Source of the DNA: Solirubrobacteraceae bacterium
GTDB taxonomy: Bacteria; Actinomycetota; Thermoleophilia; Solirubrobacterales; Solirubrobacteraceae
Assembly (NCBI GenBank): GCA_024711025.1
Contig: JANJTP010000049.1
Coordinates: 1 to 62,771 of the forward strand
Length of the DNA: 62,771 nucleotides
Direction: 5' to 3'
Each line of letters begins with the position of its first letter. Position 1 is the first letter of the stretch. The notes beneath the pieces are model-generated. The model had not been told where the DNA came from, ran no database searches, and saw only the letters and a program-made list of their open reading frames with translations. Of this stretch, positions 1 through 62,771 are shown piece after piece. Made by a program: the position numbers and the translations under genes.

Positions 1-990
1 CGCGACGTCGAAGTGCCCGAGCCGGGGCCGGGGCAGGTGCTCGTGAAGGTCGGGGGCGCCGGAGCCTGCCACTCGGATCTGCACCTGATGGAGTGGCCGG
101 AGGGGACGTTCGCCTGGGACCTGCCGTTCACGCTCGGCCACGAGAACGCCGGGTGGGTCGAGGCGCTGGGAGCCGGCGTGAAGGGCGTTGAGGTCGGCGA
201 GGCGGTCGCCGTGTACGGCCCGTGGGGGTGCGGGCGCTGCCGTGCGTGCCGCCTGTCCAGGGAGAACTTCTGCGAGCGAGCGACGGAGCTGCGCGCGCTC
301 GGCGGCGGGCTCGGCCTCAACGGGGGCCTCGCCGAGTACCTGCTCGTCCCGGCCGCTCGGCTGCTCGTGCCGCTCGGTGATCTCGACCCGGTGGACGCGG
401 CGCCGCTTTCGGATGCCGCGCTGACGCCGTATCACGCGATCAAGCGCAATCTCCACAAGCTCGCGCCGGGGACCGCGGTGGTCGTGATCGGGGTCGGTGG
501 GCTCGGCCACATGGCGGTCCAGATCCTGCAGGCGATCAGCGCCGCGCGGGTCATCGCCGTCGATGTCGACGAGAGCAGGCTGCGACTCGCCCGCGAGGTC
601 GGGGCCGACGAGGCCGTGCTCTCGGGCGAGGAGGCCGGCGGGCGGATCCGCGAGCTGACCGGCGGGCTGGGCGCGATGGTCGTGCTCGACTTCGTCGGCA
701 CCGAGGCGACGATGCAGCTCGGCGCGAGCGTCGCGCGACCCGACGGCGAGGTGACCGTGGTCGGCCTCGCCGGCGGGACGTTCCCGTTCGCGTTCGGGGC
801 GCTCCCCTGGGACTGCGCGATCACGGTTCCCTACTGGGGCTCGACCGTGGAGCTGATCGAGGTGCTGGACCTCGCCCGCGCGGGCCGGATCCGAGCGCAC
901 GTGCAGCGGTTCGGGCTCGACGAGGCGCCGGACGTATACCGCAGGCTGCGCGAGGGCGAGATCGAGGGCCGGGCGGTGATGGTGCCGTAG
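1..990 (+). CDS. Zn-dependent alcohol dehydrogenase (5' partial)
   Basis: Medium-chain alcohol dehydrogenase. The frame is open to the first base (RDVE precedes a GTG at 13), so the gene probably begins outside the window. An N-terminal GroES-like domain carries the catalytic-zinc residues (GACHSD, GHENAGWV) and a structural-zinc cysteine cluster (CGRCRACRLSRENFC). A Rossmann domain follows with GVGGLGHMAVQ for NAD(P) binding and an acidic residue after beta-2 (VDVDESR), favouring NAD(H). The length fits the family (~340 aa). It probably oxidises or reduces small alcohols/aldehydes in the cytoplasm; the substrate cannot be read from the sequence. Confidence 0.9.
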   Translation, partial: RDVEVPEPGPGQVLVKVGGAGACHSDLHLMEWPEGTFAWDLPFTLGHENAGWVEALGAGVKGVEVGEAVAVYGPWGCGRCRACRLSRENFCERATELRALGGGLGLNGGLAEYLLVPAARLLVPLGDLDPVDAAPLSDAALTPYHAIKRNLHKLAPGTAVVVIGVGGLGHMAVQILQAISAARVIAVDVDESRLRLAREVGADEAVLSGEEAGGRIRELTGGLGAMVVLDFVGTEATMQLGASVARPDGEVTVVGLAGGTFPFAFGALPWDCAITVPYWGSTVELIEVLDLARAGRIRAHVQRFGLDEAPDVYRRLREGEIEGRAVMVP

Positions 991-1003
991 GGGCCGCGGG
1001 CTC

Positions 1004-1348
1004 CTAGTCCGCCCGGCGCGGGTCCATCGGCGCGATCTCGTCGAGCGCGACCGCGTCACGAATCCGATACACGCGGTATCGCCAGTCCTGCGTGAGCAGG
1101 CCGGTCAGGCGCCGCTGGAAGTCGTAGAACGTGGCCGACCGCAGGAACGCCGCCACGGCAGCGGCGTCGTCCCACTCCTGGGTGAGGACGTAGTGGTCGG
1201 AGTCGCTCAGCGAGACGCCGACGTGGAACAGCCGGCAGCCCGGCTCGCGAGAGGCGCGCTCCTCGTGCTCGCGCAGCAGCTCCCGGAGCAGCTCGGCGTA
1301 GCCGGCGGCTCCGAACAGGTGTCCGATGGCGATCACGGCGTCGGACAT
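1004..1348 (-). CDS. antibiotic biosynthesis monooxygenase (ABM)-like protein
   Basis: About 114 aa when started at the ATG (complement of 1346-1348) giving MSDAVIAIGHLF. A longer frame runs to 1453 but its extra N-terminus has no family character and overlaps the antitoxin promoter region. The pattern AIGHLF, an arginine/glutamate-rich helix, EPGCRLFHVGVSL, HYVLTQEW, then a C-terminal helix with FY and the LL region fits the ferredoxin-like ABM fold. These are small dimeric cofactor-less enzymes or quinone-handling proteins. It converges with the dehydrogenase, 13 bp apart. Its precise role is unknown. Confidence 0.7.
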   Translation of the reverse strand: MSDAVIAIGHLFGAAGYAELLRELLREHEERASREPGCRLFHVGVSLSDSDHYVLTQEWDDAAAVAAFLRSATFYDFQRRLTGLLTQDWRYRVYRIRDAVALDEIAPMDPRRAD

Positions 1349-1427
1349 ACGGACCACTATGACGGCTCCGCGACCGGTGGGCGAGGGCACGAACGACCTG
1401 GCCGTCTCGCGCGCTACCGTGAGCACG

Positions 1428-1670
1428 ATGGCTGCGCGTGAGGACAAGGTCACGGTCCAAGTGGATGCGGAGATGGTCGAGCGTGCGCGTGCGGAGCTCG
1501 GCCTGGGCGGCGGGAGCGACGCCGCAGTCGTCGAGCGTGCGCTGAACGCCTACCTCCTGGGCCGGCTCCTCGATGCGACGCAGGTGCGGGCCGGGTTGTC
1601 TGAGGAGGAGGCGTCGCGCTTGGCCTTTGAGGAGTTGCGCGCGTCGCGGCGCGAGCGCGGCGTTGCGTGA
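1428..1670 (+). CDS. ribbon-helix-helix-type antitoxin
   Basis: Eighty-residue protein whose start is taken at ATG 1428 (MAAREDKVTVQVD), since the beta-strand KVTVQVDAEMVERAR followed by an acidic helix is the usual VapB/RHH-type start. The C-terminal half is helical and acidic (SEEEASRLAFEELRASRRERG), as expected for a toxin-wrapping segment. It overlaps the downstream PIN toxin by 8 bp if that gene uses TTG 1663, typical of translationally coupled toxin-antitoxin pairs. It probably binds its own promoter and neutralises the PIN ribonuclease. Confidence 0.75.
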   Translation: MAAREDKVTVQVDAEMVERARAELGLGGGSDAAVVERALNAYLLGRLLDATQVRAGLSEEEASRLAFEELRASRRERGVA

Positions 1671-2085
1671 TCGGGTCGTCGTCGATCCGGGCGTCTTCGT
1701 CTCGGCGCTGATCGGAACTCGTGGTGCTGCGCCGGACGTCGTGATCCGCGCGCTTGTCGACGATCGGATCGAGGTGGTCGCCAGCCCGTTGCTACTCGAC
1801 GAGCTCGAGCGCGTCCTGCGGCGACCGAAGTTCCACCGGTACGTGGATGAGCAGACCGCCCGGGAGTTCGTCGAACGCGTTCGACGCCACGTGACGCTCG
1901 TTGATGACGCGTCCGAGCACGCACCAGTGACGCGTGATCGCGGCGACGACTACCTCATCGCGCTCGCACTCGGTGAGGGCGTCGATGCGATTGTCAGCGG
2001 CGATCGCGACCTCATCGACGCGGGTCTGTCGACGCCGGCTGTGTGGACTCCCCGGCAGTTGGCGGATCGGATGCGCGCAGGCTGA
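1663..2085 (+). CDS. PIN-domain toxin (putative type II TA, COG1569-like)
   Basis: About 140 aa from a TTG start at 1663 that overlaps the antitoxin stop; the upstream part of the open frame is an arginine-rich shadow of the antitoxin and is excluded. PIN features: first acidic residue in VVVDPGVFVSALIG, a glutamate in SPLLLDELERVLRR, and a C-terminal acidic pair in RDRGDDYLIALAL plus VSGDRDLID. These should coordinate Mg/Mn for RNA cleavage. It forms a complete TA module with the gene before it. Confidence 0.8.
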   Translation: MRDRVVVDPGVFVSALIGTRGAAPDVVIRALVDDRIEVVASPLLLDELERVLRRPKFHRYVDEQTAREFVERVRRHVTLVDDASEHAPVTRDRGDDYLIALALGEGVDAIVSGDRDLIDAGLSTPAVWTPRQLADRMRAG

Positions 2086-2166
2086 GCGAGGGAACCGACG
2101 CCTCGTGTGCGGCCCGTCGTTGGGCTACCGGCAACGAGCTGCCAGCGCGCATTGAGAGTGGCGTTT

Positions 2167-2285
2167 CTAGTCTCGGATGAGCTCCCAGTAGGCGCGGGGG
2201 TCCTTCGGGCTCTTGCCGACCCAGCGCACAGCGCCCGCGTGCTTCAGCGTGTTGAGCAGCTGTAGGAGCGTTGGACCACGGCCTT
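2167..2285 (-). pseudogene. C-terminal remnant, winged-helix end of an AlbA_2/AAA_4-like protein
   Basis: Too short for a gene call. Read leftward, the frame encodes PTLLQLLNTLKHAGAVRWVG then KSPKDPRAYWELIRD and a TAG stop at 2167-2169. This looks like the wHTH tail of ATP-binding AlbA_2/COG2865-type regulators. No start codon or upstream domain is attached; the frame runs into an unrelated methyltransferase fragment near 2285. The same family is represented by another leftward fragment at 5.75-6.19 kb, so the two may be the ends of one interrupted gene. The family assignment comes from memory of such C-termini and is tentative. Confidence 0.45.
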
Positions 2286-2379
2286 CACCAGGCCTTCGAG
2301 CCAGGCCACGCGTAGCCCAGTGGCGTCCGGAACCAGGGGTCGTAGCGCTCCGCTCGCCCGTTGCTGCCGGCGCTCGGGT
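2285..2379 (-). pseudogene. N-terminal fragment of a SAM-dependent methyltransferase
   Basis: Directly after the DsrE-like stop the leftward frame reads GRAERYDPWFRTPLGYAW and then hits TGA. The RYDxWFxTPLG signature is the usual N-terminus of small class I methyltransferases that often sit beside sulfur or metalloid genes. No nucleotide-binding motif follows, so only about 30 codons survive. It marks the left breakpoint of the sulfur cassette. Confidence 0.5.
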
Positions 2380-2727
2380 TCAGAAGGTCAGCGTCTGCTG
2401 CGACCACAGCGTCCAGTCGGTGAGCTCTTCCAGGGTCGAGCGCCTGGCACCGTCGATCAGTTGCTCGTCGCGAAGGCCGCGGGCCTCGAGGCACGTTCCG
2501 CAGCATGCGATCTCGCCGCGGCGCACGAGTGGCTTGAGCATGCGGTCAAGGTGGTAGTGGCCCTCGGCGAGCTTCTGGCCGGCGACGGCGCAGGCGACGG
2601 CGTCGCCCATCAGGAAGACGCGAACGTCGACCCCGGCGCGCTTACTGAGCGCCCCGGCGAGGCGCAGCGCGTTGTAGGGGCGTTCGCTGCCGTAGGGCTG
2701 ATCGTTGACGATGACGAGCACGTTCAT
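2380..2727 (-). CDS. DsrE/DsrF-like family protein
   Basis: 115 aa. The alpha/beta start MNVLVIVNDQPYGSERPYNA, VRVFLMGDAV and a cysteine motif IACCGTCLEARG are characteristic of DsrE-like sulfur-relay or peroxiredoxin-like proteins. The CxxC-type cysteines could carry persulfide sulfur. It lies 31 bp downstream of the sulfide:quinone oxidoreductase-like gene on the same strand, so the two are probably co-transcribed and involved in handling sulfane sulfur in the cytoplasm. Length is normal for the family. Confidence 0.85.
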   Translation of the reverse strand: MNVLVIVNDQPYGSERPYNALRLAGALSKRAGVDVRVFLMGDAVACAVAGQKLAEGHYHLDRMLKPLVRRGEIACCGTCLEARGLRDEQLIDGARRSTLEELTDWTLWSQQTLTF

Positions 2728-2758
2728 CGCCGGGGCCTCCTGCTGTGGCGTCTGGGTG

Positions 2759-3889
2759 TCATCGCAGGCGAGCCAGCCAGCGTCTCTCGAAGATGACCTT
2801 GCCCCAGTGCCAGCGGCGCGCGGGGCTGCGCATTCTCACGGTCGGGTCGGGCTCGGCGTAGAAGTCGCCGCTTGCGTACCCGGCGCGTCCGCCGCCGGTT
2901 TCGAGGAAGCACGCGCCGTGCCCGTCGAACCGTGCGCTGGCGGTACGGCCGGCGGCCATCGCGGCGAGGTTGTCGGCGACGACCTCGGCCTGGCCGTGGG
3001 CGAATACCCCGGCCTTGGGGAGCGGCTTGCTGTTGGCCAGCGTGATCGTCGTGACGTCGCCGATCGCGTGCACGCCCTCGCGCGCGCGGAGCGTGGGTGC
3101 GTCGACCGGGATCCAACCCTGGGGCCCGCCCAGCGGCGAGTCGGCGATGAACGCCGGCGCCCGGTGCGGCGGGATCGCGATCAGCAGGTCGTATGGCTCA
3201 CTGCCGTCCTCGAATTGCGCCTCGCTCAGGTCGGCGTCGACGGACTGCAGCGCCCTGCCCGGCGAGAAGCCGATCGCGCGTCGCTCCAGCATGGCCGCAA
3301 CCTGTGCGCCGATTGCCGCGCCGGCGACCGGCAGCGGCTGCGGCTCGGCGGTGACGACGTCGACCCGAGCCGAGATGCCGCGGCGGCGAAGCAGGTCGTC
3401 TACCAGGAACGCCGCCTCATAGGGGGCCGCGGGGCACTTGAACGGCATCGCGGCGACGACGACGAGGACGCGTCCGCCGCGGAATCCGGCGAGCGTTTCG
3501 CGCAGTCGCTCGGCGTCCTCGCGCGTGTAGAAGCCGTGTGCCGCGCCGTCTAGGCCGGGGATCGTCTCAGGCGCGAGCGATGCACCCGGAGCGAGGACGA
3601 GCTCGTCGAAGGCGATCTCGCCGCCGGTCGTCGACAGCGTCGCGACCTCGGGGTCGATTCTGGTGACCTCGGCCTCGACCAGCCGGACCCCGGCCCGTCC
3701 TAGGCTGGAGAGCGGTCGCGACACCTGCGCCGGTGTGCGCGAGCCGATGATCTGCCACAGGAACGAGGGCGCGAAGTCGTGGCGCAGGCGCTGGTCGACG
3801 AGCGTGACCGATACAGCCGCATCGCGGCGTGTCAGATGCTGGGCGCAGGCCAGCCCGCCCACCCCGCCGCCGACGATGACGACTTTCAC
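2759..3889 (-). CDS. sulfide:quinone oxidoreductase-like flavoprotein
   Basis: 376 aa. N-terminal FAD-binding GGGVGG within MKVVIVGGGVGGLACAQHL, a second FAD motif near residues 274-280 (VHAIGDVT), and two conserved cysteines, C152 in PFKCPAAPYE and C327 in GHGACFLETGGG. These motifs define the SQR/FCC-like branch of pyridine-nucleotide-disulfide oxidoreductases. It probably oxidises sulfide to persulfide/polysulfide and passes electrons to quinone at the membrane. It is the first gene of a leftward pair with the DsrE-like gene and is divergent from an ArsR-rhodanese regulator. Confidence 0.85.
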   Translation of the reverse strand: MKVVIVGGGVGGLACAQHLTRRDAAVSVTLVDQRLRHDFAPSFLWQIIGSRTPAQVSRPLSSLGRAGVRLVEAEVTRIDPEVATLSTTGGEIAFDELVLAPGASLAPETIPGLDGAAHGFYTREDAERLRETLAGFRGGRVLVVVAAMPFKCPAAPYEAAFLVDDLLRRRGISARVDVVTAEPQPLPVAGAAIGAQVAAMLERRAIGFSPGRALQSVDADLSEAQFEDGSEPYDLLIAIPPHRAPAFIADSPLGGPQGWIPVDAPTLRAREGVHAIGDVTTITLANSKPLPKAGVFAHGQAEVVADNLAAMAAGRTASARFDGHGACFLETGGGRAGYASGDFYAEPDPTVRMRSPARRWHWGKVIFERRWLARLR

Positions 3890-3968
3890 CGCGCACCTCT
3901 GACCGGTAGGTGCGCGGCGGTCGCCGTGTCGAGATGGGACCGCTGGGCGGCGATCGTATGCTCCACAG

Positions 3969-4000
3969 TTGACACGTTACCTAATTGATCGATTGAATAC
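3969..4000. promoter_or_regulatory. AT-rich promoter/operator between SQR-like and ArsR-rhodanese genes
   Basis: The 116-bp divergent spacer has one clearly AT-rich stretch. It contains TTGACA at 3969-3974 and, 18 bp later, TTGAAT at 3993-3998, giving a plausible rightward promoter ending just before the ATG at 4006. Around ATCGAT it also holds an imperfect dyad, ATTGATCGATTGAAT, a plausible ArsR-type operator able to control both directions. Contact with the regulator is inferred only. Confidence 0.45.
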
Positions 4001-4005
4001 TACCC

Positions 4006-4677
4006 ATGGACGACGCTCGCGAACGGAAGCTCGCGGTCTTCGAGGCCGTCGCGCAGATGGGCAAGGCGTTCGCAAGCCCGCGCCGCCTCGAGCTTCTCGA
4101 CCTGCTCGCCCAGGCGCCGCGCAGCGTCGAGGAGCTAGCCCATGCCAGCGACCAGCCGAGCGCGAACGCTTCCCAGCATCTGCGTGTGCTTCATGCCGCG
4201 GGGCTCGTAGTGCGCCGGCGCGAGGGCACGCGCGTGCGCTACGCCCTGGCAGGAGAGGACGTGCGCGACCTCTGGATCGCGTTGCGCGACGCCTCGTCCG
4301 CGCGGCTGGCGGAAGTGGAGCGCGCCGCACGCGACTATCTCGGGGAGGACGTCGAGGCGATCGGACACGACGAGCTGATCGCCCGCATGCGCCACCGCGA
4401 TGTGGTGCTGGTCGACGTCCGCCCGTCGGAGGAGTTCGCAGCCGGGCACATCGACGGGGCGCGCTCGATCCCGATCGACGAGCTCAAGCGCCGCATCGTC
4501 GAGCTCCCGGCAGACCGCGAGATCGTCGCATACTGCCGTGGCCCCTTCTGTGCCCTCGCGTACACAGCCGTACGCACCCTTCGAGCCAACGGGCTGGACG
4601 CGCGCCGTCTGCAGGACGGCTGGCCCGAATGGCAGGCCGCACACAGGGCAAGCCAGCTCGCCGGTTCGCCGGGCTGA
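4006..4677 (+). CDS. ArsR-family regulator fused to a rhodanese domain
   Basis: 223 aa. Residues ~5-95 form a winged helix typical of ArsR (SPRRLELLDLL, ANASQHLRVLHAAGLV, REGTRVRYAL). Residues ~120-215 are a rhodanese domain with VVLVDVRPSEEFAAGHIDGA and an active-site loop YCRGPFC, placing the catalytic cysteine at 177 and a second cysteine at 182. Such fusions sense reactive sulfur by persulfidation of the loop cysteine. It is divergent from the SQR-like gene and probably represses it until sulfide or polysulfide is present. Confidence 0.88.
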   Translation: MDDARERKLAVFEAVAQMGKAFASPRRLELLDLLAQAPRSVEELAHASDQPSANASQHLRVLHAAGLVVRRREGTRVRYALAGEDVRDLWIALRDASSARLAEVERAARDYLGEDVEAIGHDELIARMRHRDVVLVDVRPSEEFAAGHIDGARSIPIDELKRRIVELPADREIVAYCRGPFCALAYTAVRTLRANGLDARRLQDGWPEWQAAHRASQLAGSPG

Positions 4678-4784
4678 GTGTCACGCGTGCGACAGGCTCC
4701 ACTCGACCTCTGGTCGTCCTGCCCAATGCGGAGGTCGGAAGCGCTGACCGGCTGGACGCTCCGGGTCGATGAGGTCCTCACGTC

Positions 4785-5639
4785 TTGACCGGCCCCGAGA
4801 GCGCCCCGATCCTCGCCGCGAAGGCGACCGACGAGCCTTCGGTGTTCCGGCCGGAAGGTCTGGTCCGGGAGGGCCGTCGACAGCTGCGCCGCACCGAGGA
4901 TCCCGTTCCCGCCGTGTGCCTGCTCGACCCCGACGGGGATGTCGTGCGGTACCTGCGACGTACGGATGCCGCCCGCCTGCATCCTGGTTGGGCCTGTTAC
5001 CACACGGAGCTTTGGACCGCCGAGCATGCCGGCGTGCAGTTCGGAGTCGTCGGATGCGCGGTGGGTGCACCGTTCGCAGTGCTGGTCGCCGAGGAACTGG
5101 CGGTCAGCGGCTGCACGCTCGTCGTCAGCGTGACCTCGTCCGGACAGCTCGAGGCGCTCGGCGACCCCCCCTATCACGTGCTCATCGAACGCGCGTGGCG
5201 TGACGAGGGAACCAGCCTGCACTACCGGCCGCCCGCGCCGTGGAGCCACCTTTCCGGGCACCTTCGCACGCGCCTGTCGGGCGCGTTCGACGAGCTATCC
5301 GAGCCTGTGCGCGAAGGTGCCGCGTGGACCACGGACGCCCCGTTCCGCGAGAGTCAGAGCGCGATTGCGAGCGCTCGGGGTGCGGGCTGCCACGTCGTCG
5401 AGATGGAAGCCGCGGCGCTCTACGCGTACGCTGAGGCGCGGCAGCGCGACGTCGTCTGCCTGGCGCACGTGACCAACACGATGGCTGTCTCCGGCGACGA
5501 CTTCGAGAAGGGCCCGCACGCAGGCGCGCTCATCACCCTCGACGCGTTCGCCGCAACCGCACGAGCGCTCGGACACGCCGCGTCAGCCGATGACGTAAGC
5601 GTGAATACGCCCAACGCAGAGGCGCGGCCCATGCGCTGA
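4785..5639 (+). CDS. nucleoside phosphorylase-like protein
   Basis: 284 aa from a TTG start. It has the PNP/uridine-phosphorylase pattern: a phosphate/ribose-site region GVVGCAVGAPFAVLVAEEL, VVSVTSSGQL, and the VVEMEAAALYAYA motif whose Met-Glu binds ribose. A C-terminal extension follows TNTMAVSGDDFEKGP. It likely cleaves a nucleoside with phosphate in the cytoplasm; the base cannot be inferred. It sits 107 bp after the ArsR-rhodanese gene with no sign of a sulfur role. The frame overlaps no other convincing gene. Confidence 0.75.
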   Translation: MTGPESAPILAAKATDEPSVFRPEGLVREGRRQLRRTEDPVPAVCLLDPDGDVVRYLRRTDAARLHPGWACYHTELWTAEHAGVQFGVVGCAVGAPFAVLVAEELAVSGCTLVVSVTSSGQLEALGDPPYHVLIERAWRDEGTSLHYRPPAPWSHLSGHLRTRLSGAFDELSEPVREGAAWTTDAPFRESQSAIASARGAGCHVVEMEAAALYAYAEARQRDVVCLAHVTNTMAVSGDDFEKGPHAGALITLDAFAATARALGHAASADDVSVNTPNAEARPMR

Positions 5640-5751
5640 GGCGCCCCCGCGACGCAGGTGGCAATCGGCTGGGGTCGCGCTCGTCGCCATCGGCACCGGC
5701 GACCGCCTCGCGCGGTACCTTGTTGGGACGCATCGCTGCCCGTAAGGGGGG

Positions 5752-6192
5752 CGGCTCCGGGGGGTGCTGGTCGAACAGCAGCAGGCCGGCGACGGTCGGC
5801 GTGTCGCCCGTGAGCAGTCCGCGCGCCCGTAGGAGACGCAGCGGGTCGGGAGCGCCGAGCGCGCCTGCGCACTCGCTCAGCGGGGTCGTGTCGAGCGTGT
5901 CGACGGTCGCTCCGGGGAGTTGCCGGGCCTCGTAGCTGTCGTGGCCGCGGTCGAACGCGAGCTCCTGGCGTTGGGCGAACGTGAGCTTGCGGTTCTCATC
6001 GCCGACGCGGAGGTAGACCTCGTCCTTGCTGTTCGCGTGGACCACGCCCTCGGTCGGAGCGACGTCGAGTACGAGCAGGTGGTCGTGCTCCCCGCCGTCG
6101 GCGATGCAATCGACGAACTGGTGTGAGACGTGCACCGGTGGAACGCAGAAGTCCAGCGAGGCCTGGGCCAGCTCGTTGCGGCGGCCACCCAT
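5752..6192 (-). pseudogene. fragment of AlbA_2/AAA_4-type ATP-binding regulator
   Basis: The leftward frame contains family-like sequence: ELAQASLDFCVPPVHVSHQF, VLDVAPTEGVVHANSKDEVY, LRVGDENRKLTFAQRQELAF and LTGDTPTVAGLLLFDQHPPE. These match the middle of COG2865-type proteins (Schlafen AlbA_2 followed by a divergent AAA_4 region). The N-terminal E-x-EFK segment and everything after LLLFDQHPPE are missing or frame-scrambled, so it is not functional. The missing C-terminus may be the piece at 2167-2285, which would put the sulfur cassette inside this gene. Confidence 0.65.
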
Positions 6193-6323
6193 CCGCACCG
6201 CGCTCGGCCAGATCCGCCTCGGCCACTTCCAGGGCCCCGACGGCGGCTTCGCCCAGACCACCGAGCTCCATCGCCCTTCGGCGCGAGCTGCTCGCAGCAC
6301 TCGGCGTCCCCGAGCCGCCATCG

Positions 6324-6719
6324 CTACAGCTCGGTAGGGCCAACCACGAATCCCAGCCGCGTGGTTCCACGGCGCAGGCGAGCGTCGAGGGTGACGAGCT
6401 TGCAGTCGAGGATCCGGGCGAGCGCGACGTAGTTGGCGTCATAGGTCTTCGCCCAGCCGAGCTCGTCGGCCACTGCCCAGGATTCCGTGAGCAGCTCCTC
6501 AGGCTCGATTCGCGTGATCGGAGCGTTGAGCGCGCGCTGGCGCATCGGCTCGGCTTGGTCACGGCGAAGCTCACCGCGCCACATCGCTGCATGCAGCGCG
6601 GAGACCACTTCGATCCACAGCAGCGGTGGTGCGAGGAGCGCGGCGCCGTCGAAGCGGGCGAAGCCGACTGGGGTTGCCGACGCTGCGATCGTGACGCTCG
6701 CGTCGAGGACGAGCTTCAC
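6324..6719 (-). CDS. VapC-like PIN-domain toxin
   Basis: 131 aa from a GTG (complement of 6717-6719). The PIN signature is complete: MKLVLDASVTIA (first Asp), a Glu in PPLLWIEVVSAL, the Asp in ELGWAKTYDANYVALA, and a terminal acidic residue in LVTLDARL. It should act as an Mg-dependent ribonuclease. Its start overlaps the antitoxin stop by 4 bp (GTGA), so translation is coupled. Confidence 0.85.
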   Translation of the reverse strand: MKLVLDASVTIAASATPVGFARFDGAALLAPPLLWIEVVSALHAAMWRGELRRDQAEPMRQRALNAPITRIEPEELLTESWAVADELGWAKTYDANYVALARILDCKLVTLDARLRRGTTRLGFVVGPTEL

Positions 6720-6967
6720 CGGCCGCTACGCGAGAGAGCCACCGCTGCGACCCAGTTCGGCGCCGGGCTGCCGTCCTCGAGGCGCTGCCACTCCAGCGGC
6801 ATCGGCAGCATCGGGTACAGCTCGTCACGAACGCTGTCCAGGTCGACTGGGTCGATCACGCGCCGGCGACCTTCGGTGCGCGAGCTGAGGCGACCATCAC
6901 GGATCCAGCGGCGCACCGTCGCCGGGCTGCGCCCGACCCTGCTGGCAGCTTCCTCGACGGTCAGCAT
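6716..6967 (-). CDS. excisionase/MerR-type HTH antitoxin
   Basis: 83 aa, starting at the ATG complementary to 6965-6967 (MLTVEEAASRVGRSPATVRR). The N-terminal 45 residues form the excisionase-like helix-turn-helix (WIRDGRLSSRTEGRRRVID); the remainder is an acidic and proline-containing tail (DELYPMLPMPLEWQRLED) suited to toxin binding. It overlaps the PIN toxin by 4 bp, so it is most likely the antitoxin and autorepressor rather than an excisionase. Confidence 0.75.
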   Translation of the reverse strand: MLTVEEAASRVGRSPATVRRWIRDGRLSSRTEGRRRVIDPVDLDSVRDELYPMLPMPLEWQRLEDGSPAPNWVAAVALSRSGR

Positions 6968-7064
6968 GACTGGATCGTACGCCGCGCATCGGCGCACCTG
7001 AGCCCCGTGGTAGTCGCGCGGTACGTCCCGCCGCACCCAGATCGGTCGATCTCCTCGCGATCTG

Positions 7065-7652
7065 GTGGGAGACTTCCGGTGGGCGCGGCGACGATCGTCA
7101 GCGAAGCGCAGAGGTCTGGGGCTTGGTCTGCCGCGCAGCTTGCCGCTAGTCCGGATCTTGCAGCAACGAGCAGCGGGCCCGGGGATCGGGGTCGCTGAAG
7201 AGCGGGCGTGGCGGCTGGGGTGCCGTCCCGACGGGCCGCTGATCATCGACGTCGACGCAACACTGATCACCGCGCACTCTGAGAAGGACGGGGCGGCGGC
7301 GACCTACAAGCGCGGGTTCGGCTTTCACCCGATGATGGCCTACCTGGACTTGCCCACCGGCCCGGCGGGCGGCGTGCCGCTCGCCGGGCTTCTGCGGGCG
7401 GGGAACGCGGGCGCGAGCACCGCCGCCGATCACATCGACGTGCTCGACCAGGCGCTCGCGCAGCTGCCGCAAGAGGTCGCGGCCGACGGGGAGATTCTCG
7501 TGCGCTGCGACTCGGCCGGCGCCACGCACGAGCTGCTCGACTATGGCCGCCAAGCCCGGATGCGCTTCTCGGTCGGCCTGCATCTGAGCGAGACGGTCCG
7601 CGCGGCGATTCTCGCCGTCGCCGACCGATTGGATGCCCGCCCAGAGCGCTGA
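7065..7652 (+). pseudogene. IS1380-family transposase, internal fragment
   Basis: About 195 codons of an IS1380-type DDE transposase normally ~450 aa. The catalytic first Asp region PLIIDVDATLITAHSEKDGA and the following TYKRGFGFHPMMAYLD, GLLRAGNAGASTAADHIDVL and VRCDSAGATHELLDY are clear. N-terminal ~100 residues are frame-disrupted (7000-7100) and the C-terminal third is missing where the fragment meets an IS110 remnant near 7655-7690. It cannot transpose. Confidence 0.8.
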
Positions 7653-7689
7653 GGGCGAGATCCGCGCGAACATCGCGGCCCTGGAACGA

Positions 7690-7989
7690 CGCGTCGATTC
7701 GGTCGGTCTTGCAGGCCAGCGGTCCGAGGCCCTTGACCTTCTGCGCGTCGGCGATCTCGACCTCCCAGCCGTGCTGCTCGAGCGTGTCGTGCACGAACCG
7801 CGCGCCGTTCATCGACTCGAGCGCCGCGCGCACCAGCACCGGGTCATGACGCTCCTCAACACCGTGCGCGAACCCGCGCAGACCGTCCGCATCCGGGGGC
7901 GCAGCGCCCACCTCCAGCCGATCGTCCGCCTCATCGAGCAGGCAATAGTCCAGCCGCCTGCGGCTCAAATCCAAACCAGCGTGCAACAT
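7690..7989 (-). pseudogene. IS110-family transposase, N-terminal fragment
   Basis: Exactly the first ~100 codons of an IS110-type DEDD transposase survive, from the ATG complementary to 7987-7989: MLHAGLDLSRRRLDYCLLDE, ALESMNGARFVHDTLEQHGW, IADAQKVKGLGPLACKTDRI. The RuvC-like first Asp (GLDLSRRR) and the KTDRIDA motif are present. After KTDRIDA the frame changes into the IS1380 remnant, so the C-terminal catalytic serine domain is lost. Confidence 0.8.
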
Positions 7990-7995
7990 GTGAGC

Positions 7996-8052
7996 GGGCC
8001 TCCTCGTGGTAGCTCTTCGGTGGACACGCTGAGCGTGCCACCGAGGAGGCCC
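7996..8052. repeat. inverted repeat in the IS110 5' non-coding end
   Basis: GGGCCTCCTCGTGG (7996-8009) pairs with CCACCGAGGAGGCCC (8038-8052), with only one bulged base, around a 28-nt loop. It lies just upstream of the IS110 transposase start, where IS110 elements encode their guide ('bridge') RNA. The structure may be a piece of that RNA or the end of the element; which one is not decidable by eye. Confidence 0.5.
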
Positions 8053-8142
8053 TCCTTCACGACACTCAGTCGCACGGGTCGTCGACCACACCCCCCACAA
8101 CGTCTGTGTCAGAACCGAGCCCAAGCGGGCGACCCGTTCCGT

Positions 8143-9214
8143 ATGACCCCCATCACGCCGCGAGCAAGTATCCGAGCCGACTACCGCGACTTCATCGATT
8201 CGCTCTTCCTACATGAGGCGATGAGTGCCGGGCTTCGTGCCGTGCGTGGGGGAAACTGGACGTCTGCGGCGAACGCCCTTGACTGCGGGCTCGACGTCGT
8301 CGGCACAGCGCGGTACGACTTCAATGGGTCCGACGAAGTACTCGCCCGCGTGGGGTCGGGCCTCGTTCACGTCATTCAGCGCGAGCACGCGATCACCGTG
8401 CGCATCGCTGCCGCGGATGATGATGGGACGGCGGAGATCGAGCGCATGCTTCGCGAACTCATTCCGCCAAACTTCCCTTGCAGAGGACAGCGGCGCAGTC
8501 GAAGCGCGGTTCTGGTGGTCGCAGCCGCAAGGGTCGAACCGCCAAATCGCGCGTACGCTCAACGCGTCGAGCTGGCCTTCCATCCGCCCCAACTACGCCG
8601 GTGGCGTCAGGCAGTCCCTTGACGGTCTCGTGGCGCAGCGTCCGCCCATCGCGGGGGGACGCCTACTGCTGTTCCAGGGCGCTCCCGGTACAGGGAAGAC
8701 CCACGCGACGCTCGCGCTCGCCAGCGCTTGGCAGAGCTGGCTCGACACGGAGATCATCTCGGACCCGGAGCAGCTCTTCGGTTCACCGCAGTACCTGCTC
8801 GACGTTGTGACGCGCGGGCGCGAGGCCCGCAGCAAGCGCGACCGCTGGCAGTTGCTGGTGGTCGAGGACGCCGGCGAGTTCCTGACGCCTTACGCCAAGT
8901 CCGACAACGGTCAGGCTCTCTCGCGCCTCCTGAACCTCACCGACGGTGCGCTTGGGCAGGCCACGAACACGCTCGTCCTGATCACGACGAACGAGAAGCT
9001 CGACAACATGCACGAGGCCATCGCGCGGCCCGGACGGTGCCTCGCCAGCGTTTCATTCGCGTCCCTCGCGCGCGACGAGATCCGAGAGTGGTGTCGACTC
9101 CACGAGGTGCCAGTCCCCGATCGGACGTCGATGACCTTGGCCGAGTTGTACGGGCTCACGGCAGACGTGCCCATCGCCTCGGCGACCGAGCGCCGCTTTG
9201 GGTTTGCCGCGTAG
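8143..9214 (+). pseudogene. DUF5925-type AAA ATPase with an internal frameshift
   Basis: Two frames join into one protein of ~355 aa. From ATG 8143 (MTPITPRASIRADYRDF) the first frame reads well to about 8477 (ELIPPNFP). The next frame then continues with LAEDSGAVEARFWWSQPQGS and a complete AAA core: Walker A QGAPGTGKTH, Walker B-like LLVVEDAGEF, sensor-1 LVLITTNE and an arginine at ARPGRC. The one-base shift near 8480 separates the N-terminal domain from the ATPase. It resembles actinobacterial DUF5925-AAA proteins, whose role is unknown. Sequencing error or true inactivation are both possible. It lies 190 bp upstream of the EVE-nuclease operon. Confidence 0.75.
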
Positions 9215-9362
9215 CGCCGTCTGACCGGTGCTGGTCCGGGAATGCTGGTCCTGCTCCCAGCGTCACGCTCAGTGGCCTAGGGCTGGCAGGCCCTGACTCC
9301 GGCGTTCCAATCGCTACTGAGAGACGACTGAACGCTGACTGAGGTTGAGATATGGCGGTAAA

Positions 9363-9396
9363 CCGGTAGTCTTGGGACCGCAACTGCGACTACTGG
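9363..9396. promoter_or_regulatory. inverted repeat upstream of the EVE-nuclease operon
   Basis: CCGGTAGTC (9363-9371) and GACTACTGG (9388-9396) form a 9-bp dyad with one mismatch and a 16-bp spacer, ending 7 bp before the ATG at 9404. Its position over the ribosome-binding region suggests an operator or a translation-blocking hairpin. No regulator gene is adjacent. Confidence 0.35.
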
Positions 9397-9403
9397 GGTT
9401 GAC

Positions 9404-9841
9404 ATGAGCATCAAGTACTGGGTGTACACGATCGGTACGCGCGACGCGAAGCCGCCAGAGGGTTGGCTGGCCGAGTGGCCGCACCACGCGTACGAGATGT
9501 GGTTCACGGGCACCAAGAAGCCAACGGGCATCAGCGCCGGGGACCGCGCCATCTTCTACGGGTCGCACGGTCGCGGCTTCCTCGGCGCGGTAGAAGTCGC
9601 CGGACGTGAGCCGCAGCCCAACCGGGACAAGGATGCCGGTGGTCGGAAGCGGTGGCCGTGGGTGCTCGAGCATCGTTTGCTGGTGGCCAAGGCCGCAGAC
9701 CGGCACATCGCCAGTCCCGACGCTGCCGGCATCAACGCGCGCCGCATAGCCCGCGGCCCCCACACCGAGATCGGCGCCGACGAGTACATGGCTGCGCTGG
9801 AGCAGCTGCTCGCCGCGGCCGCTGAGAGCGCCGCGCCATGA
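9404..9841 (+). CDS. EVE-domain (PUA-like) protein
   Basis: 145 aa. The EVE/YTH-like pattern is seen: KYWVYTIGTRD at the N-terminus, a tryptophan-rich loop YEMWFTGTKKPTGISAGD and RAIFYGSHGRGFLGAVEVAG. C-terminal helices resemble a GINARRIARGPHTEI segment. EVE domains have an aromatic cage that binds modified bases, chiefly cytosine derivatives, in DNA. Its stop overlaps the next start (ATGA), so it is made with a nuclease-like protein. It is probably the base-recognition subunit of a modification-dependent restriction system. Confidence 0.8.
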   Translation: MSIKYWVYTIGTRDAKPPEGWLAEWPHHAYEMWFTGTKKPTGISAGDRAIFYGSHGRGFLGAVEVAGREPQPNRDKDAGGRKRWPWVLEHRLLVAKAADRHIASPDAAGINARRIARGPHTEIGADEYMAALEQLLAAAAESAAP

Positions 9842-10698
9842 GCCCAACTCCGGCTGTTCTTCGGCTGCGCATCCTCACCAGCAGCCGTGACGAGTACCCC
9901 GGTGAAGCTGAGCGCGTGTGCCTGCAGGAGGGCATCGCCGCCGTCGGCTGGGCAATCAACCGAACTCCCGCAAGCTGGGAGGACTACTACGAGCGCGCAG
10001 TCGAGTACTACAGCCGCCGTGAGGCCAACACCGTCGAGCGGCTCGTGCAGGCGCCCTCCGGCACGCTGATCTGGTTCCTGGACCGGGAGGGCGGATACCA
10101 CTTGGGCGAGTTGCACGGCAGCTGGCGCTACGAGGAGAGTCCGCGCGCGGCGCGGCTGGATATCGCCAATACCCGCCCCTGCCGCTGGCGCTACGTCGGT
10201 TCGGCCCTCGATGTGCCGGGAGTCGTGGTGCGTGCGTTCACCGGCCCGGGGCAGGCGGTACGGGCCATCAACGACGCCAGCGCTGCGCGCTTCAGCAGGG
10301 CGCTCAACAACGGCACAAGTCCCGCCGCCGACTGCACTTCGGCCGAGGTCATCCGTGACCTGCTCGACGACACGGATGTCGAAGACCTCGTCGCGCTCTA
10401 CCTGCAACACAAGGAATGCGTGCTGATCGTTCCCCCGGACCGCCAACGCGGCCACCCCGGCTATGACCTCGAGTTCGTCTCACCCTCGGGGCGCCGCGGA
10501 CTCGTTCAGGTCAAGTCCGGCTCCGCCACCTACGACTTCGACGACCTCACCGATCACGCAGGCGAGAAGTGGGCGTTCGTCGCCAGTGGCAACGTCAGCG
10601 GAGACGGGCGAACCATCACGCTGGACCAACTTGCGGCCTTCCTGGAGGAATCCCGCGACTGGCTCCCCAGCAAGCTAGCCCGCTGGGCCGCACCGTGA
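9838..10698 (+). CDS. putative PD-(D/E)XK endonuclease with N-terminal PUA-like domain
   Basis: 286 aa. Residues ~5-135 look like a second PUA/EVE-like barrel (LRLRILTSS, EAERVCLQEGIAAVGWAIN, GYHLGELHGSWRY). The C-terminal part has the nuclease core: E182 in VEDLVALYLQ, D210 in HPGYDLEF and the Q224-V-K226 of GLVQVKSGS, i.e. the Mrr-like QxK form of the PD-(D/E)XK site. It would cut DNA recognised by the EVE partner. ATGA overlap with the upstream gene implies a fixed stoichiometry. No methyltransferase is nearby, consistent with type IV restriction. Confidence 0.65.
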   Translation: MSPTPAVLRLRILTSSRDEYPGEAERVCLQEGIAAVGWAINRTPASWEDYYERAVEYYSRREANTVERLVQAPSGTLIWFLDREGGYHLGELHGSWRYEESPRAARLDIANTRPCRWRYVGSALDVPGVVVRAFTGPGQAVRAINDASAARFSRALNNGTSPAADCTSAEVIRDLLDDTDVEDLVALYLQHKECVLIVPPDRQRGHPGYDLEFVSPSGRRGLVQVKSGSATYDFDDLTDHAGEKWAFVASGNVSGDGRTITLDQLAAFLEESRDWLPSKLARWAAP

Positions 10699-10830
10699 CA
10701 CGTCTGGTGTGCCTTGTGGATCGCGTCCACTCCAGCCACAGCATCGGGACGCGCGGGCCGCGCTGAGACACCGAGGTGGCTCTTCGCCCCTGAGCGGAGC
10801 CCGAAACGGCGTCCCTCACGCGGTGCCCTC

Positions 10831-11382
10831 CTAGCAGGCGACGATCAGGTGGAACGGGAGATCCGCCGGGCTCCCGGCAGCGTCGAACGTCTTCACGGCG
10901 ACCTTGCCTCCGATGCCACTGACCGTGATGCGGCCAGGTGGCACATCGCTGCGATCCGTGCTCCCGAGCGTCGCGGTGTAGACACACGACGAGACATCCT
11001 GCGCAAACCCGACGTTGTATGAGCCGACTCCACCAACGCTCCCGCCGCTGGTCGCATTGCCGCGCAGCAGCTGGCCCGCGGCGGAGACGGCGGCGAAGAA
11101 GCGTGCGGCCGGCGCCCCGGGCTGACCAGCCAGCCCCTGGGGGCCGGTGGGGCCTTGCTTGCCGGCGAGGCCTGCGCGCGCGGTCTTGCTGATGTCCCGC
11201 AGCTGGAGGCTGCGGTCCTTGACTTCCCCGGAGGCGACGGCGCCGCTGCGGATCTGCGCCGAGCCGACGCTGTCGCGCGGAAGCTTGAGCGCGGCGTAAG
11301 AGCTGCCGCCGAGCGCGACGAAGAGCGCGAGCGTCGCGATGACGTTCGCATAGGTCAGGCGATCACGGATCCTGCGGCTCAT
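10831..11382 (-). CDS. membrane-anchored collagen-like/repeat surface protein
   Basis: About 183 aa. The start is taken at the ATG complementary to 11380-11382; a GTG at 11397 adds five residues. After MSRRIRDRLTYANVI there is one membrane segment (IATLALFVALGGSSYAAL), then alternating short beta motifs (SVGSAQIRSGAV, KDRSLQLRDI) and a Gly-Pro-X tract (GKQGPTGPQGLAGQPGAP). The C-terminal domain has two cysteines. This architecture is very common in Thermoleophilia. Cell-surface role, function unknown. Confidence 0.8.
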   Translation of the reverse strand: MSRRIRDRLTYANVIATLALFVALGGSSYAALKLPRDSVGSAQIRSGAVASGEVKDRSLQLRDISKTARAGLAGKQGPTGPQGLAGQPGAPAARFFAAVSAAGQLLRGNATSGGSVGGVGSYNVGFAQDVSSCVYTATLGSTDRSDVPPGRITVSGIGGKVAVKTFDAAGSPADLPFHLIVAC

Positions 11383-11463
11383 CGGCTCTCGATTCACGGT
11401 GCTCAGTCAACCTCAATGGCATCCAACACCACGTTGGCATGAAGGTCGCGCCTGTGCGCAAGT

Positions 11464-13691
11464 TCAGACGCCTCGGACCCCAACCTTCACCAGCCGCGAG
11501 CGGCCGGGTTCGTAGGGGTACCCGGTCTCCCGCGGGATCCGGGCACGGAAGCGGTAGGCCTGGCGACCGCGGGTGCCGTCAGAGCGGTAGTCGTAGTGCC
11601 AGCGTCCGCGACGGTCAGTGTGTGTCGTAGCGAACGTGCGGAAGCGCCCGCGCAGCAGCACCTGCAACTCGACGAGCTTGCCGGCCCTGGGGATGCCGCG
11701 TCCCTTCAAGCGGCCACGGAAGTGCACGGTCTCGCCGTTCACGACCGACCGGCGGTTCGCGCGCAGGGTCGTCTGCGCGTGCACGAGGAAGCGGACGTCC
11801 TGGGTCGCCGCGCGGATCGTGCCGGTGCCCGCATACCGAAAGCGGACGAGGCGACTCGGACCCTTCGGCGCGCGGTAGGAGAACCCGCCGCGGCGTGAGG
11901 TCTTCAGCGTCGCTGCGAGCCTGACCGCCGCGCCCGGCCGAAGGGTCTGGGTGTACACGAGCACCTCGGCGTCGGCGACGGGGTTGCCGTCCGGGCCGGC
12001 GAGCCTCCCGCGCAGCCGCACCGTGCGGCCGTAGCTCGCGTCGATCCGGCTGCGCGGCCTGAGCTGCGGACGCCCGCCGGATCGCGTCACCCTCCCGACC
12101 CGAAGCCGGGTCGCCAGCCGCAGTGGCAGGGTGACCTGAGCCGACGCGCCGTCTGCCGTCGTGGTCACGGTTCGCTCGTTGCCCGCCAGGTCGGTGGCAT
12201 GGGCTCGCAGGTCGTAGCGGCCGGCGAGCAGGTTCTCGTCGTCGATGCGCGCGGCCAGCTTGCCCGCCTGCAGCTTGGTGGACAGCGTCTGCCAGCTGTC
12301 GGTGCCCTCACGCCGAAGGTCGATCTCTCCGCCCTGCAGGCCGGAGAACTGATCCGCCGCGCGCACTGCAAGCAGGGTCGGATCCTGGGGGTCGGGCGGT
12401 TGGAACGCGAGTTCGGGCGGCGAGTCGTCCAACCGGATCACGACGGGGGCGCTCGCCTGCTGGCGGTCCTGGTTGCCCGCGGCATCGCGCAGCCACATCC
12501 GCAGCTGCCACTCGCCATTGCCCGGCACCTTCAGGTGCTCGAGCGCCGCGATGTTCTTTCCGTCCTGGGACCCGCGCGTGCAGGCGCCCTTGGGCATGGC
12601 GCAGAGCTCATATTCCGCGCCCGCGATCGGTGCTCCGGGAACGCCCGACGGGCTCTTCCAGCGCACAGTGAAGTCGTTCGCCGCGCGCCATCCTTCGCCG
12701 CCGTCCACAGCGAACGACTGCGGGGCCGTGGGAGCCGTGTTGTCGATGAGCAGCGTGCGTGATGCCTGCCCGACGTTTCCCGCCGAGTCGACGGCCTGCA
12801 GCGTGAGGGTGTGTGAGCCGTCCCGGTGGGCGACTGTGTCAACGGAGGTCGCGAGCCCCTGGTTCGGGCAGGGCACGGCGTACACGTCGTTGCATGCGTT
12901 GCCGCGCTCTTGATGAGGACGCCGTCCATGAGGACGCCCGTCTGGCGGATCCCGGTGTTGTCGGCCGCGTCGAAGGACACGTTCTGCACCCCGCGCAGCC
13001 AGTCGCTCGAGGCCCATAGCGCGCCCTGGCCGTTGCTCAGCGCGGGAGCGCTGTCGTCTCTGACGACGACGCGGATGTTGCGCATTCGGATCGACGAGAC
13101 GCCGGGGAGGCTGCTCACCGTCTGGTAGCGCGGGCAGATTCCCCAGACGCAGCGCGATTCGATTCTCACGCGAGTGGCGTTGACCGGAAGGTCGCGGTAG
13201 TGCCAGTCGATGCCGTAGACCCCGCAGTTCGATGCGGTTGAGTTGAAGCCGTAGAGCACGGTCCCACCGAAATCGCCGTTGCTGGCGACGAGACTCGTGG
13301 CCCAGGAGCAGCTGTTGCGCTCGAGCTCGAGGTAGCCCGCGATCGACTGGACGATCGCTCCCGGCCGAGCATCGAAGTACCGGGAGGCGCCCTGCCACTG
13401 GCTGCTCGTCCCGCCGTCCCACGAGCTTCGGGCCACGATGCCGCCCGATGGGCAGTCGTCGTATGCGGCCATCCCGGGGTCGGCAGTGGCGGCGAAGGTC
13501 GGCGCGGCACTGCCAGCGTGACTCGGGTCGCAGGCGTACACGTCATAGGTGCCAGCGTGGGCGGGAGCGGTCACCGCGAAGGCGAAGATCACGGCGGCGA
13601 GCGCGAACACGCGCCATACGTGACTGTTCAGGTCGCCGGGCGTGTTGTCAGGGGCTGGCGGCTTGTGGGATCCAGGGGTGTTGACGGACAT
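11464..13691 (-). pseudogene. large secreted beta-sandwich protein, frameshifted
   Basis: A ~740-codon gene read in two frames. The start region near 13691 (MSVNTPGSHKPP) leads to a signal peptide (VFALAAVIFAFAVTAPAHAG) and a TYDVYACDPSHAGSA domain rich in Trp/Cys. The frame continues to about 12905 (DGVLIK). The next frame resumes with GNACNDVYAVPCPNQGL and carries Ig/filamin-like domains (DGSHTLTLQAVDSAGNVGQA; LRMWLRDAAGNQDRQ; YDLRAHATDLAGNERTV) and repeats with RVRLRGRL-type and FRGRLKGRG segments. A one-base shift near 12905 splits it. Intact, it would be a surface or secreted adhesion-type protein. Confidence 0.7.
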
Positions 13692-13945
13692 CGTGGGTGG
13701 TGATGGCGGCGTCATCCTGGGTGGTGATGAGGGGGCGCGAAACGACCGAACGACCAAAGGTCAGACGCGCGTTTGGGCGCGGGGGCTTGGGCGGCGCTTG
13801 GATGCGCGGTTAGCGGCGGTGCCCAGGCTGTCAAGCGCTTTGCGCTCGGCCCTTCGGGCCGCCCTGCGGGTGAGGGCGACGGGCCCGCGCCGCTGGTTCG
13901 CGGTGAGGTCCGGGGCCGGGGGCCCGGACGTCGGGGAGGCGGGCG

Positions 13946-14645
13946 TCAGCTGCTCGGTCGGGTGGTGGTCCAGAGCTCGGCGGGGCGGCCGGCGGTGAGC
14001 GTCCGCTGGCGTTGGGCGCGGCCGGCGGCGGCGAGCGTGTGGAGCGCTTGTTCGAGGCGCTGGGCGGGGAGGTTGCGTTGGCAGAGGTCGCGGATCTGGG
14101 TGCGGGTGAGCCCGTCGGGGGAGCGGGCGAGCGCGGCGTGGATCTGTTCGGCGAGCGGGTCGCCGGTTGCCTGGTCGAGCGCCCAGGCGGCTGAGCGGGC
14201 GGCGTAGTCTGAGAGCGCGAGCGCGGCGTGGAGGTGCTGGGGCCCGATCTGGCGCTGGCCGTCGTCGTGCAGCGCGTAGAGGAGCGCGAGCCGGATCGTG
14301 TGCGCTTCGGCGCGCGCGGTGAGATTGCCGGTGAGGCCGTCGCCGGGTGCGGTGAGCCGCGGGTAGAGCTGCCACCACAGCTCGCGTGCGTCAGCGTTGA
14401 GCGTGAGCTGCCCGGCGGTCTTGGCGTGCTTGAGCACGCCTGCGAGGTAGCGGGCGAGCCCAGATCCTTTGAGCGGGTCGGGGTCGCCGCCTTCTGGCAG
14501 CAACCTGACGCGTCTGACCGCGAGGAGCAGGAAGCCGTTGAGGAAGCCGTTGGCGATCTCGACGGTCGTGGTGTGGCGGCGCAGTTCGGTGTCGGTGATG
14601 TGCCCGATGATCGAGATGTGCGCACTGGTCGCCCTGGTGGGCGCG
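13946..14645 (-). pseudogene. C-terminal fragment of a DUF3987/YfjI-type replication protein
   Basis: About 230 codons with the signature SAHISIIGHITDTELRRH, EIANGFLNGFLLLAVRRVRL, DARELWWQLYPRLT, ARAEAHTIRLALLYALHDDG and a C-terminal wHTH (LTRTQIRDLCQRN). These are the end of the primase/helicase-like DUF3987 proteins of integrative elements and phages. The N-terminal ATPase part is absent because an IS3 remnant abuts near 14645. It is evidence of a former integrated element in this region. Confidence 0.65.
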
Positions 14646-15251
14646 GTGCGTGTCAGCAGCGCCAATGGTCGGCCGCACCGCGCGCGCTTCGGGGTCGAGC
14701 CGATCTGCAGGGTCCTGGGCGTGTCGGCGTCCGCCTACTACGAGCGCGCCACGGGCCAGCGCTCGGCCAGGGCGATCGAGGACGAGCGGCTGTTGGCCGT
14801 GATCCGCGAGATCCACCAGGCCAACTACGAGGCCTACGGCTACCGCCGCACCTGGAAGGCGCTGCTGCGGGCCGGCGAGACGGTTGGCCGCGATCACGTC
14901 AAGCGCCTGATGCGCGCCCACGGCATCCAGGGCGCCAAGCGTCGCGGCAAGCCCTGGCGCACCACCACGCCTGATCCGACGGCGCTGCGGCCGCCGGATC
15001 TCGTTGACCGCGACTTCACCGCCAGCCGGCCCGACGAGCTGTGGGTCGCGGACTTCACCTACCTGCGCTGCTGGGAGGGTCTGGTCTTCTTCAGCTTCGT
15101 CATCGACGTCTTCTCCCGGCGCGTGGTCGGCTGGCAGTTCGCCAGCTCGATGCGCACCGACCTGGTCCTCGACGCGCTGCGGATGGCGCTCACGCGGCGC
15201 GCGGCCGGCGCCGACGTGAAGCTCATCCACCACAGCGATGCCGGCAGCCAA

Positions 15252-15279
15252 GGCGGACTCAAGGGGTCGTCGCAACACC
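15252..15279. repeat. IS30 left terminal inverted repeat
   Basis: Outer 28 bp of the element; matches the complement of 16829-16856 with a single C/T difference at position 7. Confidence 0.95.
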
Positions 15280-15441
15280 GGGTTGTCGGTAGCGCAGCGT
15301 AGCCGCGGCTGGGACTTCAGGTGAGACCCGTGTGGCGGTCGTCGCGCAGGCTCGCCCGTAGGGCGGGCCGCAGCGGCGACCGCCACACGCGTGACCGCGC
15401 TCCGGGTCGGGTCCCCGGCCGTGACGGTGCGGTCGTGCCCG

Positions 15442-16809
15442 TCAGCCGGCGGCGGTGAGGTGCTCGTTGAGGACCTCGGCCGGGGTGCGCCAGCCGAGCG
15501 TCTTGCGTGGCCGGCTGTTGAGCGCGTCGGCGACGGCGGCCAGGTCGCTCGGGCTGTGGCGCGCGAGGTCGGTGCCCTTGGGGAAGTACTGCCGCAGCAG
15601 CCCGTTGGTGTTCTCGTTGGTGCCCCGCTGCCAGGGGCTCTGCGGATCGCAGAAGTACACCTGCAGGCCGGTGTCGATCTTCAGCTGGGCGTGCTGGGCC
15701 AGCTCGGCGCCCTGGTCCCAGGTCAACGAGCGGCGCAGGTGCTCGGGCAACTCACCGAGCTGCGTGGTGATCGCGTCACGGACGGCCGCGGCGCCCGCGC
15801 CGGTGACCGCCGGCCCGTTCTTTACCCTCGGGCCGTGGTCGGGCATCGACGGCAGGTGCAGCAGCATTGTGAAGCGACTGGAGCGCTCGACCAGCGTGCC
15901 GATCGCTGAGCGATCGGTCCCGATGATCAGATCGCCCTCCCAGTGGCCGGGGACGGCGCGGTCGACGGCCTCGGCCGGGCGCTGGCTGATCATCACCTCC
16001 TCGCTGATGAAGCCCTTGCCGCGCGCGCCGACACGGGCCCTCGGGACGCGCAGCGCGCGGCCGGTGCGCAGGCAGGCGGTCAACTCGCGCTTGAGCGCGC
16101 CGCGGCCCTGCACGAACAGCGACTGGTAGATCGCCTCGTGCGAGATCCGCATGCTCGAATCATCGGGGAAGTCGACCTTCAGCCGAGCCGAGATCTGTTC
16201 CGGGCTCCACGCCTTGACCCACCTGCGGTCCTGACGACGCGGCCGGTTGCGGCCCTTCCACGCCTTGACCACCGGCCCCGCCACCGCGCTGCCGTCGGGC
16301 CGGCGGACCTGGCCAGCAAGCCGCTCGGCAACGTAGTCGCGCAGCCGGTCGTCGGCCGCGAGCTTGGCGGTCTTCGGACGCCGCGCCATCAGCTCGGCCT
16401 TCCACTGCGCCACCGACGCCCGGTACTCCAGCTTGCCGCCCCTGGTCGCCGCGTTGCGCCGCAACTCGCGCGAGATCGTCGACGGCGACCGGCCGATCTC
16501 CCGCGCGATCTCGCGTACGCCCTTGCCCTCGGCGCGCAACATGGCGACCTTCTCGCGCTCGGCGAAGCACAGGTACCGGCACGAGACGGGATCCAGCAGG
16601 AACGTCGCCATGCCGCCACGCTCTCGGAACCATCGGCTGCCAGCCGCCGACGAGACGCCGACGGCCAGCGCCGCATCCTCGCTGCTGAGCCCCTTGCCAA
16701 CCTCCTGCCAGAACCACCGCTCGACCTCGCGCCGATGCGACGGCTTGCCCGGCGACCTCATCGCCGAGCGCCCCGTCAACTCCGTCATCCAACCAGCCGG
16801 CCTGCCCAT
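15442..16809 (-). CDS. IS30-family transposase (intact)
   Basis: 455 aa; a start at the ATG complementary to 16807-16809 is used. N-terminal HTH region (FAEREKVAMLRAEGKGVREI, GRSPSTISRELRRNAATRGG), then the DDE catalytic domain: PGHWEGDLIIGTD (first D), SLTWDQGAELAQHA (second D) and GTNENTNGLLRQYFPKGTDL (E). All three acidic residues are present and the frame is uninterrupted, so the enzyme is probably active. It is the only apparently intact transposase in the window and sits within perfect IS30 borders. Confidence 0.93.
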   Translation of the reverse strand: MGRPAGWMTELTGRSAMRSPGKPSHRREVERWFWQEVGKGLSSEDAALAVGVSSAAGSRWFRERGGMATFLLDPVSCRYLCFAEREKVAMLRAEGKGVREIAREIGRSPSTISRELRRNAATRGGKLEYRASVAQWKAELMARRPKTAKLAADDRLRDYVAERLAGQVRRPDGSAVAGPVVKAWKGRNRPRRQDRRWVKAWSPEQISARLKVDFPDDSSMRISHEAIYQSLFVQGRGALKRELTACLRTGRALRVPRARVGARGKGFISEEVMISQRPAEAVDRAVPGHWEGDLIIGTDRSAIGTLVERSSRFTMLLHLPSMPDHGPRVKNGPAVTGAGAAAVRDAITTQLGELPEHLRRSLTWDQGAELAQHAQLKIDTGLQVYFCDPQSPWQRGTNENTNGLLRQYFPKGTDLARHSPSDLAAVADALNSRPRKTLGWRTPAEVLNEHLTAAG

Positions 16810-16828
16810 CGCAACGTCCCCTCATCGA

Positions 16829-16856
16829 GGTGTTGCGACGACCCCTTGAATCCGCC
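16829..16856. repeat. IS30 right terminal inverted repeat
   Basis: Outer 28 bp at the transposase-start end, followed immediately by the duplicated CAA. Confidence 0.95.
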
Positions 16857-17201
16857 CAATACACCAGCTTCGACTTCGGCCAGTCCTCGACGACCATCAC
16901 GTCCTGCAGTCGATCGGGTCGGTCGGCGATGCCTACGACAACGCCATGGCCGAGAGCTTCGTCGACAGCTTCAAGACCGAGCTGATCGCCGACCGCGTCT
17001 GGCGCACCCGCACACAGCTCGAGCTGGCGATCGTCGGATACGTCGCCTGGTTCAACACCGACCGCCTCCACGAGAGCCTCGGCGACATCCCACCCGCCGA
17101 GTTCGAGGCCCTCTACGCTGCCCAGACCGAGACAACTCTCGCTCTAGAGCAATAACTAGGAAACCACCAAACCCGGTCTCCGTCGAACCCAGCCCGGCTC
17201 A

Positions 17202-17552
17202 TTGCGCCCGCACCGAGCGCTGCACAGGCGCGCCCCCGGCGACGTCTACCGGGCAACCCCCAAGGCCGTCCCCGCCACAGGCCGGCAGGCTCAGGGGCAC
17301 TACCGCCTGCGCTACGACCGACTCGACCACAACGGCCGCATGACGCTCCGCCGCGCCGGCCGCGTGCACCACCTCGCCATCGGCGCCGCTCACGCCCGCA
17401 AACGCGTCCTCGCGTTCGCCGACGACACCCAGATCACCGTCGCCGACCTCACCACCGGCGAAGTCCTCTCACGACATCTCATCGACCCCAACCGCAGCTA
17501 CTGGCGCAACCAAAACAAAGAGCCCGGCCGATGGCCGGGCTCGTCGAACTGA
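17202..17552 (+). pseudogene. IS481-family transposase, C-terminal fragment
   Basis: The frame encodes RPHRALHRRAPGDVYRATPK, then the C-terminal beta domain typical of IS481 (GHYRLRYDRLDHNGRMTLRR, AGRVHHLAIGAAHARKRVLA, TTGEVLSRHLIDPNRSYWRN) and the terminal PGRWPGSS. The whole catalytic core is missing. The last codons form a perfect hairpin AGCCCGGCC-GAT-GGCCGGGCT (17521-17541) that may stop transcription. It lies about 50 bp from the tRNA-Ser 3' end. Confidence 0.8.
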
Positions 17553-17557
17553 GACCG

Positions 17558-17594
17558 ATGTCCCGAGACACGTGAGACACATGTCCCGAGACAT
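17558..17594. repeat. short direct repeats between IS481 remnant and tRNA-Ser
   Basis: ATGTCCCGAGACA occurs at 17558-17570 and again at 17581-17593; each copy is itself nearly palindromic (TGTCCCGAGACA). They probably derive from IS481 terminal repeats (TGT...ACA ends) or an attachment site beside the tRNA. Confidence 0.45.
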
Positions 17595-17601
17595 CACAAG
17601 G

Positions 17602-17691
17602 CGGAGGGGGAGGGATTCGAACCCTCGGTAGAGGGGTTACCCCTACAACGGTTTTCGAGACCGCCCCGTTCAACCACTCCGGCACCCCTCC
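17602..17691 (-). tRNA. tRNA-Ser (anticodon CGA)
   Basis: Read leftward from GGAGGGGTG, the 90-nt cloverleaf has a 7-bp acceptor stem (GGAGGGG with CCCCTCC), D-arm GAGTGGTTGAAC, anticodon loop CTCGAAA (anticodon CGA, reading UCG), a long class II variable arm (GTAGGGGTAACCCCTCTAC) and T-loop GGTTCGAATCC. The discriminator base is G and CCA is not encoded. The long variable arm confirms serine. It borders the mobile-element region on its 3' side, a classic integration position. Confidence 0.96.
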
Positions 17692-17810
17692 AGGGCGTTC
17701 CGTGGGCTCTCGCACCCTCTCGGATGCTCGGTGTGCCCAGCGGCGCGACGGCGGGGTAAAGGTAGCGGCTCGCGGGGCGTCTCCGTCGCGTCGTGCGGCG
17801 TCCCCCGGCC

Positions 17811-18269
17811 CTAGCGGCCGACGATGCGCGCGATCTCGTGGGCCCGCGCCGGCAGGTCGCCGATCAGCCGGCGAACCTCGGAGAGCCCGGCCCGCAGCTC
17901 GGCGTCGCCGACCTCGACCGGCATCATCGAGTCCTGGAGCGTCCCGAGGTCGTCGTCGGCCTCGCCGACGGCGTCCACGGCGTCGTCGAGCAGCTCGTGC
18001 ACGCTGCGCGACGCCGTGTGCGCGGGCGCGGCGGAGAACGCGCGTCCCGCCAGCCCGAAGCGCTCGGCGAACCCGGCGTGGGTGCGCTTCGCCCGCCCGT
18101 AGGCCGCCTGCGCGGGTCTGAACAGCTCCGCCTCCAGCCGGTCCGCGGTGCCCTCGTCGAGCAGCTCGTAGGCCGCGGTCAGCGACGCGAGCGCCTCGGC
18201 GATCGAGTCGACCGCCTCAGCCAGCGCGTCGAGCAGCTCCTGGCGCGCCTGTGCGCTGACGTATGTCAT
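17811..18269 (-). CDS. helical protein of unknown function
   Basis: 152 aa from the ATG complementary to 18267-18269 (MTYVSAQARQELLDALAEAV). It is almost entirely alpha-helical and rich in Ala, Glu and Leu, with heptad-like spacing (EALASLTAAYELLDEGTADR). There is no signal peptide or membrane segment and no catalytic motif I recognise. It is divergent from the ABC-F gene by ~35 bp, so the promoters overlap. The longer open frame to 18560 runs antisense into the ABC-F gene and is rejected. Confidence 0.65.
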   Translation of the reverse strand: MTYVSAQARQELLDALAEAVDSIAEALASLTAAYELLDEGTADRLEAELFRPAQAAYGRAKRTHAGFAERFGLAGRAFSAAPAHTASRSVHELLDDAVDAVGEADDDLGTLQDSMMPVEVGDAELRAGLSEVRRLIGDLPARAHEIARIVGR

Positions 18270-18303
18270 GTCCTTGAGCCTAGTCCGGCAGGATGCAAGT
18301 GAG

Positions 18304-20094
18304 ATGGCCGCCGCTCGCAACCTCGTCAATCTCAAGGACGTCGGCAAGGGGTTCGGCAGTCGCCCGGTCCTGCGAGACGTCACGCTCGGCGTCTCGGTCG
18401 GCGACCGAATCGGGATCGTCGGCCGCAACGGCGACGGCAAGTCCACGCTCCTGCGCCTCGTCGCCGGGATGGAGGAGCCGGACAGCGGGGTCGTGACGCG
18501 TGCCGGCGGCCTGCGGATCGCGCTGCTCGGCCAGCGCGACCAGCTCGACGGGGGGCGCACGGTCCGCGAGGAGCTGGTGGGCGCGCGGGCCGATCACGAG
18601 TGGGCCGCCGACGCCGCGTTCCGCGCCGTGCTCGACGGACTGCTCGGCGGCGTCGGGGTGAGCGGCCTCCCCGACGGCATGGACACGGCGATCGGCACGC
18701 TGTCCGGCGGCGAGCGCCGGCGCATCGCGCTCGCGCACCTCCTGCTGGACCGGCCCGATCTGCTTCTGCTCGACGAGCCGACCAACCACCTCGACGTCGA
18801 GGGCGTCGACTGGCTCGCGCGGCACCTGGCGGCCCGCCGCGGCTCGCTGCTCGTCGTGACCCACGACCGCTGGTTCCTGGACGCCGTGTGCACCGCGACC
18901 TGGGAGGTCTCGGACACGGCGATCCACCAGTACGACGGCGGCTACGCGGCGTACGTGCTCGCCCGCGCCGAGCGCGACCGCCAGGCCGCGGCCCGCGACG
19001 ATCGCCGCCGCCAGCTTCTGCGCAAGGAGCTGGCGTGGCTAAGGCGCGGTCCGCCGGCGCGAACCAGCAAGCCGAAGTTCCGCATCGAAGCGGCGAGCGC
19101 GCTGATCGCCGACGAGCCCGAGGTGCGCGATCGCGTGGAGCTGCTGCGGTTCGCGACGGCGCGGCTCGGCGATCGGGTGCTGGAGGCCGTCGGAGTGTCG
19201 CTGGCCTTCGGCGAGAGGCGCCTGCTGCGCAACGTGACCTGGCGCCTGGGGCCGGGCGATCGCGTCGGGCTCGTCGGCGTCAACGGCTCGGGGAAGACGA
19301 CGCTGCTGCGGCTTCTCGCGGGCGAGCTCGAGCCGACGTCCGGCACGGTCGAGCGCGGCGCCACCGTCCGGCTCGCGCACCTCTCTCAGGAGGCGGCCGA
19401 GATCCCGGGGCACCTGCGCGTGCTGGAGTCGCTCGAGGAGGTGCGCGGGAGCGCGACGCTCAGCGACGGACGCGAGATCACGGCGGCCCTGCTGTGCGAT
19501 CGCTTCGGCTTTCGCGGCGAGCGCGCGCGCACCCCGGTCGCCGACCTCTCGGGCGGCGAGCGCCGACGGCTTCAGCTCATGCGCCTGCTCATGGGCGAGC
19601 CGAACGTCCTGCTGCTCGACGAGCCGACCAACGACCTCGACATCGACACGCTCACCTCGCTCGAGGACCTGCTCGACGGCTGGCCGGGCACGCTGGTCGT
19701 CGTGAGCCACGACCGGTACTTCGTCGAGCGGGTGTGCGACGACGTCTACGCGCTGACCGGTGACGGCGGGCTGCGCCACGTGCCAGGCGGCATCGATCAG
19801 TACCTCGTCGAGCTGCACGAGACCGCGGCCGAGCCTGCGGCGCTCGGCCGGCACAAGCCGCCGCCGTCCGCCGGCGCGACCCAGCGGGCCGCGCGCAAGG
19901 ACATGCGGCGCATCGAGCGCGAGCTCGAGCGCCTCGGCCGGCGGGAGGCGGAGCTGCACGACGAGATGGCGGCCAGTGCCACCGACCACGTGCGGCTTGG
20001 CGAGCTGAACGCCCAGCTCGGCGCGCTCGCCGGCGAGCTCCGAAGCTTCGAGTCCGAGTGGATCGAGGCGGCGGAGACGGCCGAAGGGCAGTAG
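18304..20094 (+). CDS. ABC-F family ATPase
   Basis: 597 aa from ATG 18304 (MAAARNLVNLKDVGKGFGSR). Two ABC cassettes without membrane segments: Walker A GRNGDGKST and GVNGSGKTT, signature LSGGERRRIAL and LSGGERRRLQL, Walker B LLLLDEPTNHLD and LLLDEPTNDLD. A linker of ~80 residues (~230-300) and a charged coiled-coil C-terminus (RKDMRRIERELERLGRREAE) resemble Uup-type proteins. ABC-F proteins act on the ribosome, in translation-factor or antibiotic-protection roles. The subgroup cannot be settled by eye. Confidence 0.93.
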   Translation: MAAARNLVNLKDVGKGFGSRPVLRDVTLGVSVGDRIGIVGRNGDGKSTLLRLVAGMEEPDSGVVTRAGGLRIALLGQRDQLDGGRTVREELVGARADHEWAADAAFRAVLDGLLGGVGVSGLPDGMDTAIGTLSGGERRRIALAHLLLDRPDLLLLDEPTNHLDVEGVDWLARHLAARRGSLLVVTHDRWFLDAVCTATWEVSDTAIHQYDGGYAAYVLARAERDRQAAARDDRRRQLLRKELAWLRRGPPARTSKPKFRIEAASALIADEPEVRDRVELLRFATARLGDRVLEAVGVSLAFGERRLLRNVTWRLGPGDRVGLVGVNGSGKTTLLRLLAGELEPTSGTVERGATVRLAHLSQEAAEIPGHLRVLESLEEVRGSATLSDGREITAALLCDRFGFRGERARTPVADLSGGERRRLQLMRLLMGEPNVLLLDEPTNDLDIDTLTSLEDLLDGWPGTLVVVSHDRYFVERVCDDVYALTGDGGLRHVPGGIDQYLVELHETAAEPAALGRHKPPPSAGATQRAARKDMRRIERELERLGRREAELHDEMAASATDHVRLGELNAQLGALAGELRSFESEWIEAAETAEGQ

Positions 20095-20137
20095 CCGCTC
20101 GCTTGCGGGCCCGGCGTCGGCCCGGCACGATGGCGCG

Positions 20138-20644
20138 ATGCCCGATCCGAACATCCACTCTCCCATCTGGGACGAGCTGCCGCCCGGCCTCGCGCCGGGG
20201 GCGCGGTTCGCGCGCCTGGGGCCGAAGATCGGCGCGCGGTCGCTTGGCGCGACGCTCTACGAGCTCGAGCCGGGCGCCGTCATCGCGCCGTATCACCTGC
20301 ATCACGGGACCGAGGAGATGCTCATCGTGCTCTCGGGCTCGCCGCGCCTGCGCACACCCGAGGGGGAGCGCGACGTCGAGCCCGGATGCGTCGTCGCGTT
20401 CCCCGTCGGCCCCGACGGCGCCCACACGCTCAGCAACGCCGGCGCCGAGCCGGCGCGATTCCTGCTGATCTCGGCGAGCCGCTTCCCTGACGTCGTCGAG
20501 TACCCCGACACTGGCGCCCTGCTCGCCGTGATCGGCCCCGGCCATGGGCGGGCCTTCCGCGCCCAGGGCGAGGGCCCTTACTGGGAGCTGATGGCCGAGG
20601 CGCACGCCCGGGCTGCCGAGCTCGACGAGGGCGAGCCCGGCTGA
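20138..20644 (+). CDS. cupin-domain protein
   Basis: 168 aa. A cupin barrel with GATLYELEPGAVIAPYHLHH, EEMLIVLSGSPRLRTPEGE, then FPVGPDGAHTLSNAG supplies the metal ligands (His-x-His, Glu, His). Such single-domain cupins bind a metal and may be isomerases, dioxygenases or small-molecule binders; the substrate is unknown. It starts 43 bp after the ABC-F stop, so co-transcription is possible. Confidence 0.85.
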   Translation: MPDPNIHSPIWDELPPGLAPGARFARLGPKIGARSLGATLYELEPGAVIAPYHLHHGTEEMLIVLSGSPRLRTPEGERDVEPGCVVAFPVGPDGAHTLSNAGAEPARFLLISASRFPDVVEYPDTGALLAVIGPGHGRAFRAQGEGPYWELMAEAHARAAELDEGEPG

Positions 20645-20715
20645 GCGCAGGAGGGCCCCGACGGCGACGTGGAGCGGTCGGCCGTCTCTGCGGATACGGT
20701 CCCGTTCGAGGAGGG

Positions 20716-23405
<2,690 letters not shown>

Positions 23406-23459
23406 TCATGCCCCGTCGCACGGAACTTCGGCCCTACCCTGGTGTTCTCAGGTACGGCG

Positions 23460-24821
23460 ATGCGCCCGTGCGTGCCGCTGATCCTCCGCCCGATGCTCCG
23501 CTCCCTCCGCCGCGCGCCCATCGCACTGCTCGTCGCGCTCGCGGTGCCGCTCACGCTGCCCGGCGTCGCACCCGCGTTCGAGATCGAGCCGAACCAGGTC
23601 GTCGTCAAGTGGGCGCCGGGCTCGGACGCCCGCACGGCCCAGGCGACCGGCGACGCGCCGACCGTGCTGAAGGTCAGGAGCGTCAGCGGCGCGCTGCGCG
23701 GGCTGCGCCGGCGCAGCGACGTCGTCTACGCCGTGCCGAACGTCCGCGCGCGCGCCGCCCAGGACGGCTACATACCGAACGACCCGGGCCGTGCCGCGGG
23801 GGTCGCCGGCGGCTGGCAGCAGTCGCAATGGAACTTCGCGGGGCCGTTCAGCGTCAACGCGCCGAAGGCCTGGGCGAACGCGATCGCCGCGCGGGTGCCG
23901 GGGGGCCGGGGCGTACGGATCGCGGTGCTCGACACGGGCGTGGCGTATCGGACGAAGCCGCCATACCGGATCTCACCGGACTTCCGCACGCGCGGCCACT
24001 TCGTTCGCGGCTACGACTTCGTCGCGCGCGACGGCTACCCAACCGACCGCAACGGCCACGGCACGCACGTGGCCGGGACGATCGGCGAGGCGACCAACAA
24101 CGGCATAGCCCTGACCGGCCTTGCGTATGGGGCGCGGATCATGCCGGTCCGCGTGCTCGACGCGGCCGGTGAGGGGAACGCCTCCGACATCGCCTCCGGG
24201 ATCCGCTTCGCCGCCAGGCGGGGCGCCCAGGTGATCAACCTCAGCCTCGAGTTCGACGCCGACGTCGGCGCCGCCGACATCCCCCAGGTGCTCGACGCGA
24301 TCGCGTACGCCCGCCGACGGGGCGCGATCCTGGTCGCCGCGTCGGGCAATGAGGGCCACGGCCGCGTCGCGTACCCGGCACGCGCGAAGGGCGTCGTGTC
24401 GGTCGGCGCGACGACCGAGCGCGGCTGCGTGTCGGAGTTCTCCAACTACGGAAGCGGGCTCGACCTGGTGGCCCCCGGCGGCGGCGCCGACGCCGCGCTC
24501 GCGGGCGACGCCGGCTGCAGGCCCGATCTGGCGCCGGGCCGCAACATCTTCCAGGTCACGCTGCTCGGCTCGAGCCTGGGCACGTTCGGCATCCCGCTGA
24601 GCTACGAGGGGACGTCGATGGCGACCCCGCACGTCTCGGCCGCGGCCGCGCTCGTCATCGCGACGAAGGTGATCGGCCGCCGGCCCAGCCCGACGGCGAT
24701 CGAGAGCCACCTGAAGCGAACCGCTCGCGACCTCGGCCCGCCGGGCTACGACCGTCGCTACGGCTGGGGGCTGCTCGACGCCGCGGCGGCGACCGCCGGC
24801 GCGGGCGCGGGCGTCGGCTGA
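23460..24821 (+). CDS. secreted subtilisin-like serine protease (S8)
   Basis: About 453 aa from ATG 23460; an internal ATG at 23493 (MLRSLRRAPIALL) is an alternative just before the signal peptide core (ALLVALAVPLTLPGVAPAFE). A short inhibitor-like propeptide follows (VVKWAPGSDARTAQ...VVYAVPNVRARA). The catalytic triad is complete: Asp in IAVLDTGVAYR, His in NGHGTHVAGTIG, Ser in YEGTSMATPHVSAA. It would be exported and act on extracellular protein. Confidence 0.92.
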   Translation: MRPCVPLILRPMLRSLRRAPIALLVALAVPLTLPGVAPAFEIEPNQVVVKWAPGSDARTAQATGDAPTVLKVRSVSGALRGLRRRSDVVYAVPNVRARAAQDGYIPNDPGRAAGVAGGWQQSQWNFAGPFSVNAPKAWANAIAARVPGGRGVRIAVLDTGVAYRTKPPYRISPDFRTRGHFVRGYDFVARDGYPTDRNGHGTHVAGTIGEATNNGIALTGLAYGARIMPVRVLDAAGEGNASDIASGIRFAARRGAQVINLSLEFDADVGAADIPQVLDAIAYARRRGAILVAASGNEGHGRVAYPARAKGVVSVGATTERGCVSEFSNYGSGLDLVAPGGGADAALAGDAGCRPDLAPGRNIFQVTLLGSSLGTFGIPLSYEGTSMATPHVSAAAALVIATKVIGRRPSPTAIESHLKRTARDLGPPGYDRRYGWGLLDAAAATAGAGAGVG

Positions 24822-24920
24822 GCAAGCGCTGCGCCACGCTCCTTGCCGCGGCGCGGCGCCGGCGCCGCAGGGCGACGATCCCTCCGGCGCCCCCTCAGCT
24901 CCGCGCCCGCGCCCACGCCG

Positions 24921-25364
24921 TCAGGTCGTGCGGATGATCAGCACCGAGCAGGGCGCGTGGTGGCTGACCTTGTTCGGCACCGAACCGAGCAGGAAGCGCT
25001 TGGCGCCCGTCATGCCCTTGTTGCCGACGACGATCAGGTCGGCGCCCGTCTCCTCGGCGACGTCGAGGATCGCGTCGGCGGGGTCGCCCTGGCGCGCGTA
25101 CGTCGCGACCGGTACGCCGGCCTGCTCAGCCTGCACGGCGGCGGCCGCGAGGTTCGCGTCCACGTCCTCGCGCGGGTTGATCGACCACTCGACGTCGGTC
25201 GGTGCCTGCTGGGCCTCGACCCGCAGCCGCGATCCCGCGACGGGCTCGTAGGCGCTGACCACCTCCAGCCGGGCTCCGAGCCGCGCGGCGAGCTCGATCG
25301 ACTGGCGGACGGCCTCCGAGGCGGTATCCGACCCGTCGGTGCCGACGACGATCACGGAGAGCAT
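24921..25364 (-). CDS. universal stress protein (UspA family)
   Basis: 147 aa. Begins MLSVIVVGTDGSDTASEAVR; the ATP-binding motif GNKGMTGAKRFLLGSVPNKV (G-2x-G-9x-G(S)) is intact, so it probably binds ATP. It ends HHAPCSVLIIRTT as typical Usp proteins do. Cytoplasmic; role in stress or dormancy is inferred from the family. Confidence 0.92.
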   Translation of the reverse strand: MLSVIVVGTDGSDTASEAVRQSIELAARLGARLEVVSAYEPVAGSRLRVEAQQAPTDVEWSINPREDVDANLAAAAVQAEQAGVPVATYARQGDPADAILDVAEETGADLIVVGNKGMTGAKRFLLGSVPNKVSHHAPCSVLIIRTT

Positions 25365-25434
25365 CGTGGCGATCCTATCCGCGGCCTCGAGCGGCGTCGA
25401 CGCGATCCACCGCTCAAGGGGTCCGCGACCGGGC

Positions 25435-25521
25435 TCACGCGAGCTTCACGATCGCCACGACGATCCCGACCAGCACGACGACGACGATGAGGGCCTGCAT
25501 CCAGAGGAGGAACGGCGACAT
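25435..25521 (-). CDS. 28-residue single-span membrane peptide
   Basis: A short ORF from the ATG complementary to 25519-25521: MSPFLLWMQALIVVVVLVGI then VVAIVKLA and stop. Residues 3-25 form one transmembrane helix with a terminal lysine. No known family. It fills a stretch between two larger genes where no alternative coding is visible, and its composition (valine/isoleucine-rich) would be unusual for chance sequence here. Confidence 0.45.
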   Translation of the reverse strand: MSPFLLWMQALIVVVVLVGIVVAIVKLA

Positions 25522-25566
25522 GATCGGTCAGGGTACGGTCCGATCGCGTCCGTAGGATCGCGGCGA

Positions 25567-25755
25567 ATGGCCCCCGACAGCGCGCCGTCGCCCGGCCCGC
25601 CGCCGCGCGACCCGACCGCCCCGGCCCGCCTGCTCGACGCGGCGGCCGAGGTCGGCCTGCGTGTCGAACGCGCCCACCGACGCCTCGACGAGCTCGACAT
25701 CGCACTCGAGCGGCTCGCTGCGGCACTCGCCGGCGCGCCGACGCGGGGGGCGTAG
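25567..25755 (+). CDS. small hypothetical protein
   Basis: 62 aa. A proline-rich N-terminus (APSPGPPPRDPTAPAR) is followed by a predicted amphipathic helix (LRVERAHRRLDELDIALERL). No motif I recognise. It could be chance coding in GC-rich DNA, but the helix with leucine heptads looks real. Divergent from the 28-residue peptide. Confidence 0.35.
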   Translation: MAPDSAPSPGPPPRDPTAPARLLDAAAEVGLRVERAHRRLDELDIALERLAAALAGAPTRGA

Positions 25756-25800
25756 CGGCCTCCGTTTCCGATGCCGATCGTGCGCCCGAGCGCGGTGCGC

Positions 25801-26277
25801 CTACTCGCGGAGCTTCGCGTTGATCTGGCCGATCGTCCGCCCGAGCGCCGCACTTGCCTTCGACGTGTCCTTCGCCAGCTCGGCCTGCGCGGCGGCGATC
25901 GCCTCCGGGCTCCGGGAGGAGAGCGCGTCGCGGGCCTCTCGCACGACCTCGCCGTAGCCGGCGATCTCACGCGCCAGGCGGGCGTGCAGGCTGCGCACCT
26001 CCCCGGGCGGCTCGATGTCGCCGAGCTCGCTCACGGTCTCGCCGATCGCCTCGTCGAAGCCCTCGAGCGTGCGACGGTCCTGGGCCCGTGTGCTCGACCT
26101 GGTGATCTGCGACGAAAGCCGCTCGAACGACGCCACGAACCGCCGCTGCGCGCTGTTGACCTGGTCCACGTACGCGTTCCGGGGCTTGACGTCGTCACCG
26201 CACCCGGCGGCGGGCAGCAGCGCAAGCGCCGTCAGCAGGGCTGCGCCCATGGTCCTTCGCCCGATGGCGGCTCGCAT
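25801..26277 (-). CDS. lipoprotein of unknown function
   Basis: 158 aa from the ATG complementary to 26275-26277. A lipobox LLPAAGC puts the lipidated cysteine at residue 26. The mature part is helical and charged (RFVASFERLSSQITRSSTRA, EAIAAAQAELAKDTSKASAA), resembling small extracytoplasmic helical bundles. No enzyme motif. It follows the phosphofructokinase by 23 bp on the same strand and may be co-transcribed. The longer open frame upstream is antisense noise within pfk. Confidence 0.75.
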   Translation of the reverse strand: MRAAIGRRTMGAALLTALALLPAAGCGDDVKPRNAYVDQVNSAQRRFVASFERLSSQITRSSTRAQDRRTLEGFDEAIGETVSELGDIEPPGEVRSLHARLAREIAGYGEVVREARDALSSRSPEAIAAAQAELAKDTSKASAALGRTIGQINAKLRE

Positions 26278-26300
26278 CGTCAGGGACCTCGCCGGCCGGG

Positions 26301-27332
26301 TCAGCCGAAGAAGACCTCGGCCGTGGCGTACAGGTCGGGGTCGAGCAGCTTGGGCTCCGCGAGCGCCGCGGCGAGCGGCATCGTCGTGACCTGCGTCCCT
26401 CGCAGCGAGACCATCACGCCGCTCTCGCCACGGCTCAGCGCGTCGATCGCCTCGACTCCGTAGCGGGTGGCGAGCACCCGGTCGAATGCCGTCGGGGTGC
26501 CGCCGCGCTGCACGTGGCCGAGGACGACCATCCGCGACTCGTAGCCGGTCCGCTGCTCGATCTCGCGCTCGAGCCAGGCGGCGATGCCGCCGAGGCGAAC
26601 GTGGCCGAACTCGTCGACCTGCGCGCCCTTCGTCGTCAGCGCCCCCTCGACCGGGTGCGCGCCCTCGCTCGCGACGACGATCGAGAACGAGCGACCCCGC
26701 GCGTGACGTGCCCGCAGGTGGTCGCAGACGTCGTCCAGATCGAACGGCCGCTCCGGCACGAGGATCGCGTCGGCGCCGCCGGCCATGCCCGCGTGGCAGG
26801 CGATCCAGCCGGCGTGGCGGCCCATGACCTCGACGACGAGCACGCGGTTGTGGGACTCCGCGGTCGTGTGCAGCCGGTCGATCGCGTCGGTCGCGATCTG
26901 CACCGCGGTGTCGAAGCCGAACGTGACGTCGGTGCCGTTCAGGTCGTTGTCGATCGTCTTGGGCACGCCGACGACCGGCACGCCGACCGCGGCCAGCCTG
27001 CTCGCCACGCCCAGCGTGTCGTCCCCGCCGATCGGGATGAGCGCGTCGACGCCGACGCGCTCCATCCCGCGGCGCACCAGCTCGGTGCCGTCCGCGTCGC
27101 CCTTGTAGGGGTTCGTGCGCGACGTGCCGAGGATCGTTCCGCCGCGCGGCAGGATCCCGGACGTGCTGTCGACCGTGAGCTCGACGGCGCTGGAGTCGAG
27201 CACGCCCGCCCAGCCGGAGCGGAAGCCGACGAACTCGTGCCCATGGGCCTTGACCCCCTTGCGAACGACCGCGCGGATCACCGCGTTGAGGCCCGGGCAG
27301 TCGCCGCCGCCGGTGAGGATGCCGATGCGCAT
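26301..27332 (-). CDS. 6-phosphofructokinase, PPi-type active site
   Basis: 343 aa. MRIGILTGGGDCPGLNAVIR is the PFK N-terminus. The phosphoryl-donor site reads PIGGDDTLG (residues ~100-108) and the catalytic loop GVPKTIDNDL (~122-131). ATP-dependent enzymes usually have GGDG and PGTIDND; Asp and Lys at these positions mark the pyrophosphate-using or mixed (group III) branch found in actinobacteria. It phosphorylates fructose-6-phosphate in glycolysis, possibly reversibly. MGRHAGWIA supplies substrate-binding residues. Confidence 0.9.
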   Translation of the reverse strand: MRIGILTGGGDCPGLNAVIRAVVRKGVKAHGHEFVGFRSGWAGVLDSSAVELTVDSTSGILPRGGTILGTSRTNPYKGDADGTELVRRGMERVGVDALIPIGGDDTLGVASRLAAVGVPVVGVPKTIDNDLNGTDVTFGFDTAVQIATDAIDRLHTTAESHNRVLVVEVMGRHAGWIACHAGMAGGADAILVPERPFDLDDVCDHLRARHARGRSFSIVVASEGAHPVEGALTTKGAQVDEFGHVRLGGIAAWLEREIEQRTGYESRMVVLGHVQRGGTPTAFDRVLATRYGVEAIDALSRGESGVMVSLRGTQVTTMPLAAALAEPKLLDPDLYATAEVFFG

Positions 27333-27354
27333 CGGCCAATGCTCTCATGCCCCG

Positions 27355-27393
27355 CCGGTGGCCGGCGCGGGGTGTCTCGGGGCCGGCCACCGG
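27355..27393. repeat. perfect 12-bp hairpin between the AI-2E-type gene and pfk
   Basis: CCGGTGGCCGGC (27355-27366) and GCCGGCCACCGG (27382-27393) are exact complements with a 15-nt loop. It falls between the stop of the membrane protein (27439) and the pfk start (27332), both leftward. It may end the upstream transcript or form a 5' leader structure of pfk; no T-run follows. Confidence 0.4.
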
Positions 27394-27438
27394 AGTCGGT
27401 CGGCCGGGGCCCGGGCCCCGGCGCATCCGACGCGCCGA

Positions 27439-28629
27439 TCAGCCGGTCTGCGGTTCCGGCGGCTCGCCGCCGCCCTCCCCCCGACCGCGCTCTCGGCCGC
27501 GCTCGGGGTGCAGCTCGTCGCGAACGACCTCCAGGCGCCCCTCGAGCCGGAAGCGCCACCACTCCTGCAGCGCGATCTGGATCGTCGCCGCCACGGGGAT
27601 CGCGAGCAGCGCCCCGACGACGCCGAACAGCGTCGCCCCGAACAGCACCGACACCAGGACGATGAACGGCTCGAGCTCGACGGCGCGCTTCTGGATCTGC
27701 GGCTGCACGACGTAGTTCTCGAACTGCTGGTAGGCGACGGCGAAGGCGGCCCAGACGATCGTGTCCGTCGGGAAGTCGTTGAACAGCGTCACGAGCCCGA
27801 CGATGACGGCGGCGAGAGTCGCGCCGACCAGCGGCAGCAGGTCGAACAGCCCGACGAGCACCGCGAGGGCGCCCGCGAACGGGACGTCGAGCACGCTCAG
27901 CAGGATGAACGTCGCGGTCGCGGCGATCGTGGCCTGCACGATCGCGCCGCCGACGTAGTTGCCGACGGCATTCGCGATCCGGTCGAGCCCGCCGCGCAGC
28001 GCGCTCGCGTGGCGCGCGCCGCGCAGATCGATCGCGGCGTCGATCCAGACGCGTCCTCGCGCGACCATGAAGATGCTCAGGACGAAGATCGTGAAGCCCG
28101 CGAAGACCGAGCTGATGAGCCCGCTGCCGAGGTCGCGCAGGACGCCGGCCGCCTCGGGGATCTTCGCCGGCAGGTCGGCCGCGATCTCGTTGAGCCGCTC
28201 CGTCACGCCCAGGTCGGCGTTCAGCCGGCGCAGCTGCGGGTTGTCCTCGACGTACCGCTGGACGTCCTGCGCGTAGGTGGGCAGGTCCTGGACGAGGTTC
28301 ACGCCCTGCCGTACGAGCGGCGGCACGATCACCGCCGCGATCGCCACCGGCACGAGCAGGACGGCGAGGTAGACGATCGTGATCGCGAGCCCGCGGCGCA
28401 TCCGCCGCGCCAGCAGGTTCACCGGGCCCGAGAGCGCGATCGCCAGGAACATCGCGATCAGCATCCACGCGATCGGCTGCCACAGGAGCCGCAGCACGAG
28501 CAGCGTGAACACGACGGCGAGCACGATGAGGACGATGCGCAGGATCACGCGCGTCGTCGGAGCGTCGCCCTCGCGACCGGGCTCCCCGAGCAGCACTGTC
28601 GCGGCGTCGTGTGGCGGCGGTGCGGGCAT
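27439..28629 (-). CDS. AI-2E family transporter (PerM-like membrane protein)
   Basis: 396 aa with about eight membrane segments: two near the N-terminus (VILRIVLIVLAVVFTLLVLR; IAWMLIAMFLAIALSGPV), then VYLAVLLVPVAIAAVIVPPL, and a helical loop (residues ~100-160). The conserved GLFDLLPLVGATLAAVIVGL and the ENYVVQPQI motif identify the AI-2E/UPF0118 family. Possible roles include export of a small signal or Na/H exchange; which one is unclear. The C-terminus is charged. Confidence 0.88.
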   Translation of the reverse strand: MPAPPPHDAATVLLGEPGREGDAPTTRVILRIVLIVLAVVFTLLVLRLLWQPIAWMLIAMFLAIALSGPVNLLARRMRRGLAITIVYLAVLLVPVAIAAVIVPPLVRQGVNLVQDLPTYAQDVQRYVEDNPQLRRLNADLGVTERLNEIAADLPAKIPEAAGVLRDLGSGLISSVFAGFTIFVLSIFMVARGRVWIDAAIDLRGARHASALRGGLDRIANAVGNYVGGAIVQATIAATATFILLSVLDVPFAGALAVLVGLFDLLPLVGATLAAVIVGLVTLFNDFPTDTIVWAAFAVAYQQFENYVVQPQIQKRAVELEPFIVLVSVLFGATLFGVVGALLAIPVAATIQIALQEWWRFRLEGRLEVVRDELHPERGRERGRGEGGGEPPEPQTG

Positions 28630-28719
28630 GGAGTCAGGCGCCGGGCGCCCGCCACGGCCTTTCGACGCCGGCGTGCCGTTTCCCTTCCGCCCCGCCCTGC
28701 GCCCGGGGCCGCGCCGCGG

Positions 28720-30168
28720 CTACTGGATGCCCTGGTGGTGGTCGCCGTCGATCAGGCGGCCGAACAGCCCCAGGTACTGGATCAGGTGGCGGGTGGCGAG
28801 GAAGTCGGCGCGCACGTGCTCGTACGCCGCGTCGCCGAGCTGTGCCGCGCGTACGGGGTCGGCGAGCAGGCTGCTGACCGCCGCGCCGAACGCCACGAGG
28901 TCGGTCGGGTCCTCGAGCAGCAGACCGTCGATCCCGTCGCGAACCTGGTCCTGGATTCCCCCGACCCTGCTGGCGACTACCGGCCGGCGCTTCCACATCG
29001 CCTCGGCGACGGTGAGGCCGAACCCCTCGGCGAGGCTCTTCTGCACGACGACGCTCGCATGACGCTGGAGCGCGTTGACGATCGCGGCGTTCTCGCTGCG
29101 GTCGGTCATCGGCAACGACACCAGGTGGATCCGTGAGCGCTCGTCCGCCGGCAGCTCGGCCCAGACGTCACGTGCCTGCTCGAGCACGACCGCGCCCTCG
29201 GGGTCGTCGGCGATGCCCTCCGGCGACGGGCCGACGAGCAGCAGGTGGGCGCCCGGGATGTAGGGCACGACGTGCTCGGCGAAGCCGAGCATGACGCCGA
29301 GCGGATCCTTGAGCAGATCCCAGCGCGAGACCTGCACGACGGTCGGATCGTGCAGCGTGAGCCGCGAGGTCTCGTCGAGCAGCGCGCGACCGTGGACGAG
29401 GCTGACGCGGCCGTCGTGATGGGTGAACGCCGGGGGGGCGACGGCGCGGCCGTCGACGATCCCGGCAGTGATCAGGATCGAGGCGACCTGATCGGCGGTC
29501 ATCGGGTGGTTCTTCTGCGAGAAGACGTCGAGCGACGGCGGGATGATCGTCACGTCGCGCTCGGCCAGCGCCTCCGGGACGTAGTCGCGCCTGGTGAAGA
29601 CGAACGCCTGCACGTCGTCGAGGTACGGCAGCAGGAAGCCCCACGCCGCCTCGACCTCGGCGCAAGGGCGGTCGATCCCGATGTGCGAGCGCCAGGCGAC
29701 GTGGACGTCGCGCTGCGCCAGCCAGGGCGCCATCCCGGCGGTCTGCGGATCGTGCAGCAGCACGATGTCGTCCGGCCGGAGCATCGTCGCCAGGGCGTCG
29801 GCGTTGGCGCGCGAGACGCGCTCGTACAGCTCGCGCTCGGCCAGGCCGAGCGGCCCGCCGTCACCGGGGCTGCCGTGCATCAGGTGATGCAGGCGCTTGG
29901 TCAGCACGAAGAAGTCCGGCTCGCCCTCGATCACGACCCAGCGAGCGTCGACCTGCGCGCCCCGTGCGTAGGCGAGCAGCGAGCGCAGCAGCTCGGCGAC
30001 GCCGCCGCCGCTGGCCGTGGAGTTCACGTTCCAGACGCGCCGCTCGCCGATCACGTCGCGCGCGTGGCGGCTGGCGGCGTCGACCAGCTCCCATTGAGGC
30101 CCGTCGAGCACCGCCTCGAAGCGCTCGGGCGGAAGCGTGTGGACCTCGACGGACTGCAGTGGGCTCAT
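28720..30168 (-). CDS. treT: GT4 glycosyltransferase, trehalose synthase (TreT)-like
   Basis: 482 aa. VWNVNSTASGGGVAELLRSL is the TreT-type donor/acceptor loop, followed by WRSHIGIDRP and, in the C-terminal Rossmann domain, VSRWDLLKDPLGVMLGFAEH, QKSLAEGFGLTVAEAMWKRR (E-x7-E catalytic pair) and RVGGIQDQVRDGIDGLL. TreT joins NDP-glucose and glucose into trehalose. Because the family also includes other glucosyltransferases, the symbol is tentative. It has its own promoter region, divergent from the cupredoxin oxidase gene. Confidence 0.8.
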   Translation of the reverse strand: MSPLQSVEVHTLPPERFEAVLDGPQWELVDAASRHARDVIGERRVWNVNSTASGGGVAELLRSLLAYARGAQVDARWVVIEGEPDFFVLTKRLHHLMHGSPGDGGPLGLAERELYERVSRANADALATMLRPDDIVLLHDPQTAGMAPWLAQRDVHVAWRSHIGIDRPCAEVEAAWGFLLPYLDDVQAFVFTRRDYVPEALAERDVTIIPPSLDVFSQKNHPMTADQVASILITAGIVDGRAVAPPAFTHHDGRVSLVHGRALLDETSRLTLHDPTVVQVSRWDLLKDPLGVMLGFAEHVVPYIPGAHLLLVGPSPEGIADDPEGAVVLEQARDVWAELPADERSRIHLVSLPMTDRSENAAIVNALQRHASVVVQKSLAEGFGLTVAEAMWKRRPVVASRVGGIQDQVRDGIDGLLLEDPTDLVAFGAAVSSLLADPVRAAQLGDAAYEHVRADFLATRHLIQYLGLFGRLIDGDHHQGIQ

Positions 30169-30306
30169 CGACGCGGCTCTCCTGGCAACTGGCCTCAGCG
30201 CACCCTAGAGCGCCGGCTCGCGGCTCGCTTCGCAGCAGTTCCGCGACGAGGGCGGACGGGGTTTGCACGGATGGCCGACGACGGGCGCCGGGCGTAGCGT
30301 CGCGGC

Positions 30307-31185
30307 ATGCTCGCAGCCAGGCGGACCATCGTCCCGGCGCTCGTCGCGCTCGTCGTGCTCGCGTTGGCCGCCGGCGCCCCGCCGGCGGACGCCGCGGTCG
30401 TGAAGGTCTCGATGACCGCGCGCCACCGGACCGTGCCGCTGATGCCCGGGCTGCGCTTCGCCGCCTGGACGTTCAACCGCTCGATCCCCGGCCCGGTCGT
30501 CCGCGCCCGAGAGGGCGACACGATCGAGATCACGCTGCGCAACGCCGACCGGATGCACCGCCACTCGCTCGACTTCCACGCCTCCCAGGTCGATCCGCTG
30601 CGCGCGATGGCCGACGTGCCGCCCGGCAAGACGCGGACCTTCTCGTTCGTCGCCCGGCGCCCCGGAGTCTTCCTCTACCACTGCGGCACCAGCTCGGTGC
30701 TCCAGCACGTCGGGCAGGGGATGTACGGCGCGATCATCGTCGAGCCGGCCGGTGGGCGCCCGCCGGCGCAGGAGATCGTCCTCGTGCAGAGCGAGCTCTA
30801 CGGGCGGGTCCGGGGGCGGGTCCTGCGCTCGACGCTGAAGGACATGCTCGCGATGCGCCCGCGCTACACGGCCTTCAACGGAAGTCCGTTCCGCTACCTG
30901 CGCCGGCCGCTCCAGGTTCGCGCCGGCGAGCCCGTGCGGATCTATCTCGTCGACGCCGGGCCGTCGATGGGCAGCGCCTTTCACGTCGTCGGCGAGATCT
31001 TCGACGCCGTGCAGCCGGACGGCAACCCCGTGTCGCCGCGCGAGGGCGTCTCGACGTGGAGCGTGCCGGCCGGCGCGGGGGCGGTGTTCGAGCTGACGTT
31101 CGACGAGCCCGGCACGTACACGTTCCTGACCCACGAGCTGGGGCTGGCGATGAAGGGCGCCGTCGGGCGCATCGTCGCCCGCTGA
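30307..31185 (+). CDS. two-domain multicopper oxidase-like protein
   Basis: 292 aa with a signal peptide (IVPALVALVVLALAAGA, cut near PPADAA). First cupredoxin domain holds copper ligands: H86 and H91 in HRHSLDFHAS, H125-C126 in FLYHCGTSS, H134 and M139 in QHVGQGMYG. The second domain has SAFHVVGEIFD and FLTHELGLAMKGAVG. The arrangement resembles nitrite-reductase-type two-domain enzymes, but the histidine that catalyses nitrite reduction (usual GGHGD) reads GEIFD here, so nitrite reductase activity is doubtful. Exported. Confidence 0.85.
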   Translation: MLAARRTIVPALVALVVLALAAGAPPADAAVVKVSMTARHRTVPLMPGLRFAAWTFNRSIPGPVVRAREGDTIEITLRNADRMHRHSLDFHASQVDPLRAMADVPPGKTRTFSFVARRPGVFLYHCGTSSVLQHVGQGMYGAIIVEPAGGRPPAQEIVLVQSELYGRVRGRVLRSTLKDMLAMRPRYTAFNGSPFRYLRRPLQVRAGEPVRIYLVDAGPSMGSAFHVVGEIFDAVQPDGNPVSPREGVSTWSVPAGAGAVFELTFDEPGTYTFLTHELGLAMKGAVGRIVAR

Positions 31186-31254
31186 CGCGGCGGCCGCGAG
31201 CGGGCCGGTCGAAGCCGTGCCCCCCCGGGCGGGCGTCCGCGTAGGCTTGGCGCC

Positions 31255-32820
31255 GTGAGCCACGTGCTGGCGATCGACCTCGGCACCGGCGGCCCGAAGG
31301 TCGCGCTGGTCGCCTTCGGCGGCGAGATCGTCGTCGCCGAGTCCGAGCCGGTCGAGACGCAGCTGGGCCCCGGCGGCGCCGTCGAGCAGCGCCCGCGGGA
31401 CTGGTGGTCGGCGATCGTCCGCTGCGCGCGGCGGCTCGCGGCCGCACGGCCCGACGCGGTGGCCGAGGTCGTCGCCGTGGCGGTGACCGGTCAGTGGGCG
31501 GGGACGGTCGCGACCGCGGCCGACGGCGAGCCGCTCGCTCCCGCGCTGACGTGGCTCGACAGTCGCGGAGCGCCGCACGCGCGGCGCGTCGTCGCCGGCG
31601 GGCCGCGGATCGCCGGCTACGGCGCCGTCAAGCTCGCGCGCTGGGTGCGGCTGACCGGTGGAGCCCCGTCGCTCTCCGGACGCGACCCACTGGGCCACAT
31701 CCTCTACCTGAAGGCCGAGCGGCCCGACGTGTACGAGGCGACCGCGACGTTCCTCGAGCCGGTCGACTGGCTGAACCTGCGGCTGACCGGCCGGTGCTCG
31801 GCCTCGTTCGACACGGCCACGATGCACTGGGTCACCGACACGCGCCGCCCTGCGGCGGTCGACTACGACGAGCGGCTGCTGCGGATGGCGGGGATCCCTC
31901 GCGAGAAGCTCCCGGAGCTGCGTCCCAGCGCGAGCGTCGTCGGGCCGCTGACGCCGTCGGCGGCCGCCGAGCTGGGGCTCGGCGAGCACGTGCGCGTGGT
32001 GACCGCGACGCCCGACACGATGTCGGCGGCGGTCGGGTCGGGTGCCGTCGGCGACCAGGCCGCCCACCTCTACGTGGGTACCTCGTCGTGGCTCTCCTGC
32101 CACGTCCCGTACAAGAAGACCGACCCGTTCCACACGATCGCCTCGCTGCCGGCCGCGCTGCCCGGGCGCTACCTCGTCTCCTGCGAGCAGCAGACCGCCG
32201 GGGCCTGCCTGGCCCGGCTGCGCGACGAGTGGCTCGCCGGCACCGCCGAGGCGCGGAGCGGCTACGACGAGCTGACCGCGCTCGCCGCGAAGGCGCCGCC
32301 GGGCAGCGGCGGCGTGCTCTTCATGCCATGGCTCAACGGCGAGCGCACGCCGGTCGACGACCACCTCGCGCGCGGCGGCTGGCTGGGGCTCGCGCTCGAG
32401 ACGAGCCGCGCCCAGCTCGTTCGCAGCGTGCTCGAAGGGGTCGCGCTGAACGCGCGCTGGATGCAGCAGGCGGTCGAGCGGTTCTGCAAGCGCCGTCTCG
32501 ACCCCGTGACGTTCATCGGCGGCGGCGCGTGCTCGCCGCTGTGGTGTCAGATCTTCGCCGACGTGCTGGGTCGCGGGATCCGCGCCGCCGCCGATCCCGT
32601 GCACGCGAACGTCCGCGGCGCGGCGCTGCTCGCCGGGCTGGCGCTCGGCGAGCTGCGCGTCGAGGAGATCCCGCAGCGGGTGCCGATCGCCGCGACGTAT
32701 GTGCCCGACGACGCCACGCGCGCCACGTACGACGAGCTGTTCGCCCAGCTCGTCAAGGCCTATCGCGCGACCAAGCCGATCTATCACCGCCCCAACGGCC
32801 GAACGGAGGCCTCCGCATGA
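31255..32820 (+). CDS. FGGY-family carbohydrate kinase
   Basis: 521 aa from a GTG at 31255. N-terminal ATPase motif [20 protein letters not shown], acceptor region [12 protein letters not shown] and [12 protein letters not shown], and the second-domain adenine motif [20 protein letters not shown] are typical of xylulokinase-like FGGY kinases. The sugar or polyol is unknown. The stop overlaps the next start (ATGA), so it is coupled to a PLP-dependent lyase-like enzyme, suggesting that its phosphorylated product may be cleaved by that enzyme. Confidence 0.88.
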
Positions 32821-34226
32821 CCGACCAGCCCACCGGCGACCCGCTCGCCGAGCTCGAGCGGGTGCTGAAGCCCTACCGCGGAACGCTCCCGACCCGCGCG
32901 CGGCTGCCCGAGCACGGCGTCGCGCGCGACGAGGTGCTCGCCGAGCTGCGCGAGATGGCCGACGCCGAGCGCGAGCGCTGGCAGAGCGGACACGTCTCCG
33001 GCGCCGTCTATCAGGGGGACCCCGAGCACGTCGCGTTCCTCGCCGAGGCATACGCGATCCACTCGCAGAGCAACCCGCTGCACCTCGACGTCTGGCCGAG
33101 CGCGGCGAAGCTGGAGGCGGAGATCGTCGCGATGACGGCGGGCATGCTCGGCGCCGATCGCATCGAGGACGACGTCGTCGGCACGGTGACCTCGGGTGGC
33201 ACCGAGTCGATCGTCATGGCGATGCGCGCCTATCGCCGGCGGGGGCTCGCGCAGGGGATCGAGCGGCCTGTGATGGTCCTGCCGCAGACCGCGCACGCGG
33301 CGTTCGACAAGGCCGCCGAGCTGATGGGGATCGAGCAGCGCAAGATCCCCGTCGGCGCGGACTGGGTGGCCGACGTCGACGCGATGGCCGCCGCGATCGA
33401 CGAGCGCACGATCGTCGTCGTCGGCTCCGCGCCGGCGTTCCCGCACGGGCTGATCGACCCGATCGTCGCCCTGTCGGAGGCGGCGCGCGAGCGCGGCGTG
33501 GGGTTCCACACCGACTCCTGCCTCGGGGGCTTCATCCTGCCGTGGGCCGAGCGACTCGGGCATCCCGTGCCGGTGTTCGACTTCCGCCTGCCGGGTGTGA
33601 CCTCGATGTCCGCGGACACGCACAAGTTCGGCTACGCGGCGAAGGGCACGTCCGTCGTGCTCTACCGAGGCGCCGAGCTGCGCCGTCATCAGTACTTCAC
33701 GTTCAGCGACTGGCCGGGCGGCCTCTACGCCACGCCGACGCTTCCCGGGTCGCGCCCCGGGGGTCTCAGCGCCGCCTGCTGGGCCGCGATGGTCGCGTTC
33801 GGCGAGTCCGGCTACATGGACGCGACGGCGCGGATCCTCGAGGCCGCGGCGACGATGAAGGCAGCGATCCGCGCGACCGAGGGGATCGAGCTGATCGGCG
33901 ATCCGCTCTACACGCTCGCCTTCCGCGCGACCGAGGAGGGGCTCGACGTCTATCGGGTGATGGACGCGATGACCGCGCGCGGATGGCGCCTCAACGGCCT
34001 GCACCGCCCGCCCTGCGTTCACATCTGCGTGACGCTGCGCCACGCGCAGACGGGCGTCGCGGCGGCGTTCGCCGAGGACCTCGACGCCGCCGTCCGCGAG
34101 GCGCGCGAGCAGCCGCAGGCCGAGGGCGGGATGGCGCCGATCTACGGGCTGGCCGCCTCGGTGCCCGACCGCGCGCTGGTCAGCTCCTTCCTGGAGCAGT
34201 ACATGGACCGCTGGTTCGTGCCATGA
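32817..34226 (+). CDS. PLP-dependent lyase, sphingosine-1-phosphate-lyase-like
   Basis: 469 aa. Group II decarboxylase/S1P-lyase fold: [59 protein letters not shown], and the Schiff-base lysine in [15 protein letters not shown]. The C-terminal [20 protein letters not shown] is also S1P-lyase-like. These enzymes split a phosphorylated amino alcohol into aldehyde and phosphoethanolamine. In this organism the substrate is unlikely to be an ordinary sphingoid base, and the coupled FGGY kinase may supply it. Cytosolic; no N-terminal membrane anchor is seen. Confidence 0.88.
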
Positions 34227-34405
34227 GGCTGAGTGACGCGCCTCGCCGCGGCGCCGGGGCTGCGCTGCTCGGTGGAGGTCGCCCGCTCCGGCTGACGCTC
34301 GCCGAGGCGGCAGGGCGCGAAGGCCGCCGTAGCCCGCGTCCGGCGTGAGAGGGCGGCTGGTCGCGCGCTTGCGGTGCTCACGGTCTCGCCCGGGAGCCCG
34401 ATTCG

Positions 34406-36373
34406 GTGCTCATGCGCCAGCCCGACCAGCTCTGTCTGCCCTCTCCGTCGCGCCCAGCCGCTCCATGGGGGCGCTGGTGGGGCGGCCGCCCGCGGATGCT
34501 GCGCGTGCTCGCGATCGTGGCACTGGCCTGGCTGGCCGTCTACCTGGCCTGGCGGATCGGCTGGACGCTCGGCGACGGGAGCCCGGTGCTCTCGGCGGTG
34601 CTGCTCGTCGCCGAGGCCTCCGGCTGGATCAGCCTGCTGTTCCTCACCTGGTTCGGCTGGCGGCTGCCGGCGGCCGGGAGGCCGGTGGCAGCAGGCACGC
34701 CGAGCGTCGACGTCTACGTCTGCACCTACGACGAGCCGCTCCGGGTCCTGCGCGCGACGCTCGCCGGCTGCGCCGCGCTCTCGCATGAGCACGCGACGTA
34801 CGTGCTCGACGACGGCCGCCGGCCGGAGGTCGCGGCGCTGGCCCGCGAGTGGGGTGCGGAGTACCTCACCAGGGAGGACAACGCCAACGCCAAGGCCGGG
34901 AACATCAATGCCGCGCTCGGGCGCACGAGCGGCGAGCTGGTCTTCGTGCTCGACGCCGACCACGTGCCGCTGCCGGACGCGCTCGACGCGCTCGTCGGCT
35001 ACTTCGACGATCCCGGCGTCGTCGCCGTGCAGAGCCCGCACGACTTCTCCAACCACGACTCGATCCAGCACTACGAGGTCGGCCGCCACGAGCAGTCGAT
35101 CTTCTTCGGCGTCGTCAGCCCGGGGAAGGACCGCCACAACGCGGCCTTCTGGTGCGGCTCGGCGGCGATGCTCCGGCGCGGAGCGCTGATCGCGATCGGC
35201 GGCGTGGCGACCGAGACGATCGCCGAGGACTTCCACACGACGATCCGCCTGCACGACAACGGCGGACGCACCCGTTACCACGACGAGGTGCTGGTCCAGG
35301 GGCTCGCGCCGCACGACCTCGCCTCCTACCTGCTGCAGCGCGATCGCTGGGCGCGCGGGAACCTCGCGGTGCTCGCGACCCCGGAGAGCCCGCTGCGCGC
35401 CCGCGGGCTGACGTGGCGCCAGCGCCTGAGCTACCTGGGCTCGCTATTCGCCTACCTCGCGGGGCCGACACGCGCGCTGCTGCTGGCGGTGCTGGCGTCC
35501 ATCCTGTGGACCGGGGCGCTGCCGTTCGAGGCGACGCCGCTGACGATCGGCCTGCTGTGGGCACCGGCGACGGTCCTCGCGATCGCCGCCGGGTCGGCGC
35601 TGGGTCGCGGTTACCAGACGGTCGCCGACACGACGCACTTCGAGCTGCTGACGGCGGAGATCCACCTGCGCGCGCTGCGCTGCGTCGTCCGTCCCGGACG
35701 CAGCCGGTTCAGGGTCACTCCGAAGGAGGGGATCGACGTCGGCGGCTGGCACGCTCTGCGGCAGCTGCGGCTGCTGGGAGCCCTCGTCCTCGCGCTGGGG
35801 CTCGGGCTGGTGGTCCGCGCGCTCGACGAGCTCGGCCTGATCGCCTTTCCCGGGGAGCTGTCCGGGATGGCGCTGTGGCTCATCCCGGCCCTCGGCGTCG
35901 TGGAGCTGGCTCGCCTGCTGCGGACGCTGAGGAGCGTCGGCCGGCGCCGGCAGCTGCGTGTCGAGTACCGCGTCCCGGCCTGCGGCGCGGCGATCCTCTC
36001 GGTCGAGGGGCATGCGACGCCGCGACTCGTGCGGTTGCGCGACATCAGCCCGGTCGGGCTTGGTCTCGCCGCGGACGCGCCGCTCGAGCCAGGCGATCGT
36101 GCGACCGCGACGCTCGACGTGCACGGCGCCGACGGGCGCGCCCGGCGGATCAAGCTGCGCCTGGAGGTTCGCTCCTGCCGTCCGGACGGAGCGACGTGGC
36201 GGATCGGCGCGCGCGCCGATCCGGTGAGCGGCGACGACGGGCGCGAGCTGATCGCGCTGTGCGCGATCGCGCACCCGTGGGGGCGCCTGCGGCGTCAGGA
36301 CTCGCCGGCGCCCGACGCTCCCCCGCGCCCCACGGCGGACGAGGCCACGGGCCGCGAGCTCGTCAGCGCCTGA
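34406..36373 (+). CDS. cellulose-synthase-like GT2 glycosyltransferase with PilZ domain
   Basis: 655 aa from GTG 34406 (an ATG at 34412 is close). Two N-terminal helices, then the GT2 core: VYVCTYDEPLRVLRATLAGC, YVLDDGRRPEV (first Asp), VLDADHVPL (DxD), TETIAEDFHT (third acidic) and LQRDRWARGN (QxxRW). Several C-terminal membrane helices follow. Residues ~525-620 form PilZ: RRRQLRVEYR (RxxxR) and RDISPVGLGL (DxSxxG), so cyclic di-GMP should control it. No BcsB partner is adjacent. The product polysaccharide is unknown. Confidence 0.9.
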   Translation: MLMRQPDQLCLPSPSRPAAPWGRWWGGRPRMLRVLAIVALAWLAVYLAWRIGWTLGDGSPVLSAVLLVAEASGWISLLFLTWFGWRLPAAGRPVAAGTPSVDVYVCTYDEPLRVLRATLAGCAALSHEHATYVLDDGRRPEVAALAREWGAEYLTREDNANAKAGNINAALGRTSGELVFVLDADHVPLPDALDALVGYFDDPGVVAVQSPHDFSNHDSIQHYEVGRHEQSIFFGVVSPGKDRHNAAFWCGSAAMLRRGALIAIGGVATETIAEDFHTTIRLHDNGGRTRYHDEVLVQGLAPHDLASYLLQRDRWARGNLAVLATPESPLRARGLTWRQRLSYLGSLFAYLAGPTRALLLAVLASILWTGALPFEATPLTIGLLWAPATVLAIAAGSALGRGYQTVADTTHFELLTAEIHLRALRCVVRPGRSRFRVTPKEGIDVGGWHALRQLRLLGALVLALGLGLVVRALDELGLIAFPGELSGMALWLIPALGVVELARLLRTLRSVGRRRQLRVEYRVPACGAAILSVEGHATPRLVRLRDISPVGLGLAADAPLEPGDRATATLDVHGADGRARRIKLRLEVRSCRPDGATWRIGARADPVSGDDGRELIALCAIAHPWGRLRRQDSPAPDAPPRPTADEATGRELVSA

Positions 36374-36435
36374 CGCGGAGCGCGGACGGCAAGGGAGCCG
36401 CCCGCGCTCGCACATCGCCCCCCTGAGGGCGCCGC

Positions 36436-38946
36436 TCAGCCGCCGAGCTCCATCACCTGGTGGATCCCGCTCGGGCGGTTGGTCCACTGCATCGTCCGCA
36501 GCGGCACGGGCGTAAACTCGATCGTCCCGGCCTTGACCAGCCAGCCGGCCGGGTTCGCCCCGTGCTCGGCGGTGAGCATACGGCCCGCGCCGTCGAGCGC
36601 CGCCCACATCTCCTTCGCGCAGGTCGAAAGCCGGCCCTTGGCGCAGTAGCGCAGGTGGTAGGCGCCGCTGACCTTCTCGCCGAGCATGCGTCGCAGGTCC
36701 TTCCACATGTACTGGTGCCAGCCGCCGTATTGGCTCATGTCGACGCGCGGGTTGCGCCCCTCGAGCTGGCGGCAGAGCGCCTTGCCCAGCCGGTCGCAGA
36801 GCCCGGCGCTGCTGATCGCGGTCCAGGCGGCGTCCATGACCGCGGCGCCGGGCGCGTCGGTCAGCCCGTCGCCGTTCGCGTCGACGCGGCTGCCGCCGGC
36901 GGCAGCCCACGCGTCGAGCGCCTGCTTCGCCGCGGTCGCCGGGGCTCCGGGGCTGCTGCCCTTCGCTAGCACCTTGCTGAGCGTCGGCCAGAAGCGCACG
37001 ATCCGCACGTCCTCGGTGGCCGCGGCGTTCTCCGCGGCGAGCACCGACGCGACCGTGTGCCTGCCGCTGCGCGCCAGCTCGCCGTTCAGCAGGTCGTCGC
37101 GCTGGATCGAGTTCTCCGACCAGCGCTCGTCGCCCGCCGGGAAGCCCTTGGCGGGCTTGTTGTTCCAGTTGACGATCAGGCCGCTCGCCGGGTTGCGTGC
37201 CTGAGGGTGGCGCGACGGCGCCAGGTAGCCGGTCCACTCGAAGCGCCCGCGGCCGTCCGTCGGCAGGTCGGGGTTGACGCCCTTCGGGCGCAGCGGCAGG
37301 CGCCCGGAGGTGTAGAACGCCGACTCGGTCCCGCTCGCGTAGAACGAGTTGAACGTCTGCGGCGTCTTCTTCGCGGCGGCGATGAAGTCGCTCGCGCTCT
37401 TCACCCGACCGAACGTCATCTGCTGGTTGAACAGCAGGTCGGTCGTCTCGCGCCCATAGGAGGATCGCCTCTGGCTTAGCGCGACCCGCTGTCGCGAGCT
37501 GGCCTTGCGGGCGTAGCCGATCACCGGGCCGTGGACGGTTCGGTAGAAGACGACCTTCGTCGTCTTGCCGCCCTTGGAGATCGTGCCGGCATCGACCTTC
37601 TCCATGTGCAGGCAACGGCCCCTGTAGACGTACCGGCGGCTGCTGCCCGCACACAGCGTCTCGGCGTATGTGTCGATCAGGTCGGCGCCGGCGGACGTCA
37701 GCGTCCAGGCGTAGCCTTCGCCGCGACCGATCAGCATGTAGCCGGGGAACGGCGCGGACGTCGCGCCGCGGACCTTGATGTCGGGACCGTAGAGTCCCAT
37801 CTCCAGCGTCAGGCCGGGGTAGTTGTAGCCGATCTGAGGACCGCCGACGAACAGCGGCCTGCCGCTCTGTGAGCGCTTGCCCGAGACGATCAGGATGTTC
37901 GAGGCCCGCTGCCTCGGGCCGCGCGGATGGTCGACGCTGGCTGCGCCGGCTCGGGATGCGCCCGCACCGCCGGGCAGCGGCACGAACGAATCGCGGAAGC
38001 TGCGCTGCTCGAGACGCACGACGCCCCTCGGGCGGGTCACGCTGACGTTGGTCTGCCAGTCGAAGCGCTTGGTCGTGGTCGTCGCGGTCTCCGGGTCGCT
38101 GCGCCCGCGCAGGTCCTCGAACGCGCGGGCGCCTTCCCCGCTGCCGAGCCGGTCGCGCAGCGCGTCGAGGAACAGCGCGTTGGGCACCTCCTCGCCGCCG
38201 CCCTCGCCGAGGAACTGGGCCTTGATGCCGTTGAAGGCGAAGACGTCGGCGCGCGTGAACTTCGGCGCGCTCGGCTGGTTCTGCGAGTACCACAGGTTGA
38301 TCCCGGCGACGTACGTGTCGATATCGCGCAGGACCTGCTTACCCTGCGTGCCGGCGGCGTTCAGCGCCGCGGTCTGCTGCCGCGTGATCTCGCTGACGAT
38401 CTTCGCGCTGGGCTTGTAGTCGTAGAGGCCGAGCAGGAGCTGGATGCCGGACACACCGGGCACGTCGATCAGCGAGGCGATGCCGTTGAAGCGGGCCTGG
38501 TTCAGCAGCAGGCTGCGGTCCTGCGCCGTCGCGTAGCCGGCGCCGAAGATCACGCCGGCGTCGCTGCCGGCGTAGACGTGGGGCACGCCGTAGGGGTCGC
38601 GCTTGATGCGCGCGCTGACCGGTCCGATCCCCGCGACCTCGCCGGCGACGTTCTGCGTCAGCACGAACGACGGGTCGCTCTCCGCGAGCAGCTTCGCCGA
38701 CTTGAACCAGCCGCTGCCGTCCGCGCTGGGCACGAGCTGCGCGTCGGTGACGCTGCGGAAGAGCGGCGTGAGGCGGTCGTACATCCTCGCCTGGGTGTCG
38801 GCGGGCAGGATGCCCGGGGCGCTTCCCCACGAGACCCCGGGCTGCGTCTGGCCCTGCGGGATCACGTTGAGCTCGGTGCTGGCCCCGGCCGCCGGGGCCG
38901 CGGCGCCAAGCGCGAGCGCGGTGAGTGCGAGAGCGCGTCGAAGCAC
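36436..38946 (-). CDS. penicillin acylase-family secreted hydrolase
   Basis: 836 aa from a GTG (complement of 38944-38946) preceded by an excellent GAGGAGGAG ribosome site; the longer upstream frame is rejected. Signal peptide VLRRALALTALALGAAAPAA. Alpha-chain motif RDPYGVPHVYAGSDAGVIFG; the autoproteolytic N-terminal nucleophile is Ser349 in RQRASNILIVSGK, leaving a Ser-Asn-starting beta chain, with FVGGPQIGYNYPG downstream. It would hydrolyse amide bonds of an acyl compound (antibiotic, N-acyl-homoserine lactone or lipid amide) outside the cell. Confidence 0.9.
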   Translation of the reverse strand: MLRRALALTALALGAAAPAAGASTELNVIPQGQTQPGVSWGSAPGILPADTQARMYDRLTPLFRSVTDAQLVPSADGSGWFKSAKLLAESDPSFVLTQNVAGEVAGIGPVSARIKRDPYGVPHVYAGSDAGVIFGAGYATAQDRSLLLNQARFNGIASLIDVPGVSGIQLLLGLYDYKPSAKIVSEITRQQTAALNAAGTQGKQVLRDIDTYVAGINLWYSQNQPSAPKFTRADVFAFNGIKAQFLGEGGGEEVPNALFLDALRDRLGSGEGARAFEDLRGRSDPETATTTTKRFDWQTNVSVTRPRGVVRLEQRSFRDSFVPLPGGAGASRAGAASVDHPRGPRQRASNILIVSGKRSQSGRPLFVGGPQIGYNYPGLTLEMGLYGPDIKVRGATSAPFPGYMLIGRGEGYAWTLTSAGADLIDTYAETLCAGSSRRYVYRGRCLHMEKVDAGTISKGGKTTKVVFYRTVHGPVIGYARKASSRQRVALSQRRSSYGRETTDLLFNQQMTFGRVKSASDFIAAAKKTPQTFNSFYASGTESAFYTSGRLPLRPKGVNPDLPTDGRGRFEWTGYLAPSRHPQARNPASGLIVNWNNKPAKGFPAGDERWSENSIQRDDLLNGELARSGRHTVASVLAAENAAATEDVRIVRFWPTLSKVLAKGSSPGAPATAAKQALDAWAAAGGSRVDANGDGLTDAPGAAVMDAAWTAISSAGLCDRLGKALCRQLEGRNPRVDMSQYGGWHQYMWKDLRRMLGEKVSGAYHLRYCAKGRLSTCAKEMWAALDGAGRMLTAEHGANPAGWLVKAGTIEFTPVPLRTMQWTNRPSGIHQVMELGG

Positions 38947-39226
38947 GATTCTCCTCCTCTGGTGGGCTGCGCCCTCGGACGGGGCGCGTGCTGCGGTCCT
39001 CCACCTCAGCGGGGCGAATCTACCAGTGGGCGCCAAGCCGTGGGGAGGATGGCCTCGAGTAAGCACCGCCCCGGTGGGGCCGGTCGTGGTGGGGCCCATG
39101 ACGGTGTGGGCGCCGGCGCCGGCGCCGGATCGGCGGGCGGCGGAACACGCCCAGGCTCCGCTGGCGGACGGCGACTTGACGCAGCGGGGTAGGGTTCGCG
39201 GCCACTCACCGAAAAGGAGAAGTCAC

Positions 39227-39340
39227 ATGCCAAGGTCACTTGTCGTGCGATCCGGATCGCGTCCGCGGTCGAGCTCCGGCGCCGCGGGCACCCCTCGTGC
39301 GGGGGTGCCCGGCTCCGTTCCTCCCAGGTCGGTGGCCTGA
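39227..39340 (+). CDS. leader-type small ORF coupled to the dehydrogenase
   Basis: 37 codons, MPRSLVVRSGSRPRSSSGAA and onward to a TGA that overlaps the dehydrogenase ATG (TGATG). It is preceded by GAAAAGGAGAAG, the best ribosome-binding site in the neighbourhood, while the dehydrogenase has no good one of its own. Composition (Ser/Arg/Pro/Gly) does not suggest a folded protein. The strong GC hairpin at 39285-39311 sits inside it, so ribosome passage could control downstream translation. Confidence 0.5.
   Translation: MPRSLVVRSGSRPRSSSGAAGTPRAGVPGSVPPRSVA
39285..39311 (+). promoter_or_regulatory. GC hairpin within the leader ORF
   Basis: CGGGCACCCC pairs perfectly with GGGGTGCCCG around the loop TCGTGCG. 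It could attenuate transcription or block the dehydrogenase start unless the leader is translated. Confidence 0.45.
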
Positions 39341-40362
39341 TGCGTGCCGCGCGCATCCACGGCCACGGTGGACCTGGTGAGCTGCGCGTCGAAGAGGTCC
39401 CGGACCCCGAGCCCGCGACCGGCGAGCTGCTCGTTCGCCAGCGCGCGACGTCGGTGAACCACCGCGACGTCTGGATTCGCAAGGGCCACCCGCATCCGGC
39501 GTATCACGTCGACCTTCCCGCGATCCTGGGCATCGACATCTGCGGCGAGGTCGTCGCCGTCGGCGACGGCGTGAGCGGTTTCTCGGTGGGTGACCGGGTG
39601 ACGGCCAATCCGTACATGCCGTGTCGATCGTGCGTGTCGTGCCGGCGCGAGCGCCCCCAGTACTGCGAGCGCTTCGACGTCTACAACGGCGCGTATGCAG
39701 AGCTTGCGACAGTGCCCGCGTCCCTGGCGATCCCGATCGGGCCCGACGTTCCCGACGAGCACGTTGCCTGCTTCCCGAACGCCTACATCACCGCGTGGCA
39801 GATGCTCGTCACCAAGGCCGGCGTCGGCCCGGACGACACCGTCTTCATCTGGGCCGGAACGAGCGGGCTCGGATGTGCGGGAGCGCAGATCGCGCGGCTC
39901 GCCGGCGCGACCGTCATCGCCAGCGCGCGGGCGGAGAAGCTGGACGTCCTGCGCGAGAAGGTCGCTCCCGATCTGGCGATCGATCACCACGGCGAGGACG
40001 TCGCCGCCAAGGTGCTCGACTTCACGGACGGGCTCGGGGCGACGATCGTCTTCGAGCACATCGGGCAGGCGACCTGGGGGCGCTCCCTCGACATGCTGGC
40101 CTCCGGCGGAACGATCGTCAGCGCGGGCGCCACGAGCGGTGACGACGCTCGCATGGACATCACCCACATGTTCGTCAAGCAGGCGCGCATCCTCGGCTCG
40201 CGGCTGGGAACGATGGACGACGCGATCGCGGCGGCGCGTCACCTGAGCGCGGGACGCTTCGCCCCGATCGTGGGCTCGGTGCTCCCGCTCGAGGACATCG
40301 CCCACGCGCATGAGCTGCTCGAGGCGGGCGACGCCACCGGCAAGATCATCGTGCGGCTCTGA
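39340..40362 (+). CDS. zinc-type alcohol dehydrogenase/quinone oxidoreductase family protein
   Basis: 340 aa. GroES-like N-terminus MRAARIHGHGGPGELRVEEV with TSVNHRDVWIRKG, GIDICGEVVAVG, and a structural-zinc cluster CRSCVSCRRERPQYC. The Rossmann domain has AGTSGLGCAGAQIARLAG. The catalytic zinc ligands are partly replaced, closer to the quinone oxidoreductase-like branch with zinc knob. It precedes a sugar ABC transporter on the same strand, but a 207-bp gap with its own promoter elements separates them, so a shared pathway is not certain. Confidence 0.85.
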   Translation: MRAARIHGHGGPGELRVEEVPDPEPATGELLVRQRATSVNHRDVWIRKGHPHPAYHVDLPAILGIDICGEVVAVGDGVSGFSVGDRVTANPYMPCRSCVSCRRERPQYCERFDVYNGAYAELATVPASLAIPIGPDVPDEHVACFPNAYITAWQMLVTKAGVGPDDTVFIWAGTSGLGCAGAQIARLAGATVIASARAEKLDVLREKVAPDLAIDHHGEDVAAKVLDFTDGLGATIVFEHIGQATWGRSLDMLASGGTIVSAGATSGDDARMDITHMFVKQARILGSRLGTMDDAIAAARHLSAGRFAPIVGSVLPLEDIAHAHELLEAGDATGKIIVRL

Positions 40363-40418
40363 CCACGTCCCGCCGCCGCGCCGGACGGACGCGGCGGCGG
40401 GCGGGCCAGTAGGTCCGG

Positions 40419-40531
40419 CCGGTCAACGGACGATGCCCGGTTGCGACCGCGTCACCGTCAGTACGGGCCGGTCACGTCCGGTCAACGAGCTTGCGTTCGA
40501 CGGATCCCCCAGTGTAACGTGACTTGATCAA
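40419..40531 (+). promoter_or_regulatory. repeated CCGGTCAACG and TTGATCAA upstream of the sugar ABC operon
   Basis: CCGGTCAACG occurs at 40419-40428 and again at 40478-40487 (59 bp apart, close to six helical turns with ~10 bp each). A perfect palindrome TTGATCAA lies at 40524-40531, just before the leader of the binding-protein gene at 40570. They are plausible sites for a sugar-responsive regulator not encoded nearby. No -10/-35 pair can be assigned with confidence. Confidence 0.4.
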
Positions 40532-40569
40532 ATATCGGGTCCTTTGCGGGCTCGTGGGGAGGTCGTGCG

Positions 40570-41658
40570 ATGAGACGTGTCTTGAGGCTCGCTTCGATGT
40601 CGGTCCTGCTTGCCCTGGTCTTCGGAGCTGCCGCCTGCGGCGGCTCGGACGAGGGTGGCGACTCGTCGGCCGGCGCGGCGCAGGAGCAGGCGGCTCTGCC
40701 CGAGGTCGAGTTCTCGAGCAGTTTGGAGGCGAGCGTACCGGAGGGTTACGAGGAGCCCGAGAAGGCCGGCTATCGACTTGGCTTCCTCAACCCGATCAAG
40801 GGCAACGAGTTCCTCAGCACCATCGGGAAGGCGATGCAGCTCGAGGCCAAGCGCCTCGGCGGCTCGCTGATCGAGCTCGACGCCAAGGGAGACGTCGACA
40901 CCCAGGTGAACCAGCTCAACCAGCTGATCGCCCAGAAGGTCGATGGCATCGCGATCTTCCCGCTCGATCCCGGGGCGCTCGCGCCGGCCGTCAGCCACGC
41001 GAAGAAGGCGGGCATCAAGCTCGTCACGATCGACCTCAACTTCGAGTCGACCGAGGAGATCATGGGCTTCGACAGCCAGGTCTGGCAGCGTCGCGACGAG
41101 GCGGCCTACATGGGCGCTCGCGAAATGGCCAGGCGTGTCGGCAAGGGCGGCAAGGTTGCGACCATCGACTTCGCGGTGAAGGTGCCGTCACTCGTCTTCA
41201 GCATCGAGCGCGGCAAGTTCTGGGCGCAGAAGTTCGGTCTCGAGACGCTCGGCAACGCCTCCAACGCCAGCGACGACATCGCCGGCGGTGAGAAGGCCAT
41301 GACGGAGCTGCTCGGGAAGTACGCCGACATGGGCGGCGTCATCGCATACAACGACGCGTCGGCGATCGGTGCCGCCTCCGCCGCGCGCACCCAGGGCAAG
41401 CGTGACCTTGTGTTCGGTGGCCAGAACGGAGCCAGCGACGCACTCGAAGGCATCGCGGCCGGCCGCGAGACGTACACGGTGAGGCTGGACGCACCCAGCA
41501 TCGGCAAGGCGTTCGCCTGGGGGCTCTACGACCTCCGAGCGGGCAAGAACGTGCCCAAGACGGTCAATGCAGGCCCGCCGGAGCTGATCACGAAGGAGAA
41601 CGTCGACCAGGTGAAGACGTGGGACGACCAGCTGGCGGAGGAGTACGGCGGGTCCTAG
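40570..41658 (+). CDS. sugar ABC transporter substrate-binding lipoprotein (ribose type)
   Basis: 362 aa. Signal peptide MRRVLRLASMSVLLALVFGA with lipobox AAAC, lipidated Cys23. Periplasmic-binding-protein type I fold (PF13407): RLGFLNPIKGNEFLSTIGKA, IAQKVDGIAIFPLDPGALAP, GVIAYNDASAIGAASAARTQ. It would capture a sugar or related polyol outside the membrane and deliver it to the two genes downstream. Which sugar cannot be inferred. Confidence 0.9.
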   Translation: MRRVLRLASMSVLLALVFGAAACGGSDEGGDSSAGAAQEQAALPEVEFSSSLEASVPEGYEEPEKAGYRLGFLNPIKGNEFLSTIGKAMQLEAKRLGGSLIELDAKGDVDTQVNQLNQLIAQKVDGIAIFPLDPGALAPAVSHAKKAGIKLVTIDLNFESTEEIMGFDSQVWQRRDEAAYMGAREMARRVGKGGKVATIDFAVKVPSLVFSIERGKFWAQKFGLETLGNASNASDDIAGGEKAMTELLGKYADMGGVIAYNDASAIGAASAARTQGKRDLVFGGQNGASDALEGIAAGRETYTVRLDAPSIGKAFAWGLYDLRAGKNVPKTVNAGPPELITKENVDQVKTWDDQLAEEYGGS

Positions 41659-41797
41659 TCACTCCCGGCGATCGCCGTCGCTTGCCGGTTGACAGGTCTG
41701 CGATCGAGTTCTCCGCTGAGCCCTCGGTGCCGGTTGCGCGTGTGGTGACTGCCACCGCGTGCCGGCTCCGTCGGCTTTCGGAGGGAGAGGCTCACAG

Positions 41798-43327
41798 ATG
41801 CCAGAGGCGGTAGCTGAGATCGACGGCACGAGGACCGACGCCCCGGTTCTGAGTGCCCGAGACCTGCGCAAGCGCTACGCGGGGGTGCATGCGTTGCGTG
41901 GCGCCGATCTGACCCTTTACGGTGGTGAGATCCACGGTCTGTGCGGGGAGAACGGATCGGGGAAGTCGACGCTGCTCAAGATCCTCTCCGCGCAGATCGC
42001 GGCCGACGAGGGCCACATCGCCCTCGGTGGAAGCGAGGCGCGCTTCGCCGACCCGACGGAAGCGCTGGCGGCGGGAATTGCGACGGTCACGCAGGAGACG
42101 ACGCTCGTAGGGGAGCTCTCCGTTGCGGAGAACATCTTCCTCGGGCATCGCAAGGCGCGGAGCCGACGCGGGATCGACTGGCGAGCGACGCGACGGCGGG
42201 CGGCAGAGGTGCTGGCGCGACTGGACCTCGAGCTCGACGTCACGGCGCCGGTCGGTCGGCTGCGTCCCAACGAACAGCAGATGGTGGAGATCGCGCGGGC
42301 CATCTCGACCGATGCGCGGGTGCTGATCCTCGACGAGCCGACGAGCTCGCTGACCGATGAGGAAGTCGAGCGGACGTTCCGGGTGATGCGGGTGCTCAAG
42401 GAGCACGGTGTCGCGACCGTCTTCGTCTCGCACCGGATGAACGAGATCTTCGAGATCGTCGACCGGGTGACGGTGCTTCGCGACGGATGCGTCGTGGGCT
42501 GCGGGCCGATCGCCGATTACACGCGCGACCGGCTGATCCACCAGATGATCGGACGCGAGCTGGAGGAGCTCTCGCTCCACGCCGGAGGCGGCGGGGCTCA
42601 TGACGCGATCCTGCGCGTCCGCGGCGTCTCGGTCCCGGGGAAGGTGGACGACGTAGCCCTGGAGGTCGGTCGCGGCGAGGTCGTCGGGTTGGCGGGGCTG
42701 CTGGGTGCCGGGCGCAGCGACCTGCTCGACGCGCTGTTCGGCCTGAGGCCCGATGCCGAGGGCGACGTCGAGCTGGCCGGACGGCCCGTTGGGATGCGCG
42801 ATCCACGCCATGCGATGCGCAGCGGCATCGCGTACGTCCCCGCGGACCGCAAGCGCATGGGACTCGTGCTCGACATGTCGGTTCGCGAGAACCTGCTGAT
42901 GGCCCAGACGGCGCCGCTCCCGCGCCTGCGCCGGCCGCAGCGCTCGTTCGAGCAGTCGGCCGTCGACGACGCGGTGAGCCGCTTCGGCATCGTCACCGCC
43001 TCGGGCGCCACGCCGGTCGTGCGCCTGAGCGGCGGCAACCAGCAGAAGGTCGTGCTTGCGAAGTGGCTGGCGACCGAGCCGCAGGTGCTGCTGCTCGACG
43101 AGCCGACGCGCGGCGTGGACGTCGGTGCGAAGGCGGAGATCTACCGGCTGCTGACGGCGGCCAAGGACGCCGGCGTGGGGATCCTCGTCAGCTCGTCGGA
43201 GACGCCGGAGCTGCTCCTCCTGTGCGACCGGATCGTCGTCATGTATCGCGGCCGCGCGGTCGCACGGCTGTCGCGCCGGGAGGCGAGCGAAGGGCTCATC
43301 GCCCGCTATGCGATGGGTCATCTGTGA
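41798..43327 (+). CDS. sugar ABC transporter double-cassette ATPase (RbsA/MglA-like)
   Basis: 509 aa from ATG 41798, preceded by GGGAGAGG; a longer frame starts at 41759 without such a site. Two ABC cassettes: first Walker A GENGSGKSTLL with Walker B RVLILDEPTSSL; the second cassette has the usual degenerate Walker A (GLLGAGRSDLLD), signature LSGGNQQKVVLAK and LLLDEPTRGVDVG. This is the classic ribose/galactose importer ATPase. It lies 139 bp after the binding protein and 16 bp before the permease. Confidence 0.92.
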   Translation: MPEAVAEIDGTRTDAPVLSARDLRKRYAGVHALRGADLTLYGGEIHGLCGENGSGKSTLLKILSAQIAADEGHIALGGSEARFADPTEALAAGIATVTQETTLVGELSVAENIFLGHRKARSRRGIDWRATRRRAAEVLARLDLELDVTAPVGRLRPNEQQMVEIARAISTDARVLILDEPTSSLTDEEVERTFRVMRVLKEHGVATVFVSHRMNEIFEIVDRVTVLRDGCVVGCGPIADYTRDRLIHQMIGRELEELSLHAGGGGAHDAILRVRGVSVPGKVDDVALEVGRGEVVGLAGLLGAGRSDLLDALFGLRPDAEGDVELAGRPVGMRDPRHAMRSGIAYVPADRKRMGLVLDMSVRENLLMAQTAPLPRLRRPQRSFEQSAVDDAVSRFGIVTASGATPVVRLSGGNQQKVVLAKWLATEPQVLLLDEPTRGVDVGAKAEIYRLLTAAKDAGVGILVSSSETPELLLLCDRIVVMYRGRAVARLSRREASEGLIARYAMGHL

Positions 43328-43343
43328 TCACCCTGGAGGAATT

Positions 43344-44375
43344 GTGAGCCTGGACACCCGCGTTCGAGCCCCTGTTCGGCCCTCGCCGATGCGTCTGGTG
43401 CGCGTTGCGGCGTCGCAGCGCTTCTTCGTCGTGCTCGTGCTGCTCGTCGCCCTCTTCGTGCTGTTCTCGCTCACACAGGAGCGCTTCTTCACCTCGGCGA
43501 ACATCGAAGCGCTGCTGACCGGCGCGTCGATCCTCTGGGTCGTCTCGATCGGATTGACGTTCGTGATGGTGATCGGAGGGTTCGACCTCTCACTCGGGTC
43601 GATGTTGGCCCTCGCCGGAGTCGCGTTCGCCGCCTTCTACAACGACATCGGCGTCCCGGCGCTGCCGGCGATCCTGCTGACGCTCGCTCTCGGGGCACTG
43701 CTCGGCGGGGTCGTCAACGGGATGCTCATCGGCCGACTCGGCCTGTCGTTCCTGGTGGTGACGCTCGGCACGCTGATCCTCTTTCGCGGCGTCGTGAACC
43801 TGTGGTCCGACACGAAGACCGACCAGGTGCTCTCCTCGCTGCTCGACGGGCTGGCGTTCGACAAGCTGGTGGGGCTCCCGGTTCCGGTCTGGATCATGCT
43901 CGCCACGTTCCTGGTCGCGCTCCACGTGCAGCGCAGCACGTACTTCGGGCGTGACATCTACGCCGTCGGCGGCGGGCAGGACGCGGCGCGGCTATCAGGT
44001 ATCCGGGTCGGCCGCACCATCATCGCCGTCTACGCGATCGCGGGAATGCTCGCGGCATTCGGCGGCGTCCTGCAGGTCGCGCGGATCGGGGCCGCGAGCC
44101 CGCTGGTGGGCGACGCGATCATCTTCGACGCCGCGGCCGCGGTGATGCTGGGCGGCACGAGCTTCGCAGGCGGCATCGGCGGTGTCGGAGGCACGGCGAT
44201 CGGCGTCCTGTTCTTCGCAGTGCTGCAGAACGGGCTGTCGGTCTCAGGAGTCGAGAGCTTCTGGCAGCAGATCATCACCGGCGCGATCCTGATCGCCGCA
44301 GTCGCCCTCGATCGCATGCAGCGCGACGGATCGATCAGCTTCCGGCGCCTGCGGCGCACCCGCGCGGAGACATAG
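43344..44375 (+). CDS. sugar ABC transporter permease (RbsC-like)
   Basis: 343 aa from GTG 43344 with GGAGGA upstream. About nine membrane segments; GLTFVMVIGGFDLSLGSMLA and GRDIYAVGGGQDAARLSGIR are family signatures, the latter being the ATPase-contact loop. It forms the membrane channel with the double-cassette ATPase and binding lipoprotein of the same operon. Confidence 0.92.
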   Translation: MSLDTRVRAPVRPSPMRLVRVAASQRFFVVLVLLVALFVLFSLTQERFFTSANIEALLTGASILWVVSIGLTFVMVIGGFDLSLGSMLALAGVAFAAFYNDIGVPALPAILLTLALGALLGGVVNGMLIGRLGLSFLVVTLGTLILFRGVVNLWSDTKTDQVLSSLLDGLAFDKLVGLPVPVWIMLATFLVALHVQRSTYFGRDIYAVGGGQDAARLSGIRVGRTIIAVYAIAGMLAAFGGVLQVARIGAASPLVGDAIIFDAAAAVMLGGTSFAGGIGGVGGTAIGVLFFAVLQNGLSVSGVESFWQQIITGAILIAAVALDRMQRDGSISFRRLRRTRAET

Positions 44376-44416
44376 CACGCGCGGCCCCCGGCCCGCCGCC
44401 GTAGCATCGCGTGGCG

Positions 44417-45325
44417 ATGAGGTCCGCAGTCCCCTCGACCGTGCACCGTACGGTCCGTCTCGGCGAGCTCGAGATGCACTTCGTCGAGGCCGGCGCGGGC
44501 GACCCGGTGCTGCTGCTGCACGGCTTCCCCGAGCTGTGGCTGTCCTGGCGCCACCAGCTCGCGGCGCTCGCGGCGCACGGGCTGCGCGCCATCGCGCCGG
44601 ACCTGCGCGGCTTCGGACGCACCGGCGGCCCGAGCGACGTCGATGCCTACAACGTCGAGGCCCTGGTCGGCGACGTCACCGGACTGCTCGACGCGCTCGG
44701 GATCGAGCGGGCGGTGCTCGTCGGACACGACTGGGGGGCGGACCTGGCGTGGAAGACCGCGCTCATGCGGCCGGGGCGAGTGCGCGCCGTGGTCGGCCTC
44801 GGCGTTCCCCACGTCCCGCGTACGCCCGCGCCACCGCTCGGCATCCTGCGCCGGCATCTCGGGGAGGGCTTCTACATCGTCTGGTTCCAGCGGCCCGGGG
44901 TCGCCGACGCGGCGCTGGCCCGCGACGTCCGCCGCACGCTCACGACGCGTGAGGTCTGGGACGCGGACTGGGCCGCGCGCGAGGACGAGCCCCCGCGCCC
45001 GCCGTGGCTCACCGAGGAGGAGCTCGGCGTCTACGTGGCGGAGTTCGCCCGCACGGGCTTCACCGGCGGGCTCAACTGGTACCGGAACATCGATCGCAAC
45101 TGGGAGCTGCTCGCCGAATACGAGGGCCACACGATCGATCAGCCGGCGCTGTTCATGACCGGCTCGCGCGACCCAGTGCGGCGCCTGATCCCGGCGGATG
45201 CGATGGCCGGCTCGGTGACCGACCTGCGCGGCGCGATCGTCGTCGAGGGCGCCGGCCACTGGCTGCAACAGGAGCGCCCGGGCGAGGTGAGCGAGGCGCT
45301 GCTGGCGTTCATCGACGAGCTCTAG
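44417..45325 (+). CDS. epoxide hydrolase (alpha/beta-hydrolase)
   Basis: 302 aa from ATG 44417 (a GTG at 44411 adds two residues). LLLHGFPELWLSWRHQL is the HGFPE oxyanion motif; VLVGHDWGADLAWKTAL holds the nucleophile Asp; the acidic partner is in FMTGSRDPV and the base is His in VEGAGHWLQQERP. A lid tyrosine occurs in GLNWYRNIDR. The Asp nucleophile and WYRN lid indicate epoxide hydrolysis to diol. Cytoplasmic. Confidence 0.9.
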   Translation: MRSAVPSTVHRTVRLGELEMHFVEAGAGDPVLLLHGFPELWLSWRHQLAALAAHGLRAIAPDLRGFGRTGGPSDVDAYNVEALVGDVTGLLDALGIERAVLVGHDWGADLAWKTALMRPGRVRAVVGLGVPHVPRTPAPPLGILRRHLGEGFYIVWFQRPGVADAALARDVRRTLTTREVWDADWAAREDEPPRPPWLTEEELGVYVAEFARTGFTGGLNWYRNIDRNWELLAEYEGHTIDQPALFMTGSRDPVRRLIPADAMAGSVTDLRGAIVVEGAGHWLQQERPGEVSEALLAFIDEL

Positions 45326-45464
45326 ACGGCTCGCGGAATTGCAGGGCAGGCCCGCAGCCGCGCTCCGCGAGGGCACCCCGGCGCGCCGCGAGCGGCCTGC
45401 TCATACGGCTGCGAACGGCCCGCGGGTGCGCTGGGCGCCGCCTCCCTCGATAGCTTGTCCGGCC

Positions 45465-46871
45465 ATGCAGGTGCCTTCCACCGGGGTCGATCCCGGCTCC
45501 TTCCGCGACCCCGACAGCCGCGTCTTCCGCCACGACGGCGAGATCCTCCGCGCGCTCAGCGCGACCGGCCTCGCCGACTTCGAGGCGCTCGAGTCGTCCG
45601 AGCTCTTCGAGCGCCTCCAGGCCGACGGGCGGCTGGTGCGCACCGAGCGCCTCGACGGCGCCGGCGCTCCGTCGGGCGTGCTCACCGGCGAGACCGCCGC
45701 GGTCCTGCGCCACGAGCCGATCCCGTTCGTCTCCTACCCCTACGAGTGGTCGTTCTCGATGCTGCAGGACGCCGCGCTGCTGCAGCTCGACCTGCTGCTC
45801 GAGGCGATCGACGCGGGTCTGATGCTCAAGGACTCGACGCCGTACAACGTCCAGTTCCGCGGCGGGCGGCCGGTCTTCATCGACGTCGGCTCGTTCGAGC
45901 GACTGCGCGAGGGCGAGCCGTGGATCGGCTACCGGCAGTTCTGCATGCTCTACCTCTACCCGCTGATGATCCAGGCCTACGCGGGCCTTCCGTTCCAGCC
46001 GCTGCTGCGCGGGGCGATCGACGGCATCACGCCCGAGCAGGCGCGGGCGATGCTCGCCGGCGAGCGCTTCAAGAAGGGGCTGATGACGCACGTCAAGCTC
46101 CATGCGCGGATGGAGGCCCGCGAGCGCGAGCGTGAGCGCGACGTCAAGGGCGAGCTGCGCAAGGCCGGCTTCTCGGTCGAGCTGATCAAGGCGAACGTCC
46201 GCAAGCTGCGCAAGCTCGTCGCCGGGCTGCGATGGCAGGAGGGCTTCGCACAGTTCTCCGACTACACGGAGACGAACACGTACGAGCGCCGGCAGGCGGC
46301 GGCGAAGGAGGCGTTCGTCCGCGAGGCGATCGGCGCAGAGCGGCCGGCGCTCGTCTGGGATCTCGGCTGCAACGACGGGCGCTACTCGCGCGCGGCGATC
46401 GACGCCGGCGCCGGGTACTGCGTCGCGCTCGACGCCGAGCAGCTGCTCGCCGAGCGGCTATACCGCCGCTTCCGCGAGGAGCGCGAGGAGCGGATCCTGC
46501 CGCTGACGATGAACCTGGCGGACGCCTCTCCGGGACTCGGCTGGCGCGGGCGCGAGCGCCTGCGCATGGAGGAGCGCGGCAGGCCCGGCGCGGTGCTCGC
46601 CCTGGCGTTGCTGCACCACGTCGTGATCACCGCCAACGTGCCGCTCCGCGAGGCGCTCGGCTGGCTCGCGGACCTCGGCGCGACGCTCGTCGTCGAGTTC
46701 GTCGATCGCGACGACGCGATGACGCAGCGCCTCCTGTCGCGCAAGCAGCCGGACGCCAACCCCGACTACACGCGCGAGTGGTTCGAGCGACTGCTCGCCG
46801 AGCGCTGCGAAATCGAACGCCACATCGACGTCACGCCGACCCGCCGCCTGTACCTCGCGCGGCCGCGCTGA
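45465..46871 (+). CDS. SAM-dependent methyltransferase with kinase-like N-terminal region
   Basis: 468 aa from ATG 45465. Residues ~70-220 include SYPYEWSFSMLQDAALLQLD and LKDSTPYNVQFRGGRPVFID followed by VGSFE, which mirrors the D-x4-N...D-x-G layout of kinase/phosphotransferase loops. The C-terminal half is a class I methyltransferase: LVWDLGCNDGRYSRAAIDAG (SAM site), VALDAEQL and ALLHHVVITANVP. The family occurs in many actinobacteria and proteobacteria without known substrate. Neighbours give no hint. Confidence 0.8.
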   Translation: MQVPSTGVDPGSFRDPDSRVFRHDGEILRALSATGLADFEALESSELFERLQADGRLVRTERLDGAGAPSGVLTGETAAVLRHEPIPFVSYPYEWSFSMLQDAALLQLDLLLEAIDAGLMLKDSTPYNVQFRGGRPVFIDVGSFERLREGEPWIGYRQFCMLYLYPLMIQAYAGLPFQPLLRGAIDGITPEQARAMLAGERFKKGLMTHVKLHARMEARERERERDVKGELRKAGFSVELIKANVRKLRKLVAGLRWQEGFAQFSDYTETNTYERRQAAAKEAFVREAIGAERPALVWDLGCNDGRYSRAAIDAGAGYCVALDAEQLLAERLYRRFREEREERILPLTMNLADASPGLGWRGRERLRMEERGRPGAVLALALLHHVVITANVPLREALGWLADLGATLVVEFVDRDDAMTQRLLSRKQPDANPDYTREWFERLLAERCEIERHIDVTPTRRLYLARPR

Positions 46872-46954
46872 GGGCCCCTGCGGGGGCGCCCGCGGAACCT
46901 GCGGCTGCGATGTCCCGTCGCGATTACGATGGCGGCCCGGCCCCGCCTCATCCT

Positions 46955-47231
46955 CTACGTCCGGGCACCCCCATGTCCACGCCTGCGGCGGGTCGCTGGC
47001 CGGGAACGACGCCTCGCTCAGCTCGTCGACGCTCGGCTTCAACCCCCGCGGCCGGTCGCCCGAAGCGGGCTCTGTGGCGTCGCCCGAGGCGGGCTCTGCG
47101 GCGTCGCTCGAGGTCGGCTCCGCGGCGTCGCCCGAGGCGGGCTCTGCGGCGTCGCCCGAGGCGGGCTCTGCGGCGGGGCGGGCCGAGGCGCGTGCTCCGG
47201 ATCGGGCCCGCTCGGGCTCGTCGTCCACCAT
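46955..47231 (-). CDS. small protein with AEPASGDA repeats and SFPASDPP motif
   Basis: Starts at the ATG complementary to 47229-47231, overlapping the narI stop (TGATG), so it is coupled to the nar operon. After MVDDEPERARSGARASARPA come four or five AEPASGDA-type repeats, then DELSEASFPASDPPQAWTWG, a conserved tail of small bacterial proteins of unknown function. As sequenced the frame stays open to 46458, antisense to the methyltransferase gene. Dropping one G of the run at 46968-46972 would end it at 46955, so a homopolymer error is likely. Confidence 0.5.
47065..47175. repeat. 24-bp tandem repeat inside the narI-linked small gene
   Basis: Four full 24-bp units (47065-47160) plus a partial fifth, consensus GCGGGCTCTGCGGCGTCGCC then CGAG. 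On the minus strand each unit encodes one AEPASGDA-like octapeptide; units differ at only one to four bases. Confidence 0.9.
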
Positions 47232-47938
47232 CAGCGCGACTTCGTGGGCGCGGCCGCGTAGCGCCGACGGTAGAGGATGTACGGTCGGCCGAGGTACTGC
47301 AGCGGGATGCTCCAGGCGTGCACGAGGCGGCTGAACGGGAAGAAGCCCCAGAACGCCCAGGCGATGATGGCGTGGAGCTGGTAGATGAGGGGCGCCCCCT
47401 GCGCCGCCGCCACGTTCGGGTCGAAGTAGAAGAGCGAGCGCCACCAGACCCCGATCGTCTCGCGGTACTCGTGCGGGCTCGACGTGGCGAGCGTGTGGAA
47501 GAGCGTCATCGCGACGCCGAGCAGGATCAGGACGGTGAGCAGCAGATAGGTGACGTAGTCGAGCCTCGTCGTGCTGCGCCGCACCCGATCGCTCGTCGCT
47601 CTCCGATAGACCAGCCCGACGAAGCCGACCAGCGTCACCAGCCCGGCCAGCCCTCCCGCGATGCCCGCGAACCAGCGGTAGAAGCCCTCCGTGATCCCGA
47701 CCCCGGAGGTCACCGACGGCGGGATGCAGACGCCGATGACGTGGCCGCCGATCGCCGCCAGCGCGCCGTAGTGGAACGCGGGGCTCGCCCAGCCGAGCAC
47801 GCTGCCGTCCAGCAGCTGCGTCGAGCGACTCGTCCACGCGAACTGGTCGTTGCGGTAGCGCCACCAATGGCCGACCGCGAACGTGGTCACCGCCACGTAG
47901 GGCAGGATCATCCACAGCAGGATCTCGCCGCTGTTCAT
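47231..47938 (-). CDS. narI: nitrate reductase gamma subunit (cytochrome b)
   Basis: 235 aa from the ATG complementary to 47936-47938 (MNSGEILLWMILPYVAVTTF). Five membrane helices; FAVGHWWRYRNDQFAW, FHYGALAAIGGHVIGVCIPP and LIYQLHAIIAWAFWGFFPFS with RLVHAWS provide the histidines that bind the two b hemes. It anchors NarGH and takes electrons from quinol. The final gene of the core nar operon. Confidence 0.93.
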   Translation of the reverse strand: MNSGEILLWMILPYVAVTTFAVGHWWRYRNDQFAWTSRSTQLLDGSVLGWASPAFHYGALAAIGGHVIGVCIPPSVTSGVGITEGFYRWFAGIAGGLAGLVTLVGFVGLVYRRATSDRVRRSTTRLDYVTYLLLTVLILLGVAMTLFHTLATSSPHEYRETIGVWWRSLFYFDPNVAAAQGAPLIYQLHAIIAWAFWGFFPFSRLVHAWSIPLQYLGRPYILYRRRYAAAPTKSR

Positions 47939-47940
47939 CG

Positions 47941-48018
47941 TCAGGCTCCGATCTCGGGCATGGCGGGCGGTTCCGCGACGGCCGCCTCCGCGACGCCCCA
48001 CGCCCCTGCGGCGCTCAT
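47941..48018 (-). CDS. 25-residue ORF between narJ and narI
   Basis: MSAAGAWGVAEAAVAEPPAM then PEIGA. The ATG overlaps the narJ stop (ATGA) and the stop is 2 bp before the narI ATG, so it bridges the only gap in the operon. It may simply couple translation of narI to narJ rather than make a functional peptide. No family known. Confidence 0.35.
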   Translation of the reverse strand: MSAAGAWGVAEAAVAEPPAMPEIGA

Positions 48019-48668
48019 CGCCGCGCTCCCGTGGCCGGCACGACCTCAGGGGGCGCGAAGGGCTCGAGTCCGACGAGCTCCTGCGGCGGCCCGCCGGTGA
48101 TCAGCCGCTCGAGGCCGAGACGGTCGGCCGGTACGAGCTCGCCGGCGAGCATGCAGACCGCGTCGAGAACCTCCGTGTAGCGGCTGCCGTCCTCGCGCAG
48201 GCTGAGGCGCACCAGCTCGAGCGCTGAGCGATGCTCGCGCAACACGACCTCGCCGTAGCCGGACGGTGCGGCGGCGGCGAACTCGAGCATCACCGGCAGG
48301 TAATCCGGCAGCTCCGACGAGCCTTCCATCGGCAGCCCGGCGGCGCGATAGAGCTTCTTCAGCCGTAGCAGCGCCATGCCGCGCTCGCGCTTGTCGCCGA
48401 GCGCGTAGAAGGTCATGTAGAGGCCCGAGCGTTTCTGCAGGTCGAAGGTCTCGACGTAGTGCTGCTCGAGCTCGAGCGCCGGCGTGGTCGTCCACCAGCC
48501 CCAGAAGGACCGCAGCGCCGTGGCGGCGGGCTCGTCGGGCAGCTTGGCGACGGCATCGAGGATCTCGTCGCGGCCGGCGAGCAGCTCACCGTCGGGGTAC
48601 TGCAGCGCCAGCGAGCAGAGCGCGTACATCACAGGCCGGCCTGCGCGGCGGCGCTCACGCCGAGCCAT
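48015..48668 (-). CDS. narJ: nitrate reductase assembly chaperone
   Basis: 217 aa from the ATG complementary to 48666-48668; an ATG at 48689 is an alternative. TorD/NarJ fold: MYALCSLALQYPDGELLAGR, HYVETFDLQKRSGLYMTFYA, ERGMALLRLKKLYRAAGLPM and ELPDYLPVMLEFAA match NarJ. It assists molybdenum-cofactor insertion into NarG before membrane docking and is not part of the final enzyme. It overlaps the end of narH by 14 bp. Confidence 0.92.
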   Translation of the reverse strand: MARRERRRAGRPVMYALCSLALQYPDGELLAGRDEILDAVAKLPDEPAATALRSFWGWWTTTPALELEQHYVETFDLQKRSGLYMTFYALGDKRERGMALLRLKKLYRAAGLPMEGSSELPDYLPVMLEFAAAAPSGYGEVVLREHRSALELVRLSLREDGSRYTEVLDAVCMLAGELVPADRLGLERLITGGPPQELVGLEPFAPPEVVPATGARR

Positions 48669-50262
48669 CGACCCGTCCTCGCTCGGCATCGCGCCGGCGT
48701 TGCTCGCCGAGCATCTGGACGATGTCGAGCTCGACGGGCTCCTCGTTCGCGAGCATGAATCCCTCGACGTCGACCTGCGAGTCGTAGCCGATCGCGCCGC
48801 AGTTGCCGGGCCCGCCGGCGAAGTCGAGCCCGCAGGTCCCCTGCTGCTCCATCAGCCGGCCGGCGAGCTCGGTGTGGGCCTTCGGGATCACGTAGCGATC
48901 TTCGTACTTGGCGATCGCCAGCAGCCGGTACATGTCCTCAACGTCCTCGATGCTCATCCCGACCGCGGCGGCGATCGCCTCGTCGTGCTCGCCGAGGACC
49001 TCGCGCTTGCGCATGTGGCCGCGCATCGCGGCCAGACGGCGCAGCACGTCGCGGATCACCTCGCCGTCGCCCGCCGCCAGCAGGTTCGCCAGATAGTCGA
49101 CGGGAATCCGCATCGCCTCGATCGCCGGGAAGACGTGATCGGGGTCGGCCTCGTAGCCGTCGGTCTCGAGGCTGTTGACGATCGGCGACAGCGGCGGCAC
49201 GTACCAGACCATCGGTAGCGTGCGGTACTCGGGGTGCAACGGCAGGGCGACGCGGTAGCGGTGCGCGAGCGCGTAGACGGGGGAGCGGCGCGCTGCCTCG
49301 ATCCAGTCGTCGGGGATGCCGTCGCTGGCGGCCTGCCGGCGTACGGCGGGATCCTCGGGATCGAGGAAGACGTCGCGCTGGGCGTCGAGCAGGTCGTGCT
49401 CGTCGGGCGTCGACGCCGCGGCCTCGACGCGGTCGGCGTCGTAGAGCACCAGCCCTATGTAGCGGATCCGTCCGACGCAGGTCTCCGAGCAGATCGTCGG
49501 CATGCCGTTCTCGATCCGCGGATAGCAGAGCGTGCACTTCTCGGCCTTGCCGGTCAGGTGGTTGAAGTAGACCTTCTTGTAGGGGCAGCCCGACACGCAG
49601 AAGCGCCAGCCGCGGCACTTCGCCTGGTCGACGAGCACGATGCCGTCCTCCTCGCGCTTGTACATCGCGCCCGACGGGCACGAGGCGACGCACGAGGGGT
49701 TCAGGCAGTGCTCGCAGATCCGCGGCAGGTAGAACATGAACGCCTGCTCGTAGGTCGCCCTGACCTGCTCCTGGATTCCGTCGGTCAGCGGGTCCTGGTG
49801 AATCCGCTCGGGCGCTCCGGCGAGGTTGTCGTCCCAATTGGGACCCCAGTGGATCTCGTCCATCACCTTGCCGGTGAGCTGCGAGTGCGCACGGGCGACC
49901 GGGTCGTGCTCGGACAGCGGCGCCGTGATCAGCTTCGCGTAGTCGTAGGTCCAGGGCTCGTAGTAGTCGTCGATCCGCGGCAGGTCGGGGTTGGAGAAGA
50001 TGCTCAGCAGCTTCTTGACCCGTCCGCCGGCCTTCAGTCGCAGCTTCCCCTTGCGGTCGAGCTCCCAGCCGCCGCGCCATTGTTCCTGGTCCTCCCAGCG
50101 CTTGGGATAGCCGACGCCCGGCTTGGTCTCGACGTCGTTGAACCACATGTACTCGGCACCCGGGCGGTTGGTCCAGACCTGCTTGCAGGTGACCGAGCAG
50201 GTGTGGCAGCCGATGCACTTGTCGAGGTTCATCACCATCCCGACCTGCGCGCGGATCCTCAC
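48655..50262 (-). CDS. narH: nitrate reductase beta subunit
   Basis: 535 aa from a GTG that overlaps the narG stop (GTGA). Four Fe-S clusters: CIGCHTCSVTCK, CEHCLNPSCVASCPSG, CRGWRFCVSGCPYKK with Trp marking the [3Fe-4S] site, and CTLCYPRIENGMPTICSETC. It relays electrons from NarI to NarG on the cytoplasmic side. The open frame continues upstream of the GTG, but that is antisense-like and lacks a ribosome site. Length is typical. Confidence 0.96.
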   Translation of the reverse strand: MRIRAQVGMVMNLDKCIGCHTCSVTCKQVWTNRPGAEYMWFNDVETKPGVGYPKRWEDQEQWRGGWELDRKGKLRLKAGGRVKKLLSIFSNPDLPRIDDYYEPWTYDYAKLITAPLSEHDPVARAHSQLTGKVMDEIHWGPNWDDNLAGAPERIHQDPLTDGIQEQVRATYEQAFMFYLPRICEHCLNPSCVASCPSGAMYKREEDGIVLVDQAKCRGWRFCVSGCPYKKVYFNHLTGKAEKCTLCYPRIENGMPTICSETCVGRIRYIGLVLYDADRVEAAASTPDEHDLLDAQRDVFLDPEDPAVRRQAASDGIPDDWIEAARRSPVYALAHRYRVALPLHPEYRTLPMVWYVPPLSPIVNSLETDGYEADPDHVFPAIEAMRIPVDYLANLLAAGDGEVIRDVLRRLAAMRGHMRKREVLGEHDEAIAAAVGMSIEDVEDMYRLLAIAKYEDRYVIPKAHTELAGRLMEQQGTCGLDFAGGPGNCGAIGYDSQVDVEGFMLANEEPVELDIVQMLGEQRRRDAERGRVDGSA

Positions 50263-53200
50263 TCGAAGACCACCTCCGACTGGCGCTTGCGCAGCACGGT
50301 GACCTCGTCGCGCTGCGACCCGGTGGGCCCGTAGTAGTTGAAGGCAAAGCTGAGCTGGGCGTAGCCGCCGATGAAGTGCGAGGGCTTCATCACGATTCGC
50401 GTCAGCGAGTTGTCGGTCCCGCCGCGCTTGCCCTGCAGCTCGGTCAGCGGGATGTTCAGGTGACGATCCTTGGCGTGGTACATCATGCAGGTCCCCTCGG
50501 GGATCCGGTGCGAGACGGCGGCACGGCAGGCGACCACGCCGTTGCGGTTGAACGCCTCGACCCAGTCGTTGTCGCGGATCTCGAGCGCCTCGGCGTCCTC
50601 GCGGCTGATCCACAGCATCCCGCCGCCACGGAACAGCGTCAGCATCAGCAGGTTGTCCTGGTACTCGGAGTGGATCGACCACTTGGAGTGCGGCGTCAGG
50701 TAGCGCAGCGTCAGCTCACGGCGTCCGGAGCCGTCCTGCGCTCCCTGATCGCCGAAGATCGCGCGGTGGTGCAGCGGCGGGCGGAAGACCGGCAGCCCCT
50801 CGCCGAGCTCGAGCATCCAGGAGTGATCGACGTAGAACTGCTGGCGTCCGGAGAGCGTGTGCCAGGGCTTCTCGCGCTCGACGTTGATCGTGAACGGCGA
50901 GTAGCGGCGCCCGTGGGCCTCGATGCCCGACCACTCGGGCGACGTGATCACCGTGCGCGGCTGCACCTGCGCGTCGGCGAACGAGATCCGCTCGCCGGCG
51001 CGCACGCCGGCAAGGTCGGCGAGCTCGACTCCCGTGGTGTGCTCCAGCGAGCGGAAGCCCTCGAGCGCCAGGCGCCCGTTCGTGGTCCCCGACAGCATCA
51101 GGATCGCCTCACACGCGTGTTCGACCCGATCCAGCGACGGCCGTCCGTCGGCGACCCCGCCGCGTACCGCGCCGTTGATCGCGCGCAGCTCGGCGACCTC
51201 GCGGTCTGCGACCCAGCTCGCTCCCTTGACGGCGGTTCCGAGCTGCTCGACGAGCGGGCCGAGCGCGCGCCACTTCTGCGCGACGTGCGGGTAGTCGCGC
51301 TCGACGACGATCAGCTTCGGCATCGTCCTGCCGGGGATCGGCTCGCATTCGCCGGCGCGCCAGTCGCGGACCTCGCCGAGCGGCTGGGAGATCTCGTCCA
51401 CGGTGTCGTGGGCGAGCGGCACGGCGATCACGTCCCTGCGTACCCCCAGGTGGCGCTCGGCTAGCTCCGAGAAGCGCTCGGCGATCAGCTTGAACGTCTC
51501 CCAGTCGCTCTTGTTCTCCCACGGCGGCGCCACCGCCGGGTTGAAGGTGTGCACGAACGGGTGCAGGTCGGTGGTCGAGATGTCGTGCTTCTCGTACCAG
51601 GTCGCCGCGGGCAGCACGACGTCGGAGAACAGCGCGTTGCTCGTCATCCGGAAGTCGATCGTCGTCAGCAGGTCGAGCTTGCCCTCCGCCTCATCATCGC
51701 GCCAGACGACGTCGCGCGGGCGCAGCTCGGGCGGGGACTCCTCGGCGCGGACGGCGTTCTCGGGCGTGCCGAGCAGGTGCTTGAGGAAGTACTCGTGGCC
51801 CTTGCCCGACGAGCCGAGCACGTTGGCGCGCCAGACGGTCAGCACCTTGGGGTGGTTCTCGGGCGCGCCGGGGTCCTCGCAGGCGAAGCGCAGGCGGCCC
51901 TCGCGCAGCTCTCGTACGACGTAGTCGGACGGCTCGACGCCCTCGCGCTCGGCCTCGTCGACGAGGTCGAGCGCGTTGCGGTCGAAGCTCGGGAACGAGG
52001 GCAGCCAGCCGAGTCTCGCGCCGAGCGCGTTGACGTCGGCGATGTGCATCCCCTCCAGCAGTCCGCGCCCGAGCGGCGAGGCGAGGTCGGCTGGCCGGTG
52101 GCGCTCATAGCGCCACTGGTCGGTGGCGAGGTAGAAGAACGGCGTGCCGGACTGCTGGCGCGGCGGGCGCGTCCAGTCCAGGGCGAAGGCCAGCGTCTGC
52201 CAGCCGGCCAGCGGGCGGACCTTCTCCTGACCGACGTAGTGGGCCCAGCCGCCGCCGTTAACGCCCTCGCAGCCGCACATCATCACCAGCGCCAGGAAGG
52301 TGCGGTAGGTCTGGTCCGAGTGGAACCAGTGGTTGGTGCCGGCGCCCATCGCGATCATCGAGCGGCCGCGGGTGACCTCCGCGTTGCGGGCGAACTCGCG
52401 CGCGATGCGAGCGACGACGTGGCGGTCGACGCCCGTGATCGGCTCCTGCCAGGCGGGGGTGCAGGGAGCCGGGTCGTCGTAGTCCGACGGCCACTCGCCG
52501 GGCAGCCCGTCGCGCATGACGCCGTAGTGGGCCAGCGTCAGATCCAGCACGGTCGTCACGAGCCGGCCGCCGACCCGCATCGCCGGAACGCCGCGGCGTA
52601 CCGATCCGCCGCCCTCGCCGGCGTCGACATCGACGTCGAAGCGCGGCAGGTCGACCGCTACGCGCTCGCTTGCTCGCTCGTGGAGGCTCAGCAGCGGCTC
52701 GATCCCGTCGAGGCGCAGATTCCAGCGACCCGGCTCGCCGTAGCGGTGGCCGACCGATCCGTTGGGGACCGCCGGCTCGCCTGTCGCGTCATCGATCACG
52801 ACCGGCTTCCACTCGCCGTGCTCCTCGCCGGGCTCGCCGAGGTCCGAGGCGCGCAGCAGCCGGTCGGGCACGTAGCCGTCCCCGTGCTCGCGCAGCGTCA
52901 CGAGCAGCGGCAGATCGGTAAAGCGCCGCGCATAGTCGCGGAAGTAGGGCACCTCTCGCCGGACGTAGAACTCATTGAGGATCACGTGGCCCATCGCCAT
53001 CGCCATCGCGCCGTCGCTGCCCGGCTCGGCCGCCAGCCAGTCGTCGGCGAACTTCGTGTGCTCGGCGTAGTCGGGCGAGACGACGACGACCTTCTGGCCG
53101 CGGTAGCGCGCCTCGGTCATGAAGTGCGCGTCGGGCGTACGGGTCGTCGGCAGGTTCGTGCCCCAGATCAGCAGGTAGCCGGCGTTGAACCAGTCGCCCG

Positions 53201-53939
53201 ACTCGGGCACGTCGGTCTGGTCGCCGAACGTCTGCGGCGAGGACGGGGGCAGGTCCGCGTACCAGTCGTAGAACGACAGGCAGACGCCGCCGATCAGCGA
53301 CAGGAAGCGCGTCCCGGCGGCGTAGGAGGCCTGCGACATCGCCGGGATCGGCGTGAAGCCGATGACGCGATCCGGCCCGAACCGCTTGATGGTGTGCACG
53401 TGGGCGGCGGCGATCATGTCGACCGCCTCCTCCCACGAGGCGCGCACGAAGCCGCCCTTGCCTCGCTGGCCGTGGTAGAGGCGACGCTTCTCGCGATCCC
53501 CGACGATCTCCGCCCACGCGTCGACCGGATCGCCGAGCCGCTTGCGCGCCTCGCGGAACATCGTCAGCAGGCTGCCGCGGATGTATGGGTACTTGAGCCG
53601 CAGCGGCGAGTACGTGTACCAAGAGAACGATGCGCCGCGCGGGCATCCGCGCGGCTCGTACTCGGGCATCTCACCGCCGGTCGAGGGGTAGTCGACCGCC
53701 TGGGACTCCCAGGTGATCAGCCCCTCCTTGACGTACACGTTCCACGAGCACGAGCCGGTGCAGTTCACGCCGTGGGTCGAGCGCACCACCTTGTCGTGCG
53801 CCCAGCGCTCGCGATAGGAGCGCTCCCAGTCACGGTCCTTCGCTACGAGCTGGCTCCAGCCCTCCTGCGACACCGGCCCGCGGCGGAGGAAGCGGTGCGC
53901 CCCCAGCAACGAGCGCTGCGCGCGCGTCGTTCCGGCCAT
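50259..53939 (-). CDS. narG: nitrate reductase alpha subunit (molybdopterin)
   Basis: 1,226 aa, full length. The N-terminal [4Fe-4S] ligands are H56, C60, C64 (HGVNCTGSCSW) and C99 (EPRGCPRGAS), the NarG-type His-x3-Cys-x3-Cys spacing. Molybdenum-site residues lie in SFYDWYADLPPSSPQTFGDQ. Later motifs include GAGTNHWFHSDQTYR, ATWYEKHDISTTDLHPFVH and NRNGVVACRAAVSHRIPEGT. It reduces nitrate to nitrite in the cytoplasm using bis-MGD. No Tat signal is visible. It is 33 bp downstream of the NnrS-like gene. Confidence 0.97.
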   Translation of the reverse strand: MAGTTRAQRSLLGAHRFLRRGPVSQEGWSQLVAKDRDWERSYRERWAHDKVVRSTHGVNCTGSCSWNVYVKEGLITWESQAVDYPSTGGEMPEYEPRGCPRGASFSWYTYSPLRLKYPYIRGSLLTMFREARKRLGDPVDAWAEIVGDREKRRLYHGQRGKGGFVRASWEEAVDMIAAAHVHTIKRFGPDRVIGFTPIPAMSQASYAAGTRFLSLIGGVCLSFYDWYADLPPSSPQTFGDQTDVPESGDWFNAGYLLIWGTNLPTTRTPDAHFMTEARYRGQKVVVVSPDYAEHTKFADDWLAAEPGSDGAMAMAMGHVILNEFYVRREVPYFRDYARRFTDLPLLVTLREHGDGYVPDRLLRASDLGEPGEEHGEWKPVVIDDATGEPAVPNGSVGHRYGEPGRWNLRLDGIEPLLSLHERASERVAVDLPRFDVDVDAGEGGGSVRRGVPAMRVGGRLVTTVLDLTLAHYGVMRDGLPGEWPSDYDDPAPCTPAWQEPITGVDRHVVARIAREFARNAEVTRGRSMIAMGAGTNHWFHSDQTYRTFLALVMMCGCEGVNGGGWAHYVGQEKVRPLAGWQTLAFALDWTRPPRQQSGTPFFYLATDQWRYERHRPADLASPLGRGLLEGMHIADVNALGARLGWLPSFPSFDRNALDLVDEAEREGVEPSDYVVRELREGRLRFACEDPGAPENHPKVLTVWRANVLGSSGKGHEYFLKHLLGTPENAVRAEESPPELRPRDVVWRDDEAEGKLDLLTTIDFRMTSNALFSDVVLPAATWYEKHDISTTDLHPFVHTFNPAVAPPWENKSDWETFKLIAERFSELAERHLGVRRDVIAVPLAHDTVDEISQPLGEVRDWRAGECEPIPGRTMPKLIVVERDYPHVAQKWRALGPLVEQLGTAVKGASWVADREVAELRAINGAVRGGVADGRPSLDRVEHACEAILMLSGTTNGRLALEGFRSLEHTTGVELADLAGVRAGERISFADAQVQPRTVITSPEWSGIEAHGRRYSPFTINVEREKPWHTLSGRQQFYVDHSWMLELGEGLPVFRPPLHHRAIFGDQGAQDGSGRRELTLRYLTPHSKWSIHSEYQDNLLMLTLFRGGGMLWISREDAEALEIRDNDWVEAFNRNGVVACRAAVSHRIPEGTCMMYHAKDRHLNIPLTELQGKRGGTDNSLTRIVMKPSHFIGGYAQLSFAFNYYGPTGSQRDEVTVLRKRQSEVVFE

Positions 53940-53972
53940 GGGCGCCGGTCTACACCCCTCGCGGGGGGCGTG

Positions 53973-55160
53973 TCAACCGGCAGGCGCGGGACGCCGGCGG
54001 GCGCGTACCGCCGTTGCGGCGGCGAGCGCGAGGTAGCCGACGATCGCCAGCTCGTTCAGCGCTCCGCCCAGACGCCAGGTGCCGGAGCTCTCGAATGCGC
54101 CGCCTAGCAGGCGGATCACCAGTCCGGCGTGCAGCAGCGCCAGCGGCGCGTAGAAGGCCGGCCGGTAGGGCAGCGCGACGCTGAGGACCGCCGGGACGAT
54201 CACCGGGGCGTGGGCGAAGATCATCGAGAAGACGAAGCCGACGAAGATCGCGTGGAGCATCGCGTCGTAGCCGAAGCCGTAGCCGACGAGCTTGCCGTCC
54301 ACCAGCCAGACGACGCCTGCGACGCCGAGCCACGCGTAGCCGCTGATCAGCGCGGCGGCCATGTAGCGCGCCGCCCCGGCGGTGCGGATGGTCAGTCGCG
54401 CGATGTCGTAGCGCCACAGCCAGGCCGACTGGGCGATCAGCCCGGCGCCGGCAAGACGCACGCCGAATCCCGGCCAGGCGCCGGTGAGCACGACGCCCGC
54501 GAGGAAGATCGCGACCGCGGCCAGCAGCAGTCGCAGCGCGCTCGCCGGCGGGCGGCGCATGCGCGACAGCTCGAGGCGCTCGCCGACGATCGTCAGGACC
54601 AGGAACGCTGCGAGCCACGGGACGACGTCGGCCAGCGCCGCGCCCGCGAGCCAGGCCACGGAGCCGACGAGCCACGCCAGCGCACCGAGACCCATCACGA
54701 CGTTGTGCCAGCTGGCCTGGATCCGGTGCACGACCACGAAGACCGCGACGAGGCCGAGCCCGCCGACCGCGAGCAGCGCCTTGCCGACGTCGGCTGGCAG
54801 GCCGACGACGAGCCACAGGGCGCCGGCCGCAGCGGCCGCCGGGACGAGATATGGCCAGCGGCGACGCAGGGCGACGGCGCGCTCGAGGCCGATCTGCGTG
54901 CCGAGGAAGCCGAGGACGAGCAGCGGGCCGTGCAGCGAGGCGAGCGCCGGGCGAAGCTCCGGGATGTCGAAGCCCAGGCGCAGCAGCCCTGCCCAGAGGC
55001 CGGTCAGCAGGGCGACCAAGGCGAGCGCCAGCAGCGGCAGGCGGCGTGCCAGCCGCGAGGGAGGTCTACGCGGATCGCCGCCCGGGCGCGACGGCCCGTC
55101 GGGACGCGGCGGCCCGCCTGCGAGCGGGTCGGGCGCGCTCGGCGCCTGCGGCGTGCTCAC
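53973..55160 (-). CDS. NnrS-like multi-span membrane protein
   Basis: 395 aa from a GTG overlapping the upstream stop (GTGA). After a proline-rich N-terminus there are about eleven membrane segments, with histidine motifs such as SLHGPLLVLGFLGTQIGLER, HRIQASWHNVVMGLG and YDAMLHAIFVGFVFSMIFAH. These resemble NnrS, a heme- and copper-associated membrane protein protecting against nitric oxide in nitrate-respiring bacteria. Position directly before narG supports a nitrogen-oxide role. The family assignment is fairly but not fully secure. Confidence 0.75.
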   Translation of the reverse strand: MSTPQAPSAPDPLAGGPPRPDGPSRPGGDPRRPPSRLARRLPLLALALVALLTGLWAGLLRLGFDIPELRPALASLHGPLLVLGFLGTQIGLERAVALRRRWPYLVPAAAAAGALWLVVGLPADVGKALLAVGGLGLVAVFVVVHRIQASWHNVVMGLGALAWLVGSVAWLAGAALADVVPWLAAFLVLTIVGERLELSRMRRPPASALRLLLAAVAIFLAGVVLTGAWPGFGVRLAGAGLIAQSAWLWRYDIARLTIRTAGAARYMAAALISGYAWLGVAGVVWLVDGKLVGYGFGYDAMLHAIFVGFVFSMIFAHAPVIVPAVLSVALPYRPAFYAPLALLHAGLVIRLLGGAFESSGTWRLGGALNELAIVGYLALAAATAVRARRRPAPAG

Positions 55161-55579
55161 CGTTCCCAGCCGAGCGCGTCGCGTGCCACGTCGGTCATCT
55201 CGTCCGGGCTCCAGGGTGGGTCGAGCTCGAGCTCGACCTCGACCTCGCGCAGCGCCGGCAGCTGCCACAGGCAGCTGCGGATCTCGTCCTCGATGTAGCT
55301 GGACAGCGGGCAGGCCGGCGTCGTCACGGTGAAGCGCACGCGGGCGATGCCGTTATCCACCTCGACGTGGCGAAGCAGCCCGAGCTCGACGATGTCGAGT
55401 CCGATCTCGGGATCGATGACCTCGTGCAGCAGCTCGCGCAGCGTCTCGACGGAGGGGTCCTGGGCGAGCAGGTCGATCGGCTGCGCATCGTGTGCGCCCT
55501 CCTTGGCGGGCTCGTCCGTGACGCCGGGGAGGCCCAAGGGGCCTGCCGTCGCTGGTCTCGCCTCATGACCGATCGCCAT
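55157..55579 (-). CDS. MIP18/PaaD-family Fe-S assembly-like protein
   Basis: 140 aa from the ATG complementary to 55577-55579. The DUF59 core ETLRELLHEVIDPEIGLDIV, ARVRFTVTTPACPLSSYIED and DPPWSPDEMTDVARDAL is evident, with the conserved cysteine in TTPACPL. Such proteins help mature Fe-S enzymes. It is the first gene of the nar operon, suggesting help with the clusters of NarGH. An N-terminal extension of ~40 residues is low complexity. Confidence 0.85.
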   Translation of the reverse strand: MAIGHEARPATAGPLGLPGVTDEPAKEGAHDAQPIDLLAQDPSVETLRELLHEVIDPEIGLDIVELGLLRHVEVDNGIARVRFTVTTPACPLSSYIEDEIRSCLWQLPALREVEVELELDPPWSPDEMTDVARDALGWER

Positions 55580-55586
55580 GAGGTAA

Positions 55587-55609
55587 TTTATACACGATGA
55601 GTGTGCAAA
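55587..55609. promoter_or_regulatory. palindrome at the nar/DUF2249 divergent promoter
   Basis: TTTATACAC-GATGA-GTGTGCAAA, 9-bp arms with seven matching pairs. It lies in the ~17-bp gap between divergent starts (55579 and 55597) and includes the ATG of the rightward ORF. GTGTGCAAAA is repeated exactly upstream of the HTH regulator at 57.3 kb, so both sites may bind the same protein. The AT-rich left arm also offers a -10 (TATACA). Confidence 0.5.
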
Positions 55610-56097
55610 ACGCGGATGCCGTCGAACGGGCCGACGCCGACGAGGATCAAGGGCGCGACACGCGCGACGGGCTCGCCGCACTGCTCATCCGGGCGACGGT
55701 CGCTCTGGGCAAGGCCGGTCAGCCGGAGGAGGCGAGTCGCATCGCCGCCGCCGCCTGGGTTGCGCTGCGCCACGAGCGGCCCGCCGCCGCACAGCGGATC
55801 AACGCGGCGATGCATGGGCTCGCCCACATGCACGCCGCACCCACCCCCACCAACAAGGAGACCCCCATGCCCTCGACGATCGACGTACGCACCGAGCCGC
55901 CGGTCCGCCGCCACGCGCTGATCTTCGACACCTTCGCCGATCTGGCCGTCGGCGATGACTTCGAGCTCGTCAACGACCACGACCCCAAGCCCCTCTACTA
56001 CCAGCTCGAGGCCGAGCACACGGGACTCTTCACCTGGGAGTACCTCGAGCAGGGGCCCGAGGTCTGGCGGGTGAAGATCGGCCGCACGGGCGCGTGA
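55597..56097 (+). CDS. DUF2249-domain protein with helical N-terminal region
   Basis: 166 aa. Residues 20-75 are helical (LAALLIRATVALGKAGQPEE). Residues ~92-165 are DUF2249: IDVRTEPPVRRHALIFDTFA, FELVNDHDPKPLYYQLEAEH and FTWEYLEQGPEVWRVKI. The DUF2249 half has its own ATG at 55867 with an excellent AAGGAG site, in the same frame, so a 76-residue form is probably also (or only) made. DUF2249 proteins are linked with nitrogen-oxide and Fe-S metabolism; function unproven. Confidence 0.8.
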   Translation: MSVQNADAVERADADEDQGRDTRDGLAALLIRATVALGKAGQPEEASRIAAAAWVALRHERPAAAQRINAAMHGLAHMHAAPTPTNKETPMPSTIDVRTEPPVRRHALIFDTFADLAVGDDFELVNDHDPKPLYYQLEAEHTGLFTWEYLEQGPEVWRVKIGRTGA

Positions 56098-56135
56098 GCC
56101 GGGCGCCCCGGGCAGTCTGACCCGGGGCCCGGGGT

Positions 56136-56165
56136 CGGTGGGCGCCGGGAGATCGGCGCCCACCG
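56136..56165. terminator. bidirectional hairpin between DUF2249 and OsmC genes
   Basis: CGGTGGGCGCC and GGCGCCCACCG pair perfectly (11 bp) around GGGAGATC, in the 114-bp gap between convergent genes. There is no T-run, but a terminator is likely given position. Confidence 0.5.
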
Positions 56166-56211
56166 GTCTCCCGGCCGGCGCTCTCGCCGCCCCGCGGCAA
56201 GGCCGACCGCG

Positions 56212-56658
56212 CTAGCTCTCCTCGAGCCGCGCCTCGATCGCGATCTCGGCTCCGGCGAAGAGCCGCGAGACCGGGCAGAAGCCGACGGCGTCGGCGACGA
56301 TCGCCTGAAAGGCCCGCTCGTCGATCCCCGGCACGCGGGCGTCGACCTCGAGCCTTGACGAGCTGATCGTCGGTGCGCCGTCGACCTCGTCGAACGTCAC
56401 CGACGCCTGGACCATGAGCCGCTCGGGCGGCGTGCCGTTCTCTGCGAGCTTCAACGAGAACGCCATCGAGAAGCACGAGGAGTGCGCGGCGGCGCAGAGC
56501 TCCTCGGGGCTCGTCTTGCCGCCGGGGGCCTCGGTCCTGGAGGCCCAGGTGACCTCCTGGCCGTCGAGCACGCCGCTGCTGCTCTCGCCCAACGTGCCGC
56601 GGCCGCTTCCGAGCGGCCCCTCCCAGAGTGTCTTGACGGTGCGTACGGCGATCGGCAT
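56212..56658 (-). CDS. OsmC-family peroxiredoxin
   Basis: 148 aa. The two redox cysteines are in SSCFSMAFSLKLAE (after ELCAAAH) and in VGFCPVSRLF, the standard OsmC arrangement that reduces organic hydroperoxides. N-terminal RTVKTLWEGPLGSGRG and the GGKTSPEELCAAAHSSC segment match the OsmC subfamily. Cytoplasmic. It lies beside an unknown gene on the same strand, 1 bp apart. Confidence 0.93.
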   Translation of the reverse strand: MPIAVRTVKTLWEGPLGSGRGTLGESSSGVLDGQEVTWASRTEAPGGKTSPEELCAAAHSSCFSMAFSLKLAENGTPPERLMVQASVTFDEVDGAPTISSSRLEVDARVPGIDERAFQAIVADAVGFCPVSRLFAGAEIAIEARLEES

Positions 56659-56659
56659 G

Positions 56660-57178
56660 TCAGGACCTGCCTCGGCCGGTGATCCGCCGGCGAGAGCGGC
56701 TCCAGTGCCTGGGGCCGAGGACCGGCTGGCGTGGAGCCGTCGATCGGCGCGGCATCGGGGGAAGGGCGGCCGGCGACGGCTCGAAGTCGAGCAGTCGTGC
56801 GGCGTCGAGCGCCAGCACGTGCCAGCCGTGCACCGTGTGCTCGGCGGGCGTTCCCCACGTCCGCCCCTCGAGCCACCACTCCCCGTCGGGCTCGTGCAGC
56901 AGGAAGAGGCCGGAGCAGCGGTCGAGGCGCACGACGCCGGGGCTCGCGGGTGACGCGCGAAGTTGGGGGCGTAGATGGGTGGTCAGGTGCAGCACGCTCG
57001 CGATGCGCAGCACGTCGGCGTCGCCGACGGCTCGTCCGAGCGGCACCACGAACATCCGGCGGCCCCGGGTGCCGGATGGGATGACCGGGAGCTGCCGGTC
57101 GCCGTCGGGGCATTCCGCCCGTGACCGGGACGCCGTTCGGGTCGTCGCACCTGGTCTGTCATGGGCGGCTGTGCTCAT
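56660..57178 (-). CDS. hypothetical protein
   Basis: 172 aa. The middle has recognisable order (RMFVVPLGRAVGDADVLRIA; RCSGLFLLHEPDGEWWLEGR; WGTPAEHTVHGWHVLALDAA) but no known domain that I can name. The N- and C-terminal ~40 residues are arginine/proline-rich. It ends 1 bp before the OsmC start, so the two are probably co-transcribed. It may bind nothing catalytic; function unknown. Confidence 0.6.
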   Translation of the reverse strand: MSTAAHDRPGATTRTASRSRAECPDGDRQLPVIPSGTRGRRMFVVPLGRAVGDADVLRIASVLHLTTHLRPQLRASPASPGVVRLDRCSGLFLLHEPDGEWWLEGRTWGTPAEHTVHGWHVLALDAARLLDFEPSPAALPPMPRRSTAPRQPVLGPRHWSRSRRRITGRGRS

Positions 57179-57301
57179 CTGGCTCGGTCCTCGTCGGTTT
57201 CCCAGCCGCCCGCGCCGCGCATACGAGGGGTAGGCGCGCGGCGCAGGCGGCTTTTCACAACACGACTTGGAAAACTATCACCGACGCCGCTGGTTTGTCC
57301 A

Positions 57302-57316
57302 TTTGCAGTGTGCAAA
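57302..57316. promoter_or_regulatory. perfect palindrome upstream of the HTH regulator
   Basis: TTTGCA-GTG-TGCAAA, 12 bp before the regulator ATG at 57328. It shares GTGTGCAAAA with the palindrome at 55587-55609. Position over the start suggests autoregulation. Confidence 0.5.
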
Positions 57317-57327
57317 ACTGTCGGGGC

Positions 57328-58005
57328 ATGGATCCGCCGATCGCGATCGATCCCGACGACGCGCTCGCCCAGCCGACGCGCGCCCGCCTCTTCGCTCTCC
57401 TCGGCGAGCTCAAGCGGGCGGCGGGGACGCTCGAGCTGGCTCGTGCGCTCGGCCTTCACCCCAACGGGGTCCGCGTCCATCTCGAGCGCCTGGAGGAGGC
57501 GGGGCTCCTGCTGCGCAGTCGCGCCCCGCAGCCGCGCGGCCGCCCGCGCGACGCCTGGATCATCGCTCCCGACGCCCGCCCCGGCGGAGCCGCTCCGCGC
57601 GGCTACGCGGACCTCGGCCGCTGGCTCGTCCGGGCGCTGCCCTCGGGCTCGGGCGAGGCTCCCGACGTGCAGGCGGTCGGCCGCACGATCGGTCGCGACA
57701 TCGCCCCCCGCGACGCCGATGCGGACCCCGACCCGCTGCACTCGACGCTGAGCGCGCTCGGCTTCCACCCGACCAGCGACGGTGACCACGACGGCCATCG
57801 GCAGTACCTGCTTCGCAACTGCCCCTACCGCGACGCCGCCCAGCAGAACCCCGGCCTCGTCTGCGGGCTGCACCGCGGCATCACCCAGGGGCTGCTCGAG
57901 GTCCTCGCCCCTCAGAGCGAGCTCGCCGCGTTCGTCCCCCACGAGCCCGACGTCGCCGGCTGCCGGATCGAGATCGTCGCGGCAGACGGCCGCGAGCGGC
58001 GCTGA
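57328..58005 (+). CDS. winged-helix regulator with cysteine-rich C-terminal domain
   Basis: 225 aa from ATG 57328. Residues 10-75 form an ArsR/SufR-like winged helix (QPTRARLFALLGELKRAAGT, GLHPNGVRVHLERLEEAGLL). The C-terminus has C165 (NCPYRDA), C179 (GLVCGLH) and C212 (AGCRIEI), a spacing like Fe-S-binding SufR-type repressors. It would sense oxygen, nitric oxide or iron. Lying between the nar genes and the P1B ATPase operon, it is a candidate controller of both. The cluster is inferred from cysteine pattern only. Confidence 0.8.
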   Translation: MDPPIAIDPDDALAQPTRARLFALLGELKRAAGTLELARALGLHPNGVRVHLERLEEAGLLLRSRAPQPRGRPRDAWIIAPDARPGGAAPRGYADLGRWLVRALPSGSGEAPDVQAVGRTIGRDIAPRDADADPDPLHSTLSALGFHPTSDGDHDGHRQYLLRNCPYRDAAQQNPGLVCGLHRGITQGLLEVLAPQSELAAFVPHEPDVAGCRIEIVAADGRERR

Positions 58006-58089
58006 CCTCGGTCGCCGCTCGCTCCGGATGACGGCCCGCCCGCGCCTGGTGGGCGTCCACCTCGCGCTCGCAGGTCGTCCCGCCCGAGC

Positions 58090-58103
58090 CTGATCCAGAT
58101 CAT
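58090..58103 (+). promoter_or_regulatory. FNR-like box upstream of the HMA-ATPase-Crp operon
   Basis: CTGAT-CCAG-ATCAT matches the FNR/CRP dyad TTGAT-N4-ATCAA at four of five bases in each arm. It lies 80 bp before the HMA gene, a usual activator distance. The operon's own Crp/Fnr protein has an FNR-type recognition helix (ETVSR), so autoregulation is plausible. Confidence 0.55.
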
Positions 58104-58182
58104 GGAACGGCCGTGGCTTCGCGCTTACGGTCGTGGCGATCCCGGGAACACGTTCCGGGCTGCGCCCCAAGGAGGCGACGCA

Positions 58183-58416
58183 ATGACGAGGTCGACGTTG
58201 AAGAAGACGATCCTGCAGAGCGACGAGCTGACGTGCCCGACGTGCGTCGCCAAGATCGAGAAGCGCCTCGACGCGCTGCCCGGAGTCGGCTCGGCGGCGG
58301 TCAAGTTCGCCACCGGGCGGATCGAGGTCGCGCACGACCCCGAGCGCGTGAGCGTCGACGAGCTGATCGCCGGCGTCGCGGCGGCCGGCTACCGGGCGCG
58401 CGAGAGGGCGTTCTGA
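58183..58416 (+). CDS. heavy-metal-associated (HMA) domain protein
   Basis: 77 aa from ATG 58183 with AAGGAGG upstream; a longer frame from 58102 overlaps the FNR-like box and is rejected. MxCxxC-like motif SDELTCPTCVAKIEKRLD and GVGSAAVKFATGRIEV give the ferredoxin-like HMA fold. It probably hands a metal (Cu or Zn) to the P1B ATPase encoded immediately downstream, whose start overlaps its stop (TGATG). Confidence 0.88.
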   Translation: MTRSTLKKTILQSDELTCPTCVAKIEKRLDALPGVGSAAVKFATGRIEVAHDPERVSVDELIAGVAAAGYRARERAF

Positions 58417-60410
58417 TGCACGCGCGGATCCATGCACGCCTGGCGGCGCTGCGGCAGCCGCTGGGCCGCCGCTGGGCCGCCGTCGCGCTCTCCGGCACCC
58501 TGATCGCCGCCGCGCTCGCCATCGGGCGCGGCGGCGACGGCGAGACCGCATGGAGCACGCTGATGCTCGCCGCCACCCTCGTGGCCGGCGCCGGGATCGC
58601 CGTCCGGGCGGTGCGGGCGCTCGCCGTGCGCGACATCGGCATCGAGCTGCTCGTGACGATCGCGGTCGTCGGCGCGATCGTCATCGGCGAGCTCTGGGAG
58701 GCCGCCGCCGTCACGTTCCTCTTCACCTTCGGAGCGGCGCTCGAGACGCTGACGATCTCGCGCACCCGCGGCGCGCTGCGTCAGCTGCTCGCGATCGCCC
58801 CGGTGACCGCGACGGTCCTGCGCGGCGGCGAGCGGATCGAGGTCGATCCGGCCGACGTCGAGCTGGGCGAGCCGGTGCTCGTGATGCCCGGCGGCAAGAT
58901 CCCGGTCGACGGGGTCGTCGACGAGGGCTCCGCCGCCGTCGACGAGAGCAGCATCACCGGCGAGTCGCTGCCGCGCGAGGCCGTGGCCGGCGGGCGCGTC
59001 TTCGCCGGCAGCGTCCTTCGCGCCGGCAGCATCGTCGTGCGAGCGACCGGCGTCGGCGCCGACACGACGCTCGCGAGGATCATCCACCGCGTCGAGGAGG
59101 CACAGGAGGCGAAGGCGCCGGCCCAGCGGCTGATGGAGCGCTTCGCCCGCTGGTACACGCCGGGCGTGGTCGCCCTCGCGGCCGGCGCGTACGCCGTCAG
59201 CGGCGATCTGGAGCTTGCGCTGACGCTGCTCGTGATCGCCTGCCCGGGCGCGCTCGTCATCTCGATGCCGGTCTCGATCGTCGCCGGCATCGGCCGCGCG
59301 GCGCGCCGCGGGATCCTCGTCAAGGGCGGCGAGCACCTCGAGGCGGCCGGCAGGGTGGACGCGATCGCGCTCGACAAGACCGGCACGCTGACGCGCGGGC
59401 GACCGGTGCTGTCCGACGTTGCGGTCATCGACTCGGCGTCCGATGCCGACGAGGTGCTCGGCTGGGCCGCCGGCGCCGAGGCCGGCTCCGAGCACCCGCT
59501 GGCCGCGCCGATCCTCGCCGCGGCGCGGGCGGCCGGCCTCGACGTGCCGCTGCGCGCCGAGGCGTTCGAGGCACACGTCGGGCGCGGTGTCAGCGCGACG
59601 GTCGACGGCGAGCGCGTCGTCGTCGGCACCTTGCGCCTGATGGACGATCTCGCCGTCGAGGTCGGGCGGCTCGCCGTCGAGCGGGCGGAGCAGATGGCCG
59701 CCGCCGGCCTGACGGCGGCGCTGGTCGCCCGCGGCGGGCGGGTCGTCGGGGTGGTCGGGATCGGCGACGAGGTTCGTCCCGAGGCCGCGGCGGCCGTCAG
59801 CGCGCTGCGCGCCGCCGGCGTCAAGCGGGTCGTCATGCTCACCGGCGACTCCGAGCGCGTCGCCCGCGCCGTCGCCGAACGGGTCGGCATCGACGAGGTC
59901 CACGCGGAGCTGCTGCCCGAGGACAAGCTGGAGCGCATCGCCGCCCTGCGCGAGCAGGGCCATGTCGTCGCGATGGTCGGGGACGGCGTCAACGATGCGC
60001 CCGCCCTCGCCGCCGCGGACGTCGGGATCGCGATGGGCGCCGCCGGCACCGACGTCGCCATCGAGACCGCGGACATCACGCTGATGTCCGATCGCCTGCC
60101 GCGGATCGCCGAGGCGATCGAGCTTTCGCGGAGCACCGTCGGCAACCTGCGCCAGAACGTCGGCGTCGCGCTCGTCACCGTCGCGGTCCTGCTCGCCGGG
60201 GTCCTTGCCGGCCAGGTCCACATGGCCGGCGGAATGCTCGTCCACCAGGCGAGCGTGATCCTCGTCGTGCTCAACGCGATGCGCCTGCTGCGTGGGCGCA
60301 GGGCGGACGGCGACGACGAGCGCGCCGAGACGGCCACGTACGATGCCGTCATCGAGCCGGAGCCGGGAGAGCTGGAGGCCGCATGGGCGGGCGCGAGCGC
60401 AGCCCGCTGA
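58416..60410 (+). CDS. P1B-type heavy-metal ATPase with CPG motif
   Basis: 664 aa. P-type motifs: SITGESLPRE, ALDKTGTLTRG (phosphorylated Asp), SEHPLAAPI (P1B His-Pro) and MVGDGVNDAPAL. The sixth-helix motif is CPG (residues 276-278, VIACPGALVISM), not the common CPC, and there is no N-terminal HMA domain; that role may be played by the separate upstream HMA protein. It exports or imports a metal across the membrane. The CPG form leaves the metal uncertain. Confidence 0.92.
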   Translation: MHARIHARLAALRQPLGRRWAAVALSGTLIAAALAIGRGGDGETAWSTLMLAATLVAGAGIAVRAVRALAVRDIGIELLVTIAVVGAIVIGELWEAAAVTFLFTFGAALETLTISRTRGALRQLLAIAPVTATVLRGGERIEVDPADVELGEPVLVMPGGKIPVDGVVDEGSAAVDESSITGESLPREAVAGGRVFAGSVLRAGSIVVRATGVGADTTLARIIHRVEEAQEAKAPAQRLMERFARWYTPGVVALAAGAYAVSGDLELALTLLVIACPGALVISMPVSIVAGIGRAARRGILVKGGEHLEAAGRVDAIALDKTGTLTRGRPVLSDVAVIDSASDADEVLGWAAGAEAGSEHPLAAPILAAARAAGLDVPLRAEAFEAHVGRGVSATVDGERVVVGTLRLMDDLAVEVGRLAVERAEQMAAAGLTAALVARGGRVVGVVGIGDEVRPEAAAAVSALRAAGVKRVVMLTGDSERVARAVAERVGIDEVHAELLPEDKLERIAALREQGHVVAMVGDGVNDAPALAAADVGIAMGAAGTDVAIETADITLMSDRLPRIAEAIELSRSTVGNLRQNVGVALVTVAVLLAGVLAGQVHMAGGMLVHQASVILVVLNAMRLLRGRRADGDDERAETATYDAVIEPEPGELEAAWAGASAAR

Positions 60411-61129
60411 CGCTGCCGCGGGCCGATCCGCACGCCTGCACGCCGGGCGTGCGGATCGCCGCGCTCGCACGCGCTCCGATGTTCGCCGGACTGGCCGCCG
60501 ACGCGCTCGCCGACGTCGATGCGCGCTGCCGCGCCGTCGGCTTCCAGGAGGGCGAGCCGATCTACCACGCCGGCGATCCGGCCGAGCGCCTGTTCGTCGT
60601 CGCGACCGGGGCGGCGAAGCTCAGCCGGCTCGGCCCCGAGGGCCGTGAGGCGCTGACCGAGGTGCTCACCGCAGGCGACTTCCTCGGTGCGCTGCCGGCG
60701 CTCGGGCAGCAGCGCTATGCCGAGAGCGCCCTCGCGCTGACGCCCGTCTGCCTGCTGGTCTTCGGGGCGCGCGAGGTCGACTCGCTGCTGCGCCGTCACC
60801 CGGGGAGCGCGCTCGCCGCGCTCGAGGCGCTCGCCCGCCGGCTCGCGGACGCGCAGTCGGCGATCCAGCGCCTTTCGACATCGACGGTCGACCAGCGACT
60901 CGCCGCGACGCTGCTGCTCCTCGCCGGCAAGGTCGGCGAGCCGGACGATCTCGGCGTGCTGCTGCGTGCGCCGCTGACCCGCGAGGACCTCGCGGCGATG
61001 GTCGCCGCTACGCCCGAGACGGTGAGCCGCACGCTCTCGGCCTGGCGCCGGCGGGAGCTGCTCGATGCCGGACGGCGTTGGGTGAGAGTGCGCGACCTGG
61101 CGGCGCTGGCGGAGATCGCCGCGGGCTGA
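60383..61129 (+). CDS. Crp/Fnr-family regulator
   Basis: 248 aa from ATG 60383, preceded by GGAGG and overlapping the ATPase end by 28 bp. Cyclic-nucleotide-binding-like barrel (AGDPAERLFVVATGAAKLSR, EALTEVLTAGDFLGALPALG) then an HTH with LTREDLAAMVAATPETVSRT. The ETVSR recognition helix matches FNR-type specificity (TTGAT). There is only one N-terminal cysteine, so no FNR [4Fe-4S] cluster; the signal is unknown (possibly heme or none). It likely activates its own operon and maybe nar. Confidence 0.88.
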   Translation: MGGRERSPLTLPRADPHACTPGVRIAALARAPMFAGLAADALADVDARCRAVGFQEGEPIYHAGDPAERLFVVATGAAKLSRLGPEGREALTEVLTAGDFLGALPALGQQRYAESALALTPVCLLVFGAREVDSLLRRHPGSALAALEALARRLADAQSAIQRLSTSTVDQRLAATLLLLAGKVGEPDDLGVLLRAPLTREDLAAMVAATPETVSRTLSAWRRRELLDAGRRWVRVRDLAALAEIAAG

Positions 61130-61141
61130 TCGACGCCCGGC

Positions 61142-62731
61142 TCACGGGCCGTCCGCGCTCTCGCCCTGCGCCGCCGGGCCGGGCCAGCCGACGAGTTGGC
61201 CGCCGGGGCACTCCCGCGCGGCGACCGCGCGCCACGGGTTGCGGATCCCGATCGCCCCCAGCAGCCCTCCGACCAGCAGCAGCACGGCCGCGATGCTCAT
61301 CCCCCGGCGAAAGCCGGCGATCGACGCCTCGCTGACGGCGACGTCGATCAGCTCCCGCTGCCGCGCCGGCAGCGAGCCCAGGTCGGGCCGGGTCAGTGGG
61401 CTTGCCTTCGCGGCGGAGGCGGCGGCCCGCGCCGCCGGCGTCAGGGCGCGTCCCGCCAGCCGCTCGTCGAGGTCGCCGGCGAAGCCCGCCGCGATCGCGA
61501 GGCCCACCGCCGCGATCCCGATCAGCGCCGCGACGCGCGCGACCGCGTTGTTGACCCCGGAGGCGATCCCGGCGTTGCGCTGCTCGGCGTCGGCGAGGAC
61601 GGTGGCCGTCAGCGGTGCGACGGTCATCGCGAGCCCGAGCGCGAACACGCCGATGGCGGGGAGGAGCTCGCCGAAGTACGAGACGGTGGCGTCGACCCGC
61701 GTCAGCGCCAGCACGCCGAGGGCCGACACGATCGGCCCGCCTCCCATCAGCGCTCGCGGCCCGATGCGGTCGGCCAGCGCGCCGAACCGGGCCGCGAGCG
61801 CGAGCATCACGAGCGTGACGGGGATCGTCGCCAGGCCGGCCTTGAGCGCGCTGTAGCCGGCGACCTGCTGCAGGTAGATGACGAGGTAGAAGAAGAGGAC
61901 CGCCAGCGCGGCGTAGACCGCGAGCGTCTCGACGTTTCCGAGGGCGAAGTTGCGCCTGGCGAAGAGGTCCAGCGGCAGCATCGGATGCGTCGTCGCCCGC
62001 TCGTGCGCGAGGAACGCCGCCAGCGTGCCGGCCCCGGCCGCAAGCGGCACCACGACCGACGTCGCTCCCCAGCCGGCGGCAGGCTGGTGGATCAGGCCGA
62101 AGCTCACGCCGGTCAGGCCGGCCGCGCAGAGCACGGCGCCGGGGACGTCGAGTCGCGAGCGCCGCCGCTCGCCGGCCCGAGGCACGACGCCGACGACCAA
62201 CGCGATCGTCAGGGCGACCAGCGGGAGGTTGATCGCGAAGATCCATCGCCAAGAGGCGGTGTCGATCAGCCAGCCGCCGACCAGCGGCCCGATCGCGACG
62301 CCGATCCCGCTCCACGCCGTCCATGCCCCGATCGCGCGGCTGCGCTCGCGCTGCTCGAACACCGCGACGATCATCGCCAGCGCCGCGGGGGTCAAAAGCG
62401 CGCCGAACGCACCCTGCAGGGCGCGACCGACGAGCAGGACGCCGATGGTCGGGGCGGCCGCGCAGAGCAGCGACGTCGCGCCGAAGCCCGCGACGCCGGT
62501 CGCGAAGATCCGCCGCGTGCCGTAGATGTCGGCGAGCGCTCCGCCGACCAGCAGCAGCGAGCCGAGGGTCAGCAGGTAGGCGTTGGAGACCCACTGCTGC
62601 CCGGCGAGACCGCCGCCCAGCTCCGAGCGGATCTGCGGCAGCGCGATCGCGACGACGCTGCTGTCCACCATCACGATCGTCGAGCCGAGGATGCAGGCAA
62701 GCAGCGTGAGCCGCTTGGTCCGCGCGTCCAT
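61142..62731 (-). CDS. MFS multidrug exporter (DHA2, EmrB/QacA type)
   Basis: 529 aa from the ATG complementary to 62729-62731; a TTG at 62743 adds four residues. Fourteen membrane segments; motif A GGALADIYGTRRIF, motif C region AWSGIGVAIGPLVGGWLIDT and the motif-D1-like LDSSVVAIALPQ (here MVDSSVVAIALPQIRSEL) identify the proton-driven DHA2 family. Exports drugs or other compounds. The C-terminal ~25 residues end near 61142 in an acidic tail. Convergent with the Crp/Fnr gene, 12 bp apart. Confidence 0.9.
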   Translation of the reverse strand: MDARTKRLTLLACILGSTIVMVDSSVVAIALPQIRSELGGGLAGQQWVSNAYLLTLGSLLLVGGALADIYGTRRIFATGVAGFGATSLLCAAAPTIGVLLVGRALQGAFGALLTPAALAMIVAVFEQRERSRAIGAWTAWSGIGVAIGPLVGGWLIDTASWRWIFAINLPLVALTIALVVGVVPRAGERRRSRLDVPGAVLCAAGLTGVSFGLIHQPAAGWGATSVVVPLAAGAGTLAAFLAHERATTHPMLPLDLFARRNFALGNVETLAVYAALAVLFFYLVIYLQQVAGYSALKAGLATIPVTLVMLALAARFGALADRIGPRALMGGGPIVSALGVLALTRVDATVSYFGELLPAIGVFALGLAMTVAPLTATVLADAEQRNAGIASGVNNAVARVAALIGIAAVGLAIAAGFAGDLDERLAGRALTPAARAAASAAKASPLTRPDLGSLPARQRELIDVAVSEASIAGFRRGMSIAAVLLLVGGLLGAIGIRNPWRAVAARECPGGQLVGWPGPAAQGESADGP

Positions 62732-62771
62732 GGCGCCAGTCAACCACGGCCGGCGACCGTGGCGGGACGGC

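What the first reader, a model, noticed from the sequence alone, without database searches (positions are those of the whole stretch)
9404..10698. Two-gene EVE-domain plus PUA/PD-(D/E)XK operon, likely an uncharacterised type IV restriction system
Seen: ATGA-coupled genes, an EVE-type protein and a protein with a second PUA-like barrel plus an Mrr-like nuclease core (E182, D210, Q224-x-K226), with no methyltransferase. Known: EVE/YTH domains bind modified cytosine and are fused or paired with modification-dependent nucleases. Inference: the pair cuts DNA carrying modified bases such as phage DNA, with recognition split over two proteins. I do not recall this exact two-PUA arrangement as a described system.
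Basis: partly seen in the sequence, partly recalled or inferred. Interest (0 to 1): 0.65.

Follow-up and report, generated by a model that had tools for sequence, protein, structure and literature searches.

The report
Modified-base nuclease with coupled EVE gene
Two overlapping bacterial genes encode a small EVE-type base-reading protein and a nuclease with its own base-reading domain; the nuclease belongs to an already catalogued but untested family of single-gene phage-defence candidates (PDC-S02), probably cuts DNA with chemically modified bases, and its EVE partner looks like a local addition rather than a new system.

Summary
Gene A (9404-9841, 145 aa) and gene B (9838-10698, 286 aa) overlap in ATGA. 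A is EVE-related (profile-profile 96.6%, E 6e-10). B's residues 1-161 fold like YTH/EVE readers (Z 9.4 to YTHDF2, 9.0 to EVE protein PH1033, 8.8 to EVE-HNH enzyme VcaM4I). Its C-terminus carries E182, [D/E]210 and [Q/S]VK226 as a PD-(D/E)XK core; K226 is invariant in 14 nuclease-bearing sequences. B is not an uncatalogued system: it matches PADLOC candidate family PDC-S02 over its whole length (E 4e-50). Relatives from Actinomycetota, Alphaproteobacteria, Bacillota and a Clostridioides phage often lie beside Hachiman, Gabija-type, AAA-HNH, type I RM or SIR2-HerA genes. B usually stands alone: no other relative checked has an EVE-like gene beside it, and in 399 genomes of the class A-like and full-length B genes occur together only here. 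Best reading: a one-protein modification-dependent (type IV-like) nuclease with a coupled, lineage-specific second reader. Cleavage and target base are inferred. New and testable: W38, at a predicted base-pocket position, is present in all 13 nuclease-fused readers covering it and in none of 13 free-standing ones.

The parts
9404..9841 (+). Gene A: stand-alone EVE-related (PUA superfamily) protein, 145 aa; candidate second modified-base reader
   Evidence: ORF; Pfam EVE E 0.016; 7 of 12 homologues hit EVE, best 9e-5; hhalign to accepted EVE proteins 96.6%, E 6.3e-10; top PDB profile hits include EVE structures 2gbs and 1wmm, not significant on their own
9838..9841 (+). ATGA stop/start overlap coupling A to B
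   Evidence: sequence
9838..10698 (+). Gene B: PDC-S02 family protein, 286 aa, predicted YTH/EVE-like reader fused to a PD-(D/E)XK nuclease
   Evidence: PADLOC PDLC04816 E 4.1e-50 over residues 7-284; relatives hit the same model; AF2 model pLDDT 81.8
9838..10320 (+). B residues 1-161: YTH/EVE-like reader domain, with conserved G37-W38, W79, D108, V126-P127-G128
   Evidence: VIA-align Z 9.4 YTHDF2, 9.0 PH1033, 8.8 VcaM4I over residues 1-161; conservation
9949..9951 (+). Codon of W38, candidate base-pocket tryptophan; present in nuclease-fused readers, absent from free-standing ones
   Evidence: 13/13 fused vs 0/13 free-standing sequences covering the site
10339..10695 (+). B residues 168-286: PD-(D/E)XK nuclease domain; E182 (10381-10383), D210 (10465-10467), Q224-V-K226 (10507-10515)
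   Evidence: conservation; model secondary structure; Foldseek matches to AspBHI, NucS and viral restriction/VRR-NUC-type nucleases

Best explanation
B is a single-protein, NTP-independent modification-dependent restriction endonuclease. Its N-terminal YTH/EVE-like domain flips and holds a modified base in an aromatic pocket (W38 is the predicted pocket tryptophan), and this brings or releases the C-terminal PD-(D/E)XK domain (E182, D210, Q224-x-K226) to cut incoming phage or plasmid DNA. A is a coupled second, EVE-type reader, gained in this lineage, that probably helps B find or discriminate modified DNA but is not part of the ancestral unit. Inferred: cleavage, dependence on modification, which base, and any physical A-B partnership.
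For: Full-length PDC-S02 match shared by relatives from three phyla and a phage. PD-(D/E)XK motif conserved. Relatives lie beside HamA and a helicase plus a NOV_C/DUF3883 protein, an AAA-HNH pair, type I RM plus SIR2 and DUF87 genes, type I RM plus an OLD-TOPRIM/helicase pair of Gabija type, a McrB-like AAA ORF ending 11 bp before B (L121; McrB-like by eye), the lysis end of a prophage-plasmid, and directly after a tyrosine integrase (L024). A's nearest relative (41%) lies beside a C5 methylase and a McrB-like AAA gene; another lies beside a HsdM/HsdS gene. A and B sit in a GC dip (68% against 72% for the window) between transposase remnants, and the 16 same-genus genomes searched lack both, as expected of an acquired module.
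Against: No experiment on any member was found; PDC genes are described as unvalidated (PMC12988326, PMC10855318). Motif II is Glu rather than the usual Asp in all relatives but this one. The host encodes C5 and N6/N4 methylases, so the target cannot simply be any 5mC or 6mA. Related reader domains occur free-standing in ordinary chromosomal settings in Actinomycetota, so the fold alone does not prove a defence ligand. No recognised defence system lies next to the window pair itself. The A-B pair is not conserved.
Confidence: 0.66

Rival explanations
1. Obligate two-subunit type IV system: A and B form one complex and both readers must find a modified base before B cuts.
For: 4-bp ATGA overlap; both proteins are modified-base-reader types; stand-alone EVE genes paired with restriction systems are described (PMC7641849).
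Against: B relatives stand without an EVE-like gene: none of the 15 loci searched with the A profile, nor L120 or L121, has one. In 399 class genomes, 28 carry an A-like gene and 6 a full-length B, but both occur together only in this genome, about what chance gives (0.4 expected).
Confidence: 0.15
2. The reader recognises modified RNA (such as m6A or tRNA marks) and B is an RNA-acting or abortive-infection effector rather than a DNA restriction enzyme.
For: Most YTH relatives in the structure list bind m6A in RNA; free-standing reader domains are common in Actinomycetota chromosomes; some type IV relatives (CoCoNuTs) are predicted to target RNA (PMC11090510).
Against: PD-(D/E)XK enzymes are mostly DNA nucleases (established knowledge); the best whole-length match is the DNA enzyme AspBHI; a YTH domain also reads 6mA in DNA in an archaeal McrB (PMC7641849).
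Confidence: 0.13
3. B is a DNA-repair or housekeeping nuclease (NucS-like), or catalytically dead, with no defence role.
For: NucS (2vld) is among the Foldseek matches; position 210 is Glu in the relatives.
Against: Patchy distribution (6 of 399 class genomes), plasmid, phage and integrase neighbourhoods, repeated defence neighbours, invariant K226.
Confidence: 0.06

Closest known systems
PADLOC candidate family PDC-S02 (PDLC04816)
   Same: B matches over its whole length, E 4e-50; ten relatives tested match the same model.
   Different: The PADLOC entry carries no description and is a one-gene candidate; here B is translationally coupled to an EVE gene.
EVE-PD-(D/E)XK and YTH-PD-(D/E)XK fusions of Bell, Wolf and Koonin 2020 (PMC7641849)
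   Same: Same architecture: EVE/YTH-like reader fused to a PD-(D/E)XK nuclease, predicted type IV restriction.
   Different: B is not detected by Pfam EVE or YTH models; whether it was inside that census could not be checked.
VcaM4I (EVE-HNH) and AspBHI (modification-dependent endonuclease)
   Same: Base reader and nuclease in one chain; VcaM4I reader Z 8.8, AspBHI best Foldseek hit.
   Different: VcaM4I has an HNH nuclease; no sequence similarity to either was detected.
Stand-alone EVE proteins beside type I RM and SWI2/SNF2-nuclease systems (PMC7641849)
   Same: A is a divergent stand-alone EVE protein; relatives lie beside a HsdM/HsdS gene and beside a C5 methylase plus McrB-like AAA.
   Different: Here it is coupled to a nuclease that already has its own reader.

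Membership tests
PDC-S02 (PADLOC) | Significant match over most of the PDLC04816 profile | tested here: met
   E 4.1e-50, protein 7-284, profile 3-291 of 299
PDC-S02 (PADLOC) | Found embedded among defence genes | tested here: met
   Relatives beside Hachiman, type I RM, SIR2-HerA, Gabija-type and AAA-HNH genes; not shown for the window locus itself
NTP-independent modification-dependent (type IV) restriction endonuclease | PUA-superfamily modified-base reader domain | tested here: met
   Residues 1-161 match YTH/EVE structures, Z up to 9.4; fold only, ligand not tested
NTP-independent modification-dependent (type IV) restriction endonuclease | Nuclease core with conserved catalytic residues | tested here: met
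   E182 (13/14), [D/E]210, [Q/S]224-V-K226 across 14 sequences
NTP-independent modification-dependent (type IV) restriction endonuclease | Cuts modified but not unmodified DNA | not testable with these tools
   needs biochemistry or phage plating
NTP-independent modification-dependent (type IV) restriction endonuclease | No cognate methyltransferase in the unit | tested here: met
   Neighbouring ORFs are a DUF5925-AAA ORF, transposase remnants and a collagen-like ORF; no methylase in the pair
EVE domain family (gene A) | Similarity to the Pfam EVE profile above the curated cut-off | tested here: not met
   15.7 bits against cut-off 23; A is therefore called EVE-related, not a Pfam EVE member
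EVE domain family (gene A) | Profile-profile homology to accepted EVE proteins | tested here: met
   hhalign 96.6%, E 6.3e-10 over 74 columns
Two-gene EVE plus nuclease system | Conserved co-occurrence of A and B | tested here: not met
   Only the window genome carries both among 399 class genomes; no EVE gene beside other B genes

The most novel reading that the evidence does not exclude
A and B form a true two-reader restriction complex in which a separate EVE protein and B's own YTH/EVE-like domain each read a modified base, so that cutting needs two marks (for example a pattern typical of hypermodified phage DNA); this would let the cell tolerate its own 5mC and 6mA.
Probability: 0.15. Interest if true: 0.68.

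Novelty: new member of a known kind. Interest (0 to 1): 0.42.

Why it matters
PDC-S02 is predicted in 39 of 100 Pseudomonas aeruginosa strains of one panel (PMC10855318), including strain PA14 (PMC11878078), and 2,715 times in rumen genomes (PMC13356809), yet none of the four papers found that name it tests it, and the PADLOC entry carries no description. The fold and motif evidence here gives this family (at least its PDLC04816 branch) a concrete, cheap-to-test mechanism, a reader plus a PD-(D/E)XK nuclease, and names residues to mutate (W38, E182, D210, K226). The W38 contrast between nuclease-fused and free-standing readers suggests how one reader fold was retuned for defence. The coupled EVE gene is a natural case for testing whether a second reader changes the target range.

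Tried and rejected
Viral-contig scans with A1 and with the Clostridioides, Streptococcus and Gluconobacter relatives found no relatives; the Levilactobacillus relative found three near-identical prophage copies. Single-sequence AlphaFold2 of A gave pLDDT 40 and was not used. Sequence searches of the PDB with B alone or its 8-row profile gave nothing meaningful. B's reader could not be linked to EVE or to A by profile comparison, so that link rests on the structural comparison only. Considered and rejected: A and B as a conserved system (co-occurrence test); the reverse-strand ORF 9556-10455 as the real gene; the upstream DUF5925-AAA ORF as a McrB-like partner (its N-terminal part looks non-coding and it is separated from A by 189 bp), although an AAA gene directly precedes B in one relative (L121).

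Full report
Gene A (9404-9841) and gene B (9838-10698) are real ORFs joined by ATGA. A 299-aa ORF on the other strand (9556-10455) covers much of both, but third-position GC (0.85 and 0.83 against 0.74) and homology favour A and B.

What B is. Pfam and NCBIfam have no model for it, but PADLOC family PDC-S02 matches over the whole length with E 4.1e-50. Relatives were found in Solirubrobacterales and wider in the class, a Rhodospirillales genome bin, plasmids of Rhodovastum, Gluconobacter, Methylobacterium, Lachnospira, Streptococcus, Lactiplantibacillus and Levilactobacillus, and one Clostridioides phage record. The ten tested are PDC-S02 too.

Fold and active site. An AlphaFold2 model with a six-row alignment has pLDDT 81.8. 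Residues 1-161 align with YTH domains (YTHDF2, Z 9.4, 122 residues, rmsd 3.3), the EVE protein PH1033 (Z 9.0) and the EVE part of VcaM4I (Z 8.8); the best Foldseek hit is the modification-dependent enzyme AspBHI. These Z values are moderate, but nearly all rows are YTH/EVE-type readers and they span the whole domain. The C-terminal part has the E182 / [D/E]210 / [Q/S]224-V-K226 pattern: K226 is invariant in 14 nuclease-bearing sequences, E182 is kept in 13 of 14, and residue 210 is Glu everywhere except in the window protein, where it is Asp. The nuclease domain was not modelled or searched alone.

A reader-pocket clue. Nuclease-fused members have G37-W38 in 13 of 13 sequences covering the site; free-standing reader proteins of about 160-200 aa, common in Actinomycetota and without obvious defence neighbours, have D, E or G in place of W38 in 13 of 13. 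D108 and G128 show a similar contrast (D108 less strictly). By order along the chain W38 follows the first helix, where the cage Trp of YTH domains lies (own knowledge) and where the EVE pocket residue W26 of 2eve (P24 in VcaM4I; PMC7897488) is expected; this placement is inference, because residue-level structure alignments were not available. The free-standing proteins may form one clade, so the contrast could reflect descent as well as function.

What A is. Pfam EVE is sub-threshold (15.7 of 23 bits), but 7 of 12 homologues hit EVE (best 9e-5) and the A profile matches accepted EVE proteins of related genomes at 96.6%, E 6.3e-10. The host has another, regular EVE protein elsewhere (contig C59). 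A's nearest relative (G051, 41%) lies beside a C5 cytosine methylase and a McrB-like AAA gene, and another lies beside a HsdM/HsdS-type gene.

Is it a two-gene system? There is no sign of that. A search of 15 B loci with the A profile found an EVE-like ORF only in the window, and two further B loci have none. Among 399 genomes of the class, 28 have an A-like gene and 6 a full-length B; the overlap is this genome alone, against 0.4 expected by chance. B relatives are typically lone genes.

Defence setting. Relatives lie beside HamA and a helicase (Hachiman) plus a NOV_C/DUF3883 protein, an AAA-HNH pair annotated as retron-type, type I RM with SIR2 and DUF87 genes, type I RM with an OLD-TOPRIM ATPase and a helicase of Gabija type, integrase and lysis genes of a prophage-plasmid, a tyrosine integrase (L024), and a McrB-like AAA ORF 11 bp upstream (L121). 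The window pair itself lies in a stretch of lower GC flanked by transposase remnants, with no recognised defence system next to it; the 16 same-genus genomes searched lack both genes.

Mechanism. The simplest reading is a one-protein modification-dependent nuclease, as proposed in general for EVE/YTH-PD-(D/E)XK fusions (PMC7641849) and shown for the EVE-HNH enzyme VcaM4I (PMC7897488), whose reader flips 5mC or 5hmC and whose reader and linker hold back the nuclease. The host encodes at least two full-length C5 methylases and N6/N4 methylases, so the target must be a base or context that these do not make. A may widen, sharpen or restrain recognition; nothing here decides which.

Known or new. 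The nuclease family is already catalogued as a defence candidate; the four papers found that name it only predict it and do not test it; and the architecture is described. New here are the fold and motif evidence for this family, the W38 contrast, and a single case of coupling to a separate EVE reader.

Noticed in passing
window 8225-9214 (+): DUF5925-AAA ORF upstream of A: the AAA part and the last 50 residues of DUF5925 are present but the first ~85 residues look non-coding, while an overlapping frame (7633-8622) reads protein-like without matching Pfam; possible frameshift, truncation or assembly error.
   Followed up: partly
window 7065-8124 and 14469-16809: Transposase genes or remnants flank the region: DDE_Tnp_1_4 (7065-7652), IS110-type fragment (7267-8124, -), IS3-type (14469-15302) and IS30-type (15442-16809, -), with a tRNA-Ser at 17600-17691.
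   Followed up: partly
window 6324-7270 (-): HTH_17 protein (6716-7270) overlapping a PIN-domain gene (6324-6719) by 4 bp, a likely toxin-antitoxin pair; a second PIN gene lies at 1573-2085.
   Followed up: no
L065-L069, L072, L073 (about 160-210 aa proteins): Free-standing relatives of B's reader domain are common in Actinomycetota chromosomes in non-defence settings; the PADLOC PDC-S02 model still hits them (E 2e-10 to 2e-17), so hits without the nuclease half may be miscounted as defence genes.
   Followed up: partly
   Followed up: no
L087:4986-5879: Streptococcus salivarius plasmid members of PDC-S02 are annotated 'ribonuclease D', probably a misannotation.
   Followed up: no
L056:2059-5392: A's closest relative lies beside a C5 cytosine methylase and a McrB-like AAA gene on the opposite strand, a possible EVE-associated methylase/McrB locus.
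   Followed up: no
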